64,000 nucleotides of DNA from Synechococcus sp. UW140 (GCA_945875915.1 CAMCMT010000008.1:1-64000); one strand, 5' to 3'. Numbered from the stretch's first letter, positions 1-64,000 are shown. Translations and numbers: made by a program. Notes: generated by a model not told the origin, from the letters alone.

Positions 1-1
1 C

Positions 2-88
2 TTCTCGGAACTGTCGATGGCCAAGCTGGACAAGACCAGCGAATCGGTTCAAGATCAATCAACAGCTGCATTTGCCGCAGCTGCCTGA
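2..88 (+). CDS. C-terminal fragment of an unidentified protein
   Basis: An open frame enters from the left edge and stops with TGA at 86-88, giving 28 residues that end in an alanine-rich tail (after DQSTAAF). No domain can be recognised in so short a piece. It may be the end of a real upstream gene because it is open to the edge, but 28 codons without a stop can occur by chance in GC-rich DNA. Confidence 0.3.
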   Translation, partial: FSELSMAKLDKTSESVQDQSTAAFAAAA

Positions 89-254
89 TCACTGATCTCC
101 GATCAGATCACAGGCCTCGGCTTTTACACCACTCCAAGGGACGCAACCAGTATTCCCGCCCTAGATAGTAAATTATATCGACCAAGACAGGCGTAAATGC
201 CGCAATCGAAAGCGCAATTGTGGAGTAACACGGTCTTGCGCCGCGCCGAAATCG
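89..254. other. Intergenic region with no recognised element
   Basis: This stretch is AT-richer than its neighbours (for example ATAGTAAATTATATCG around 165-180). It separates the left-edge fragment from the minus-strand small membrane protein gene. I see no RNA gene, strong terminator or operator in it. Confidence 0.4.
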
Positions 255-512
255 TCAGAAAGAGCAAGGCGCGATGGATCGACCAGATCTCAAAGCCGGC
301 AAAAAAGACGCCAAAAAAGACACGGCACGGGACAACAAGAGGCGAGCCAACATGTTGTAGGCAATTTCATTGACCCGCACCTTGTTGATCGCATCAAGGA
401 TCAACTGGGGGTAGTACAACACCACAAACGTTAGGAGGATTGCCCAGGTACCACCGACAATGCCAAGCCAGGTTTCTGGCGCAGGTTTGCCGAGGTGTCG
501 GGTTGGCAGCAT
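255..512 (-). CDS. Small putative membrane protein (85 aa)
   Basis: Unrecognised small protein. Residues about 15-40 (LGIVGGTWAILLTFVVLYYP) form a convincing membrane segment, and a second hydrophobic stretch (LARLLLSRAVSFLASFL) follows at about 55-71. It lies 11 bases downstream of the SIMPL-domain gene on the same strand, so the two could be co-transcribed. The coherent hydrophobic pattern favours a real gene. Length and start (ATG at 512) are not independently supported, so treat it as a probable hypothetical protein. Confidence 0.45.
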   Translation of the reverse strand: MLPTRHLGKPAPETWLGIVGGTWAILLTFVVLYYPQLILDAINKVRVNEIAYNMLARLLLSRAVSFLASFLPALRSGRSIAPCSF

Positions 513-523
513 CGCGAACCTGT

Positions 524-1186
524 TCAGCGGGCGCAGAAGCGCACCAGCAGGCTGAGGCGATCCACCGGTGCGGGCAACTCGGCCGGATCAAAGGGTGCAC
601 TATTTGGGTTTGCCATAGCCCGCATCAGGATCGGCGCCCCGCCGCCGCTGTCCACTTCCACCTCCAGGGGCCGGAGTTGGTGCAGGCCGATGGCCGCCGC
701 AATCGTTTTGGCCTGGGCCAGGGCATCGCCATAGGCGGCCTTGAGCAGGCGGGCTTGGGAGGTGGCGTCGCCACTGGCCTGGGCGCGGGGGTCGACGGGG
801 GAGAGCCGCACGCCTGGCAGGCTGCCAACCTGGCGGATCAGCTGCTGCAGCTGGGCTGGCGCCAACTCACCACTCACCTGCAGGGAGGCCGTGGTCAGGG
901 CCGGTTGCTTCCGTTCCGCAGCCCTAGACCAGGTGGACGGTGACGTGACCTCCAGCTTGCGCACCCCCAACTGCTGGAGGGCCTGGCGCACCGAATCCAG
1001 GCGCGCCTGCAGGCTGGCCAGGGCGCCAGCGGCCGTGGCCGCCTCGGCCTCCAGGCTGAGGGAAAGCCTCAGGGCATCAATCGCCCGCTTCAGTTCAGCC
1101 CGGCCGCGGGCCTGCAGCAATGTGCCGCTACAGCCCATCTGCACCTGGGCCTGGGCGATCAGCAACGGAGGCAGCAGCAGGGGCAT
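524..1186 (-). CDS. SIMPL-domain (DUF541) exported protein
   Basis: A 220-residue protein of the SIMPL/DUF541 family. It starts with a short hydrophobic leader (MPLLLPPLLIAQAQ), which suggests export to the periplasm. The rest shows the family pattern: a repeated amphipathic region (about 30-70), the segment LGVRKLEVTSPSTW near residue 75, and the late SQARLLKAAYGDALAQAK helix with a LEVEVDSGGGAPILMRAMA strand. SIMPL proteins are oligomeric periplasmic or outer-membrane-associated proteins of poorly defined function. The leader is short, so the true start could lie slightly upstream. The next gene on this strand is the 85-residue membrane protein. Confidence 0.75.
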   Translation of the reverse strand: MPLLLPPLLIAQAQVQMGCSGTLLQARGRAELKRAIDALRLSLSLEAEAATAAGALASLQARLDSVRQALQQLGVRKLEVTSPSTWSRAAERKQPALTTASLQVSGELAPAQLQQLIRQVGSLPGVRLSPVDPRAQASGDATSQARLLKAAYGDALAQAKTIAAAIGLHQLRPLEVEVDSGGGAPILMRAMANPNSAPFDPAELPAPVDRLSLLVRFCAR

Positions 1187-1305
1187 GGGCGTCAGGGTCT
1201 CGCGAAGGGGTTAGGGCTGGCGCTGAATCCAGCAGGTCCAGTCTGCTCAGGGTCGGTGGGTTTGGGATAGGGGCTGGATCGGCTCGGCTCTCTATCCACG
1301 GGCTT

Positions 1306-4038
1306 CTAAGCCAGGGCAGCCTCCAGCTCTTGTCTGGCCGCGGCGAGGGCCCCATCCAGGGCGGCGCCATCCTTTCCGCCCGCCTGGGCCAAATTCGGCC
1401 GGCCGCCGCCGCCGCCACCGCAGCGCTTGGCCACGGCGCCGATGAAAACTCCGGCCTTGGGCCCCTTGGCGATCACGGCCTTACCGAAAGCCGCCACCAG
1501 CACCACTTTGGTCAAGTCCTTGGGATCGCTCAACCCGCCCAACACCACCGCCGCGCCATCACCGAGCTGATCAGCCAGCTGCTGGGCCGCGCTCTGCAGG
1601 CCGCCCCCCGCCACCCCATCGAGGCGCTCCACCAGCAGCTGGAAGGGCGCACCGCCTGGATCGCCGCCGACAGATTGGGCCCGGGCCACCAGGGCGGAGG
1701 CCTTAGCCAGGGCCAATTCTTCGCGGGCCGCCGCCAGGGCCTTGGCTGTGGCCTTGAGCTCCTCCTGCAGGGCGCCGACCCGCTCCACAATCTCGCCCGG
1801 CTGGGCCTTAAAGCGTTCGCCCAGGGCCTTCACCACCAGCTCCCGCTCCTGCAGGTAGGCGAGCACCGCTGGACCGGCCACGGCCTCAATGCGGCGGATG
1901 CCAGCGGCCACGCCCGATTCGGCCACGATCTTGAACAGGCCGATCTCGGCGGTGTTGGCCACGTGGGTGCCGCCGCAAAGCTCCATCGACACGCCGGGCA
2001 CATCCACCACCCGCACCACCTCGGCATACTTCTCGCCGAACATCGCCACGGCGCCAGCCGCCTTGGCCTGCTCGATCGCCATCTCTTGCACCTCCAGGGC
2101 CTGGGCGTCAGCGATCCAGCCATTGACCAGGGCCTCGATCTGCTCCAGCTCAGCGGCGGTCACGGCCCGGGGGGAGTGGAAGTCGAAACGCAGGCGATCG
2201 AAATCCACCAGGGAGCCGGCCTGGCCGATGCCCGGATCGACCACCTGCTTGAGGGCCGCCTGCAGCAGGTGGGTTGCCGTGTGGTTGGCCTGGGCGCGGC
2301 GGCGGCAGGCCCGATCCACCTGGGCAATCACCCCATCACCGACGGCCAGCTGGCCCCGCTCCACCTGGCCGGTATGGACAAACACGCTGCGGTTGCGGCC
2401 CACCGACTCGATCTGGATGAGCAGCTCCGCGACGGACCCCGAGGCCAGCAGCACGCCCCGGTCGCCCACCTGGCCGCCGCCCTCGCCATAGAAGGGGGTG
2501 GAATCGAGCACCAGTTGCACCCGATCACCGGCGCTGGCCCGCTCGGCCGGCTCGCCGTTCACCACCAGGGCCAGCACGCAGCTGGGATGTTCCAGGGTGG
2601 CGTAGCCCTCGAAGGCGGTGGCCTCCAGCTGGGAGGCCATCTGTTCAATCGCGCCCTGGAGGGTGAGATCGAGGCTCACCGCCGCGGCCTTAGCCCGCTG
2701 ACGCTGGGCCTGCATCGCCTGCTCAAAGCCGGCCAGATCAACGCGCAGCCCGTGCTCCTCGGCGATCTCCTCGGTGAGTTCAATCGGGAAGCCGAAGGTG
2801 TCATAGAGCTCAAAGGCCTGCTCACCGGAGATCTGCTCGGGCTTGGCCGCCAGCACCTCAGCCAGCAGCTTTTCACCCCGCTCCAGGGTTTCCAGAAAGC
2901 GGGCCTCTTCGCGTTCCAGCTCGGCGCTGATCACGGCGCGGCGCTCCTCCAGCTGGGGAGAGGCACTGGCCATCAGGGCGATCGAGGCCTCCCCCATCCG
3001 TTTGAGGAAGGGTTGATCAATGCCAAGGCGGCGGCCGTGGCGCACCACCCGGCGCAGCAGGCGCCGCAGGATGTAGCCGCGGCCCAGGTTGGAGGCGGTC
3101 ACGCCATCGGCAATTAACTGGGTGATGGCACGGCTGTGGTCGCCGATCACCTTCAGGGAGGTTTGGCCCTTGCCATCGAGGGCGAAATAATCAACTCCCG
3201 CCAACCCGGCCGCCGTTTCGATCAGGGGATAGATCAGGTCGGTTTCGTAGTTGTTGGGCACCGCCTGGAGGATCTGGGCCATGCGCTCCAGCCCCATGCC
3301 GGTATCGATGTTGCGATTGGCCAGGGGCGTGAGGGTGCCACTGGCGTCGCGGTTGTACTGCATGAACACCAGGTTGTAGAACTCGATGAAGCGACTGTCG
3401 TCCTCCAGATCGATGGCCTCATCGCCGAGTTCGGGCTTGAAGTCGTAGTAGATCTCCGAGCAGGGACCGCAGGGGCCCGTGGGGCCCGAGGACCAGAAGT
3501 TATCGGCCTCATCCATGCGGATAATCCGCTTGGGGTTCACCCCAACCGCATCGCGCCAGATCGCCTCGGCCTCCTCGTCTTCGCGGAAAACGCTCACCAC
3601 CAGATTCTTGGGGTCAAGGCCAAAGACGCCCGTGCTCAACTCCCAGGCCCAGGCAATCGCCTGCTCCTTAAAATAATCGCCAAAGGAGAAATTCCCCAGC
3701 ATCTCGAAGAACGTGTGGTGGCGCGCCGTGCGACCCACGTTTTCAATGTCGTTGGTGCGGATGCACTTCTGGCTGCTGGTGGCCCGCGGCGCCGGCCGCT
3801 CCTGCTGGCCCAGGAACACCGGTTTAAAGGGCAACATGCCGGCAATCGTGAGCAGCACCGTCGGGTCGTCCGGCACCAGGGAGGCGCTGGCTATCGGCCG
3901 GTGGCCCCGCTGCTCGTAGAAATTGAGAAAGGCCGCCCGGATCTCGGCGCCACTGCGGGGCAAGCCCGCGCCCGGCGCGCCCCCAGGGGAGCTGGTGGCG
4001 GAAGCACCGACGGCGGGGGAAGGGGAAGCAGCAGCCAT
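1306..4038 (-). CDS. alaS: Alanyl-tRNA synthetase
   Basis: Cytoplasmic class II synthetase that charges tRNA-Ala. From the start used here it has 910 residues. In order: the catalytic core with the motif around [17 protein letters not shown] and [17 protein letters not shown]; the tRNA-recognition domain with [14 protein letters not shown]; the editing domain with its zinc-binding HTATHLL and CGGTH elements; and the C-Ala domain ending in the glycine-rich [16 protein letters not shown] segment. I chose the ATG at 4038 (MAAASPSP) over the in-frame start at 4086. The residues before the conserved core are a low-complexity Ala/Pro stretch in either case, so the start is uncertain by 16 residues. 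The gene is complete and no key motif is missing. Confidence 0.97.
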
Positions 4039-4117
4039 GGTCCGACCCAGCAAAACAGCCCTGGAGAGGGCATGATCGCCCAGCACAGGCCCGAAGGGCT
4101 CCGCGCCCTGCCATCCC

Positions 4118-4579
4118 TTGCGTGTGTCGCCCGATCCGGTCCCAGCCGTGCCTGCCAGCGGCCCTGACTCCGGCGCCCAGTGGCGCTCCGAGTGCCGCGC
4201 CGAGCTGCGGCTGCGCTCGATCGCCTGGGCCCTGGGGGCAGGCCTCTGCGCCCTGGCCCTGGGGCTGCCCCTGGGGCTGGAGCCGGCCCTGCGCGCGGGG
4301 GGCTGTGGCTTCTTCTATGGCCTGCTCGCCTTCCACCTGCAGCGGGTGGATCCCGATGACAGCCACCTGCAGGCCGGCTTGGTGGGCGCCGTCTGCGGCA
4401 TCCACAGCCTCGCTTTGCCGCCGGTGGCGGCCTGGCCGGCCGGCCAACCGCTCCCGGTTGCCCTGGCGTCCGTAGCGCCAGCAGTGATGATGGGCTTACT
4501 CCGTGCCTGGCTGCCGTTGATCGGCGCTGCCCTGCTGCTTCACGGGGTCCAACGCCTGCTGAGCGCCCCTAGGCCATGA
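4118..4579 (+). CDS. Hypothetical multi-pass membrane protein
   Basis: A 153-residue protein with about four hydrophobic segments (around 36-55, 60-70, 86-105 and 115-145), probably an inner- or thylakoid-membrane protein. I cannot assign a family. The start is TTG at 4118 or GTG at 4124, both in frame; no ATG is available near the N-terminus. Its stop overlaps the ATG of the SNF2 helicase by four bases (ATGA at 4576-4579), the usual arrangement for translational coupling, so it is probably co-expressed with the helicase. The two products show no obvious functional link. Confidence 0.6.
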
Positions 4580-7500
4580 GCCTGCTGCATGCCACCTGGC
4601 TGCCCGCCACCAAGGCGGGCCCCACCGCCACCAACGGCCGCATGGCGGCGGGCCTGCTGCTGTGGGCGGACACCTGGCGGGTGGCCACGCCGGTGAACCC
4701 CACGCTCGACGGGGTGCCGGACCACCCACTCAGCCTTAACCAGGACGACCTGGGCGCCTGGCTGGAGGAGCTGGATCTGTGGTCGGAGGACTCCCGGCCC
4801 GCCGAGGCCACCCTCACCCTGCCCAGCCGCCGCCAGGCCAGCCGCGGCCGCAAAAGCACCGAATCCGACGGCACGATCTGGAGCGGCCTGCCGCTCCAGG
4901 CCGGCGAACCCCTGCCCAAACAGGTGGAGTGGTGGCCCTGGCGGGTGGAGGGCTGGCTGCTCAAGCCCGCCGCCGCCGCCCAGTGGCTCAACCAACTCCC
5001 CCTGGCCGGGGCCCCCAGCCAGCTGGCCGATGAACTGCGCTGGTGGAGTCACCTGGAGCGCTGGAGCTTGAGCCTGCTGGCCCGGGGCCGCTGGCTGCCG
5101 GAGGCCCGCCAGGGCCGGGGCCGCTGGCAACCGCTGCTCAACCGCGAAGACGACCGCCGCCGCCTCGAGGACCTGGCCACGCGCCTACCCCAGGTGGTGG
5201 ATGCGGGCGAACGCAGCAACGGCCTCAGCTGCCGCCGTCCCGGCTCCCAGCGACTCTTGGTGGCCCGGCTGCTGGAGGCCCTGCTCGATGGCCAGCTGCG
5301 GGCGGGCTTTAGCCCCACCTGCCCCGGCCTCGATCCCCTCCTGGGCGCCTGGCAAAAGGCCCTCGGACCCGGCGACGGCCGGCTGGAGCTCGATGGCGAG
5401 GACGCCGAACGGCTGGAAACCGCCACCCACCACTGGCGCGAGGCGGTGGCCGGCCGGGTGGAGCCTGCCCATGCCTGCCTGGAACTGTTCACGCCGCCGG
5501 AGGGGGAGGAGTTGTGGGAGCTGCGCTTCAGCCTCCAGGCCGAGGCCGACCCCAGCTTGAAACTGTCCGCCGCCAGCGTCTGGGCAGCGGGCGACCACCA
5601 GCTCGCCCTGGGGGAAGTGACCCTGGCCAACCCCGGAGCCCTGCTGCTGGAGGGCCTGGGCCGGGCCCTGCAGGTGTTTGATCCGATCGAGCGGGGCCTC
5701 GATGCCGCCGCCCCGGAAGCCATGCAGCTCACGCCAGCCGAAGCCTTCGTGCTGGTGCGTACCGCCGCCGCCCGCCTACGCGATGTGGGCGTGGGTGTGG
5801 TGCTGCCGGCCAGCCTTAGCGGCGGCCTGGCCAGCCGCCTTGGCCTGGCGATCCAGGCGGAACTGCCCAGCCAATCGCGGGGCTTCACCTTGGGCGAAAG
5901 CCTCAGCTGGAGCTGGGAACTAATGATCGGCGGCGTCACCCTCAACCTGCGCGATCTCGAGCGCCTCTCGGCGAAGCGCAGCCCCCTGGTGCAACACAAG
6001 GGCGCCTGGATTGAACTGCGGCCCGGTGATCTCAAGAACGCTAAAAAGTTCTGCGCCCTGGATCCCGGCTTCAAGCTCGATGAGGCCCTACGCATCACCG
6101 GCAACGAGGGCGAAACCCTCTACCGCCTACCGGTGCACCAGTTCAACCCGGGCCCGCGCCTGCAGGCGGTGCTGGAGCAATACCACCAGCAGAAGGCCCC
6201 CGACCCCCTGCCGGCGCCCGAGGGCTTCGCCGGCCAGCTGCGGCCCTACCAGGAACGGGGCCTGGGCTGGCTGGCCTTCCTGCATCGCTTCGACCAGGGG
6301 GCCTGCCTGGCCGACGACATGGGCCTGGGCAAAACAATCCAGCTGCTGGCCTTTCTGCAACACCTCAGGGCCGAAGGCGAACTGAAGCGACCGGTGCTGC
6401 TGGTGGCACCCACCTCGGTGCTGACCAACTGGAAACGGGAGGCGGCCGGCTTCACGCCCGAATTGCAGGTGCGCGAGCACTACGGACCGCGCCGGCCCGC
6501 CAATGAAGCCGCCCTCAAGAAAGCCTTAGGCGGCATTGACCTGGTGCTGACCAGCTATGGCCTGCTGCAACGGGACAGCGAACTGCTCGAGTGCATCGAT
6601 TGGCAGGGGGTGGTGATCGATGAGGCCCAGGCGATCAAGAACCCCAGCGCCAAGCAGAGCCAGGCCACCCGCGACCTGGGCCGTCCCGGCAAGCAGGGCC
6701 GCTTCCGGATCGCCCTGACCGGCACACCGGTGGAAAACCGGGTGAGCGAGCTCTGGGCCCTGATGGACTTCCTCAACCCCAAGGTGCTCGGCGATGAGGC
6801 CTTCTTCCGCCAGCGCTACCGCCTGCCGATCGAGCGCTACGGCGACATGTCGTCCCTGCGGGACCTCAAGGGCCGGGTCGGCCCCTTCATCCTGCGCCGG
6901 CTAAAAACCGACAAATCGATCATCTCCGACCTGCCCGAAAAGGTGGAACTGAGCGAATGGGTGGGCCTGGCCCCGGAGCAAAAACAGCTCTACAACAAAA
7001 CCGTCGAGGAGAGCCTCGATGCGATCGCCCGCTCGCCCTTGGGCCAGAAACACGGCCAGGTGCTGGCCCTACTCACCAAGCTCAAGCAGATCTGCAACCA
7101 CCCGGCCCTGGCCCTGAAGGAGCAGGGGGTGGACGCCGGATTTGCCGCCCGCAGCGCCAAGGTGCAGCGGCTGGAAGAAATCCTCGAGGAGGTGATCGAA
7201 GCAGGCGATCGGGCCCTGCTGTTCACCCAGTTCGCCGAATGGGGGCACCTGCTCAAGGCCCACCTGGAGCGGCGCTGGCGCCAGGAGGTGCCCTTTCTGT
7301 ATGGCAACACCAGCAAGAACGAACGCCAGGCGATGGTGGATCGGTTCCAGGACGACCCCCGCGGCCCCCAGCTGTTCCTGCTGTCGCTCAAGGCCGGCGG
7401 CGTGGGCCTCAACCTCACCCGGGCCAGCCATGTGTTCCACATCGACCGCTGGTGGAATCCGGCCGTGGAAAACCAGGCCACGGACCGGGCTTACCGCATT

Positions 7501-7680
7501 GGCCAGACCAACCGGGTGCTGGTGCACAAGTTCATCACCAGCGGCTCGGTGGAAGAACGGATCGACCGCATGATCCGCGAGAAATCGCGCCTGGCCGAAG
7601 ACATCATCGGCTCTGGTGAAGACTGGCTCGGGGGCCTGGAGATGGGCCAGCTACGCCAGCTGGTAGCCCTAGAAGACTGA
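4576..7680 (+). CDS. SNF2/SWI2-family DNA-dependent ATPase (HepA-like helicase)
   Basis: A 1034-residue superfamily 2 protein. The N-terminal half (about 1-500) is family-specific and Trp/Glu/Leu-rich. The SNF2 ATPase starts at about 550. Motif I is DDMGLGKT with Lys586. The Walker B box is VVIDEAQ (Asp682-Glu683). It is followed by LTGTPVENR, the helicase C motif LFTQFAEWGHLLK, SLKAGGVGLNLT, and the closing DRAYRIGQ box. Such proteins translocate on duplex DNA and remodel protein-DNA complexes; bacterial members act on RNA polymerase or in repair. It overlaps the upstream membrane protein by 4 bases and is followed by an unknown protein and a SWIM-domain protein on the same strand. SNF2 and SWIM genes are often neighbours, which suggests a joint role. 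Confidence 0.95.
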   Translation: MSLLHATWLPATKAGPTATNGRMAAGLLLWADTWRVATPVNPTLDGVPDHPLSLNQDDLGAWLEELDLWSEDSRPAEATLTLPSRRQASRGRKSTESDGTIWSGLPLQAGEPLPKQVEWWPWRVEGWLLKPAAAAQWLNQLPLAGAPSQLADELRWWSHLERWSLSLLARGRWLPEARQGRGRWQPLLNREDDRRRLEDLATRLPQVVDAGERSNGLSCRRPGSQRLLVARLLEALLDGQLRAGFSPTCPGLDPLLGAWQKALGPGDGRLELDGEDAERLETATHHWREAVAGRVEPAHACLELFTPPEGEELWELRFSLQAEADPSLKLSAASVWAAGDHQLALGEVTLANPGALLLEGLGRALQVFDPIERGLDAAAPEAMQLTPAEAFVLVRTAAARLRDVGVGVVLPASLSGGLASRLGLAIQAELPSQSRGFTLGESLSWSWELMIGGVTLNLRDLERLSAKRSPLVQHKGAWIELRPGDLKNAKKFCALDPGFKLDEALRITGNEGETLYRLPVHQFNPGPRLQAVLEQYHQQKAPDPLPAPEGFAGQLRPYQERGLGWLAFLHRFDQGACLADDMGLGKTIQLLAFLQHLRAEGELKRPVLLVAPTSVLTNWKREAAGFTPELQVREHYGPRRPANEAALKKALGGIDLVLTSYGLLQRDSELLECIDWQGVVIDEAQAIKNPSAKQSQATRDLGRPGKQGRFRIALTGTPVENRVSELWALMDFLNPKVLGDEAFFRQRYRLPIERYGDMSSLRDLKGRVGPFILRRLKTDKSIISDLPEKVELSEWVGLAPEQKQLYNKTVEESLDAIARSPLGQKHGQVLALLTKLKQICNHPALALKEQGVDAGFAARSAKVQRLEEILEEVIEAGDRALLFTQFAEWGHLLKAHLERRWRQEVPFLYGNTSKNERQAMVDRFQDDPRGPQLFLLSLKAGGVGLNLTRASHVFHIDRWWNPAVENQATDRAYRIGQTNRVLVHKFITSGSVEERIDRMIREKSRLAEDIIGSGEDWLGGLEMGQLRQLVALED

Positions 7681-7807
7681 ACCTGAAAAGGCCTGGCCCC
7701 TGGGGCAGGGGATCTCACCGCCGGCGTCTCGGCGTAGCACCCCCCCTGGCGGGGCCCGCTGGGGCGAGTAACCTCAAAAGGACCTGTTAGCTCAAGCCCC
7801 ATCCACC

Positions 7808-8680
7808 ATGGCCAACGCCCTTCTGCAGATCACCATTCCGCAGAGTGACGATGACTGGGGCAGTGATCGCTTCAGCATCCTGCGTGAAAATATCGAAATT
7901 GGCTGCCGCCAGAAGGATCCAGCCGCTACCTGTATCGGCCAAAGCTATCCAACCGATGGGGCTGCGATTGAAGCGCTGCATCAAAATCTGAGTTCTGGCC
8001 ACTATTCCCAAGTGTGGCTGATTGGCGCCGATGTGGGTGACGCCCCTGGCGCCAGTTTCTATCAGGCCCTAGAGGCCGCCCGCAGCCACGGCACCTCGAT
8101 TGTGTATGCCCGCGACCACGCCGACCTGGGCGCCAGCGTGCGCAACTGCAGCGCCTCCCTGCAATCCCTTGGCCAAACCAACCAATTCCACAGCCTCGAT
8201 TCCAATCCGGATCCACAGCGGCCCGAGTATGTAAACCCCGAATGCCCTGGCATTCAATGGCCCTGCGTGGTCACCGGCCAAAACGGTGGGGTGCAGCTGG
8301 TCAGCAAGATGATGGAGCACCCGATCCTGGCCTTCGCCAGCCTGATCCCCGGCGCCCTGGTGATTCCAGCCCACCCCCATGAAGGGGTGCTGATCCCCAA
8401 CAATCCCGACCAGAAGGTGTTGTTGCAGGGCAATTCCGTGCAATCCGGCGCTACCCAGATTTCGGCCGTGATTGAAGACCAGCCCGGAGCCGGCGCCGTG
8501 CTGGCCCACTCCACCTTCCACCACTTCGCCGACTTCAACCTGGATGTGTCGAAGGGCTGCCCCAGCTTCGTAACCGATCCTCCCTCGAGCCAGATCGCTG
8601 ACAATCCCTGGATGCTGGACGACATCCGCCACTACATCCGTTCGGCAGCGGCCTACTTTCAAGGCCGCTTCAACGGCTGA
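7808..8680 (+). CDS. Conserved-looking protein of unknown function (290 aa)
   Basis: Soluble 290-residue protein with no signal peptide or membrane segment. The C-terminal part contains GAGAVLAHSTFHHFADFNLD at about 235-254 and PWMLDDIRHYIRSAAAYF at about 266-283. This resembles the end of ThuA-like / class I amidotransferase-like folds, in which an H-x-x-HH element sits near the C-terminus. That link is weak and inferred by eye. The gene lies between the SNF2 helicase and the SWIM protein, separated by 127 bases and 1 base respectively. It may therefore share a transcript with the SWIM gene. Confidence 0.7.
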   Translation: MANALLQITIPQSDDDWGSDRFSILRENIEIGCRQKDPAATCIGQSYPTDGAAIEALHQNLSSGHYSQVWLIGADVGDAPGASFYQALEAARSHGTSIVYARDHADLGASVRNCSASLQSLGQTNQFHSLDSNPDPQRPEYVNPECPGIQWPCVVTGQNGGVQLVSKMMEHPILAFASLIPGALVIPAHPHEGVLIPNNPDQKVLLQGNSVQSGATQISAVIEDQPGAGAVLAHSTFHHFADFNLDVSKGCPSFVTDPPSSQIADNPWMLDDIRHYIRSAAAYFQGRFNG

Positions 8681-8681
8681 G

Positions 8682-9635
8682 ATGACGATAACCACCTCCC
8701 TCGGCGACCAGGGCCTGGGCCAGCAGCCCTGGTGGGTGGAGCAGTGGATGGAGCTGATCAACTCCTACCGCTACAAAAAACGGCTGGAGCGCGCCTGGAC
8801 CTACGCCCGCGAGGGCAACGTGCTCTCGATTCGCTTTGAGGGCCGCCGGGTCCATGCCCGGGTGCAGGGCAGCGAGAGCGAGCCCTACAAGGTGAAGCTC
8901 TGGCTTGACGTGCTCAGCGACGAGGACTGGGGTTACGTGCTCGAAGCCCTGGGCCAGAAGGCCCGTTGGTCAGCCCAGCTGCTGGCCGGGATCATGCCCC
9001 AGGACATCGAGCGGGCCTTTGCGGCCAGTGGCCGGCGCCTGTTCCCGTTCAAGTTGCAGGAGGTGCGCAGCGAATGCAGCTGCCCCGATAAGGCCAACCC
9101 CTGCAAACACGCCAGCGCCGTTTACTACCTGATGGGCGATCGCTTCAGCGAGGACCCCTTTGTGTTGTTCCAGCTGCGCGGTCGCACCCGCAGCCAGCTG
9201 CTGGCCGACCTGGCCCTGCAACGGCGCGAGCTCCTGCAGCAACGGGCCCAGGCCCTGCGGGCCAGCCAGGGCCTTGACGCGGTCGCCCCAGCCGTAGCCC
9301 ACCCCACCCCGGTGGCGATTAGTGATCCGGGCCGCTGGTGGCGCTACGACGCCCCCCTCGACCCCGCCCTGGTGGTGATCACGCCAGCAATGGAAGGCGA
9401 GTCGGGTTTCGAGGAGGCCGGTCCCCTGCCCCTGGCCGAAGACGGCCGCTTCCCCGAGGCGAGCCTGCAGTTCCTAGCCCACCTGAAGGCCCAGGGCCTG
9501 GGGCTGGCCCAGGCGGCGATGGCCACGGCCATGGCGGCGGGACGCTCCATGGGTGAAGACAATTCGGCAAACGGCGCTGCCGCACCAGCGGAGGCACCCG
9601 CTTCCAGCAGCAAGGCCCAGCCCGGCCGGCGATGA
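8682..9635 (+). CDS. SWIM zinc-finger domain protein
   Basis: A 317-residue protein carrying the SWIM signature CxC...CxH: Cys132, Cys134, Cys141 and His143 in the segment CSCPDKANPCKH. SWIM domains bind zinc and are thought to mediate DNA or protein contacts. The N-terminal region contains WVEQWMELINSYRYKKRLERAWTYAREG, typical of bacterial SWIM proteins found beside SNF2 helicases. The tail after residue 280 is Ala/Ser-rich and probably disordered. The start ATG lies one base after the previous stop, so the two genes are tightly coupled. I infer that it is a partner or targeting subunit of the SNF2 protein encoded 1 kb upstream. Confidence 0.88.
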   Translation: MTITTSLGDQGLGQQPWWVEQWMELINSYRYKKRLERAWTYAREGNVLSIRFEGRRVHARVQGSESEPYKVKLWLDVLSDEDWGYVLEALGQKARWSAQLLAGIMPQDIERAFAASGRRLFPFKLQEVRSECSCPDKANPCKHASAVYYLMGDRFSEDPFVLFQLRGRTRSQLLADLALQRRELLQQRAQALRASQGLDAVAPAVAHPTPVAISDPGRWWRYDAPLDPALVVITPAMEGESGFEEAGPLPLAEDGRFPEASLQFLAHLKAQGLGLAQAAMATAMAAGRSMGEDNSANGAAAPAEAPASSSKAQPGRR

Positions 9636-9793
9636 ACACCGGCGCTGGCGGCCCTGATCTTGGGCTCCCACTGGGCGGCTTCGGAGCTCTCCCAGGTGGC
9701 CAGCTTCCGGGACTGGTGGTCGATCTGAAGGTCCGGAGCTCCGAAAACGGGAGGCTCTCAACGGGCTTTGGCGTTGAACTCCGACAGCCCTAA
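9632..9793 (+). CDS. Possible small protein overlapping the SWIM gene stop (53 aa)
   Basis: An ATG at 9632 overlaps the stop codon of the SWIM gene in an ATGA arrangement and opens a 53-codon frame ending at 9793. The product would be Gly/Leu/Pro-rich (begins MNTGAGGPDLGLPLGG). The overlap is the only real support; composition is unremarkable for this GC-rich DNA. The rest of the gap up to 9937 holds a 10-base palindrome CGGAGCTCCG at 9734-9743 and presumably the promoter of the flv3-flv1 pair, which I could not place. Confidence 0.2.
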   Translation: MNTGAGGPDLGLPLGGFGALPGGQLPGLVVDLKVRSSENGRLSTGFGVELRQP

Positions 9794-9937
9794 GCGGGCT
9801 GATTCGGCAGAGCCGATGGCAGGGGGCTTTGATCCGGAGCTGACTCCCGGAGCCTGGGCCGCTGGGCCGGGCAGGCCCCTCGCCAGGCAGACCCTTGGAG
9901 GGTCTCCGTAAAGTTCAGGTCCATTGCGCGGGCACCG

Positions 9938-11725
9938 ATGGGAACGACAGCCATGGCCAAGGGCGGCGAGAGCAGCGACATCGGGACCTCCAGCGCACCC
10001 CGGCTCAGCCTGCAAAGCGAAGGGATCGGAGCCGACACCAGCACGATCCGCTCGCTCGACTGGGACCGCAGCCGCTTTGACATTGAGTTTGGCCTGCGCA
10101 ACGGCACCACTTACAACGCTTTCCTGGTGCGGGGGGAACGCACGGCCCTGATCGACACCTCCCACGCCAAATTCCGCGACAGCTGGATTCCCCTGTTGGA
10201 GGGCCAGATCGATCCAATGGATATCGATTATCTGATCGTGTCCCACACCGAGCCAGACCACTCGGGCTTAATCGGTGATCTGATTGAGCGGAACCCCGAG
10301 ATTGAGATCGTTGCCTCCAAGGTGGCGATCCAGTTCCTCGAAGATCAGGTGCATCGGCCTTTCAAAAGCCGGGCGGTGAAAAGTGGCGAAAGCCTGGATC
10401 TCGGTACCAATGCCAGCAGCGGCGTCGAGCACCGCTTTGAATTCCTCAGCGCCCCCAACCTGCACTGGCCCGACACGATCTTCTCGTTCGACCATGGCAC
10501 GGGCATCCTTTACACCTGCGATGCCTTCGGTTTGCACTACTGCAGCGAAGCGGTATTTGATAGCGACCCTGGCGCCATCGCCCCCGATTTCCGCTTCTAC
10601 TACGACTGCCTGATGGGGCCCAATGCCCGCAGCGTCTTGCAGGCGCTCAAGCGCATGGACAGCCTGCCGGAGATCACCACAATCGCCGTCGGCCATGGCC
10701 CTCTGCTGCGCCACCACCTGGGCCTGTGGGTGGAGGACTACCGCGAGTGGAGCAGCCAGCGCAGCCGCGGCGAAACCTATGCCGCCGTTTGCTACTTGAG
10801 CCAATATGGCTTCTGTGACCGCCTCAGCCAAGCGATCGCCCGCGGCATCGGCAAGGCCGAAGCCCAGGTGCAACTGGTGGACCTGCGCGCCACCGATCCC
10901 CAGGAACTGGCGGCCCTGATTGGCGCGGCCAGCGCCGTGGTGGTGCCCACCTGGCCCGCCCAGCCCGACGCCGACCTGCAGACCGCCATTGGCACCCTGC
11001 TGGCCAGCCTGCAAGCCAAGCAATGGGTGGCCTGCTACGACGCCTTCGGTGGCAACGACGTGCCGATCGACACCGTGGCCGACCAGCTGCGGGACCTGGG
11101 CCTGAAGGAGGCATTTGGGTCCCTACGCATCCACCAGGTGCCCCAGGGCAGCGACTACCAGCGCTGCGAGGAGGCCGGCACCGACCTGGGCCAGCTGCTC
11201 ACCAAGGCCAAAACGATCGCGGCCATGAAAAGCCTCGATGGTGACCTGGACCGGGCCCTAGGCCGCCTCTCGGGGGGGCTCTACGTGGTGACCGCACGCC
11301 AGAGCGAGGGCGACACCGCCCGCAGCAGCGCCATGGTGGCCAGCTGGGTCAGCCAGGCCAGCTTCGATCCCCCCGGAATCACCGTGGCCGTGGCCAAGGA
11401 CCGGGCCATCGAGGCCCTCATGCAGGTGGGCGACAGGTTCGTGCTCAATATCCTGCGCAACGACAACCACCAGCCGCTGCTGCGCCATTTCCTGCGCCGC
11501 TTCCCCCCCGGCGCCGACCGGTTCGCCGGCATCAACACCCTCGATGGCGTCGCCGCCGGCGGCCCCGTGCTCGGTGATGCCCTGGCGTTTTTGGGTTGCC
11601 GCGTCTCCCAGCGGCTCGAAGGCCCCGACCACTGGATCATCTACGCCGAAGTGGAAGAGGGCAACGTGGCCGACAGTGAGGCCAGCACCGCCCGCCACCA
11701 CCGCAAAGTGGGGAACCACTATTAA
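9938..11725 (+). CDS. flv3: Flavodiiron protein Flv3-type (canonical diiron ligands)
   Basis: A 595-residue cyanobacterial class C flavodiiron protein. It has a metallo-beta-lactamase-like diiron domain (about 30-275), a flavodoxin domain (about 280-430) and a C-terminal flavin-reductase domain (about 445-590) that lets it take electrons directly rather than through a rubredoxin. The diiron ligand motif is canonical, HTEPDH, with His103, Glu105, Asp107 and His108; the later CDAFGLHYC and VGHGP elements supply the remaining ligands. Flv1/Flv3 reduce O2 to water downstream of photosystem I and protect it under fluctuating light (established for Synechocystis). Calling it Flv3 rests on intact ligands and its pairing with a degenerate partner. 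Its stop overlaps the next ATG by one base. Confidence 0.92.
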   Translation: MGTTAMAKGGESSDIGTSSAPRLSLQSEGIGADTSTIRSLDWDRSRFDIEFGLRNGTTYNAFLVRGERTALIDTSHAKFRDSWIPLLEGQIDPMDIDYLIVSHTEPDHSGLIGDLIERNPEIEIVASKVAIQFLEDQVHRPFKSRAVKSGESLDLGTNASSGVEHRFEFLSAPNLHWPDTIFSFDHGTGILYTCDAFGLHYCSEAVFDSDPGAIAPDFRFYYDCLMGPNARSVLQALKRMDSLPEITTIAVGHGPLLRHHLGLWVEDYREWSSQRSRGETYAAVCYLSQYGFCDRLSQAIARGIGKAEAQVQLVDLRATDPQELAALIGAASAVVVPTWPAQPDADLQTAIGTLLASLQAKQWVACYDAFGGNDVPIDTVADQLRDLGLKEAFGSLRIHQVPQGSDYQRCEEAGTDLGQLLTKAKTIAAMKSLDGDLDRALGRLSGGLYVVTARQSEGDTARSSAMVASWVSQASFDPPGITVAVAKDRAIEALMQVGDRFVLNILRNDNHQPLLRHFLRRFPPGADRFAGINTLDGVAAGGPVLGDALAFLGCRVSQRLEGPDHWIIYAEVEEGNVADSEASTARHHRKVGNHY

Positions 11726-13566
11726 TGACCAGCTCCCCTGCCGCCAACCCCGATCGGCGCGTGATCGTGCTGCCGCTGGAGCCCGGCCTGGTCTGCCTGC
11801 GGGGCCTCAGCCCGAAACGGCTGCGTTTTGAGGTGGAATACGGCCTCGAGCGGGGCACCAGCGCCAACGCCTTTTTGTTTGAAGGCGGCACCGGTGCCAG
11901 CGGCCAGGCCGTACCGCCGGTGTTGGTGCATCCCCTCGGTGCCTCCTTCGCCGCCCCCTTCCTGGCCGAGCTGGAGCAGCGTCTAGCGCCAGACGCCGCC
12001 TTGAAGGTTGTGGTGGGCCACGTCAACCCCAACCGGGTGGAGCTGCTACGCGAGCTGGCGGCCCGCTGGCCGGCCCTGATGCTGGTGGCCTCCAACGCAG
12101 GCGCCCGCCTGCTGGAGGACCTCTGGAGCCAGGTGAAGCCCACGCCCCCCGGCAGCCCCCCAGCGGCCGAAGCCGCCGAGCCGATCCCGCCCCTGCCGCC
12201 GATCGATGTGGTGAAGCAGGAGGTGGGCCGGCCCCTGGCCGGCAGCTACCGGCTGCAGCTGATTCCGGCTCCCACGCCCCGCTGGCCTGGGGCCCTGCTG
12301 GCCTTTGAAGAGAGCACGGGCCTATTGATGAGCGGCAAGTTCTTCGCCGCCCACCTGTGCAGCGAGGCCTGGGCCGAAGCCAACCGCAGCAGCAACGAAG
12401 AGGACCGCCGCTACTTCTACGACTGCCTGATGGCACCGATGGCCCGCCAGGTGGAATCGGTGCTCGACCGGCTCGATGACCTGGCGATCCGCACAATCGC
12501 CCCAGGCCATGGCCCCGCCATCGCCGAGAGCTGGCGCAGTTTGCTGCTGGAGTACCGCCGCTGGGGCGAACCCCAGGAGCGGGCCCGCCTCTCGGTGGCG
12601 CTGCTGTTCGCCAGCGCCTATGGCAACACGGCCGCGATCGCCGATGCCATCGCCCGCGGGATTGCTGGCACCGGCGTGCGGGTGGAAAGCATCAACTGTG
12701 AATTTTCCCCGGCCGAGCACCTACTCGAGGTGATCCGCAGCTGCGATGCCGTGCTGATCGGCTCCCCCACCCTGGGGGGCCATGCGCCCACGCCGATCGT
12801 CTCGGCCCTGGGCACCCTGCTGGCCGAAGGCGACCGGGCCAAACCGGTGGGGGTGTTCGGCAGCTTCGGCTGGAGTGGCGAAGCCCTCGACCTGCTCGAA
12901 GGCAAGTTGCGCGATGGCGGCTTTCGCTTTGCCTTCGAGCCGATCAAGGTGAAATTCAGCCCCGACCCGCAAACGCTCAAGGCCTGCGAAGAAACGGGCA
13001 CGGCCCTGGGCCGCCAGCTCCAGGCCGGGCAACGCAAAGCGCAGCGTCGCAGTGCCAGTGGCGGCCTGAAGGAAAGCCGTAGCAACCCGGCCCTCCAGGC
13101 CCTCGGCCGGGTGGTGGGCCCCCTCTGCGTGCTCACCACCGTCAAAGGGGAGGGCGAAAGCCAACTCAGTGGCGCCATGGTGGCGAGCTGGGTGAGCCAG
13201 GCCAGCTTCAACCCGCCAGGGGTGATGGTGGCCGTGGCCAAGGATCGGGCCGTCCAGACCCTGCTCCATGGCGGCGACCAGTTCACCTTGAACGTGCTGG
13301 CCGAGGGACGCGAAACCGGACCGATGCGCCAGTTTCTGCAGCCCTTCCCCCCTGGAGCCGACCGGTTCGCCGGCCTGGAACTGGAGCGCAGCCCCAAGGG
13401 CCAGCCGATCTTGGCGGACGCCTTGGCCTGGCTGGAGGCCCGGGTGACCCAGCGAATGGAATGCGGTGACCACTGGCTGATCGTGGCTGAGGTCACCCAT
13501 GGCGCCTTACTGGATGCCCTTGGCACCACCGCCATGCACCAACGCCGCAGCGGCGGCAACTATTGA
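11725..13566 (+). CDS. flv1: Flavodiiron protein Flv1-type (degenerate diiron site)
   Basis: A 613-residue paralogue of the preceding gene with the same three-domain layout. At the place where Flv3 has HTEPDH this protein reads HVNPNR: His99 is kept, but the glutamate, aspartate and second histidine are replaced by Asn101, Asn103 and Arg104. Such substitutions are the known mark of Flv1/Flv2-type subunits, which act as heterodimer partners of Flv3/Flv4. The flavodoxin domain begins near residue 290 (VALLFASAYGNTAAIADAIA), and the flavin-reductase domain carries GAMVASWVSQASFNPPG, nearly identical to its neighbour. The one-base overlap with flv3 implies co-translation, which would give matched heterodimer amounts. 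Confidence 0.92.
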   Translation: MTSSPAANPDRRVIVLPLEPGLVCLRGLSPKRLRFEVEYGLERGTSANAFLFEGGTGASGQAVPPVLVHPLGASFAAPFLAELEQRLAPDAALKVVVGHVNPNRVELLRELAARWPALMLVASNAGARLLEDLWSQVKPTPPGSPPAAEAAEPIPPLPPIDVVKQEVGRPLAGSYRLQLIPAPTPRWPGALLAFEESTGLLMSGKFFAAHLCSEAWAEANRSSNEEDRRYFYDCLMAPMARQVESVLDRLDDLAIRTIAPGHGPAIAESWRSLLLEYRRWGEPQERARLSVALLFASAYGNTAAIADAIARGIAGTGVRVESINCEFSPAEHLLEVIRSCDAVLIGSPTLGGHAPTPIVSALGTLLAEGDRAKPVGVFGSFGWSGEALDLLEGKLRDGGFRFAFEPIKVKFSPDPQTLKACEETGTALGRQLQAGQRKAQRRSASGGLKESRSNPALQALGRVVGPLCVLTTVKGEGESQLSGAMVASWVSQASFNPPGVMVAVAKDRAVQTLLHGGDQFTLNVLAEGRETGPMRQFLQPFPPGADRFAGLELERSPKGQPILADALAWLEARVTQRMECGDHWLIVAEVTHGALLDALGTTAMHQRRSGGNY

Positions 13567-13603
13567 GGACAAAACTCAAGACCGGTCCCTGGGACGGATC
13601 CGA

Positions 13604-13864
13604 CTAGGCGGCCTGGGGCGGTGTGGGCGTCGGGCCGCCGATGAACTGGAAGGGCAATACCAGCGTGGCCCAGCGCTCGGGGCGCTCGGGGCGGCGGCGA
13701 CGGGGCTGACGGACGCCAAAGGGCACCCGGATCACGTTGGTGCCTTCCACCCTCAAGGTTTTGCCCTCGCTGGCCGAGTGGCTAAGGGAGCCGATGCCTG
13801 GGGGCAGGGTGACCTCCTTGCCGGCAAAGCGGTTGGGGGATTGGCCCTTGTCGTCGACGTTCAT
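13604..13864 (-). CDS. Small hypothetical protein (86 aa)
   Basis: An 86-residue minus-strand frame starting at ATG 13864. The N-terminal half (VTLPPGIGSLSHSASEGKTLRVEGTN) looks like an ordered beta-rich segment, followed by an Arg/Pro-rich stretch (VRQPRRRRPERPER) and WATLVLPFQF. No family can be assigned. It is convergent with flv1, 37 bases away, and has no obvious operon partner. The non-repetitive composition of its first half favours a real gene. Confidence 0.5.
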   Translation of the reverse strand: MNVDDKGQSPNRFAGKEVTLPPGIGSLSHSASEGKTLRVEGTNVIRVPFGVRQPRRRRPERPERWATLVLPFQFIGGPTPTPPQAA

Positions 13865-14045
13865 GACCCCGTGGGCAAGTTAGCTAGCGGTGAATGCAAG
13901 CAATTAATCGAAAAGAGAAGGGCCTGGAATGGCGATCAGCCAAGTCCCAGCGCTGAGGCAAATGGGCCGAACTCTGATGTGAATGTACCGCTTTGCGGCC
14001 AGTCTTGCCACCAGAGCCAGTCCCTCGAAACCCACCAAACGCTAC
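13865..14045. other. Intergenic region with no recognised element
   Basis: This 181-base gap lies between the 86-residue protein's start and the gcvP stop. I see no tRNA, strong hairpin or clear promoter in it. Confidence 0.35.
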
Positions 14046-17102
<3,057 letters not shown>

Positions 17103-17168
17103 GGCCCGGCCCCTGGCTGGAGGCGATCCTAAGGAGTCCGGCAGGGCTGCCTAGGGGGAGCCCCGGGC

Positions 17169-17573
17169 TCAATGGCCGGCAACCTTGGCGCCGTAGGTGG
17201 CGGCATCCATCAAGTCTTCGATCTGGCTGGGATCGCTGGGTCGCACCAGCAGCAGCCAGCCCTCGCCATGGGGGTCGTTCTGCAGTTGCTCCGGGTTATC
17301 GAGCACGGCCCCGTTGCGCTCCACCACCGTGCCATCGATCGGGGCGTAGACCTCCTCCACCGCCTTAACCGACTCGACCGTGCCAAAGCTGGTGCCCCGG
17401 CCCAGGGCACTGCCGGGCTCGGGCAGCTCCACAAAAACGATGTCGCCGAGCTGCTCCACAGCAAAAGAACTGATCCCCAGGCGCAGTAACTCGCCTTCGG
17501 GGCGCAGGTATTCGTGGCTATCGGCGTAGCGGCAGTCAGCGGGAAAGCCGGCGCTGGAAGAACTGAGGGCCAT
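17169..17573 (-). CDS. gcvH: Glycine cleavage system H protein
   Basis: A 134-residue lipoyl carrier protein that shuttles the aminomethyl intermediate between the P, T and L proteins. The lipoylated lysine is in GTVESVKAVEEVYAPIDG at about residue 70. The N-terminal RYADSHEYLRPEGELLRLGIS and the C-terminal NPEQLQNDPHGEGWLL segments are family-typical, and length is normal. It starts 15 bases after the stop of the upstream PLP enzyme and precedes gcvP, so all three may be transcribed together from upstream of 18887. Confidence 0.96.
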   Translation of the reverse strand: MALSSSSAGFPADCRYADSHEYLRPEGELLRLGISSFAVEQLGDIVFVELPEPGSALGRGTSFGTVESVKAVEEVYAPIDGTVVERNGAVLDNPEQLQNDPHGEGWLLLVRPSDPSQIEDLMDAATYGAKVAGH

Positions 17574-17588
17574 TGGCCAGCCAGGCGA

Positions 17589-18887
17589 TCAGGAGATTGG
17601 CGCCAGTCTGCCTGCCGCCGCTAAGTCCCGCAGGGCCCGCTCCAGGCCAAGCTCCACGTGGCTGCGGTGGCTGCCGCCCTGGGCGTAGAGCACGAAGGGC
17701 TCGCGCAGGGGGCCATCGGCGGAGAACTCACTGGTGCTGCCATCGATGAAGCTGCCCCCCGCCATCACCAGCTCGCTGGCGTAGCCGGGCATCGGCGCCG
17801 GCACCGGATCGAGGTAGGAGCCCACCGGCGAGCTGGCCTGGAAGGCCCGGCAGACCAATTTCAGGCGCTCGGCATCGCCAAGCCGCACGGCCTGGATCAC
17901 GTCACTGCGCTCGCCGCCCACGGCCGGATTAACGCCATAGCCCAACTGACTGAACACCGCCGCCGTCAGCTCGGCGCCGATCAGGGCCTCGCCCACCATC
18001 TGGGGCGCCAGAAACAGGCCCTGAAATAACAAGCGATTGAGATCGAAGCTGCTGCCCCCTTCACTGCCGATGCCCGGCGCCGTGAGCCGGCAGCAGGCCT
18101 GCTCCACCAGGTCGGCCCGGCCGGCCACATAGCCGCCACTGGGGGCAATCGTGCCACCGAGATTTTTGATCAGGGATCCCGCCATCAGGTCGGCGCCCAC
18201 GGCCGTGGGCTCCTGGTCTTCCACCAATTCGCCGTAGCAGTTGTCAACGAAGCAGACGCAGGCCGGCTGCAACGCCTTGACCCGCTCCACCAGCCGGCCC
18301 ATGCGTGCCACCGAGAGGGAGGGACGCCAGCTGTAGCCGCAGCTGCGCTGGATCAACACCATGCGGGTGGGGGGGATCAGGGCCTCGGCCAGGCCGGCCC
18401 CATCGACGCTGCCATCGGCCAGCAGGGGCAGCTCGTCGTAGTGGATGCCGAACTCCGCCAGGGAGCCCTGGCCGCTGCCGCGGATGCCGATCACCTCTTC
18501 GAGGGTGTCGTAGGGGCGGCCCGTGATCGACAGCAGCCGATCGCCGGGGCGCAACACGCCGAACAGGGCGGCGGTGATCGCGTGGGTGCCGCTGACGAAT
18601 TGCAGCCGCACCGCCGCCGCCTCGGCCTGCAGCACCCGGGCAAAGACCCGATCGAGCACCTCCCGGCCGAGGTCGCCATGGCCGTAGCCGCTCACCGAGG
18701 CGAAATGGTGCACCCCGAGGCGCTCGGCGGCAAAGGCGTCCAGGACCCGTGCCAGCCGCGGTTTGACCGCCGCCGTGCGCTGGGCGGCGATCGGGGCAAT
18801 GCGCTCCTGGGCCTGGGCCACCAACGCCAGCGCCGCCTGCAGCGCCCCCGGGGCTGGGCCGCTGCTGTCCGGGCTAGGTGCGGTCAT
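17589..18887 (-). CDS. Methionine gamma-lyase family / aluminium-resistance-type PLP protein
   Basis: A fold-type I PLP enzyme of the family annotated as methionine gamma-lyase-like or aluminium resistance protein. It has 432 residues from ATG 18887; an in-frame ATG at 18914 would add nine. Recognisable elements are VSGTHAITAALFGVLRPGDRLL, the aspartate region FVDNCYGELVEDQEPTAVGADL, the presumed PLP lysine in MAGSLIKNLGGTIAPSGGYVAG, and RLTAPGIGSEGG. The substrate is not established for cyanobacterial members, so cysteine, methionine or another sulfur amino acid remain possible. It sits directly upstream of gcvH (15 bases) on the same strand. Confidence 0.85.
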   Translation of the reverse strand: MTAPSPDSSGPAPGALQAALALVAQAQERIAPIAAQRTAAVKPRLARVLDAFAAERLGVHHFASVSGYGHGDLGREVLDRVFARVLQAEAAAVRLQFVSGTHAITAALFGVLRPGDRLLSITGRPYDTLEEVIGIRGSGQGSLAEFGIHYDELPLLADGSVDGAGLAEALIPPTRMVLIQRSCGYSWRPSLSVARMGRLVERVKALQPACVCFVDNCYGELVEDQEPTAVGADLMAGSLIKNLGGTIAPSGGYVAGRADLVEQACCRLTAPGIGSEGGSSFDLNRLLFQGLFLAPQMVGEALIGAELTAAVFSQLGYGVNPAVGGERSDVIQAVRLGDAERLKLVCRAFQASSPVGSYLDPVPAPMPGYASELVMAGGSFIDGSTSEFSADGPLREPFVLYAQGGSHRSHVELGLERALRDLAAAGRLAPIS

Positions 18888-19156
18888 CGAAGGGGCCAAG
18901 GCAAAGAGAGCCATGGTGCCTCGCGGGGATCTCCACCCGGTTAGATTTCGCGCCTGATGCCATCGCTACCGCTGGCATCCCAGGCCAGTGGTGCGCAGTC
19001 CCCCCATTCCATGGGTCCGCAGCGAACTGGAGCCTGCGCACCCCTTCGGAGATTGTCTTGGTTATTGCCGCTGACGCCGCCGCCGCGCGCCGCACCCCTG
19101 GATCTGGCCTCCAGGACAACGAAAGCTTTGGTTTGACGTCGGCCCAGGAAGCCCGG

Positions 19157-20020
19157 ATGCGGGCCGCCCTTGTGGTCCCGCGCAAACGCCTGGCAGGCAC
19201 GCAGCGCAAAATCAAGCGCGGCACCACAGGTTTCATGGTGGCCATGCATGTAGCCGCCGTGTTCGCCCTGCTTCCCCAGTTCTGGAGCTGGCAGGCGGTC
19301 GTTGCCCTGGCGATTCTCTATTGGGTCACGGTGATCGGCGTCACCTTGGGCCTGCACCGACTGGTGTCGCACCGCAGCTTTGTGGCGCCCCAATGGGTCG
19401 AGCGCCTCTTGGTCCTGATGGGTGCCCTGGCTTGCCAGAGCGGCCCGATTGAGTGGGTGGGCCTGCACCGCCACCACCACAAGTTTTCTGACCAGCCCAA
19501 CGACCACCATGACGCCGCCCGCGGCCTTTGGTGGGCCCACAGCGAATGGATGCTCCACGACATTCCTGCCCTTAAGGAGATGCACCGCTTCACCGGTGAT
19601 CTCAGCTCCGATCCCTTCTATGTGTGGCTGGATCGCTGGTTCCTCCTGCTCCAGCTCCCCCTGGGCGCCGCCCTTTATTGGTATGGCAATGCGGCCCAGG
19701 TCCCTGGCGGCGGGCTCGGCCTGGTGCTCTGGGCGATTCCCCTGCGCCTGGTGGTTGTGTATCACGTCACCTGGCTGGTGAATTCGGCCACCCACGCGTT
19801 TGGCTACCGCAATTTCAATTGCCCTGACCTATCGCGCAACTGCTGGTGGGTGGCGATCCTCAGCTTCGGCGAGGGCTGGCACAACAACCACCACGCCCAC
19901 CCCGCCAGCGCCCGCCATGGCCTGCGCTGGTTTGAATTCGACATCACCTGGCAGCACATCCGGCTGCTGCGCAAACTTGGCCTCGCCAAGCGGATTCGCG
20001 AGGCTCGCTACACCGGCTGA
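19157..20020 (+). CDS. Acyl-lipid delta-9 desaturase (DesC type), copy 1
   Basis: A membrane diiron desaturase that introduces the first double bond into membrane-lipid acyl chains using O2 and ferredoxin. The three histidine boxes are present: [15 protein letters not shown] and HNNHHAH. The paired membrane segments surround ILYWVTVIGVTLG and LLQLPLGAALYWYG. The frame is open far upstream. I chose ATG 19157 because AGGAAG lies 5 bases before it; TTG 19058, with GGAG 7 bases upstream, would add 33 residues and is a credible alternative. A second DesC paralogue lies about 1 kb downstream on the same strand. Confidence 0.93.
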   Translation: MRAALVVPRKRLAGTQRKIKRGTTGFMVAMHVAAVFALLPQFWSWQAVVALAILYWVTVIGVTLGLHRLVSHRSFVAPQWVERLLVLMGALACQSGPIEWVGLHRHHHKFSDQPNDHHDAARGLWWAHSEWMLHDIPALKEMHRFTGDLSSDPFYVWLDRWFLLLQLPLGAALYWYGNAAQVPGGGLGLVLWAIPLRLVVVYHVTWLVNSATHAFGYRNFNCPDLSRNCWWVAILSFGEGWHNNHHAHPASARHGLRWFEFDITWQHIRLLRKLGLAKRIREARYTG

Positions 20021-20073
20021 TCTGGGCTGATCAACTTTGTTCTGATCTGAATCGATATCCCAGGGCGGGCCCC

Positions 20074-20880
20074 TTAGCCCCCTGGACGTTCCACCTGCAA
20101 CTCCCGGCGAATCGCCTCCGCCAGCCCATCGCTGTTGCCATCCCGGCCCGACTGCTCCAGCAGCCGGGCCTTTTGACGCAACAACTCCAAAAACTGGTCA
20201 GCCCCCAGCTCCTGCTCAGCGGCCGCCCCCAGCAGGGCCAGGGTGCGGCGCAGGTCGGGCAATTCGGCGTCCAGTTCGGCGGCGTTGAACTCCCGCTGGC
20301 CCGCCATCACCTCGGCAAAACGCTCGCGGCGCTGGCGTTTCTCCACCGGATAGGCCGCCAACACCGAGTCACGGCATTGGCGCCAGGAGCGGCCGGCCGT
20401 GAACAGCTCGGCCAGGGCGGCGCTGAGGCTGGCGGCCTCGCTTTCGGCGATGCGCAGGTCAAAGGCCGCCGGGGGCTGGCGCAGACCCACGAAGATCTCA
20501 AACAGCTCAGTCGGCCCCAGGGGCTGGCCGTCATCGGCGCGCAGGGCCAGGGCCGAGGCCTGCAGGGGCGCCAGCAACTCGGCCTGGTCCTGAAGCTGGC
20601 TGGCCAGCGCGGCGCCGATGCCTGGCCCCTGGCCCTGGCCACCCCCCTGCTCAGCCAGCAGTCCATTGAGCCGGCCCAGGGTCATGAACAGCTCCGGGCC
20701 GGGCGAGAGCAACTTGTGGTTACGCAGCATCGAGAGCTGGGAGTTGTGCACCCGGCCCAGGTCGAGGCGCTCGGCCAAGGCCGGCAACACCCGCTGGGAC
20801 CAGCCATTGCGCTCATGCCACACCCTGATCAGATGCCCGAATGCTTCCCGGCCTGATTCGAGTTCCTCCCGAAAGCCCAT
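20074..20880 (-). CDS. Conserved cyanobacterial protein with HTH-like N-terminus
   Basis: A 268-residue, mostly helical soluble protein. The N-terminal part (HLIRVWHERNGWSQRVLPALAERLDLGRVHNSQLSMLRNHKLLSPGPELF, about 16-65) resembles a helix-turn-helix followed by a second helix pair, so DNA binding is possible but unproven. The rest has no recognised domain. It lies between the two DesC genes and is transcribed away from the second, leaving a 52-base shared promoter region at 20881-20932. That placement makes it a candidate regulator of the downstream desaturase (inference only). Confidence 0.6.
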   Translation of the reverse strand: MGFREELESGREAFGHLIRVWHERNGWSQRVLPALAERLDLGRVHNSQLSMLRNHKLLSPGPELFMTLGRLNGLLAEQGGGQGQGPGIGAALASQLQDQAELLAPLQASALALRADDGQPLGPTELFEIFVGLRQPPAAFDLRIAESEAASLSAALAELFTAGRSWRQCRDSVLAAYPVEKRQRRERFAEVMAGQREFNAAELDAELPDLRRTLALLGAAAEQELGADQFLELLRQKARLLEQSGRDGNSDGLAEAIRRELQVERPGG

Positions 20881-20932
20881 TCGCTAAGGATTCGTACTGC
20901 TACCATTGTAACGATTCACCTGGAGCAGGCCC

Positions 20933-21886
20933 ATGACGGCCACCACCCCCCCGCACCTCAGCCCATCTGGAGCCCCCCACCGGGCCGGGGCCCACATCAG
21001 CCCGGTGCCGCGGGCCCAATCGCTGCACGTCCCCCGCCGGGGCGAGCCGCTTCCCTCGGCGCCCAAGGGCCGTCGCTGGGGCAGCATCCTGTTCATGGTG
21101 GCAATCCACGCCCTGGCGGTGCTGGCCCTGCTGCCCCGCTTCTGGAGCCTGCCCGCCGCCGCCAGCCTGCTGGTGCTCTATTGGGTCACCGCCTGCCTGG
21201 GCGTGACGATCGGCTACCACCGACTTCTCAGCCACCGGGCCTTCCGGGTGGCCCGCTGGCTGGAGCGTTTCTTTGCCACCTGCGGCGCCCTCAGCTGCCA
21301 GCACGGACCAATCGACTGGGTGGGGCTGCACCGGCATCACCATAAGTTTTCCGATACGATTGCTGATCACCACAACAGTCACCGCGGCTTCTGGTGGAGC
21401 CACATGGGCTGGATGTTCGAGGAGATCCCGGCCATGGCGGCTGTGCCCCGCCTCAGCGGCGACCTGGCCAGCGACCCCTACTACCGCTGGTTGAACAAGG
21501 GCTTCCTGCTGTTGCAGCTGCCCCTGGCCGGCCTGCTGTTTTGGATCGGCACCGCCACCGGCGCCGGCGGCTGGGCCCTGGTGCTCTGGGGCATCCCCCT
21601 GCGCCTGGTGCTCGTGTACCACTGCACCTGGCTGGTCAATTCCGCCACCCACTGCTGGGGCTACGTCGTCCACCCCAGTGGCGACAGCTCCCGCAACAAC
21701 CCCTGGGTGGCGGCCCTGACCTTCGGCGAGGGCTGGCATAACACCCACCACGCCTTCCCCCATTCGGCCCGCCATGGCTTTGGCCGCGAAATCGACCTCA
21801 CCTGGCAGCACATCCGGTTGATGCGCCGCCTGGGCCTGGCCGACCGGGTGCGGATTCCAACCGGCGCCAACCCTCGCGTACATTGA
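20933..21886 (+). CDS. Acyl-lipid delta-9 desaturase (DesC type), copy 2
   Basis: A 317-residue paralogue of the desaturase at 19157. The histidine boxes are [15 protein letters not shown] and HNTHHAF, with [13 protein letters not shown] and [14 protein letters not shown] as membrane segments. The N-terminal 50 residues are Pro/His-rich and differ from copy 1, while the catalytic region is closely similar ([13 protein letters not shown] is identical). TGGAGCAGG upstream of the ATG can serve as a ribosome binding site. Two adjacent copies suggest different sn-position or chain-length preference, as known for DesC1/DesC2 in other cyanobacteria, or different temperature control; the sequence does not say which. 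rplI follows 38 bases downstream. Confidence 0.95.
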
Positions 21887-21924
21887 CAAACCGCCCCGAC
21901 GGCAGACCGTTCGTTTCGATTCCC

Positions 21925-22386
21925 ATGGCCAAGAAGCGCGTTCAAGTGGTCCTCAGCGAGGACGTTCTCAGCCTCGGCAAGGACGGTGACCTGGTGGAGG
22001 TGGCCCCCGGCTATGCCCGTAACTTCCTGCTTCCCACCCGTAAGGCCCTGCCCGTAACCCCCGCCGTGCTGCGCCAGGTGGAGCACCGCCGCGCCAAGGA
22101 AGCCGAGCGCCAGGCCGCCCTCAAGGCTGAGGCCGTTGCCTTCCGCACCGCCCTCGACACAATCGGCCGCTTCACGGTCAAGAAGCAAACCGGTGGCGAC
22201 GACGTGCTGTTCGGCACCGTGACCAACGGTGACGTGGCTGAGGCGATCGAAACCGCTACCAAGAAGGAACTCGATCGCCGCGACATCATCGTGCCCGAAA
22301 TCCACCGCACCGGCACCTACAAGGTGCAGGTCAAGCTGCACCCCGAAGTGGTGGCCGAGATCAACCTGGAAGTGGTCAGCCACTGA
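21925..22386 (+). CDS. rplI: 50S ribosomal protein L9
   Basis: A 153-residue L9 that binds 23S rRNA and helps frame maintenance. The start is ATG 21925 ([21 protein letters not shown]), the conserved N-terminus of the family; the upstream in-frame extension to 21883 overlaps the desaturase and is not coding. The two-domain layout is seen: an N-terminal rRNA-binding domain with [17 protein letters not shown], then a long helix rich in Ala/Glu/Lys (60-95), then the C-terminal domain ending in INLEVVSH. Gene order rplI-dnaB-mnmG continues downstream. Confidence 0.97.
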
Positions 22387-22463
22387 GGCCAGGTTCCTAG
22401 CCGACTGGACCTAGCCAAACAAACGCTGCTGCGCAAAGTCTTAACAGCCCCCGGGCTGGCCCC

Positions 22464-22497
22464 AACGCCGTCAGGCCCTCCGGGGACTGGCGGCGTT
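22464..22497 (+). terminator. Long GC-rich hairpin between rplI and dnaB
   Basis: Arms AACGCCG (22464-22470) and CGGCGTT (22491-22497) pair perfectly. The interior continues with CAG/CTG and CCC/GGG pairs around a short loop, giving a nearly continuous stem of about 13 base pairs with one mismatch and one bulge. There is no T-run after it, so it is either a factor-assisted terminator of rplI or an RNA element in the dnaB leader. The remainder of the 221-base gap holds nothing else I can recognise. Confidence 0.4.
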
Positions 22498-22607
22498 GCC
22501 ATAGGCGGGAAACTGGGGCATGGTTCGGCCCCTAGGGCCCAGCCAGCCCCCCCAGGACATCAGACCAAAGACCAGTTCCCCGCAGGCCAACGCCAAGCAA
22601 ACAACCC

Positions 22608-24035
22608 ATGGTGAGCGTTCCCCTGGCCAACCAGGACCCCTCCGAGGAGGCCCCCGCGAGCTGGCGCAGGGGCTTTGGCCGCGGCCGGGAGCGCGATGGC
22701 GCCAGCTTCGAAGTCTTACCCGATTCGATTCCGCCCCAGAACCTGGAGGCGGAGGAAGCGGTGCTCGGAGGCATCCTGCTCGATCCCGATGCGATCGGCC
22801 GGGTGGCCGATGTGTTGCAGCCAGAGGCCTTCTATCTCACCGCCCACCGGGAGATCTACCGCACGGCGGTGATGCTGCACAGCCAGGGCAAACCCACCGA
22901 CCTCACGGCCATGGCCGCCTGGCTGGCGGACACGGGTCAGCTCGAAAAGGTGGGGGGCAGCGGCCGGCTAGTGGAGCTGGTGGAGCGCACCCTCTCCACC
23001 GCCTCGATCGACCAGGTGGCACGCCTGGTGATGGACAAATACCTGCGTCGCCAATTGATTCGCTCTGGCAATGAGGTGATTGCCCTCGGCTTTGACCAGA
23101 GCAAGCCCATGGAGCAGGTGCTCGATGAGGCGGAGCAAAAGATCTTTGCGATCAGCCAGGAAAAACCCAGCCAGGGCCTCACCCCCACCGCTGAGATCCT
23201 CACCAGCACCTTCAATGAGATCGAAAGCCGCTCCCTCGGCACGGCCGTGGCCGGCATTCCAGTCAATTTCTACGACCTCGATGCCATCACCCAGGGCCTG
23301 CAACGCAGTGACCTGATCATCGTGGCCGGCCGGCCGGCCATGGGTAAAACCTCGATCGTGCTCAACATCGCCAAAAATGTGGCGCAACTGCACCAGTTAC
23401 CGGTTTGTGTATTCAGCCTGGAGATGAGCAAAGAACAGCTCACCTACCGGCTGCTCTCGATGGAAGTGGGAATCGAAAGCGGCCGCCTGCGCACCGGCCG
23501 CCTGCAGCAGGAGGAGTGGCCCCTGCTCGGCCAGGGCATCAACACCCTCGGCATGTTGCCCTTGTTCATCGATGACAAGCCCAATTCAGGCGTGCTGGAG
23601 ATGCGCTCCCTCTGCCGCCGCCTGATGGCCGAGCAGGGCAAGGAGTTGGGCTTAATTGTGATCGATTACCTGCAATTGATGGAGGGCACCACCCCCGATA
23701 ACAGGGTGCAGGAAATCTCGCGCATCACCCGAGGCCTCAAGGGCATGGCGCGCGAACTGAACGTGCCGGTGATTGCCCTCTCCCAGCTCAGCCGCGGCGT
23801 CGAATCGCGCACCAACAAACGGCCCATGCTCAGCGACCTGCGCGAATCGGGCTCGATTGAGCAGGACGCCGATTTGGTGTTAATGATCTACCGCGATGAG
23901 TATTACAACCCCGAAACTGCCGATCGTGGCATCACCGAAGTGATCGTCACCAAACACCGTAACGGCCCTGTGGGCACGGTAAAACTCCTGTTTGAACCCC
24001 AGTTCACCCGCTTCCGCAACCTGGCCTCGCCCTAA
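22608..24035 (+). CDS. dnaB: Replicative DNA helicase DnaB
   Basis: A 475-residue hexameric replicative helicase. The N-terminal helical domain (PPQNLEAEEAVLGGILLDPDAI, about 43-64) is followed by the linker and the RecA-like ATPase with Walker A GRPAMGKTSIVLNIA, Walker B LIVIDYLQLM, and the DLRESGSIEQDADLVLMIYRDEYY region. Unlike several cyanobacterial dnaB genes it has no intein: the Walker A and the C-terminal motifs are contiguous. The start is ATG 22608. The stop overlaps by four bases with the stop of the convergent desaturase gene. Confidence 0.97.
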   Translation: MVSVPLANQDPSEEAPASWRRGFGRGRERDGASFEVLPDSIPPQNLEAEEAVLGGILLDPDAIGRVADVLQPEAFYLTAHREIYRTAVMLHSQGKPTDLTAMAAWLADTGQLEKVGGSGRLVELVERTLSTASIDQVARLVMDKYLRRQLIRSGNEVIALGFDQSKPMEQVLDEAEQKIFAISQEKPSQGLTPTAEILTSTFNEIESRSLGTAVAGIPVNFYDLDAITQGLQRSDLIIVAGRPAMGKTSIVLNIAKNVAQLHQLPVCVFSLEMSKEQLTYRLLSMEVGIESGRLRTGRLQQEEWPLLGQGINTLGMLPLFIDDKPNSGVLEMRSLCRRLMAEQGKELGLIVIDYLQLMEGTTPDNRVQEISRITRGLKGMARELNVPVIALSQLSRGVESRTNKRPMLSDLRESGSIEQDADLVLMIYRDEYYNPETADRGITEVIVTKHRNGPVGTVKLLFEPQFTRFRNLASP

Positions 24036-25084
24036 ATGCCAGCGCCGGCGCTAGCCCTAGTCGCCCCGGACAGGGGCACCGCCAACTGGCGATCACCACG
24101 CCAGTTGGTCAGGGTGAAAGAATCACGGTAATGGCGCGGGGTGGAGAGTAGAAGGCGCCAGGCCTCAGACCCATCCAGCAGTTGATAGCGCTCGGGGTAG
24201 TGCTCTTGCAACAGACGGCGCACCTGTGGGTAGTAACTAGAATTGAGCCCAGGGAAAATATGGTGTTCAGTGTGATAGGAAAAATTCAGATGTAGCAGAT
24301 CAAGAATCCTGGGCACCCTTAAGGAAAGACTATTGGCAAGCGGGTCGTTAATTTCAGTAAGCGGGCATAGAAGATGGTTGGTGTAGATATAGGCGATCAC
24401 CCCTGCGTAACCGATCCAAATTGGTATAAAATAAGCGAGTAGCAATTTGAGTGGCTGGCCATCAAGCCAAACGATCACACCAGCATGCAGGCCAACGATA
24501 GCCAGCAGTTCCAGGCCAATCAGCAGCCGCTCCTTTTGACTAACGCGAAAGGAGGCAGGCGTGAAATTGGGTGCCCCATCGTTAAACAGCAACACCGAAG
24601 TGATCGTGCGAAAGTTATGCACCCCCCAGGCGCTAGCCAGGCCCACCACTAGCCAGAGCGGCCTAACCGTATCGGAGGGAGTGAACAGGTGTTGGATGCG
24701 TTTGCCCCAGGTGGCCGGCTGCGATTCGAGGTAGCTGCGATCGGGATCTGAAAGGCTATTAGTGGAGCTGTGGTGCTCCCGGTTGTGCACCGCATGCCAG
24801 AGGGTCGGCGGCATCCAGAGCAGGGCTAGGCCGAGCAGGCCGACAGCCCGGCGCCAAGCGCGACCGCGCAGGGAGCTGCCATGCAGCAGGTCGTGGCTGG
24901 TAAAGAGGAGTACAATTACACTATTGCCCATCACCAGGGCAAACGGCAGAAAAGCCAGGGGCCACCAACCCGGCCAGCGGTCTAGCTGGTCAGCCATGGC
25001 CCAGCCCAAGCCAAGGATTGCCAGGTTGATTGCCACCAAGGCCAGCCGGTTTGGGTCAGTGCGAAAGGCCTCAGCGGGCAGCAA
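24032..25084 (-). CDS. Membrane fatty-acid desaturase family protein (third desaturase)
   Basis: A 350-residue diiron membrane desaturase/hydroxylase distinct from the DesC pair. The histidine boxes are HDLLH, HNREHH and HTEHH, with several membrane segments (for example LALVAINLAILGLGWAMA and IPIWIGYAGVIAYIY). The spacing fits front-end or omega-type acyl desaturases and related carotenoid hydroxylases, so regiospecificity cannot be assigned. The start used is TTG 25084, but the same frame stays open to 25219 and encodes a coding-like segment (EPFDYQPAASYARHLRPL) with no ATG, GTG or TTG; the true start may be a rare ATT near 25168. Composition is somewhat more AT-rich than its neighbours. 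Confidence 0.85.
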   Translation of the reverse strand: MLPAEAFRTDPNRLALVAINLAILGLGWAMADQLDRWPGWWPLAFLPFALVMGNSVIVLLFTSHDLLHGSSLRGRAWRRAVGLLGLALLWMPPTLWHAVHNREHHSSTNSLSDPDRSYLESQPATWGKRIQHLFTPSDTVRPLWLVVGLASAWGVHNFRTITSVLLFNDGAPNFTPASFRVSQKERLLIGLELLAIVGLHAGVIVWLDGQPLKLLLAYFIPIWIGYAGVIAYIYTNHLLCPLTEINDPLANSLSLRVPRILDLLHLNFSYHTEHHIFPGLNSSYYPQVRRLLQEHYPERYQLLDGSEAWRLLLSTPRHYRDSFTLTNWRGDRQLAVPLSGATRASAGAGI

Positions 25085-25360
25085 AGGGCGTAGGTGGCGG
25101 GCATAGCTAGCCGCGGGCTGATAGTCGAACGGCTCGGTTGCCGATCGCTCTTGTGTAGTAGCCGCAATGGTGGCGTCTGGACCCGTGGCAACGGGTGAAG
25201 TCGGGACGGCGATGGGGCTTCAGCTCAGTCGCCCTATTTTGGTGGCATCTAGCTCCAACCGGGACCGTTAGGCTGGCTTAAAGCCCCTAAAAACCTCCAG
25301 TACGGACCCTTCAGACCTGGGCAGCCCATGCGTCAACCGGGCGCGACCTCCCTCCTGCCC

Positions 25361-27286
25361 ATGAGCGCCCCCAGTTCCGCCAGCGAATCCTTCGACCTGA
25401 TCGTCGTCGGTGGCGGCCACGCGGGCTGCGAAGCGGCCCTGGCGGCGGCCCGCCTGGGACTATCGACGGCCCTGTTCAGCCTCAACCTCGATCGGATCGC
25501 CTGGCAGCCCTGCAATCCGGCCGTGGGCGGTCCGGCCAAGAGCCAGCTGGTGCATGAGGTCGATGCGCTCGGCGGCGTGATCGGCCGGCTGGCCGATGCC
25601 ACCGCCCTGCAGAAGCGGGTGCTCAACGCCAGCCGCGGCCCGGCCGTGTGGGCCCTGCGCGCCCAGACCGACAAACGCCAATACGCCCGCCAGATGCTGC
25701 AACTGCTGCAGCACACCCCCAATCTCGCCCTGCGCGAGGCCATGGTGACCGGCCTGGAGACCGCCGGCAGCGCCGAGGCTGGCGACCTGCGGATCACCGG
25801 CGTGCGCACCTACTTCGGCAGCGTTTACGCCGCCCCGGCCGTGATCCTCACCACCGGCACCTTCCTGGGGGGCCAGATCTGGGTGGGCAACCAATCGATG
25901 GCGGCGGGCCGGGCCGGCGAACAGGCGGCCGAGGGGTTGAGCGAGGCCCTCGTGGCCCTGGGCTTCCGGCTCGATCGGCTCAAAACCGGCACCCCGGCCC
26001 GGGTCGATCGCCGCAGCGTCGCCCTCGACCAGCTCGAAGAGCAGCCCAGCGATGCGGCCGATCGCTTCTTTTCGTTTGATCCGGCCGCCTGGGTAAGCGG
26101 TGAGCAGATGAGTTGCCACATCACCCGCACCACGGCCGCCACCCACCAGCTGATCCGCGACAACCTCCATCTCACGCCGATCTACGGCGGCTTCATCGAC
26201 AGCAAGGGCCCGCGCTACTGCCCCTCGATCGAGGACAAGATCGTGCGCTTCGCCGATAAGGAGAGCCACCAGATCTTCCTAGAGCCAGAAGGCCGCGACA
26301 CGCCAGAGCTTTACATCCAGGGCTTCTCCACCGGCCTGCCGGAACGGTTGCAACTGCAATTGCTACGCACCCTGCCGGGGCTGGAGCAGTGCGTGATGCT
26401 GCGGCCCGCCTATGCCGTGGACTACGACGTGCTGCCGGCCACCCAGTTGCTGCCCTCGCTGATGACCAAGCGGGTGGCGGGGCTGTTTACGGCTGGCCAG
26501 CTCAATGGCACCACCGGCTACGAAGAAGCCGCCGCCCAGGGCCTGGTGGCGGGCCTGAATGCGGCGCGTCACCTGGGCGGCCAGGCGCCGGTGCACTTCC
26601 CGCGCGAAGGCAGTTACATCGGCACCATGATTGACGACCTGGTGACCAAGGACCTGCGCGAGCCCTACCGGGTGCTGACCAGCCGCAGCGAATACCGGCT
26701 CGTGTTGCGGGGCGACAACGCTGACCAACGCCTCACCCCCCTAGGCCGGGAGCTGGGCCTGGTGGATGACCGGCGCTGGCAAATCTTTAGTGAGAAGCAG
26801 GCGGCGATCGCGGCGGAAACCCGGCGCCTGGAAACGGTGCGGCTCAAGGCCAGTGATCCGGCGGCGGCGGCGGTGGAGGCCGAAACCGGCGCGCCGATCA
26901 AGGGTTCGATCACCCTGGCCGACCTGTTGCGCCGCCCCGGCATCCACGCCCGGGACCTGGTGCGCCATGGCCTGGCCGCTGCCGACCTGCCGATCGAGGT
27001 GGGCGAAGCGACCGAGATCACGATCAAATACAGCGGCTATCTGGCCCGCCAGCAACAGCAGATTGATCGCCAGAAAAAACAGGAACACCGGCCAATTCCC
27101 CCAGGCATCGATTACGGCTCCCTGGCCACCCTTTCGCGCGAAGCCCGCGAAAAACTGGCCCTGCGAGCGCCCCTCACCCTGGGCCAGGCCGCCCGCCTAC
27201 CCGGCGTTAGTCCGGCGGACATCGCCGCCTTGATGCTCTGGCTGGAACTGCAACAGCAGCGCCAGCGGTCTGGCCATTGCCGTTAA
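25361..27286 (+). CDS. mnmG: tRNA uridine-5-carboxymethylaminomethyl modification enzyme MnmG (GidA)
   Basis: An FAD-dependent enzyme that, with MnmE, modifies the wobble uridine of certain tRNAs. The N-terminal FAD-binding loop is [19 protein letters not shown], followed by the family signature [25 protein letters not shown]. Further signatures are [11 protein letters not shown] and [20 protein letters not shown]. From ATG 25361 it has 641 residues. An in-frame ATG at 25328 would add eleven, and neither has a clear ribosome binding site. It is complete and of the usual length. Confidence 0.97.
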
Positions 27287-27375
27287 TCTGACCCCCTTAC
27301 CTGGGCCTGCTGTTGGCGACGCGCCGTGCCATCAACCATTCCAGGGCCTTCTGGGAGCTGAAGGCTGAACAGGTG

Positions 27376-28296
27376 ATGGACCGGGTGTTTAGCAACGCCG
27401 CCCAGACCTATCCCCATCCCCCCGGACTTCCCACCCCCCTAGAGGCCGCCGCCAGCGAGCCGATGATCGAGGTGGAGGTGCGGGAAGAACCGTCGCCGAC
27501 AGCCGAATTGTCCCGGCCCGGGGGGGCGTGGCGCGGCCCTTCGTTCTGGACTGGGGGCCCAGTCCGATCAGCCGGCAGCTCGCGGGAGGGCCGCTGGCCC
27601 GGATCCGCACGCTTGGCGGCCTGGAACCGGGCCACCCATCCCAAGCACAAGCTTCTGGCCCTGGGATCCCTGGCCGTGTTAACAGGGGCCACCTCGCTGG
27701 TGTGCTGGCACGGCTGGAACCAGGCCAGCCTCGACCTACGCCAGGAACGCACCCTCTGGCTGCTGGAACGCCTCAAGGGCCTGGACAGCGCCGATCCCTC
27801 CAGGACCCAGGCCTCCAGCGCCAGCCCCCCAGGCCTGACCGGCGCCAAGACCTCCACCGACCCGGCCGCCTCCCAGGACAACGCGGCGACGTCAACCGCC
27901 AGCAGCGTGCCACCACCGCCGCCGGATGAACCCTGGATCCAGCAGCTGGCCCAGCTGCCCGGCGCGCTACTGCCTGGCACCCGCCAGAGCGAGGTGCTGC
28001 GGGTGCCCGTCAGTGGCCCGCTCAACCGGCCCGCCCCGCCAGCCAGCGGCTCGGCTAGCCCGGCAGGCCGCCAGGCCCCGGCCGCCCAAGGGAGTGCCCC
28101 CGAACTGGTGGGGGTGGTGCAGGTGGCGGGCAGGCCGGGTTCGGCCATCTTCCAGCTGGGCACCAGTTCCACCAATGCCCTGGTGGGCGAGCTGATCGGC
28201 TCCAGCGGCTGGCGCCTAATTGCCACCGCCGCGGACTCGGCCGTGATCGAGCGGGGCGGCGTGCAACGGCGGATCGCCATCAGCAGCGGCTTCTGA
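27376..28296 (+). CDS. Single-pass membrane protein with GspC/PilP-like C-terminal domain (putative)
   Basis: A protein of 306 residues from ATG 27376 (an in-frame TTG at 27313 would add 21). It has a cytoplasmic N-terminal part rich in Pro/Ser, one membrane segment (LLALGSLAVLTGATSLVCW, about 95-113), a low-complexity Ala/Ser/Pro linker, and a folded C-terminal domain of about 65 residues (LVGVVQVAGRPGSAIFQLG ... GELIGSSGWRLIATAAD ... VIERGGVQRRI). That ending resembles the periplasmic HR domain of GspC/PilP proteins of type II secretion and type IV pili. The resemblance is by eye only, and no other pilus gene is nearby. It follows mnmG on the same strand. Confidence 0.6.
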   Translation: MDRVFSNAAQTYPHPPGLPTPLEAAASEPMIEVEVREEPSPTAELSRPGGAWRGPSFWTGGPVRSAGSSREGRWPGSARLAAWNRATHPKHKLLALGSLAVLTGATSLVCWHGWNQASLDLRQERTLWLLERLKGLDSADPSRTQASSASPPGLTGAKTSTDPAASQDNAATSTASSVPPPPPDEPWIQQLAQLPGALLPGTRQSEVLRVPVSGPLNRPAPPASGSASPAGRQAPAAQGSAPELVGVVQVAGRPGSAIFQLGTSSTNALVGELIGSSGWRLIATAADSAVIERGGVQRRIAISSGF

Positions 28297-28358
28297 ACCG
28301 GCCCTCTGCCTAGCTTGAACGGCCCCAAGCGGCCCAGGGACCTGGCCGGATCGAGGCC

Positions 28359-29024
28359 ATGACCCCATCTCCTCCCTTGCCCTCCAGGCTGCTGGGCTCC
28401 CCTGAGGTCCTCTGGCAGGCCCCCTTTCAAGAGGTGGTGGCGGCCCAGGCCGGCCAGCAGCTGAGCGGGCCCTGGCGCCTGTTGCTCCTGGGCGATGGCA
28501 GCCCCACCCGCCACCTGCAACTGCTCAGCGGCCTGGCGGTGGACGTGGAGCTGATCGCCATGGAACCGGAGCCCCTGGCCGGGCCCGAGGCTCCGGCTGA
28601 GGTGGCGGACCTGGCCCCACCGCTGCTGCGGCGCCAGGTATGGCTGCGCTGCGGCCAGGACTGCCTGGCCTGGGCCGAGAGCTGGTGGAACCAGGAACAG
28701 GCCGACCGGCACCTGGGCCAGCGGCACCAACCGATCTGGCACAGCCTTACGGCGAACCGGGCCGAGCTCTACCGGGAGGTGGACGGCCTGGCCCAGGTGA
28801 CTGCCCCCTGGCTGGAGGAGCGGTTTGACAGGCCCGGCCCCTTCTGGAGCCGCCATTACCGCTTCTTCCGCGGCGGCAAGGAACTGACCGTGATCCGCGA
28901 AGTGTTTTCACCCCAATTGGAGCGCTGGCTGGGCCCCAGCCTGGGTGCCGCCGAACGCTCCCTTACGGACCCCCGCCCCGGGGAAACGTCAGGATTACAA
29001 CACAACGATTTGCGAACTCTGTAA
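28359..29024 (+). CDS. Chorismate lyase-like protein (DUF98/Ycf21 family)
   Basis: A 221-residue protein matching cyanobacterial DUF98 (Ycf21-like) proteins related to UbiC chorismate pyruvate-lyase. Key segments are LLLLGDGSPTRHLQLLSG, LLRRQVWLRCGQDCLAWAESWW, PIWHSLTANRAELYREVDGLA and PGPFWSRHYRFFRGGKELTVIREVFSP. In cyanobacteria the expected role is making 4-hydroxybenzoate from chorismate for plastoquinone synthesis. The Arg in RRQVWLR and the Glu in IREVFSP are the likely catalytic pair by comparison with UbiC. The gene lies 62 bases after the preceding membrane protein. Confidence 0.85.
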   Translation: MTPSPPLPSRLLGSPEVLWQAPFQEVVAAQAGQQLSGPWRLLLLGDGSPTRHLQLLSGLAVDVELIAMEPEPLAGPEAPAEVADLAPPLLRRQVWLRCGQDCLAWAESWWNQEQADRHLGQRHQPIWHSLTANRAELYREVDGLAQVTAPWLEERFDRPGPFWSRHYRFFRGGKELTVIREVFSPQLERWLGPSLGAAERSLTDPRPGETSGLQHNDLRTL

Positions 29025-29079
29025 CAACCTTGAGCCAGGAGCCCTTGACAGCTTGCCGCATTCAGGTGCGGTGGCCAGC

Positions 29080-29655
29080 ATGAAACGAGATTGCTGCCTC
29101 GCCATGGAGCTGCCTGCCTCCGCCAATCCTGACCTCTGGCTCACGCTCACGGGCCTGGGCCGCATTTACGGCATCTCCGCGGTCCATTGCGGCCGCCTCC
29201 TCAGCGACGCCGGCCTACGCGATCACGACGGCCAGCCCAGCCAGCGGGCCCTAGACGACAAACTTGCCTACCAGCGCCATCCCCAGCACGGCAGCCGCCA
29301 TGCCCTTTGGCAGCGCCAGGGCTGCTCCGCCATCCTCGAGGCCGGCGGGCTGGTGCCAATGGTGCAGACCACCCTGGTGGAGCAATGGGTGGCCCTGCTC
29401 TCGGCCCTTGAGGCTGGCTCCCCCTCGATCAGCACCTCCGCCGAGCAGATGGCGGAAGACCTGCCCAAGGAACTGGTGGAACCGGTCAACCGCCAACTGC
29501 GAAAGATCGGCTGCAGTTTCCAGGTGAGCCGCCTCCGGCCAACCAGCAACCCGAAGCAAGGCGCCAGCCCAGTCGCCAGCTCCAAGCCCAGCATCCCCAG
29601 GGTGGGTTCCCGCCGCCCTAACCACAGCAACGGCGCCGTGCCCCTGGCCAGCTGA
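29080..29655 (+). CDS. Hypothetical protein (191 aa)
   Basis: From ATG 29080 the frame encodes 191 residues (ATG 29104, MELPASANPDLW, is an alternative). The frame also stays open upstream to 28945 but there overlaps the chorismate-lyase gene. The N-terminal part (WLTLTGLGRIYGISAVHCGRLLSDAGLRDHDGQPSQRALD) looks like a small helical winged-helix or antirepressor-like module, followed by a Trp/Gln segment (HALWQRQGCSAILEAGG). The C-terminal 50 residues are Ser/Pro/Arg-rich and probably disordered. No family is recognised. Confidence 0.6.
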   Translation: MKRDCCLAMELPASANPDLWLTLTGLGRIYGISAVHCGRLLSDAGLRDHDGQPSQRALDDKLAYQRHPQHGSRHALWQRQGCSAILEAGGLVPMVQTTLVEQWVALLSALEAGSPSISTSAEQMAEDLPKELVEPVNRQLRKIGCSFQVSRLRPTSNPKQGASPVASSKPSIPRVGSRRPNHSNGAVPLAS

Positions 29656-29719
29656 GCCTCGGGCCATCCGCCATCGGAACCACCCCCACCGAGCTGGGGC
29701 ACTCCCAGGCTGGGCCGGA

Positions 29720-30532
29720 TTAGGTGCCTGGGCGTCTGCGGGTGGAGCGGGGAACTGGCCGGCCGGGGCCGGCCGCTGGCGGAACCGGCGGGGGCGCCCC
29801 AGCCGGGGCAGCCGACGGGGGGCTCTGCAGCCAGGGCTGATCAGCCTGGACACCAGGATCGGAGGCTTGTGCGGAACCCGGACCGCCCGGCCGCTGCCAG
29901 CGGGCCACCGTGAAGCTGGCGTCATCGGGCCAATCCGGGGACCCAGCCCCCGCCGGCTCGAACCGTTCGGCCTCCTGCGGGCGCGGCGGCAACAGGGGGG
30001 TGGCCCGCCTGGAGAGGGCCTCCAGGGGGCGGCGTTGCTTGGGTTGGGATGCCTGGCTCACGGCCGGTCGGCTAGGCGCTTCCAAATCCTGGCGCCAATC
30101 GATAGGGGCCCGACTGGAGCGGGGGGCCCAGGGATCCCGGGCCGGGGCGGGGTCGAAGGCCGGCTCGGATTGGCCCCCGGACGGCTCGGTCACGCGGCTC
30201 CGGCCTCCCGGGGCCGGCCCCTCCCAGGGCTCGCGCCAGCCGTCGTCGTCTTCGAGCAGCCAATCGAGTTTGTCTTCCACCCAGCGGCCCAGGCCGCCCG
30301 GGCGTGGCAGCCCGCCGGCTCGGCCCCCCGGCTGCGGACGACCGCTGGCCCTGGAGCCCGGCCTGGCCCCCGCCACACCATCGACGAGCTGGCGACCCGT
30401 CGCCAACCACTGATCCAGCCGCTGATCGAAGCGGGGTTCCCGGGACTCAGGCCGCGGGCCCGCTCGCAGGTCGGACAGGGCCCCTAGCGGCGCAGCGGCG
30501 CGGCGGCGGAAGGAACGGTCGGAATCCGGCAT
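29720..30532 (-). CDS. Low-complexity Arg/Pro-rich conserved protein
   Basis: A 270-residue protein. The N-terminus MPDSDRSFRRRAAAPLGAL and the central WVEDKLDWLLEDDDGWREPWEG (about 86-107) look like ordered, conserved modules. They are separated by Pro/Arg/Gly-rich, probably disordered segments, and the tail is PPPVPPAAGPGRPVPRSTRRRPGT. No domain or enzymatic motif is visible. I prefer this strand over the long antisense frames because the acidic module reads naturally and the N-terminus is clean. It lies 9 bases after a tiny membrane-protein frame on the same strand. Confidence 0.55.
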   Translation of the reverse strand: MPDSDRSFRRRAAAPLGALSDLRAGPRPESREPRFDQRLDQWLATGRQLVDGVAGARPGSRASGRPQPGGRAGGLPRPGGLGRWVEDKLDWLLEDDDGWREPWEGPAPGGRSRVTEPSGGQSEPAFDPAPARDPWAPRSSRAPIDWRQDLEAPSRPAVSQASQPKQRRPLEALSRRATPLLPPRPQEAERFEPAGAGSPDWPDDASFTVARWQRPGGPGSAQASDPGVQADQPWLQSPPSAAPAGAPPPVPPAAGPGRPVPRSTRRRPGT

Positions 30533-30541
30533 CCTCCCAGG

Positions 30542-30685
30542 CTAAAGGGGCCTGGCGACTGGGGCGACACCGGCCCGGGCGCGGCCCAGTCGCAGGGCCC
30601 GCGCCCGCAATAGCTGTTCGCGACCCAGACCCACCAAGGTGATGCCGAGGCCGCTGAACTCAAGCACCCAAAGGAAGGTGCCCAT
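30542..30685 (-). CDS. Possible 47-residue single-pass membrane protein
   Basis: A short frame from ATG 30685 to TAG 30542. Residues 3-20 (TFLWVLEFSGLGITLVGL) form one hydrophobic helix followed by a basic Arg/Ala tail (REQLLRARALRLGRARAG), the positive-inside pattern of a small membrane protein. It is sandwiched between two same-strand genes, 9 bases before the Arg/Pro-rich protein and 27 bases after the SprT gene, so it fits an operon. No homologue is recognised. Confidence 0.4.
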   Translation of the reverse strand: MGTFLWVLEFSGLGITLVGLGREQLLRARALRLGRARAGVAPVARPL

Positions 30686-30712
30686 GGCAAGGCAGCTGGG
30701 ATTCAGCGGACC

Positions 30713-31255
30713 TTAGGCGGCAGGGGCGCGGAAGATCAATTGGCAGCTGGCATGCCAATGGCCGCCATGGAGGCGGTCGCAACAGGGGCGGCAGGCCACG
30801 CCCTTGACCCGGCGGCGATAGGGAGCCGCCACGCCACAGCTTGGGCACTGGGCTAGCCAGCGGGCCTGGGCTGCCGGCACCGGAAAACGGTGGCGCACGC
30901 TCAGCTGGAACTCGCTCTGGGCCCGGTTGATCTGGTCCATGCGGGCCCGGAACTGGAGGCCATGGACCTCGCGCACCCCCAGCACCCGGTCGATCCAGGC
31001 GTGCACCATCTCGTGGCAGAGGGTGCTGAGGGTGGCCTCCCGGGGCAGGGGGTCGAGCAGGGGGCGCGACAGCACGATCTCAGAAAGGTCGCGGCCATCG
31101 GCAAGGCGGCCGCTGCGATAAAGGCCAGCCGTGCGGGTCATGCGGCCGTCACTCCAGCGCACCGCCACCAGACTGGATCCGGCGGGGGCGAGGCTGCCCT
31201 CGAAATGCTCCCGGTTGAGGCGGTGGAACAGGGGCAGCAGGGGCTCCAGGGGCAC
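30713..31255 (-). CDS. SprT-like zinc metalloprotease-domain protein
   Basis: A 180-residue SprT-family protein. The zinc-binding HExxH motif is in TLCHEMVHAWIDRVLGV at about residues 80-92, followed by a third-ligand region around VHGLQFRARMDQINRA. The C-terminal zinc ribbon has paired cysteines in CPSCG and CRPCC. SprT-like proteins are related to the SPRTN protease that clears DNA-protein crosslinks; the bacterial role is poorly known. It is divergent from the NTF2-like gene at 31339. Confidence 0.85.
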   Translation of the reverse strand: MPLEPLLPLFHRLNREHFEGSLAPAGSSLVAVRWSDGRMTRTAGLYRSGRLADGRDLSEIVLSRPLLDPLPREATLSTLCHEMVHAWIDRVLGVREVHGLQFRARMDQINRAQSEFQLSVRHRFPVPAAQARWLAQCPSCGVAAPYRRRVKGVACRPCCDRLHGGHWHASCQLIFRAPAA

Positions 31256-31338
31256 GGGTTGGCGCGGCTCAGCCTTTCGGATGCAGTCTGGCGGGGTTGT
31301 CGGTCAGACTCGGGGGCCGCAATAGACGGATCGACGCA

Positions 31339-33904
<2,566 letters not shown>

Positions 33905-33973
33905 GCCTCCCCGCGCCTGCCATTCTCCGCGCCCAGCGTCCATCCTGGGGGAGCCCACCATCAGGACCCCACC

Positions 33974-34129
33974 ATGGGCGAACCGGCTTCCTACCGCTGG
34001 ATCAAGACTGACTGCGGCCGTGCCAAATACAACGAGCTGGCAGCGCGCTCGGGCCTGGCCGCCCAGATCCGCCTGGCCTGGTTCGTAGGGATTGCCACCC
34101 TGAAGGACTGGAGCCTGCCTAAACCCTAA
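33974..34129 (+). CDS. Small hypothetical protein (51 aa)
   Basis: A short frame from ATG 33974 to TAA 34127-34129. It encodes a compact mixed-composition protein (begins MGEPASYRWIKTDCGRAKYN and ends LKDWSLPKP) with a central amphipathic helix (ELAARSGLAAQIRLAWFVGI). The low-complexity bias that usually marks false frames in this GC-rich DNA is absent, and codon third positions are GC-rich like the neighbours. No family is recognised. It lies 69 bases after ligA on the same strand. Confidence 0.45.
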   Translation: MGEPASYRWIKTDCGRAKYNELAARSGLAAQIRLAWFVGIATLKDWSLPKP

Positions 34130-34181
34130 AAGGTTGTGGCGGCCCGCTAGCGCAACCGGCAACAGCTGCATGGACCCGGGC

Positions 34182-34811
34182 TCAATCCGCCTCCACCCCC
34201 TTAAGGGCCCGCTGGGCCGCCCGCCCAACCAGCCACACCGAGGCCACGGTGGCCACCAGGCCGATGATGCGCAGGCTCCAGGTGCCCAGGGCTGCCTTGC
34301 CGGAAAGGACCTCGCCAAAACGGGCCACATCACCCGCTAGGGCACCGAGGCTGCAGAACAAGACCGTACCCGGCAAGATCGCGATTAGGCCGATCGCGTA
34401 ATCGCGCAGGCTCACGTCACTGAGGCCGTAGGCCAGGTTGAGCAAACTGAAGGGAAAAGCCGGCGACAAACGGGTGAGGAGCACCAATTTGAGGCCCTCC
34501 CGGCTAACGGCCTGCTCAATCGCCCATAACTGGGGGACGGAAGCCAGGCGTCGCCGCGCCCAATCCCGCAACCAGTGCCGCCCGATCAAAAAGGACGCGA
34601 TCGCCCCCAGGCTGGCCCCGACGAACACCAGGCCACTGCCAAGAAGGGAGCCGTAGAGGGCGCCCGCCAGCATCGAGGCCCAAACCCCCGGCAACAGCAG
34701 GGTGACCCAGAGGGCGTAGAGGGGAATGAACACTGCTGCCCCCCCTGGCGATTGCAACGCGGGCAGCAGCTGGTGCAACCAGCTGCCGGTAAAATCGGAC
34801 AACAAGGTCAC
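34182..34811 (-). CDS. TVP38/TMEM64 (VTT/DedA-like) family membrane protein
   Basis: A 209-residue integral membrane protein with the VTT domain. FIPLYALWVTLLLPGVWASMLAGALYG leads into SGLVFVGASLGAIASFLIGR, then the conserved LKLVLLTRLSPAFPFSLLNLAYGL and YAIGLIAILPGTVLFCSLGALAG. VTT/DedA proteins act in lipid flipping and membrane homeostasis. About five to six membrane segments are seen. The gene marks the right end of the GC-rich block; the sequence upstream of its start becomes distinctly AT-richer. Confidence 0.88.
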   Translation of the reverse strand: MTLLSDFTGSWLHQLLPALQSPGGAAVFIPLYALWVTLLLPGVWASMLAGALYGSLLGSGLVFVGASLGAIASFLIGRHWLRDWARRRLASVPQLWAIEQAVSREGLKLVLLTRLSPAFPFSLLNLAYGLSDVSLRDYAIGLIAILPGTVLFCSLGALAGDVARFGEVLSGKAALGTWSLRIIGLVATVASVWLVGRAAQRALKGVEAD

Positions 34812-35018
34812 AAGCTTGATGGAAGGATTCGCAATGTAGTCTCCCGAACCTCAAAGTGGTTGCAAATTCACCTAAAATGATGTCCCATGTTCCATAAGCA
34901 AACTCAAGCCGTTGCAAGCACCAAACAAAAACAATTAACCCAACGCCTTGCAATAGCGCCAACCCCTCGCTGGATCGAACGCCTACCCTGACAAGGGATA
35001 GGCCCTCGGTAAGCATTA

Positions 35019-35034
35019 GGTATCACAAGATACC
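35019..35034. promoter_or_regulatory. Perfect inverted repeat upstream of the LarA-like gene
   Basis: GGTATC-ACAA-GATACC, six paired bases around a four-base spacer, lies about 115 bases before the LarA-like start. It could be an operator or a small hairpin. Its neighbour six bases downstream is a second palindrome. The surrounding 337-base gap (34812-35148) otherwise holds no recognisable gene, and I could not place a convincing -35/-10 pair in it. Confidence 0.4.
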
Positions 35035-35039
35035 CACGC

Positions 35040-35057
35040 AAACCGGAATTCGGGTTT
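35040..35057. promoter_or_regulatory. 18-base near-perfect palindrome upstream of the LarA-like gene
   Basis: AAACCGGAATTCGGGTTT is symmetric at 16 of 18 positions (only the sixth and thirteenth bases break symmetry). It lies 91 bases before the ATG of the LarA-like gene. A dimeric regulator site is the natural reading, but no matching regulator gene is in the island, so this is a candidate only. Confidence 0.4.
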
Positions 35058-35148
35058 ACAATTCTCAAGAGGCGGCATCAATCAATTGTTTTGGCCAGCT
35101 TTTCCAGCCGCGCCCTAATCCATTCAATAATCTAACTAACAATCAATC

Positions 35149-37113
35149 ATGGCCTTGGGTCGAGCTCAACAAATCCACCTTAAAAGTTACCCCAACAGCC
35201 AGTTTGAGCTTCCCCTTGGCGCCCAAATCCTGACCCCCAAGGATGGGCCGACCAAGGGCATCCCCAGGGAGCTCAGCCTGGCGAAACTGCGCGCACACCT
35301 GCTGCACTTGTTAACGCAAGTTTATGGGAGCCAATCGCATCGTGATATTAGGGTACTGTTGCTTTTACCCGATAAAACGCGCAAGCAAACGGCAGCACGA
35401 CTACTCATCGACGCAATGATTGAACTTTGTCAGGACGTGCATACGCTGTCCTTCGACATTATCTTCGGTCTAGGGACCCATCCTGTGATGTCCGATGGGG
35501 ACATCGCAACCATGATCGGCCCCCAAAGGCTGGAACGCCTTGCCGCCCTAGGCACCACCTTGCAACAGCAAACAACCCTCAAACCGCTTGCCCAACGTCA
35601 CATCACGATTCCGCCACCACCCCAACTACTAGACGAACCAGCTGCAGACCAAAAATCAAAACCGGCCTGCCAAGGCCTAGGCGAATCGAACCGTTCAGAG
35701 TGCACCAGAATCGGACTTCCTGCAGCGCTATGGCATTACGATCATATTATTAGCGGCGGCGATACGGATCTGCACCCCTACGAGGGTCGTGCTGGCAGCG
35801 GTGGAATCAATAAAATGTTGGTGGTTGGGATCGGCTGCCTCCATTGCATTCGCATCACCCATACGATGGAAGTTCTCTCCCATGCCCTTACAAGAAGCGG
35901 CGAAGCTAATAACCATTTCGTAAAATTAATTGATCATTTCACGAAAGAGATTACAGCCCAACTAAGAGATGGATCTGGCCGCCTAAAAGCCAATCCCCAT
36001 GGCGTTTCAGTTTTAGCCAAGATAACTGACCAGCCCGATTCCATATGGGTTGGCGATCAAGACAAGAATAGGGCCGTTCTGACGAAGCAACTGGAAATGG
36101 AGCGAACAGTCGCTCTCGAACACCCGGTGAGCTTTGTGATTGTGGACACCGAACGGAGAAAGGCAACAGATATTCTAGCAGGGGCAAGAAGCTTACATTT
36201 TCTCTGCAGCTTTGACGATCCCTCTAATCAACTTCTTTTGCGCCAGCCGGCCGGTCGAAGCGCGCTGATGTTCAACGCCTGCCATGAAATTAAAAACTCC
36301 AATGGGATCGGCAATGCAGGAACCGTGCTGCATCTCAATGCCCTTCGCAGCTTTGTGCATGACTCCATTGCCGAAGCTCGTGATAGTGGCCTAATCCAAG
36401 CCAGCAGCGGCCTCAGCGATAACAAACGACGTAAACTCAAAAAAGATATCCTTGGACGCTGGGAAGACTACCTCCGGCTTGTCAGTAACGAAGACATCTT
36501 TTTCGCACGGATTGAAAGGTTACTGATTGGCATTATCTCAACCGACACCAAAACCCAAGACAAGGGGCCACTCCTTAAGGAGCTCGCCCACAATTTGGAT
36601 GAATCCTTAGTCCATAGCTTTGGCAACCATCGCCATGTGATCACCGGAACCCGTCATCACTTTGCCAACAGTGGTGCCCGTGACGCCCTTCGCTTTTTAC
36701 AACAATCTACGCAGGCACTCGGCTTCAAAGGACTCGGAGAAGGGGGCCAAAGGGCCCTCCGCCTCCTAGTCATTCTACAAAAGTTTGAGACTCTCTATAT
36801 TGCAACGGATAATCAACATGTGCTGGACTTTCTCGTCGAGCTTAATCATCCCCCTGGCATATCCGATCTTGGTCAGCCAACAGACCAATTTCCAACCGAA
36901 GCCGAGCCCAACATCCTTGGCCTCACAGGAATCTCCCTCAATGATTATTCTCCCCAAGCGGCCCTAGAGATTGCTCTTAGTCGGCACTATGATCAAATGA
37001 CTCCGCTTAATGGCAGCGAATTGGCCTTTATCCAGGAACCGGTGATTATCAAACGGAATCTCACCTCAGACCTCAAAACAGTGACCCTACCCTTGCCCCC
37101 TGTTGCCGTTTAA
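35149..37113 (+). CDS. LarA/DUF2088-family protein (nickel-pincer racemase-like), long divergent form
   Basis: A 654-residue protein whose first 240 residues carry the lactate racemase (LarA) pattern. A DKTR box (Asp75-Arg78) and GLGTH with His111 sit where LarA has its DxTR box and His108. HPYEGRAGSGGINK has Lys222 where LarA has the pincer-attachment lysine (Lys184), and His238 is exactly 16 residues later, as in LarA (Lys184/His200). His209 would be the remaining catalytic histidine, with a three-residue longer spacing. The C-terminal half (about 330-654) is unlike standard LarA of about 420 residues; it is helical, with no recognised domain. It probably catalyses racemisation or epimerisation of a hydroxy acid or sugar acid using the nickel-pincer cofactor. 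Cofactor genes larB, larC and larE are not in the window. An AEC transporter follows. AT-rich composition sets it apart. Confidence 0.75.
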   Translation: MALGRAQQIHLKSYPNSQFELPLGAQILTPKDGPTKGIPRELSLAKLRAHLLHLLTQVYGSQSHRDIRVLLLLPDKTRKQTAARLLIDAMIELCQDVHTLSFDIIFGLGTHPVMSDGDIATMIGPQRLERLAALGTTLQQQTTLKPLAQRHITIPPPPQLLDEPAADQKSKPACQGLGESNRSECTRIGLPAALWHYDHIISGGDTDLHPYEGRAGSGGINKMLVVGIGCLHCIRITHTMEVLSHALTRSGEANNHFVKLIDHFTKEITAQLRDGSGRLKANPHGVSVLAKITDQPDSIWVGDQDKNRAVLTKQLEMERTVALEHPVSFVIVDTERRKATDILAGARSLHFLCSFDDPSNQLLLRQPAGRSALMFNACHEIKNSNGIGNAGTVLHLNALRSFVHDSIAEARDSGLIQASSGLSDNKRRKLKKDILGRWEDYLRLVSNEDIFFARIERLLIGIISTDTKTQDKGPLLKELAHNLDESLVHSFGNHRHVITGTRHHFANSGARDALRFLQQSTQALGFKGLGEGGQRALRLLVILQKFETLYIATDNQHVLDFLVELNHPPGISDLGQPTDQFPTEAEPNILGLTGISLNDYSPQAALEIALSRHYDQMTPLNGSELAFIQEPVIIKRNLTSDLKTVTLPLPPVAV

Positions 37114-37155
37114 GCCGCAAGGATGTATAGTTAGAGTAGTTTCACTTGCGTACTT

Positions 37156-37175
37156 AAAGGGTGCTTAAACCCTTT
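37156..37175 (+). terminator. Hairpin between the LarA-like and transporter genes
   Basis: AAAGGGT (37156-37162), loop GCTTAA, and ACCCTTT (37169-37175), followed by one more T. The 7-base stem with an A-rich 5' side and a T-rich 3' side resembles a weak intrinsic terminator or an attenuator. It ends only 11 bases before the transporter ATG, where a terminator would be placed to limit rather than block read-through. Confidence 0.4.
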
Positions 37176-37186
37176 TGGCATCACCC

Positions 37187-38239
37187 ATGCAATCAATTCT
37201 TCAGATCGCTACCGCCGTTTACCTGCCGATTATCACCGCAGCCCTTGTAGGTGTTTTACTCAGCTTGGTGCTGACTCGCTCGGGTCGAATGGTGCGCAAC
37301 CAACCCGTTCAGGAATTGCTCCCTGATGTGCTGGCTCGGTTTCTCTATCTAGTTGGCATTCCAATTGGCGTTGCCAACTTCATCCGCAAAGCCGAATTCA
37401 ACCCATCCGTCTGGATTTCGCCAGTTATAGCCTGGTCAGCAGTGCTATTAGCAATATTTTTGAGCTGGCACTTCTTAAAAGGCTCTGCAAAACCCCGCTC
37501 AAAAAGCACCAAAGCCAGTTTTACGCTTCTAAGCTACCTAGGAAATACGAGCTATTTAGGATTTCCTGTCATCCTGCTGCTGCCACAATTAGGCCCCCAA
37601 TACTTTAGTTCAGCCGTTCTTTACGACATCCTTGGCACACTCGTGGCTGGCTACGGCCTGGGCGTCTTCTTTGCCGGTCAGGCCAGTCGCAACACTGCTG
37701 AAGGCAACACCGCTTCGGTTAGTCGCTCCAGCTCCAGCGAAGCCGGATTAGCAATGAGTACTACCAAGCGAGATGGGGCGGGGGCACTCCTTGATGCACT
37801 CACCGAAGTCGCCAAAAACCCTACATTTTATGCTTTTTTCGTTGGCCTTTACCTAAAGACCCTTAATATACCCGAATGGATTGTGTCTGGACTAGGCGCA
37901 ATTGCTTGGTCATCCATCATGGTTGCCCTGATTGTGATGGGCATGAGAATACAACAACTCTCTTCCAAGCTCAACCTAAAACTTGCAATCCAACCTGTCC
38001 TCATTAAAACGATTCTTGTCCCCCTTGTACTCGCAGCTGCCTTAACCGGATTGGGTCTTGAAGGCCCCCAGCGCTTGGTGCTGATTCTTCAATCGGCCAT
38101 GCCCTGCGGATTTATTTCATTAGTACTAGCTGAAAACTATGGTCTTGATGTTGAGCTTACTGTCGCCTCAATCTTACTTTCTTGCATTGTTTTTGCCTTC
38201 ATGTTACCCGTCTGGGCAACCCTATTTACAACGTGGTAG
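37187..38239 (+). CDS. AEC-family (auxin efflux carrier-type) transporter
   Basis: A 350-residue membrane protein with about ten segments arranged as two halves joined by a hydrophilic Ser/Thr-rich loop (about 160-200). This is the layout of AEC/BASS-fold permeases, whose bacterial members move malonate, malate or other carboxylates. Typical pieces are SYLGNTSYLGFPVILLLPQLGP in the first half and QSAMPCGFISLVLAENYGLD in the second. The start is ATG 37187; an in-frame TTG at 37175 would add four residues. It lies 73 bases after the LarA-like gene, so a shared small organic acid substrate is plausible (inference). AT-rich, as is its neighbour. Confidence 0.8.
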   Translation: MQSILQIATAVYLPIITAALVGVLLSLVLTRSGRMVRNQPVQELLPDVLARFLYLVGIPIGVANFIRKAEFNPSVWISPVIAWSAVLLAIFLSWHFLKGSAKPRSKSTKASFTLLSYLGNTSYLGFPVILLLPQLGPQYFSSAVLYDILGTLVAGYGLGVFFAGQASRNTAEGNTASVSRSSSSEAGLAMSTTKRDGAGALLDALTEVAKNPTFYAFFVGLYLKTLNIPEWIVSGLGAIAWSSIMVALIVMGMRIQQLSSKLNLKLAIQPVLIKTILVPLVLAAALTGLGLEGPQRLVLILQSAMPCGFISLVLAENYGLDVELTVASILLSCIVFAFMLPVWATLFTTW

Positions 38240-38337
38240 CTAGGGCCCTCACTCCAACACCTACAAGCCTCAACACTTCATGCGCAAATTATCAATTAAA
38301 TCCAAAAGGCTTTGTCCATTCTCTAAGACGCTCATCT

Positions 38338-38361
38338 GATACGGGGATACGGGGATACGGG
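38338..38361. repeat. Three tandem copies of GATACGGG
   Basis: Perfect 8-base copies occupy 38338-38345, 38346-38353 and 38354-38361. They end 14 bases before the -35 box of the promoter at 38376-38404. That placement is typical of activator sites, although an 8-base period does not keep copies on the same helix face. A polymorphic short tandem repeat is an alternative. The rest of the 186-base gap is unremarkable. Confidence 0.8.
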
Positions 38362-38375
38362 TCCCTTGCTCTAAG

Positions 38376-38404
38376 TTGAAAAAGCCTTACTTACCTGCTA
38401 GAAT
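38376..38404 (+). promoter_or_regulatory. Sigma70-type promoter for the solute-binding protein/Cache/cyclase unit
   Basis: TTGAAA (38376-38381), a 17-base spacer, and TAGAAT (38399-38404) closely match the vegetative consensus. The -10 box lies 21 bases before the ATG at 38426, so the leader would be only about 15 bases with no obvious Shine-Dalgarno sequence. This places the three following genes in a unit separate from the transporter. Confidence 0.65.
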
Positions 38405-38425
38405 CAATTCAAATTTTCACTTAAC

Positions 38426-39799
38426 ATGAAGAGACGCGATTTTATTGCCATCGGGGTTGCCGGTGGCCTGCTTGCCTCCTGCAAATCACTTGGATTGCCG
38501 GGTGCTGGTGGCATCAATCAAAGCAAGCACGATCTAGAAGTTTGGTGGTCTGAAGGATATTACCCTGAAGAAACCGATGCGATTGAAACGATCTTCGCAA
38601 ATTGGCAACGTATTACTGGCAACAAACTCAACCTCAGTTTCTTTAGTGAAAATGAACTAGCTGCCAAAGCGCGTTCGGCCATCGATGGTGGACCCACGCC
38701 AGACCTCCTCTATGGCTATGGGATCAACGATACGGTTGTTCCTATTCTCAGCTATAACAATCAACTCGTTGCCCTAGACGAGGTCGTTAAGCCCATCAAA
38801 GACGACCTATTGCCAGGCGTGATTGATGGCGTTACCTATCTCAATAAACAAACCAAGAACAAGTCGATTTACGCGATTCCAATCTCCCAGCACTCCGTTA
38901 ATCTCCATTACTGGAAAGATCTGGTTGAGGAGGCCTTTGGCGGCAATGAACAAAATAAAAAGATCCCGAATGAATGGAATGCATTCTGGGATTATTGGCA
39001 TGCAAGCCAAAAAGCATTGCGCCAAAAGGGTTATGACGAAATCTATGGCATGTCCCTACCCATGTCGAACCTGGCTAGGGATACCAGCTATATCTTTGAG
39101 TTTTTCTTAGAAGCCCACAATGCCAAGATCTTGACCCCTTCAGGCAAACTCAATGTCGAGGATCCGGTAACACGTCAAAGAATCATCAGTGCAATTAACG
39201 ATTACACCAGTAATTACAAAGACAAATATGTGCCTCCCAAGGCGACAAGTTGGTCAGACGCTGATAATAATATCAACTTTCTCAGCAGTCTCTCCGTGAT
39301 GACTTCAAACCCGACCCTTTCGATTCCTGGCTCCCAGCTTTCTGATGAAATCGCCTACTTCGAAAGGCTTGGTTCCTTGCCCTGGCCCAACAAGCTTGAC
39401 GGCTCGCCGATGCGGTCATTTATCTCGGTGAAGCAAGCCATTGTCTTTAACAGTTCCAACGTAGCCAAGGCTAAAGACTTACTTGCATACGTTCTCAAAA
39501 CAGAAAATCTAAGTCGTTATGTGGAAGGTTCCCAGGGTCGTTTCTTACCTACCACAAAGTCAATCATGGCCATGCCCTTTTGGCACAATGCAAAAGATGT
39601 GCATATCGCCACTGCAATCCAAAACATGAAGTCTTCAAAAATACCTGGATGGATTCTCAATCCTGCCTACAGCGAGGTAATCTCTAAAAACATCTGGGGG
39701 AAAGTAATTGAGGCTGTTGCCACCGGTAGCACACCGACAGAGAAGGCTGTAGACGGTGCCATCACTGAGATCCGCACTATTTTTGCTGGTTGGAACTAA
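38426..39799 (+). CDS. Extracellular solute-binding lipoprotein (family 1 type)
   Basis: A 457-residue periplasmic binding protein. The N-terminus MKRRDFIAIGVAGGLLASCK combines a twin-arginine-like start with a lipobox (LLASC), so it is probably an exported lipoprotein anchored by Cys19. The mature part has the ABC sugar-binding (ExtSBP family 1) pattern: LEVWWSEGYYPEETDAIETIFANW, GPTPDLLYGYG, IYAIPISQHSVNLHYWKDLVEE, and late LPWPNKLDGSPMRSFISVKQAIVFN. No permease or ATPase gene is nearby. It is followed 10 bases later by a Cache-like membrane sensor and then a Cache-type cyclase, suggesting that it delivers a ligand to sensors rather than to a transporter (inference). Confidence 0.88.
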   Translation: MKRRDFIAIGVAGGLLASCKSLGLPGAGGINQSKHDLEVWWSEGYYPEETDAIETIFANWQRITGNKLNLSFFSENELAAKARSAIDGGPTPDLLYGYGINDTVVPILSYNNQLVALDEVVKPIKDDLLPGVIDGVTYLNKQTKNKSIYAIPISQHSVNLHYWKDLVEEAFGGNEQNKKIPNEWNAFWDYWHASQKALRQKGYDEIYGMSLPMSNLARDTSYIFEFFLEAHNAKILTPSGKLNVEDPVTRQRIISAINDYTSNYKDKYVPPKATSWSDADNNINFLSSLSVMTSNPTLSIPGSQLSDEIAYFERLGSLPWPNKLDGSPMRSFISVKQAIVFNSSNVAKAKDLLAYVLKTENLSRYVEGSQGRFLPTTKSIMAMPFWHNAKDVHIATAIQNMKSSKIPGWILNPAYSEVISKNIWGKVIEAVATGSTPTEKAVDGAITEIRTIFAGWN

Positions 39800-39809
39800 A
39801 AACTGAACC

Positions 39810-40811
39810 ATGAAAAAACGTTCTTTTTGGATCAAGCTTTCCATCGCCACCCTGACCTCATCAAGCGTCATCTCCGTAGTTGCCTACCTGCTTGCCAATG
39901 GTCCCCTAGCTGCCAAAGCACTGGCAAACCAACGAACTATCCTGCAGGAAAAGCAAGCTCGCATTGAGCAATGGTGGGAAGGAGAGGTCAAGGACATCGG
40001 CAAAGATCTTCGAAATCCCAAATTAGTTGAAAATTCGCTCACTATTCTGCAAGCGAAACGCCATAGCCGTGCAGATATTAATTCCGCAACTAGTCTTGCT
40101 CTCGAAGCGATTCTCACCAGCCATCAAAGCAACCGTAACAGCGCCTCTTTGTTGACAAAGGGCGGCATTGTCGTTTTTTCAACTGATCACGACAAATACG
40201 CAGCCTATCAACCCCTTAAAAATACAACTACAAGCCTAGAACTGGAAGAACTTCCCAGCACCCCTCTGAACTTTTTTACCAATTCAAGTACTGGCCTACC
40301 CTCGATCTCAGTTGCCTTACCCATCTACATAGCCCCCAAGAAAAAAGCAGGATTCCTCGCAATTGATCTCAATTTACGCAAGCTCAATAACCAAATCACT
40401 GAACCAGCCCCTAACAGTAAAGAAGCTCAACCGCGTGGATCTGCACCTATCAAATCCTATTTAGTGGCACGCACTTCCCTAGACCAAGCCACCTTTATAG
40501 CGCCACCCGCCCAAAGCCCACCTGACTACGAATTCAAACCTTTAGATAGTGTTGGTATTCGCAAGGCCCTAGATGGCAATTCAGGCGAGGGCTTCTATCT
40601 CAATAGCGAAGGAGTTCCTGTCGTTGGTATTTATCAATATTTGCCAAATTTCCGTACAGCCGTGCTGGTTGAAAGCCGCCAAAAAGATATCTATGCATCA
40701 TCCCGAACAATGGGCCTGCAGATTTTTGAGGTCGGCGCTGCTCTATCCCTGCTCAGCTTGGGGATGGGTTTGCTTGTTGATAAAAAGGATAATCAGCAAA
40801 TAGAGTCTTAA
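39810..40811 (+). CDS. Membrane-bound Cache-like sensor without output domain
   Basis: A 333-residue protein with an N-terminal membrane segment (WIKLSIATLTSSSVISVVAYLLA, about 7-29), a large extracytoplasmic region of about 270 residues, and a second membrane segment near the end (IFEVGAALSLLSLGMGLLVD, about 306-325) followed by only about eight cytoplasmic residues. The outer region has features of double-Cache domains: a long first helix (NQRTILQEKQARIEQWWEGEVKD), ALPIYI...KKKAGFLAIDLNL, and GVPVVGIYQYLPNFRTAVLVESR. There is no kinase, cyclase, GGDEF or methyl-accepting domain. It probably acts with the neighbouring binding protein and cyclase, for instance as a hetero-oligomer partner of the cyclase sensor. 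Family assignment is by pattern, not by search. Confidence 0.7.
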   Translation: MKKRSFWIKLSIATLTSSSVISVVAYLLANGPLAAKALANQRTILQEKQARIEQWWEGEVKDIGKDLRNPKLVENSLTILQAKRHSRADINSATSLALEAILTSHQSNRNSASLLTKGGIVVFSTDHDKYAAYQPLKNTTTSLELEELPSTPLNFFTNSSTGLPSISVALPIYIAPKKKAGFLAIDLNLRKLNNQITEPAPNSKEAQPRGSAPIKSYLVARTSLDQATFIAPPAQSPPDYEFKPLDSVGIRKALDGNSGEGFYLNSEGVPVVGIYQYLPNFRTAVLVESRQKDIYASSRTMGLQIFEVGAALSLLSLGMGLLVDKKDNQQIES

Positions 40812-40859
40812 GCCTCGCCTCCATAGGCTCTATTAAACCCCAAACACTCCTTAACTGCC

Positions 40860-42950
40860 ATGGAAGTCCCGCTCGAGGCCATTCCCAATTCTCGTAAGCG
40901 TCCTATTGTGCCGAACCTATCAATTTTAAGGCGACTACAATTCACCTTTACATTTCAAATTACAGTTGCACTCATTGCCTCTTTTTGCCTAGGCAATGTA
41001 GCTCTTTTTCAAATAGCATCTAAACGTTTGCTGGCCAATGAGCAAAGACGTTTTCGTGATAATGTTCTTTATTTAAGTAGCAGCATTCTGGCCTATCAAG
41101 ATTCCATTGATACGGAACTTGCCTTTGCCGCCAATTCGCCAGAGGTAAGAAGTCTTGATAGAAAAAGAATTCTCGCGGAATTAAAGCCAATTATGGACGC
41201 CAATCCCTTGCGGAAATGGCGCATATGGCGACGGGACGGCAAACTGTTAGCCAGCAACCCTCCTGAAACTAATATCAAACTTAAAGAGAAAAGGATACTC
41301 ACAGCTCCATATTTTATCCAGGCACTCAATGGTAAAAGTAATTACAGTATTCGCTCCACTCTAGTTGGTGCAAGGCTTGAGGGTTGCCTAGAGGCAGCCC
41401 ATCCCATCTATCCGCTTATCAGTAATGGTAAAGCAACAAAGCCCTCCGCTATCCTATCTTTTTGTCTGCCAATCTCAAAAATTGGCGTAGACAGTGGCCT
41501 CGTTAATGTTGAAAAAATAAGCATGGCCAACCAGCCCGGCGTAGCCAAGCAAAGAGACGAGTACCTTGCCCTTCATCGCGGTAAATATAACGGACGTTTA
41601 TTTTTTATGATTGCAACATCTGGCAACCTTATCTTACCGACTATCTCCACTAATGGGTTTGATCATATTTCGCTGCTGACGGCTCGCCGCCTTGCTAAAA
41701 CCAATTATCGGGGCTTTGTTGATGCGGCTGGCGATTTACCGCTCCGGGATACGTTGCAACGGGTTGAAGTTGACGGCCACTCCTTCTTCCTCTATGCCCA
41801 CAAAGTCAATGAAAACTGGACAGCTGTTAGCGTCGTTGATGAGCAAACAATCTACGCGCCCCTAAACAAAAATCTGCTTGTGCTAGTTCTAATCCAATTA
41901 TTTACTTTATTGGCCACCAGCATTGTTATTTTCTATGTCTGCCGCCAACTGGTGAAGCCCCTGAAAGCTGTTGTTTCAACCGTTTCGCAGCTTAGCAACC
42001 TTGAGATTCCGCAGCAACAGCCTAAAAGTCTGTCAACTTCCAATATTATTGAAATCAACCAAGTTTCTGCGGCAATTAGCAAGCTTTCCTTTGCGATGGA
42101 TTCGTTCAGTCGCTACCTACCCCGCGAGGTTGTTAAGTCTGTACTGAACTCCAAGCAAAGTGCTCGGCTCGGCGGGGAAACGCGCGAGCTAGTGATGCTA
42201 TTCACTGATATTCGCAACTTCACAACCTATTCAGAATCGGGTGATGCCATCATGATCCTCGATCATCTGAATACATATATGACGGCATTGACATCCCGAA
42301 TAATGGAAACATCGGGAACTATTGACAAGTATATTGGCGACTCGGTGATGGCTTTTTGGGGAGCGCCCTACACCGTGGATCAACCAGCCTGTAAGGGCTG
42401 CACGGCTGCGCTTGCGGTGCAAGAAGAAACGTCTCGGCTCAATCTAGAATGGGAACAAGTAGGTATTGACCTGCAGTTCTTCACGCGTGTTGGCGTTAAC
42501 ATAGGTTCTGTGATTGTTGGCAATGTGGGTTCGGAGGAGCGTTTTAATTATACTGTAATCGGAGATCCGGTTAATCTGGCAAGTCGCCTCGAAGGCACCA
42601 ATAAATTATACGGGACTGGCATACTTGTTAGCCAAGCGATCGTCGATGCCGTCAATAAGGAAGATAGCAATCATGACTTCTGCTTCCGTTTGATGGATCG
42701 CGTCAAGGTCAAAGGTAAAAATTTATCCACGGATATCTATGAGTTAGTTGGCTACAGTAGCCATTTCCACCCGCTCGAACTGGAAGACTTGGCGACTGCC
42801 AATGCGATCATGGCAACGTCATTGGATAGGGGTGTGAACTTAGCTCTTGAGAAGTTACTCGCCTTACCAACTGACAAACCCCATACGCGCTTTCTACTTG
42901 AACTCCGCACCATGCTGACGCAGCGGCAGCCAGCCAGCGAGCCTGCCTGA
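40860..42950 (+). CDS. Class III adenylate cyclase with extracytoplasmic Cache-like sensor and HAMP
   Basis: A 696-residue membrane cyclase making cAMP. It has a membrane segment (about 24-52), a periplasmic double-Cache-like region of about 290 residues, a second membrane segment (VLVLIQLFTLLATSIVIFYVC, about 342-362), a HAMP-like linker starting VKPLKAVVSTVSQL, and a class III catalytic domain from about 440. Catalytic residues are all present: metal-binding Asp450 (FTDIRNF) and Asp494; adenine-specifying Lys490 (KYIGD) and Asp569; transition-state Asn572 and Arg576 (DPVNLASR). The Lys/Asp pair points to ATP rather than GTP. Layout resembles cyanobacterial CyaG-type sensors. The gene lies 48 bases after the Cache-like sensor. 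Confidence 0.92.
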   Translation: MEVPLEAIPNSRKRPIVPNLSILRRLQFTFTFQITVALIASFCLGNVALFQIASKRLLANEQRRFRDNVLYLSSSILAYQDSIDTELAFAANSPEVRSLDRKRILAELKPIMDANPLRKWRIWRRDGKLLASNPPETNIKLKEKRILTAPYFIQALNGKSNYSIRSTLVGARLEGCLEAAHPIYPLISNGKATKPSAILSFCLPISKIGVDSGLVNVEKISMANQPGVAKQRDEYLALHRGKYNGRLFFMIATSGNLILPTISTNGFDHISLLTARRLAKTNYRGFVDAAGDLPLRDTLQRVEVDGHSFFLYAHKVNENWTAVSVVDEQTIYAPLNKNLLVLVLIQLFTLLATSIVIFYVCRQLVKPLKAVVSTVSQLSNLEIPQQQPKSLSTSNIIEINQVSAAISKLSFAMDSFSRYLPREVVKSVLNSKQSARLGGETRELVMLFTDIRNFTTYSESGDAIMILDHLNTYMTALTSRIMETSGTIDKYIGDSVMAFWGAPYTVDQPACKGCTAALAVQEETSRLNLEWEQVGIDLQFFTRVGVNIGSVIVGNVGSEERFNYTVIGDPVNLASRLEGTNKLYGTGILVSQAIVDAVNKEDSNHDFCFRLMDRVKVKGKNLSTDIYELVGYSSHFHPLELEDLATANAIMATSLDRGVNLALEKLLALPTDKPHTRFLLELRTMLTQRQPASEPA

Positions 42951-42980
42951 TTACAGGTAAATATCCAATTATTAAAGTCT

Positions 42981-42998
42981 ATTGCCCTTAAGGACAAT
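42981..42998. repeat. 18-base near-perfect palindrome after the cyclase gene
   Basis: ATTGCCCTTAAGGACAAT is symmetric at 16 of 18 positions and lies 31 bases after the cyclase stop. It could end the transcript or be an operator for the hydrolase gene that follows at 43186. There is no T-run. The rest of the 235-base gap is AT-rich and shows no gene. Confidence 0.35.
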
Positions 42999-43185
42999 TC
43001 GAGAGGCCGCCAAGCCCCACCTCAATGGGGAATAGACGATGATGCTATGGTCAAAATCAATCACATTCAACACGCGTGAGATTTTGCCGGGCACATAGCC
43101 AAAATAAAGCAGCCAATTTCAAACAATTTTCCTCCATTAACTAGAGAATTAAATGCTAGACTAGTCCTGCAAGTTGGTGGTTTCG

Positions 43186-44868
43186 ATGTCAGACCCCTCC
43201 AAGAGCCGCAAATTGATCACTGGGAGAACGACTAGGAAGACTGGACATAAAGCCTCGATTCGATGCCTTCCTGCAGCTTTTGTTGCAGGCATGCTTCTCT
43301 GGATGCAACCCGCCCAGGCTGCCCTTCGGCTCCAGGTTCGCTTTGGCGAGTTTGAGCGCTCCGTCGCCGTTGCCGACTTCGCCCAGTTTGCGGAAACGGG
43401 CCAAGCGCCGCCTGGTTTGGCCTGGTATTTGAACCGCATCAAACCGGCGGATCGGGCGGCCTTAAGAAACGCTCTTAGCCAAAGTCTACCGATCACCCCC
43501 GTGATGGTGTCGCATTTGCTGGCGACACCCATCGGCCAGGAACTGGTTGGCCAGCTAGCCAAAACCCTGGCCCTGCCAGCAGTTCAAGCCCAACCTGCGA
43601 TTCAAGCCGCCCTGTTACTTGGGGCCGCCAAAACGGGCCAACTGCGCCTGATCGACGCCCTAGAAGCCTTCCCGCTCCAGGACTTGCCCGTGAGTGGCGA
43701 TGCCCTTGTATCGATCAGCCACCAACTGGGCAACCAACTCAATTCGCAAAACAATCTCTACCCAGGGCTGCTCGCCCAAATCAGCCAGGCTGGGGCCAAG
43801 CCCGTTGCCGCAGGGCCTGCTTTTCTTGGCGCTGCCAAGCCCGGCAGCGTGACCTACACCAGCAAGACCTTTCAATTTGTGGACCGGGCGGGCAACAGCA
43901 TCCAAGCGCTGATCAATCTGCCCATTCGAGCCGGGGCCATCGCCAAGCCAGCCCTAGTGGTCTTGGCGCCAGGACTGAATACGGATTACACGGGCTTGCT
44001 CTATGTGGGCAACCATCTTTCCAGCCATGGCTATGCGGTAGCCACCCTAAATTTTCCCTTTACCAGTGCCGATACCATCCAGGCGGCCATGGCTGGAACG
44101 GCAGCGATTCCAAGTCCGAGCGCCTGGTTCAGCCAGCCAACCACCATCAGTGATCTGATTGATGTGGTGCAGCGCCGCTGGGGCGATCGGCTGGACAGCA
44201 ACCGGGTTGGCGCCCTCGGCCAATCCCTGGGGGGCTACACCGTTACGGCCCTGGCCGGAGCACCCCTCGATTGGACCCACCTAAGGGAAGCCTGCAAGCG
44301 CTATGCCGATCCCAACCAGGTGGAAATCAATCTGGCCAAACTCTGGCAATGCCAGGATCCCAGCCAGCCGACCCAAACCCTGAACCAGGCCGATGCTCGC
44401 ATCAAGGCCGTAATCGCCGTCAACCCCGTGACTAACCCGATCTTCAGCGCAAAGTCGCTGCAGTCCATAGCCACTCCCTACATGATGATCGCCGCAACCG
44501 ACGATTTCTTTGCGCCGCCCCTGTCTGAACAACTCCTGCCCTATACCTACCTCAAGCAAGCCGATACCTATCTGGCGCTAGTGAACAAAGGCACCCATCT
44601 CTCCTTTCTGGAGGGCACCGCCAAGCTACCTAGTTTCCTTGTTGGTCCGGCCCAACGGGAAGCCTTTGGCGAACTGAAAGCCCTCTCGCTGTTGTTTTTT
44701 GATCGGTATCTAGCTGCGGTCGCAAAACCAGACGACTTGATCCCTCCAAACTCAAGCTTGATTGTGGGGTTGCCTCCCCTCCAGATGTTGGTGCTGCGGC
44801 AACTAGACGGGCAAGGGTTGCGATCTGCCGTCCCGCTGGCCTGCACGATGGAGTCCCCTGGCTGTTGA
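43186..44868 (+). CDS. Exported alpha/beta hydrolase with DUF1400-type N-terminal domain
   Basis: A 560-residue protein from ATG 43186 (in-frame TTG 43174 and GTG 43177 are alternatives). A signal peptide (FVAGMLLWMQPAQA, cleaved after AQA) leads into an N-terminal domain with the cyanobacterial DUF1400 pattern (LRLQVRFGEFERSVAVADFAQFAETG ... LTPVMVSHLLATPIGQELVGQ-like helices). The alpha/beta hydrolase core has the nucleophile elbow LGQSLGGYT, an Asp in IAATDDFFAPP and a His in NKGTHLSFLEG, a complete Ser-Asp-His triad. Substrate unknown. Composition is intermediate, marking the return to GC-rich sequence. Confidence 0.88.
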   Translation: MSDPSKSRKLITGRTTRKTGHKASIRCLPAAFVAGMLLWMQPAQAALRLQVRFGEFERSVAVADFAQFAETGQAPPGLAWYLNRIKPADRAALRNALSQSLPITPVMVSHLLATPIGQELVGQLAKTLALPAVQAQPAIQAALLLGAAKTGQLRLIDALEAFPLQDLPVSGDALVSISHQLGNQLNSQNNLYPGLLAQISQAGAKPVAAGPAFLGAAKPGSVTYTSKTFQFVDRAGNSIQALINLPIRAGAIAKPALVVLAPGLNTDYTGLLYVGNHLSSHGYAVATLNFPFTSADTIQAAMAGTAAIPSPSAWFSQPTTISDLIDVVQRRWGDRLDSNRVGALGQSLGGYTVTALAGAPLDWTHLREACKRYADPNQVEINLAKLWQCQDPSQPTQTLNQADARIKAVIAVNPVTNPIFSAKSLQSIATPYMMIAATDDFFAPPLSEQLLPYTYLKQADTYLALVNKGTHLSFLEGTAKLPSFLVGPAQREAFGELKALSLLFFDRYLAAVAKPDDLIPPNSSLIVGLPPLQMLVLRQLDGQGLRSAVPLACTMESPGC

Positions 44869-44896
44869 AGCGTGGGGATGGCCCGGGGCAACGGAT

Positions 44897-46756
44897 TCAC
44901 GCTTCCGGGGCGCTACCCCCTGCCTCGAGGGCGGTGACCAAACCGTGCAGGGCGAGAAACAAACGATCGCGGCGCTGGGGCAGATCGGCGCTGGTCAATT
45001 GGCCCGACCAGCGCCCTTGCACATGGAGCCACCAGCCACCGTCGCCATGGTCGAGGTGGGCCTCAGCCATGGCCAGGTCTTTCGTCTCGGTTAGCAGGGC
45101 CTGGGCCCGGCCCTGCAGATCAGCCAGCGCCTGGGTTTCTAACTTGGGAATCGGCAGCCGCAAGTCCAGGGGCTCGGCGCTGCGCAGGCTGTTGTTCGTC
45201 ACCACGGAATCAGCCACCTGGGAATTGGGCAGCGAAAGCTGGGAGCCATTCTTTAGCCGCAGGCTGAGTGAGCGCATCCCCATCGACAGGACGGTTCCAT
45301 CGACCTGGCCGGATTTGGGGGTGCCAATGCTGCACTGATCGCCCACCTTGAGCTGGCCATCCAAAAACAGGCTGAAACCATCGGAGATATCGCGGATCAA
45401 CTGCTGGGTCCCGAGGGAAATGGCCAGGGCCGGCACCGACGACATCGCCAGGATCGTGATCGAGGTGAGGCCGAGGCTGCGGGCCCCCTGCACCAACACC
45501 GTGACGGCGGCCGCCAGGCCTATCACCCGGATGATCGTGAGCAGCTGGCCAGCCCCTTTGCGGCGCACCAGGACCAGGGTGCCCTCCGCGCTGCGCTGGC
45601 GTTTGCGAATCAAGCTCTGCCCCACGGCCTCGGCCAACAGGTAGAGCAACGGCGCGGCTACCGCCATGTTGAGCACCCGGGCGGTGACCAGCACCACAAG
45701 GGCCCGATCACCGGTGAGATTGACCCAGTCGATGCAAAACCAGCGCCACAGGGACAGGAGCGGCAGCAGGGGCAACAAGAACCCAACCCGCTGCCAGTAG
45801 GGACGCCGCCCCAGGTGCTCAAGGGAGAGGCGGAACTGATGGCGCAAGCGCAGCAACAACCCGAGCCCCAAGGCCAGCCCCATCGCCGAGCTCGGCACCA
45901 GGATCAGCCATTGCAGCAAGGACTGGCCGCCAAAAGGCTGATTCACCAGCCAATGCTTCCAGGAGGCTGGCAGCCGCAGCATCCACTTGGGCGGCAGGGC
46001 CCCACCGGGCAGCAGCGACCAGGTGACATAGAGATCACCGCCAAATCGATGCCGCAGGGCCGGATCCTGCGCGAAGAGGCGATTGAAATCGGCATCCACC
46101 TGGGCCACTGTCCGGGGACTGAACAGAAAATCCTGCTCACTGCACTGCTGACAGGGCAGGGCCGCCGGCGAAGCCTTGGCTCCGGCCCCTGGCTGATTCA
46201 GCGCCAGGGTGATCGGGGTCTCGGGAATCGTCCAGGACTTAAGCCCCTCTCTGGCCACCTCGTTTGGACCAGGCAGCACCAGGCCCGGATGGTGGGCTAG
46301 GTCGTAGAGCAGCAGGCTGCGCAACATCACCATCGTGCCCACCCCGGTGATCGGATGGAGGGCCTGGGGGAGTTCGCTGAGGTTGAGGGCCTCGGTGGCC
46401 TGGTCAAGCAGCCCCTGGCCCTGGCCAACCTGGTGCCGCTGCCCAGGGGTATAGAACCAGCCCGGATCCGCCAAGCCCTGGTCGATGGCCCCGTGAATCA
46501 GTTGATGGGCCTGGCCGGTGGTGGCCAGAAAATTGTCGATGGTCTGGCGGGGGCTAGGCCCCGGCACCTGGCGCAGCGCCAGCGGTTCGCCGGGGAACTT
46601 GGCGCCGTCCGCACGAGCCCAGGGGTCCCCCGCCAGGGATCCCACCACCAGGAGCAGGGGGAGAAAGAGGGCTACCAGACGCCGGCTCCATTGCCTGCTG
46701 GGCCTGGAGCTGCCACAGCCAGCCATAGGGGTCCATCCAGGATGAAAGAAGACCAT
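44897..46756 (-). CDS. MscS-family mechanosensitive ion channel with long periplasmic domain
   Basis: A 619-residue member of the MscS family, which opens under membrane tension to release solutes after osmotic downshock. An N-terminal signal-like segment (LVALFLPLLLVVGSLA) is followed by an extended periplasmic region of about 230 residues, several membrane segments (about 280-430), and the pore-lining helix region LTSITILAMSSVPALAISLG. The beta domain has FLDGQLKVGDQCSIG and GTVLSMGMRSLSLRLKNGSQLSLPNSQV. It is convergent with the hydrolase gene, 28 bases away. The first in-frame ATG (46756) is used; the ATG ten codons later is an alternative. Confidence 0.9.
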   Translation of the reverse strand: MVFFHPGWTPMAGCGSSRPSRQWSRRLVALFLPLLLVVGSLAGDPWARADGAKFPGEPLALRQVPGPSPRQTIDNFLATTGQAHQLIHGAIDQGLADPGWFYTPGQRHQVGQGQGLLDQATEALNLSELPQALHPITGVGTMVMLRSLLLYDLAHHPGLVLPGPNEVAREGLKSWTIPETPITLALNQPGAGAKASPAALPCQQCSEQDFLFSPRTVAQVDADFNRLFAQDPALRHRFGGDLYVTWSLLPGGALPPKWMLRLPASWKHWLVNQPFGGQSLLQWLILVPSSAMGLALGLGLLLRLRHQFRLSLEHLGRRPYWQRVGFLLPLLPLLSLWRWFCIDWVNLTGDRALVVLVTARVLNMAVAAPLLYLLAEAVGQSLIRKRQRSAEGTLVLVRRKGAGQLLTIIRVIGLAAAVTVLVQGARSLGLTSITILAMSSVPALAISLGTQQLIRDISDGFSLFLDGQLKVGDQCSIGTPKSGQVDGTVLSMGMRSLSLRLKNGSQLSLPNSQVADSVVTNNSLRSAEPLDLRLPIPKLETQALADLQGRAQALLTETKDLAMAEAHLDHGDGGWWLHVQGRWSGQLTSADLPQRRDRLFLALHGLVTALEAGGSAPEA

Positions 46757-46935
46757 GGTCGCAAAGGCCTTGGCGGCAGGATGCCCCGGACCCAGGGCCA
46801 GCGGACCTGGTTGATCGGATTCGTCCGATCAAGCGCTTGTCAGCAGCGGTTGCGGGATCCCCAACTGGCACGAGCCTTGGGCTGAAAGCGTCCCGGCCGG
46901 AGCCCGTAACTAGGCCGAATCCTTAAGCCGAATTC

Positions 46936-48201
46936 TTAAGACGTGAATTCGCTGTTGTAGGCCTCTTCGCCATGGGAGTGGATATCGGCGCCCTGGCGTT
47001 CCTGGGCGTCAGTGAGGCGCAAGGGCACGAAGGCAGCAATCGCCTTCAACACCACATAGGTGCCCACACCGACCCACAATATAGTGAACCCGGCCGCCTG
47101 GATCTGGATCCAAAGCTGGCCGAACCTGCCCGTGATCAAGCCATCGGCCCCAGCCGGATTCAGGACCCTCAGGGCAAAAACTCCTGTGAGCAGGGTTCCC
47201 AGCAGGCCGGCCACGCCATGGATCGGGAGGACATCGAGGGTGTCATCCAAGCCCAGGCGATTCTTGAGCTGCAGGGCGCCATTGCAGACCACCGCCGCTG
47301 CAAAGCCAATCAAGATTGCCGCCAGGGGGCTCACATAACCCGCCGCCGGGGTAATCGCCACTAGGCCGGCAACGGCACCGGTGGCCACACCCACCGCCGT
47401 CGGTTTGCCCCTTTGCAGGTTTTCCAGCCCCATCCAGGCCAGGGCCGCCGCCGCCGCGGCCGTGTTGGTTGTGAGACAGGCCAGTGAGGCCAGGTTGCCC
47501 GCCACCAAACCACTGCCGCCATTGAAGTCAAACCAGCCAAACCAGAGCAGCCCTGTCCCCATCAGAATGAAGGGCACGTTGTGGGGTGGTGCGGTGTGGC
47601 CCGGGTAACTGCGGCGCCGCCCGACCACTACGGCGGCCACGGCAGCGGCCACACCCGACGCCAGCTCCACCACCAGGCCCCCCGCAAAATCGATGGCCCC
47701 TAGGCCATCGGCGCCGAGGAAGCCGCCCGGGCCCCAGACCATGTGGGCCAGGGGCAGGTAGATGAAGGTGCTCCAGAGCAGCAGAAACCAGATCCAGGCG
47801 CGGAAGGCCATCCGTTCCACCACCGCCCCCGAGATCAGGGCTGGGGTGATGATCGCAAAGGTGAGCTGGAAGAAGGCCACGGCGCCATGGCTGAGCTGGC
47901 CATCGCCGTAGGGCGCCGACCAGTTACTTAGGCCGACCCATTGCCAGCCACCGATGAAGGGGGCCAAGGGGCCACTGCCGGGAGAGAAGGCCAGGCTGTA
48001 GCCAAACAGCACCCAGAGCACGCTGACCAGGGCCATGGCCGCAAAGCTCATCACCATGGTGTTGAGCACGTTGCGGCTGCGCACGAAGCCGGCGTAAAAA
48101 AGCGCCAGGGCGGGGGTCATCATCAGCACCAAGGCGGCGCTGATCAGCACAAAACCATTGTTGGCGCTGCGTAGCGCCCCATCCACAGCAAACAGGACCA
48201 A
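46936..48201 (-). CDS. amt: Ammonium transporter (Amt/Rh family)
   Basis: A 421-residue membrane channel-like transporter with eleven expected segments. Conserved pieces include LMMTPALALFYAGFVRSRNVLNTM, LISGAVVERMAFRAW, PHNVPFILMGTGLLWFGWFDFNGGS and the second pore histidine at His328 (LPIHGVAGLLGTLLTG). The first histidine of the twin-His pair (HGGTVVHI-type element) is replaced by Glu179 in DFAGGLVVELASGV. The start is TTG 48201, since a stop (TAA) lies 18 bases before it with no ATG between; GTG 48186 is an alternative. A perfect NtcA box lies 52 bases upstream, so expression is probably induced by nitrogen limitation. Confidence 0.95.
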   Translation of the reverse strand: MVLFAVDGALRSANNGFVLISAALVLMMTPALALFYAGFVRSRNVLNTMVMSFAAMALVSVLWVLFGYSLAFSPGSGPLAPFIGGWQWVGLSNWSAPYGDGQLSHGAVAFFQLTFAIITPALISGAVVERMAFRAWIWFLLLWSTFIYLPLAHMVWGPGGFLGADGLGAIDFAGGLVVELASGVAAAVAAVVVGRRRSYPGHTAPPHNVPFILMGTGLLWFGWFDFNGGSGLVAGNLASLACLTTNTAAAAAALAWMGLENLQRGKPTAVGVATGAVAGLVAITPAAGYVSPLAAILIGFAAAVVCNGALQLKNRLGLDDTLDVLPIHGVAGLLGTLLTGVFALRVLNPAGADGLITGRFGQLWIQIQAAGFTILWVGVGTYVVLKAIAAFVPLRLTDAQERQGADIHSHGEEAYNSEFTS

Positions 48202-48218
48202 GCCCAGGCCAGGCAGTT

Positions 48219-48235
48219 AAGTTCAAAATGAACTT
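48219..48235. promoter_or_regulatory. Perfect 17-base palindrome at the amt transcription start region
   Basis: AAGTTCA-AAA-TGAACTT has seven fully paired bases each side. If NtcA acts from its usual -41.5 position, the palindrome covers the predicted -10 element (CATTTT on the minus strand, 48230-48225) and the start point near 48218. It could be a second operator, for a repressor, or a leader hairpin. Confidence 0.5.
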
Positions 48236-48252
48236 TTGCCCGGGATCAATCA

Positions 48253-48266
48253 GTAGCGACCGCTAC
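48253..48266 (-). promoter_or_regulatory. NtcA binding site upstream of amt
   Basis: GTAGCGACCGCTAC is an exact GTA-N8-TAC match, the consensus for NtcA, the global nitrogen regulator of cyanobacteria. It is further strengthened by symmetric GC flanks inside. It lies 52 bases before the amt start, with an A-T-rich -10-like element 22 bases downstream on the minus strand, the spacing expected for class II NtcA activation. The rest of the 337-base gap (48202-48538) shows no convincing gene. Confidence 0.85.
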
Positions 48267-48538
48267 CGACTGCGAGCTTCTGGAGGCAACCGATACATTT
48301 TTGCCAGCCGGGCCCTGGATCGCCGCCCCCATAGATTGGCCGAGCTGGCAGGCCTGGTCGACCTCGATGGGCGGACGCTGCACGGTTCAACTATTACCTC
48401 AGGGCGCTGCATCCCAATCTTGTTACTACCAGCAGGGCAGGTGCTGGCGCTGATCTCCCTACGTGGGCTGGGCTGATCAGCAGTCAGAGAAAATCCCCAG
48501 ACCGCTGAAGCGGCAAAATTAATTGCTACCCATTCAGG

Positions 48539-49858
48539 TTGGCCCTTCCGCCAACAGAGTGGGCAGCAGCCCTCGAAGCTGGCGGAAACAGAACCTTGCA
48601 ATCACCCACCGTTCTCACCACCCTGCTGATCCTGCTGGTGGGGCTGGCCCTGGCCCGGCTCAGTGCGGGAAGGCTGGCCCGCTGGGCGGTGCCGGCGATC
48701 GTGGTGGAGTTATTGATCGGCTTTCTGCTGGGCAATAGCGTGCTGCCCTTCGCAGCCATCAAACCGCTCAGCGGCCTCACGGAACTGGGGGTGCTGGCGT
48801 TGTTCTTCCAGGTGGGCCTGGAGGTGCGCGGCGATCTACTTGTGTCCTGGCGTGGCACGATCCTGCGGCTGGTGGCCTTGAGCTGCCTGGCGCCGCTGCT
48901 GGGCTACTGGCCGCTAACACTCGGCTTTGGCATGGCCCCAGCCACGGCCCTTCTCTGCCTGTCCTGCGTGGCCGCTACGGGCACTGGGGTCACCCTACAG
49001 CTCCTTGCCCAACGGGGCGCCTTGCACACCCCCTCGGGCCGGTTGTTGGTGGGGGTCTCAGTCCTCGATGACCTGCCCGCCATCGGACTGTTGAGCCTCT
49101 CGGTGGCCCTGGGGGGCACCAACTGGAGCAGGGGCCCGGGATGGCCAGGGATGCTTCTGGGTCTGGGGGCAGCCGCGGCCAGTCTCGTCGTGGCGAACCT
49201 CTGGCGCCGCCGTGGGGGCCCAGCCCCCAACAGCCCCCTGACGGTGCTCATCCTGCTGATCGGATCGGCCTGGATGGGGGAAGTGAGTGGCCTCACCTCC
49301 CTAATGGGGGCCCTGTGGGGCGGCGTGCTGTTCAACCGACTCAACCTTGAATGCGAACAGCTGGCGGGGCTGCTGCCGATGCTCTCGGGGGTGTTCCTAC
49401 CGCTGTACTTCATCAGCGTCGGAATGCGGATCCAGGTCAGCACCCTCCTGGAGAGCCAGGCCTGGGGACTGGCCCTGCTTCTGCTGGCGCTGGCGGTGGT
49501 GGCGAAGCTGCTTTGCGGCTTCGGGGTGAACGCCAACGATCGGCGCGACGGCATCGACCGCTGGCAGGTGATCTACGGGCTGATGCCCCGCGGTTTGCCG
49601 GGGTTGGTGTTCGCCAGCACGGCCCTAGCTGCGGGGGTGATTAATGGCGTGCAGTTTTCGGCCCTGGTGCTGATGGTGAGTTGCACCACAGTGGTGGGGC
49701 TGCTGCTGTTGGAGCGGCGGCTACAGACGCAACCCAGAACCTCAGGCGCTGATGCCGGGGCCTTTGCTGGCCTTGATGCTCCCCCGGAGGGCTGCGCTGA
49801 TCAGCAGCCAGACATCAAGCCCAAGGCTGGTGCCGCGGGCGTTGCTGCACGCCTGTGA
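48539..49858 (+). CDS. Cation:proton antiporter (CPA2/KefB-type, transmembrane part)
   Basis: A 439-residue membrane protein with 11-12 segments. Characteristic pieces are VELLIGFLLGNSVLP, GLTELGVLALFFQVGLEVRGDLL, ATGTGVTLQLLAQRGALHTPSGRLLVGVSVLDDLPAIGLLSL (with the DD ion-binding pair), and LPMLSGVFLPLYFISVGMRI. It has no cytoplasmic TrkA-N/RCK domain, only a Pro/Ala-rich tail of about 40 residues. It starts with TTG 48539. It probably exchanges Na+ or K+ for H+; the ion is not deducible. It is divergent from amt across a 337-base gap. Confidence 0.9.
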   Translation: MALPPTEWAAALEAGGNRTLQSPTVLTTLLILLVGLALARLSAGRLARWAVPAIVVELLIGFLLGNSVLPFAAIKPLSGLTELGVLALFFQVGLEVRGDLLVSWRGTILRLVALSCLAPLLGYWPLTLGFGMAPATALLCLSCVAATGTGVTLQLLAQRGALHTPSGRLLVGVSVLDDLPAIGLLSLSVALGGTNWSRGPGWPGMLLGLGAAAASLVVANLWRRRGGPAPNSPLTVLILLIGSAWMGEVSGLTSLMGALWGGVLFNRLNLECEQLAGLLPMLSGVFLPLYFISVGMRIQVSTLLESQAWGLALLLLALAVVAKLLCGFGVNANDRRDGIDRWQVIYGLMPRGLPGLVFASTALAAGVINGVQFSALVLMVSCTTVVGLLLLERRLQTQPRTSGADAGAFAGLDAPPEGCADQQPDIKPKAGAAGVAARL

Positions 49859-49929
49859 AAAGGGTTGAAACAGCTAGTTCAGATTATTTCTTCCCTGAAA
49901 ACCCTTGCCAGAACTGGGGTTTGAGGGGA

Positions 49930-50003
<74 letters not shown>

Positions 50004-50037
50004 AGGCGGGGTCAAACCCCTGACGGCATTATGGGCT

Positions 50038-50461
50038 GTGAAAGCAGGCGAGGTGATCGCGATCGGCATCGGCGCATCGGCCTTGGTCGGGGTGGCGATG
50101 GCGGTTGAGGAAAGTCCGGGCTCCCCAATGGCCAGGCTTGCTGGGTCACGCCCAGTGCGGGTGACCGTGAGGACAGTGCCACAGAAACACACCGCCGATG
50201 GCCGTTCCGGGGCAACCCGGGCGGCACAGGCAAGGGTGCAAGGGTGCGGTAAGAGCGCACCAGCAGCATCGAGAGGTGCTGGCTCGGTAAACCCCGGCTA
50301 GGAGCAAGGCCCAGGGACAACGGTTGGCCATGGCACCCGTCCCGACCACAATGCGCCGCTTGAGGCCGCCGGTAACGGCGGTCCTAGACAGATGATCACC
50401 CCCCCGGCGAAGCCTCGGCCCCGCCGGGATGAACAGAACCCGGCTTACGTCCTGCTTTCAC
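50038..50461 (+). ncRNA. rnpB: RNase P RNA (type A)
   Basis: The catalytic RNA of RNase P, which processes tRNA 5' ends. Conserved elements in order are the P4-strand region GAGGAAAGTCCGGGCTCC near 50107, GGTAAGAGCGCACC near 50248, AGAGGTGCTGGCTCGGTAAACCCC near 50272-50295, the CTAGACAGATGATC element near 50384-50398, and ACAGAACCCGGCTTACG near 50433. The ends pair in a perfect P1 helix: GTGAAAGCAGG (50038-50048) with CCTGCTTTCAC (50451-50461). Its length of about 424 bases fits cyanobacterial type A. Small apparent coding frames inside it are not real. Confidence 0.95.
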
Positions 50462-50532
50462 CCCCTTGCCAGTCCCCCGGGACCTGGCCCTGCCAGAGCC
50501 AGCCAGCCCGCATCACCCCCACGCCCATCCCG

Positions 50533-51264
50533 ATGACGCCTGATCGCCGGCGGCAGTTGCTGGCCTTTCTCACCAGCCTGGGCCTCGATCCAGCCCCCAG
50601 CAGCGCCGAGGCGCTGGCGCCCCTGGATGAGGCCCTCAGCCACACCTCCGCCGGCCTGGCCTTCAACCACGAACAGCTGGAATTCCTGGGTGACGCGGTG
50701 CTGCGGCTGGCGGCGGCCGAATTCCTCGAGCGCCACCACCCCCAGTTGAAGGTGGGCGAGCGCTCCGCCCTGCGGGCCCAGCTAGTGAGCGACCGCTGGC
50801 TGGCGGAACTGGGCGAGACCTGCCAGATCGAGGCGTTGCTGCGCATCGGCCCGATCGCCGCCGGCGACAAAAGCGGCCGGGCCACCCTGCGGGCCGAGGC
50901 CTGCGAGGCCGTGATTGGCGCCCTCTATCGAATCTGGGGTGACCTGGAGCCGGTGCACCGCTGGCTCACACCCCACTGGCAGCGCACAACCGCCGAACTC
51001 CAAGCCGATCCCCATCTCCACAACTGGAAATCAGCCCTGCAGGAATGGAGCCAGGCCGAAGGCCTGGGCCTGCCCCACTACAACTGCCGCGAATGCAACC
51101 AAATCCACGGCGATTCCAAGCGCTTCCATTGCGCCGTGGCCCTGGACGGGCGGGAGCTGGGTGAAGGATGGGGGGGCTCCCGCCGGCTGGCCGAACAACA
51201 GGCCGCCCGCATGGCCCTCGAGGCCGTGCGGCCCAAGGGAGGCCCCCCAGCTAGCCCCTCCTGA
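50533..51264 (+). CDS. rnc: Ribonuclease III
   Basis: A 243-residue endonuclease that cleaves double-stranded RNA in rRNA and mRNA maturation. The signature is HEQLEFLGDAVLRL with Glu50 and Asp54. The second active-site helix reads AEACEAVIGALY, with Glu122 where most RNase III proteins have aspartate, and Glu125 conserved. The C-terminal dsRNA-binding domain spans about 165-235 (NWKSALQEWSQAEGLGLP ... GGSRRLAEQQAARMALEAV). The start is ATG 50533 (MTPDRRRQLLAFL); the longer frame back to 50392 overlaps rnpB and is rejected. It directly follows rnpB, so two RNA-processing genes are adjacent. Confidence 0.93.
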   Translation: MTPDRRRQLLAFLTSLGLDPAPSSAEALAPLDEALSHTSAGLAFNHEQLEFLGDAVLRLAAAEFLERHHPQLKVGERSALRAQLVSDRWLAELGETCQIEALLRIGPIAAGDKSGRATLRAEACEAVIGALYRIWGDLEPVHRWLTPHWQRTTAELQADPHLHNWKSALQEWSQAEGLGLPHYNCRECNQIHGDSKRFHCAVALDGRELGEGWGGSRRLAEQQAARMALEAVRPKGGPPASPS

Positions 51265-51295
51265 GGCGGCCGAGCCAGATGGCGAAACGGCTCGA

Positions 51296-51478
51296 TCAGA
51301 CCGATTCGAGGGTTGTCAAAGGCACGGTGACCAACTTGTCCCAGTTGCCGCCCTCAAACAGCACCGCCGCCCGGGAGCCACTGATGCGTTGCACAAAGCC
51401 CCGGTAACCGTCGTAGATGGAGCGTTGGTCGCGCACCACCACGGTGGAGCCCGGGAGGATCGGCAGGGTATTGGCCAT
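51296..51478 (-). CDS. ndhS: NDH-1 ferredoxin-docking subunit NdhS
   Basis: A 60-residue SH3-like subunit of the photosynthetic NAD(P)H dehydrogenase-like complex. NdhS helps reduced ferredoxin dock for cyclic electron flow. The segment VVVRDQRSIYDGYRGFVQRISGSRAAVLFEGGNWDKLVT fits the family, including the highly conserved AAVLFEGGNWDKLVT. The start is ATG 51478 (MANTLPILPG); the upstream in-frame ATG at 51559 lies inside rimM and is unlikely. It is divergent from rimM with about 53 bases between the start codons. Confidence 0.88.
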   Translation of the reverse strand: MANTLPILPGSTVVVRDQRSIYDGYRGFVQRISGSRAAVLFEGGNWDKLVTVPLTTLESV

Positions 51479-51531
51479 GGGAGCGCCTGGTCGTGGGGCC
51501 ATGATCAAGGCTAATGGCCCAACCTGGACCC

Positions 51532-52317
51532 ATGGCGCAACAGGCCACCAATCGGACACCGGATGATCCGGCCCGGCCCCAGGCCAACCAGCCCGCCAGC
51601 CCCCAGGGGACGGGGACCGATGACGACCCAGGCGAGTTACTGGAGGTGGGCCGGCTGGTGTCGGCCCAGGGCCTGCAGGGAGAACTGCGCCTCAATCCGC
51701 TCAGCGATTTCCCCGAACGCTTCACCGTTCCAGGCCAGCGCTGGCTGCAGGGCCGCACGGGGCCTGCCAAAGCGGTGACCCTGCTGAGCGGCCGCCAGCT
51801 TCCCGGCCGGGAGCTGTATGTGTTGCGGCTGGAGGGGGTGAACGATCGCTCCAGCGCCGAAGCCCTGGTGGGCCACGCCCTGCTGGTGCCCGCCAGCGAC
51901 CGGCCGCCCCTGGCGGAAGGCGAATTCCACCTGCTCGATCTGGTGGGCCTGGAGGTGCGCCTGCTGGCCGATGGCCGCGTGATTGGCCGGGTCACGGACC
52001 TGCTCCATGCCGGCAACGACCTGCTGGAGGTGGAACTGGCGCCGGACCCAACCATGGATTCCACCCTAATCGTGGCTGCGGACCCAATCGTGGCCCCGGA
52101 CCCGGCCCCTGACCCGGCCATGGCGGGAGATCCGGGCCCAGCCCCTAGACCGGGCCCAAGCGCCGCAGCGGGCCAACCTGCCCCAGCGCCCAAGCCGGCC
52201 GGCCCGACCAAGCCGCGCCGGATCCTGATCCCCTTCGTGGAGCCGATCGTGCCCGAAGTGCACCTGGCCGAGGGCTGGCTTGGCATCACGCCCCCGCCGG
52301 GTCTCCTGGAGATCTGA
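51532..52317 (+). CDS. rimM: 16S rRNA processing protein RimM
   Basis: A 261-residue ribosome maturation factor for the 30S head (ATG 51532; ATG 51514 would add six residues). The N-terminal RimM domain begins [29 protein letters not shown]. The PRC-barrel domain begins [15 protein letters not shown] and closes with [33 protein letters not shown] Pro/Ala/Asp-rich insert of about 60 residues ([20 protein letters not shown]...) interrupts the PRC barrel between LLEVELAP and the closing strand, making the protein unusually long. The N-terminal 35 residues are also low-complexity. Confidence 0.93.
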
Positions 52318-52437
52318 GCGGTCAAGCCCGCCCGCGGCGGGACCAGCGCCACCGGCAAGCAGGCCTGGGCCAATCCCCCAACACAGGCCCTCAGCCGGGG
52401 GGTTCGGTTGAATGGGGGTTCTTCAAGCACCTAGCCC

Positions 52438-53910
52438 GTGGCTGATCCGGCGACAGCCCAGACCTCCCTGGTGCCTGTGATCCTCTGTGGCGGCACCGGC
52501 ACCCGGCTCTGGCCCCTATCGCGGGCCAGCTATCCCAAGCAGTACTGGGCCCTGGCCGGCAACGGCGACGCCACCTTGCTGCAACAGACCCAGCAGCGGC
52601 TGGAGGGGTTGGCGAATCTAGCGGCGCCCCTGCTGATCTGCAACGAAGACCACCGCTTCATCGTGGCCGAACAGATGCGCCAGATCGGCACGGAGCCGGC
52701 GGCGATCCTGCTCGAACCCATGGGCCGCAACACGGCCCCGGCCGTGGCGGTGGCGGCCCTACAGGCCACCGCCAACGGCGCCGACCCCCTGCTCCTAGTG
52801 CTCGCCGCCGACCATGTGATCCGCGATGCCGAGCGCTTCCGAGCCACGGTGGCCGCCGGCGTGCCCGCCGCCCTGGCCGGCCAGCTAGTGACCTTCGGCA
52901 TCGTGCCAACGGCGCCGGAAACGGGCTACGGCTACATCGAGGCGGCAAAGGCCCTCACCCCTGGCAGCGGCGCGATGGGCGCCCCAGCCGCGCCAGTGCC
53001 GATCGCCCGCTTCGTCGAGAAGCCGGATCGGGCCACCGCCGAGCAATTCCTCATCTCCGGCCGCTTCACCTGGAACAGCGGCATGTTCCTGTTTCGCGCC
53101 AGCGCCATCCTGGCGGAGCTAGAGCGCCTGGCCCCGGAGGTGGTGAGCGCCTGCCGATCGGCCCTGGAGCAGGACGCGGCTGACCTCGATTTCCTGCGCC
53201 TCGAGCCCGCCGCCTTCGCCGCCTGCCCAAGTGTGGCCATCGACGTAGCCGTGATGGAGCGCACCAACCTCGGGGTGGTCATTGCCCTGGAGGCGGGTTG
53301 GAGCGATGTGGGTAGCTGGAGCGCCCTCTGGGAAACGGCCGACCAGGACAGCGACGGCAACGTGCTGCGCGGTCGGGTGATCAACGAAGGCTCGCGCAAT
53401 TGCTACCTGCGTAGCGAACACCGGTTGGTGGTGGGGCTGGGGGTGGAAGACCTGGTGGTGGTCGAAACCGATGACGTGGTGCTGGTGGCCCACCGGGACC
53501 GGGCCCAGGATGTGAAGACCGTGGTGGGCCTGCTGGAGCAGCAGGGGGCGCCGGAGGGCAAGGCCCATCGCCGCATTTACCGCCCCTGGGGCTCCTACGA
53601 CGGCGTCACTGAAGGCGAGCGCTGGCAGGTGAAAAAGATCGTGGTCAACCCGGGCGCCAGCCTGTCGTTGCAGATGCACCACCACCGGGCCGAACACTGG
53701 GTGGTGGTTCAGGGCACGGCCATGGTCGAGAAGGACGGTGTGGAAGCACTGGTGGGCGAAAACCAGAGCACCTACATCCCCCTGGGCTCCAAGCACCGCC
53801 TTTCTAACCCCGGCCGAATCCCGGTGGAGCTGATCGAGGTGCAGAGCGGTCCCTACCTGGGTGAAGACGACATCGTGCGCTTCGAAGACCGCTACGGGCG
53901 CAGCAGCTGA
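52438..53910 (+). CDS. manC: Mannose-1-phosphate guanylyltransferase / mannose-6-phosphate isomerase
   Basis: A 490-residue bifunctional enzyme for GDP-mannose synthesis. The nucleotidyltransferase signature is ILCGGTGTRLWPLSRASYPKQ at residues 17-37, followed by LEPMGRNTAPAVAVAAL and FVEKPDRATAEQFL. The C-terminal cupin isomerase domain has YRPWGSYDGVTEGERWQVKKIVV and LSLQMHHHRAEHWVVVQG, with the metal-binding histidines. The start is GTG 52438, and length is normal for the fused form. GDP-mannose feeds surface polysaccharide and fucose-type sugars, which fits the glycan locus that begins at 60 kb. Confidence 0.95.
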   Translation: MADPATAQTSLVPVILCGGTGTRLWPLSRASYPKQYWALAGNGDATLLQQTQQRLEGLANLAAPLLICNEDHRFIVAEQMRQIGTEPAAILLEPMGRNTAPAVAVAALQATANGADPLLLVLAADHVIRDAERFRATVAAGVPAALAGQLVTFGIVPTAPETGYGYIEAAKALTPGSGAMGAPAAPVPIARFVEKPDRATAEQFLISGRFTWNSGMFLFRASAILAELERLAPEVVSACRSALEQDAADLDFLRLEPAAFAACPSVAIDVAVMERTNLGVVIALEAGWSDVGSWSALWETADQDSDGNVLRGRVINEGSRNCYLRSEHRLVVGLGVEDLVVVETDDVVLVAHRDRAQDVKTVVGLLEQQGAPEGKAHRRIYRPWGSYDGVTEGERWQVKKIVVNPGASLSLQMHHHRAEHWVVVQGTAMVEKDGVEALVGENQSTYIPLGSKHRLSNPGRIPVELIEVQSGPYLGEDDIVRFEDRYGRSS

Positions 53911-53948
53911 GCCCCTAAGCCGGCTGAGCCAAACCTGCCTAGAACGCC

Positions 53949-55904
<1,956 letters not shown>

Positions 55905-55972
55905 ACCGATCGTGAAGGCACAAAAAAGCCCGGCCAGGGCCAGGCTTGAGCTTATGCGGAGTGGGTGAGCTG

Positions 55973-56296
<324 letters not shown>

Positions 56297-56438
56297 TCAC
56301 CCTTGTTCATACGAAGCCGAAACCCAGCCGGTTCGGGCCCCAAAACAAGGGCGATGGGCCGGACCGCCCCGTTCCCATCCGGGCCAAAAGGGCACCACCA
56401 GGCCGACCCGTAGGATGCAGCCCTCCCACACCGTGGCC

Positions 56439-56681
56439 ATGTCCCAGGAAGCCATCCTCGAGAAAGTGCGCTCGATCGTTGCCGAGCAGCTCAGCGTTGA
56501 TGCCGCCGAGGTCAAGCCAGAATCAAATTTTCAGAACGATCTTGGCGCCGATTCCCTCGACACAGTCGAGCTAGTGATGGCCCTTGAAGAGGCCTTCGAC
56601 ATCGAAATCCCCGACGAGGCCGCCGAAGGCATCACCACCGTCGGTGACGCCGTCAAGTTCATTTTGGACAAGCAGGCCTGA
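56439..56681 (+). CDS. acpP: Acyl carrier protein
   Basis: An 80-residue carrier of growing acyl chains in fatty acid synthesis. The phosphopantetheine serine is in [18 protein letters not shown]. The start is ATG 56439 ([18 protein letters not shown]); the long frame upstream overlaps the psaC promoter and is not coding. fabF starts 8 bases after the stop, so the two are co-transcribed. Confidence 0.98.
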
Positions 56682-56689
56682 GGATCCGG

Positions 56690-57937
56690 ATGGTGGAGGG
56701 TCTCCACCGCGTCGTGGTCACTGGCCTGGGCGCGGTTACACCGATCGGCAATGACGTTCCCGCCTACTGGGAAGGTCTCAGCACCGGCAAAAACGGGGTG
56801 GCGCCGATCACTCTGTTCGATGCAGCGCGCCATGCCTGCCGCTTCGCGGCAGAAGTGAAGGGTTTTGACCCGCGCGGGTCCATCGAACCGAAGGACGCCA
56901 AACGCTGGGATCGCTTTTGTCAGTTTGCTGTGGTGGCCGCCAAACAGGCCGTAGCCCATGCCGGCCTGACGATCGATGAGCGCAACGCCAACCGGGTCGG
57001 CACGGCGATTGGGTCCGGAGTGGGCGGGCTTTTGATGATGGAAACCCAGGCCCATGTGCTGGCAGAACGGGGTCCCGACCGGGTCAGCCCCTTCTGCGTT
57101 CCGATGATGATCCCCAACATGGCCACGGGCCTAACGGCGATCGCCCTTGGCGCCAAGGGACCCAGCTCTGCCGTGGCCACGGCCTGCGCCGCCGGCTCCA
57201 ATGCCATTGGCGACGCCTACCGCCTGATCCAGATGGGCCTGGCCGACGCCATGGTCTGTGGGGGAGCCGAATCGGCAATCACTCCGCTAGGGGTGGCCGG
57301 CTTTGCCAGCGCCAAGGCCCTCTCCTTCCGCAATGACGACCCGGCCACGGCCAGCCGCCCCTTTGATGCGGAGCGCAATGGCTTCGTGATCGGCGAAGGG
57401 GCCGGCGTGATCGTGCTGGAAAGCCTGGAGTATGCCCGCGCCCGCGGTGCCGAGATCCTGGCTGAGGTCGTGGGCTATGCCATGACCTGCGATGCCCACC
57501 ACATCACCTCCCCCACCCCTGGCGGCACCGGCGGCGCCGAAGCGATGCGCCTGGCCCTGGCCGATGCCCGGATTGAGGCCGCCGACGTTGACTATGTCAA
57601 CGCCCATGGCACCAGCACCCAGGCCAACGACAGCAACGAAACCGCTGCGATCAAGTCGGCCCTGGGCGAGCGGGCCTACCAGATCCCAGTCAGCTCAACG
57701 AAGTCGATGACCGGCCACCTCCTGGGGGGCAGCGGCGGCATCGAGGCGGTGGCAGCAGTTTTGGCCATTGGCCACAACCTGGTGCCACCTACCATCAATT
57801 ACCAAAATCCAGATCCAGCATGTGATCTGGATGTCGTTCCCAACCAGGCCCGGGAACAGACACTGAACGTTGTGTTGTCCAATTCCTTCGGGTTTGGAGG
57901 CCACAACGTCTGCCTCGCCTTCCGTCGAATCAGCTGA
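56690..57937 (+). CDS. fabF: 3-oxoacyl-[acyl-carrier-protein] synthase II
   Basis: A 415-residue condensing enzyme that elongates acyl-ACP with malonyl-ACP. The active-site cysteine is in [18 protein letters not shown], and the catalytic histidines are in [15 protein letters not shown] and [15 protein letters not shown]. The start is ATG 56690 ([20 protein letters not shown]). It lies 8 bases after acpP and 64 bases before transketolase. Confidence 0.97.
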
Positions 57938-58001
57938 GCCGGGTTCACCCCCTGCCCGTGCCTTCGCCGGCCGATCGCCCTTCCCTACCCCGCCCATCAC
58001 C

Positions 58002-60008
<2,007 letters not shown>

Positions 60009-60077
60009 AAGGCGCCAGCAAGATGTTATTGAGCAGGCCATTAATGGCTTGCTAAAACAGCTACAAGACCCATCCCC

Positions 60078-60103
60078 AGCCCCGCCCATCGGCGGGGCTT
60101 TTT
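60078..60103 (+). terminator. Rho-independent terminator after tkt
   Basis: AGCCCCGCC (60078-60086), loop CATC, GGCGGGGCT (60091-60099), then a run of Ts to 60103. A nine-base perfect stem with a T-run is a strong intrinsic terminator closing the acpP-fabF-tkt unit. Confidence 0.9.
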
Positions 60104-60125
60104 CATGAGCTCTCACTAGCCAAGA

Positions 60126-60964
60126 ATGCCTAGCTCTACCAAGGCGCTCCCCACCAAGCTGGCCATTGTCGTGACTTTTCACTTTGCCAGGGAACGGCTC
60201 ACATACCTGCGTCGCATCAGCAAAGAGTTCACCAACCTTGGAAACAGCGTTAAAAGCTATATCTTCACCAACGACGCCAAACAACACGCCACGGTTCAAA
60301 GGGCGATCGCCTGGCCAGGCCTCGACGTAGAAATCCTCAGCCCGACCCTGCTAGGCCACCCCTATTTGCTCACCTGGTGCCACCTCAGCAAGGCCGGAGA
60401 GCTCTTCGAGGAAGATCAAAGCATCAGCCACTTCCTCTACCTGGAGGCCGACATATGCTTCACCCAGACCAATATTACCTGGTGGCTCCAAGCCCACCAC
60501 AAATTGCGAAACTACGGCCTTTTTCCTGGCCTGTTGCGCTATGAAGTACATCCCAGCACCGGAGTACCTTAAAGCTGCGATGTGATTGCCCCCTGATCTA
60601 TGAAGACACCAGCAAGCAGGTATTCAAAGACGGAAACTACGCCTTCCTCAACCTCAACTATCCCTATCAAGGCAACGCCCTATGGGATCGGGGGCTCGTG
60701 GCGGAATACCTGCAAATGCCAGCCTCAGAAATTGACAAGACCAACTGGGGAATTCGCGAAATAGCCAATCAAGGCCTTACTTTTTGGAAGGTTCCAGACG
60801 GCTTTCAGTCCCGCCCCATTGTGGGCTATGACGTGATGAACCAGCGGATTGATCCGAGCTGCTTAATTCATTATCTGCCGAATACGTATGCAGCAGCCCC
60901 CGAAGAGAAGCCGGGAAAAATGATGCTGACGGAGCTGATGAAGATGAAAACAATCAAGGAGTAA
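60126..60964 (+). pseudogene. Frameshifted glycosyltransferase-like gene
   Basis: One reading frame starts at ATG 60126 and runs 148 codons to a TAA at 60572. A different frame, open from 60545, continues the protein-like sequence to 60964 (LIYEDTSKQVFKDGNYAFLNLNYPYQGNALWDRGL ... SCLIHYLPNTYA). The first part begins LAIVVTFHFARERLTYLRRIS and contains FLYLEADICF at about 110-119, like the acidic metal-binding motif of GT-A glycosyltransferases. The second has no start of its own before 60698. Together they would make one protein of about 275 residues, so the gene seems broken between about 60545 and 60600. Right after the stop the first frame reads SCDVIAP and the other continues LIYED, so the lesion may include both a shift and a stop. 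A sequencing error is possible. Family assignment is tentative. Confidence 0.6.
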
Positions 60965-61205
60965 CGACCAGGAAAAGGAGCGGCGAAACATTCTGAAGCC
61001 CAAGAGAAACAAAGCAACTTACCCCCAAAACACAAAAGGTATTCGCAAATTATTGACAACAAAGCACATGACCAGTCCCCAACAGGACACACTTGCAAGA
61101 CTGAAAATTCATCATAATCGCCAGCGCCCAATGGCCGAAGCGGCTGGCACTCGCCCGACCGATCACTGACCGATGCGAAGCCAAAGCAAGCGCGCTATAG
61201 TGGGA

Positions 61206-61234
61206 TTGCAGGTATTGACAGCAAGATATATACT
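61206..61234 (+). promoter_or_regulatory. Sigma70-type promoter for the split transketolase unit
   Basis: TTGCAG (61206-61211), a 17-base spacer and TATACT (61229-61234), 49 bases before the ATG at 61284. The remainder of the 319-base gap from 60965 is AT-rich, with no recognisable gene or terminator. Confidence 0.6.
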
Positions 61235-61283
61235 AGATTCAATGCCAAATCCTAACTTGCCTCCCTCAAGCGCCTAACCCCAA

Positions 61284-62072
61284 ATGGACATCAAAGGATT
61301 TGATGATTTATTCGCAAAGGCGAGAATGCGCCTCTTGCAACTGCACTATGACTCCCAAACCGGACATCTAGGCGGCAACCTCTCCTGTCTCCAAGCATTA
61401 ATGGTGGTCCATCACCTTACGATGAAACCCGAAGACCGCTTCATCCTATCGAAAGGCCATGCTGCTGGAGCACTCTATATAACCCTATGGAGCCTTGGAA
61501 AAATATCGGATCAGGAACTAAGGACTTATGGAGCCGAAGGAACATCATTTCCAGTCCATCCTAGTGGGAATGGGATTCCGGGACTGCTTTTTGCGACCGG
61601 TTCCCTAGGGCATGGCCCCTCACTCGCGGCCGGCCTAGCCCTATCCGCCAAACAGAGAACTCAACCTCACCATGTTTACTGCGTTTGCTCTGATGGAGAG
61701 TGGCAAGAAGGGAGCTGCTGGGAAGCGCTAATCTTTGCAGTGCACCAAAAACTAGATAATCTTACAATCATAATTGATCAAAATGGGCTACAAGGCTTTG
61801 GAAGTACGCAAGAAGTCATCTCTTGCTCAGACCTCACACCCCGCCTAATCCCCTTCGGCGCAAACGTGCAAAAGGGATCTGGGCACAACAGTGCGAGTAT
61901 TCTCAACGCCCTGAGCCAAAAATCCACCGATCGCCCGAATATAATAGTCCTTAACACAGTCAAAGGGAAGGGAACACACTTCGAAGGCAAGATAGAATCC
62001 CATTACCTACCCATCAACGAAGAGCAATATGATTTCGCGCAAGTAAGTCATACCCATGAGCAGGTAAAATGA
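61284..62072 (+). CDS. Transketolase-like protein, N-terminal (TPP-binding) half
   Basis: A 262-residue protein covering only the TPP-binding domain of transketolase. Landmarks are QTGHLGGNLSCLQALMVVHHL, RFILSKGHAAGALYITLWSLG, ATGSLGHGPSLAAGLALSAK, and CSDGEWQEGSCWEALIFAVHQKLDNLTIIIDQNG (the TPP motif, with Ser in place of the usual first Gly). Split transketolases of this kind occur in polysaccharide and secondary-metabolite loci, where they make or use branched or 2-carbon-extended sugars. The stop overlaps the next ATG by four bases. AT-rich, unlike the tkt gene 1.3 kb upstream. Confidence 0.9.
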   Translation: MDIKGFDDLFAKARMRLLQLHYDSQTGHLGGNLSCLQALMVVHHLTMKPEDRFILSKGHAAGALYITLWSLGKISDQELRTYGAEGTSFPVHPSGNGIPGLLFATGSLGHGPSLAAGLALSAKQRTQPHHVYCVCSDGEWQEGSCWEALIFAVHQKLDNLTIIIDQNGLQGFGSTQEVISCSDLTPRLIPFGANVQKGSGHNSASILNALSQKSTDRPNIIVLNTVKGKGTHFEGKIESHYLPINEEQYDFAQVSHTHEQVK

Positions 62073-62962
62073 GAAGGGAATTAGCCAAGGAGATTCTTGC
62101 AAACTGGAATTTACCAGACGTATTTTTTTTGACTGGTGACCTAGGCTTTATGGCCTTGGAAGAAGTCAAATCGACCCTTGGTACGCGTTTTGTGAATACC
62201 GGTGTTGCCGAGCAGAATATGGTTGGCATTGCAGCTGGCCTTGCTCGCGAAGGGCACAAAGTTTTTGCCTATAGTATTGCACCATTCTGTTATGCAAGAC
62301 CATTTGAGCAGATTCGCAATGACATCTGCATGGCCAATCTGCCCATATGCCTTATTGGTAACGGCGGCGGCTATGCCTATGGCGCCATGGGGCCCACCCA
62401 TCACGCCCTGGAAGATTGCGCAGCCATGAGTGCCCTGGGAATGCGGGTTTTAGTTCCAGCGTTTAACGAAGATCTAGGGCCGATGCTCTCCAGCTTTACC
62501 GCGCCAACCTATCTTCGCCTCGGATACGATGATAGACCACCCAAGACTGCTGCACCTGCCTATGCGCCATGGAGACAACTTTTAACTGGCTCACGCGGAG
62601 TCTTGACCGCTCTCGGTCCACTTGGAGGCGTAGCCTGGGGCGCACTGCAAGATCTTCCAGAGGAGAGTCGACCCTCCGTGTGGGTGGCTAGCGAACTCTG
62701 CACACAACTCATTCCGGCGGATTTCTATGATCAATTATCAGAGAATCATCCCCTTTATGTTATCGAGGAGCACGTCGCCGCTGGGGGGCTTGCAATGCAC
62801 TTGGCCTATGCGATTAGCCAAAACAAACTTCCTTGCGGACCCCTGCGCCATCACTATGCATTGGGATACCCAAGTGGACGCTACGGCTCGCAATCCTTCC
62901 ATCGGGCCGAATGTGGCCTCGATGCAATTGGCATCCGCCAAATGATTCTGGCGGAACTATGA
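62069..62962 (+). CDS. Transketolase-like protein, C-terminal half
   Basis: A 297-residue protein containing the pyrimidine-binding and C-terminal domains that complete the split transketolase. FFLTGDLGFMALEEVKSTLGTRFVNTGVAEQNMVGIAAGLAREG holds the catalytic glutamate (AEQN), followed by IGNGGGYAYGAMGPTHHALEDCAAMSALGM and the C-terminal LYVIEEHVAAGGLAMHLAYAI. The ATG at 62069 overlaps the stop of the N-terminal half (ATGA), and its own stop overlaps the next start in the same way, so all three genes are translationally coupled. Confidence 0.9.
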   Translation: MRRELAKEILANWNLPDVFFLTGDLGFMALEEVKSTLGTRFVNTGVAEQNMVGIAAGLAREGHKVFAYSIAPFCYARPFEQIRNDICMANLPICLIGNGGGYAYGAMGPTHHALEDCAAMSALGMRVLVPAFNEDLGPMLSSFTAPTYLRLGYDDRPPKTAAPAYAPWRQLLTGSRGVLTALGPLGGVAWGALQDLPEESRPSVWVASELCTQLIPADFYDQLSENHPLYVIEEHVAAGGLAMHLAYAISQNKLPCGPLRHHYALGYPSGRYGSQSFHRAECGLDAIGIRQMILAEL

Positions 62963-64000
62963 ATAGCCTAGTCAATCAATATAAAAGCTTAGAAGGTCCA
63001 ATTCTCGTAATCGGTGCCAGCGGCTTTGTGGGATCAAATCTTTTCCGCCATGCTCTCTCCGTACGAGATGACGTTATTGGCACTGTGTTTACGGGAAAGA
63101 CCTGGCGACTACGCAACCTACCAGCGGCCAACATTGCATATCTAAACCTCCAGGACAGCAGTAGCGTCCGATCAATATTTCACCGCATTCGCCCACGTAC
63201 GATTTTTAACTGCTCATCGTTTGGCTCTTACTCATTTGAGCAGGACTTTGAGCGAATTCACGAAACCAATTATCTCACCCTCATTCAGCTTCTAGAATTT
63301 TTAAGCGGCTTAGAATTCTCAGCCTATATCCACGCTGGCAGCTCCTCGGAATATGGGCTGAATGCCAGTGGTCCAACAGAAAGGAGCCAGCTACTCCCCA
63401 ATAGCCATTATGCCGTGAGCAAGGCGGCAGCAAGCCAAGCCATTGCTTATTTTGGCAAAGTTCGAAAGTTACCGGCTGTCAATATGCGACTATATTCTAT
63501 TTATGGACCCTACGAAGACAGCTCTCGTTTAATCCCAACACTCTGCGAACGGAGCCTTAGGGGATCCCTTCCAACTTTCGCAAACCCCGAGGTCAGCAGA
63601 GACTTCATCCACGTGGATGACGTGGCCTCTGCTTTTGCGGCAGCAGCACTAAGAATATCCCCCGCAATTTATGGCGACTCATTCAATATCGGCACCGGAG
63701 TGTGCACGACATTATCAACACTTGCAAAACTAGCTCAAGACTCTTTTGACATCAGTAGTGCCCCCTCCTTTAACACTGGGAGTGGCAAAAACTGGGATGT
63801 CGAAAACTGGTATGCCAATCCCGCTACATCTCAAGCTGCGATTGGTTGGCAGGCACAGATTGCGCTTGCCGATGGCCTTAGGCTGACGCAAAACTGGTGG
63901 TGTCAGTATCTAGAAACGGAAGATTTTAATCACCTGACCAAAAAGAGTGCTGAGATCGGCTTTCGTAGTTCCGTCTCAGCTATTATCGCCTGTTATCGGG
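62959..64000 (+). CDS. NAD-dependent epimerase/dehydratase (SDR) running into a GT2 glycosyltransferase domain, partial
   Basis: The frame starts at ATG 62959 and is still open at the right edge (347 complete codons). Residues about 15-310 form an extended SDR sugar-nucleotide epimerase: Rossmann motif VIGASGFVGSNLF, the serine region AGSSSEYGLN, the catalytic YAVSK with Tyr151 and Lys155, and RLYSIYGPYEDSSRLIP plus SRDFIHVDDVASAF. After the SDR ends (LTQNWWCQY), the frame continues into SSVSAIIACYR, the classic start of a GT2 glycosyltransferase. The full protein therefore appears to be an epimerase-glycosyltransferase fusion. It overlaps the upstream transketolase half by four bases. Confidence 0.88.
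   Translation, partial: MNSLVNQYKSLEGPILVIGASGFVGSNLFRHALSVRDDVIGTVFTGKTWRLRNLPAANIAYLNLQDSSSVRSIFHRIRPRTIFNCSSFGSYSFEQDFERIHETNYLTLIQLLEFLSGLEFSAYIHAGSSSEYGLNASGPTERSQLLPNSHYAVSKAAASQAIAYFGKVRKLPAVNMRLYSIYGPYEDSSRLIPTLCERSLRGSLPTFANPEVSRDFIHVDDVASAFAAAALRISPAIYGDSFNIGTGVCTTLSTLAKLAQDSFDISSAPSFNTGSGKNWDVENWYANPATSQAAIGWQAQIALADGLRLTQNWWCQYLETEDFNHLTKKSAEIGFRSSVSAIIACYR

Follow-up and report, generated by a model that had tools for sequence, protein, structure and literature searches.

A solute-binding lipoprotein (SBP), a membrane Cache protein without an output domain (A) and a Cache adenylate cyclase (B) are encoded one after another in the freshwater picocyanobacterium Synechococcus sp. 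UW140, within the 64,000-nt stretch of DNA analysed here (the window). Together they may constitute an extracytoplasmic nutrient sensor, in which the SBP gates the receptor, A serves as an output-less Cache co-receptor and cAMP is the output. We give this reading a probability of roughly 60%. Its firmest part is that the SBP would signal to a Cache receptor, and we also infer, with good support, a link from the SBP to cAMP. Comparison of about 100 relatives indicates an ancient, widely distributed sensing half whose output has been swapped among kinase, phosphatase and cyclase. The initial annotation of this DNA, which described a three-gene composition, had overlooked the kinase and PP2C outputs of the same SBP-Cache system.

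Genes of the locus

The three open reading frames are all on the plus strand, separated by gaps of 10 and 48 nt, and lie where the initial annotation had placed them. The SBP gene (38426..39799, 457 aa) is assigned from Pfam, an invariant cysteine and an AlphaFold2 model. Its product matches SBP_bac_8 (6.7e-17) and SBP_bac_1 (1.7e-12), and the lipobox residue Cys19 (codon 38480-38482) is invariant across 43 homologues, which agrees with its earlier description as a family 1 binding protein with a lipobox. A sequence search against solved structures gave no match for the SBP, but fold comparison of its model (pLDDT 91.5) did, the nearest solved folds being beta-glycoside and maltooligosaccharide binding proteins (Z about 36-38).

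Protein A (39810..40811, plus strand, 333 aa) is defined by profile match, transmembrane topology and clade membership. Transmembrane segments lie at both of its ends (10-28 and 305-323), and its cytosolic tail is 10 aa long. Since the chain stops ten residues past the second membrane segment, A cannot hold an output domain. It scores 34 bits against Pfam dCache_1, below the 45-bit cut-off, and its profile gives no more than marginal matches to PDB sequences. In profile-profile comparison, however, it matches the sensors of SBP-linked, Pfam-positive Cache histidine kinases with an E-value of 1.9e-64. The view of A as a membrane Cache-like protein without output is thus upheld. The double-Cache fold, a double PAS-like unit that has a long N-terminal helix and sits between two transmembrane segments, is recognised by profile in A and by model in the sensor of B.

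Receptor B (40860..42950, plus strand, 696 aa) was assigned from Pfam, profiles and a model as a double-Cache, HAMP-like, class III adenylate cyclase. Its catalytic domain (residues 443-621, 42186..42722) matches Guanylate_cyc (PF00211, 5.1e-21), and the closest solved structure is P. aeruginosa CyaB (3r5g, 1e-27). The class III residues are complete, as had been claimed: the metal-binding Asp450 and Asp494, the adenine-recognising Lys490/Thr565 pair and the transition-state residues Asn572 and Arg576 are all present. Pfam matched neither Cache nor HAMP in B. The extracytoplasmic sensor (residues 50-337, 41007..41870) is a double Cache in the AlphaFold2 model (mean pLDDT 81.7), with Z about 17 to PscC, Mlp24 and PctB. 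The place expected for HAMP is helical in the model, and SpoIIE-type homologues have a Pfam HAMP match there. Of the earlier label of Cache-HAMP cyclase, the Cache part is borne out by the model, whereas HAMP is seen by Pfam only in these homologues and not in B itself.

Two further genes lie upstream on the same strand and in the same conserved neighbourhood, and were missed when the locus was taken for a three-gene unit. The nearer one (37175..38239, 354 aa) encodes an AEC (auxin efflux carrier) family permease, with a Mem_trans match (PF03547) of 1.5e-24. The other (35149..37113, 654 aa) encodes a LarA-like protein, a long and divergent putative homologue of the racemases/epimerases with a nickel-pincer nucleotide. 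Its Pfam Lar_N score of 21.1 bits is just under the cut-off; its profile matches 4nar, Mar2 and LarA in the PDB, and the active-site-type residues D75, T77, R78, H111, H209, K222 and H238 are invariant with one canonical-length LarA homologue. Alpha-hydroxy acids are the substrates of LarA enzymes. The LarA family is one of racemases and epimerases (PMC11796402). Long LarA-like proteins of 600-711 aa form a divergent subfamily found in the window and at loci L013, L014, L064, L066 and L085. They have an extra C-terminal half, keep the active-site residues and are tied to SBP-Cache-AEC loci.

Between the AEC and SBP genes, the sequence shows three tandem copies of GATACGGG (38338..38361, plus strand). 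A sigma70-like promoter proposed for the unit is present as a match (TTGAAA-N17-TAGAAT with an extended -10 TG, 38376..38404, plus strand). As evidence it is no better than chance, the region containing 12 promoter-type matches versus 10.3 in shuffled sequences.

No ABC permease or ATPase gene adjoins the SBP gene, as the initial annotation had observed, so the locus does not have the composition of a CUT1-type ABC importer. The SBP might nevertheless serve an ABC transporter whose genes are at another place in the genome, and be grouped with the Cache genes for transcription only. The genome does contain one dispersed CUT1-type permease set, with a MalG/UgpE-like gene at C1:92172 and a MalF/UgpA-like gene at C78:838. 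However, these are its only CUT1-type permease genes, they lie on other contigs, far from the window locus, and a second and better suited SBP_bac_8 protein (C51) is available for them. The family of the window SBP, moreover, is tied to Cache receptors throughout the phylum. We regard service to a distant ABC transporter as very improbable.

Pairing of the binding protein with Cache receptors

Of 390 Cyanobacteriia genomes sampled, 87 contain homologues of the SBP (E < 1e-30); gene neighbourhoods were read at 109 loci. At 102 of these loci, a Cache protein of the type described here lies within 9 kb of the SBP gene; at 78 a Cache histidine kinase is directly downstream. Identity matrices of the SBPs and their Cache proteins are correlated (r = 0.84). 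In 15 genomes carrying two such systems, 55 of 56 informative comparisons leave the SBP-Cache partnership intact. The SBP and the Cache protein are thus inherited as a pair, and this co-inheritance, with the pairing seen across the phylum, strongly supports signalling from the SBP to the Cache receptor. Seventeen control loci, which encode Cache-SpoIIE receptors, show none of the neighbours counted at the SBP loci, including the AEC and LarA-like genes.

The AEC gene is a less constant companion. It lies within 9 kb of the SBP gene at 44 of the 109 loci (versus 0 of the 17 control loci), and it overlaps the SBP gene in L221; the LarA-like gene is near the SBP gene at nine loci. AEC, SBP and A genes are contiguous in the genomes with the complete trio and in three others (G427, G248 and G289). 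Together with the existence of SBP-dependent secondary carriers such as TRAP and TTT, this raises the possibility of a transport core, in which the SBP feeds the AEC permease, A is an accessory subunit of a binding-protein-dependent secondary transporter, and the cyclase is a co-regulated neighbour. Such a transporter seems improbable to us: most SBP loci carry a Cache kinase without a nearby AEC gene, the pairing of SBP and Cache is far tighter than that of SBP and AEC, and to our knowledge AEC carriers do not use SBPs.

Gene order around these pairs can be well kept. In L018 and L078-L099 (f23 genomes) it is AEC permease, D-2-hydroxyacid dehydrogenase, HAD phosphatase, SBP and Cache hybrid kinase. 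Tandem SBP paralogues were seen in L076 (10122-11531 and its neighbour) and in L125 (7035-10103), the latter without an adjoining Cache gene.

Within the picocyanobacterial family, represented by 400 genomes, the SBP is found in nine genomes and a close B-type sensor (E < 1e-160) also in nine, eight of which are common to both (Fisher p about 5e-15; the test assumes independent genomes, an assumption that does not hold here, and about five genera are involved). Of these eight, two are without A or without the cyclase output. Six genomes, from two genera, encode SBP, A and cyclase in direct succession, with genes that overlap or nearly touch (the window genome G000, G004, G251, G316, G616 and G639), so the trio is conserved elsewhere. 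In the last four, which belong to one genus, the SBP gene overlaps that of A and the AEC gene is upstream. Chance adjacency of the three genes was ruled out by this conservation and by their co-occurrence.

Other relatives carry variants of the arrangement. The order in G027 is Cache-PP2C, LarA-like, AEC, SBP and A, the B-type sensor having a SpoIIE/PP2C output. In G033, a Cache-cyclase directly follows the SBP and no A homologue was detected in the genome. G099, G248 and G289 have SBP and A together, with a Cache-HAMP histidine kinase about 3 kb off (G099) or elsewhere (G248 and G289). G427 has SBP and A, with no B-type sensor and no clear partner found. A cyclase of G427 (L220:2490-4619) was considered as the partner of A and excluded, as it is on the opposite strand beyond urease-accessory-like ORFs.

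The output-less protein and its partners

When 96 Cache sensors were placed on a tree, the 14 output-less A proteins, which come from four GTDB families, fell on one side of a branch with support of 100/99. The root of this tree is unknown and some rows are on long branches; the analysis was repeated with a second sample. Four apparent output-less cases (L074, L075, L100 and L183), seemingly frameshifted or contig-end kinases, were set aside. Since the 14 proteins group as one clade, A is an old subfamily rather than a collection of recent truncations. The idea that A is a pseudogene or a truncated kinase was ruled out by this single clade and by the sequence conservation of A.

The partners of the A clade vary: they are Cache-cyclase, Cache-PP2C phosphatase or Cache-HAMP proteins. 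At four loci outside the family of the window, the gene after A encodes another Cache-HAMP protein, one that stems from kinase-type sensors. Longer A-type proteins, of 535-561 aa, are encoded at L068 (10173-11780), L069 and L070. The one at L068 also carries an N-terminal peptidoglycan-binding domain (PF01471), and the next gene there encodes a further Cache protein without output, of the Cache-HAMP kind.

The sensors of A and B gave no direct match to each other as profiles, though each matches the sensors of the same Cache histidine kinases (3.8e-8 for B). Within the picocyanobacterial family, the remote relatives of the B sensor are Cache-HAMP-SpoIIE receptors. On a tree built from 25 of these sensors, the six that bear a cyclase form one clade (100/98), beside the PP2C protein of G027 and inside the PP2C-bearing receptors. 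This nesting is consistent with the cyclase sensor having been derived from Cache-HAMP-PP2C receptors by a single output swap.

How A takes part in signalling is judged from comparative data of several kinds. Gene order, the separate clade of A and the recurrence of Cache membrane-protein pairs in succession make it likely that A and B form a single complex, and the last two points make a hetero-oligomer plausible. More specifically, the cyclase could be heteromeric, with an ancient output-less Cache subunit that reads the SBP and has been reused with histidine kinase, PP2C and adenylate cyclase partners in different cyanobacteria, which would make it a modular receptor with a dedicated co-receptor that gives no signal of its own; to this fuller proposal we attach somewhat less than even odds. 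The SBP could also signal straight to the Cache homodimer of the cyclase, A then being a separate SBP-binding decoy, buffer or permease regulator. The genome of G033, with an SBP followed by a Cache-cyclase and without A, fits this arrangement and implies that B can work without A and that A is not always needed. Most cyanobacteria, in which the SBP has a single Cache histidine kinase as partner and A is absent, fit it as well, as does G427, in which A occurs without a B-type sensor. On the other hand, A sits between SBP and cyclase, through overlapping genes in four congeneric genomes and with short gaps here, and successive Cache proteins also occur in unrelated families (L068-L070 and L085). 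Direct signalling past A is considered unlikely, if less so than either transport reading. It had originally been proposed that the SBP acts on a hetero-oligomeric Cache receptor controlling cAMP. The refuting conditions set for that proposal mostly turned out in its favour, as the trio recurs in other genomes and the only CUT1-type permease genes are distant and have another SBP at hand. Signalling from SBP to Cache is favoured by the phylum-wide pairing and co-inheritance, while the A/B heteromer, set against G033 and G427, stands as plausible.

Proposed signalling route and comparison with known systems

In the preferred reading, with A as co-receptor, the lipid-anchored SBP would capture an organic solute and, loaded or empty, would dock on one or more periplasmic double-Cache modules at the membrane. 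A would be the docking co-receptor, most likely complexed with the Cache-HAMP-cyclase B. The signal would pass through the second transmembrane helix of B and the HAMP-like segment, and would change the activity of the dimeric class III cyclase in one direction or the other. The sugar-type fold of the SBP and its LarA-like and AEC neighbours suggest that the ligand is likely to be a sugar-like or a polyhydroxy or alpha-hydroxy acid compound. The AEC permease and the LarA-like enzyme probably move and convert the same solute or its product. The B sensor could also bind a ligand of its own without the SBP. Further points against the preferred reading are the lack of a direct profile match between A and B, the distant kinase genes of G248 and G289, and the small number of family genomes, eight, that have the SBP together with this B sensor.

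Two cyclic-nucleotide receptors are encoded in the genome, a CRP-type regulator (C12) and a cNMP-gated MscS-type channel (C23), and both may be targets of the cAMP formed. The genome has one further cyclase, of the CHASE2 type. In G427, the dCache-HAMP class III cyclase of L220 adjoins an MscS channel with a cNMP-binding domain (L220:2490-6070), likely a cAMP-gated channel pair. In L261 (G099), an MscS-like gene comes after one for a similar dCache protein, the likeness being seen at the level of the gene pair.

Several SBP-activated receptors are known, including LuxP-LuxQ, TorT-TorS, XylFII-LytS and NspS-MbaA, and LuxQ has a tandem PAS/Cache-type sensor. As in the window, the binding protein is encoded beside a transmembrane receptor, which reads it through an extracytoplasmic domain. 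The window differs from all four in its output, a class III adenylate cyclase, and in the additional output-less Cache protein. The outputs listed in a survey of SBP-activated systems are chemoreceptors, kinases, diguanylate cyclases/phosphodiesterases and Ser/Thr kinases, and adenylate cyclases are absent from it (PMC9602780).

Indirect sensing through SBPs is already known, and so is a three-part relay of SBP, output-less membrane protein and enzyme, namely GlnH-GlnX-PknG of actinobacteria. There, GlnX crosses the membrane with four helices and contains two four-helix-bundle domains, and a cytoplasmic Ser/Thr kinase provides the output (PMC9769921, PMC6069109). Both systems combine an SBP lipoprotein, a membrane transmitter without a catalytic domain and a separate output enzyme. 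In the window, however, the transmitter role would fall to a double Cache, and the output enzyme, a cyclase, is a Cache membrane protein as well.

Closer relatives are found among cyanobacteria. Pairs of an SBP and a dCache-HAMP-(PAS)-hybrid histidine kinase share the SBP family, the Cache family and the frequent AEC neighbour, but their output is a two-component phosphorelay contained in one protein, with no separate A. We found no publication on this cyanobacterial SBP-Cache family in the open-licence literature. If the reading is true, an SBP-driven adenylate cyclase would add a receptor class to kinases, chemoreceptors, c-di-GMP enzymes and Ser/Thr kinases, and the clade of Cache proteins without output would provide a case of a dedicated co-receptor subunit open to experiment. 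Picocyanobacterial cAMP signalling, for which inorganic carbon and light are the main inputs known (PMC10117731), would gain an organic-nutrient input.

Finally, the picocyanobacterial Cache-HAMP-SpoIIE (PP2C) receptors resemble the window system in that the cyclase sensor is nested among them. The window differs from them in that its receptor carries a cyclase domain where they carry PP2C, and has an SBP as neighbour. At L223-L226, L233-L235 and L237, such receptors are encoded near STAS-like small proteins and genes resembling those of glycoside and glycogen metabolism. This suggests a partner-switching system acting over carbohydrate storage.
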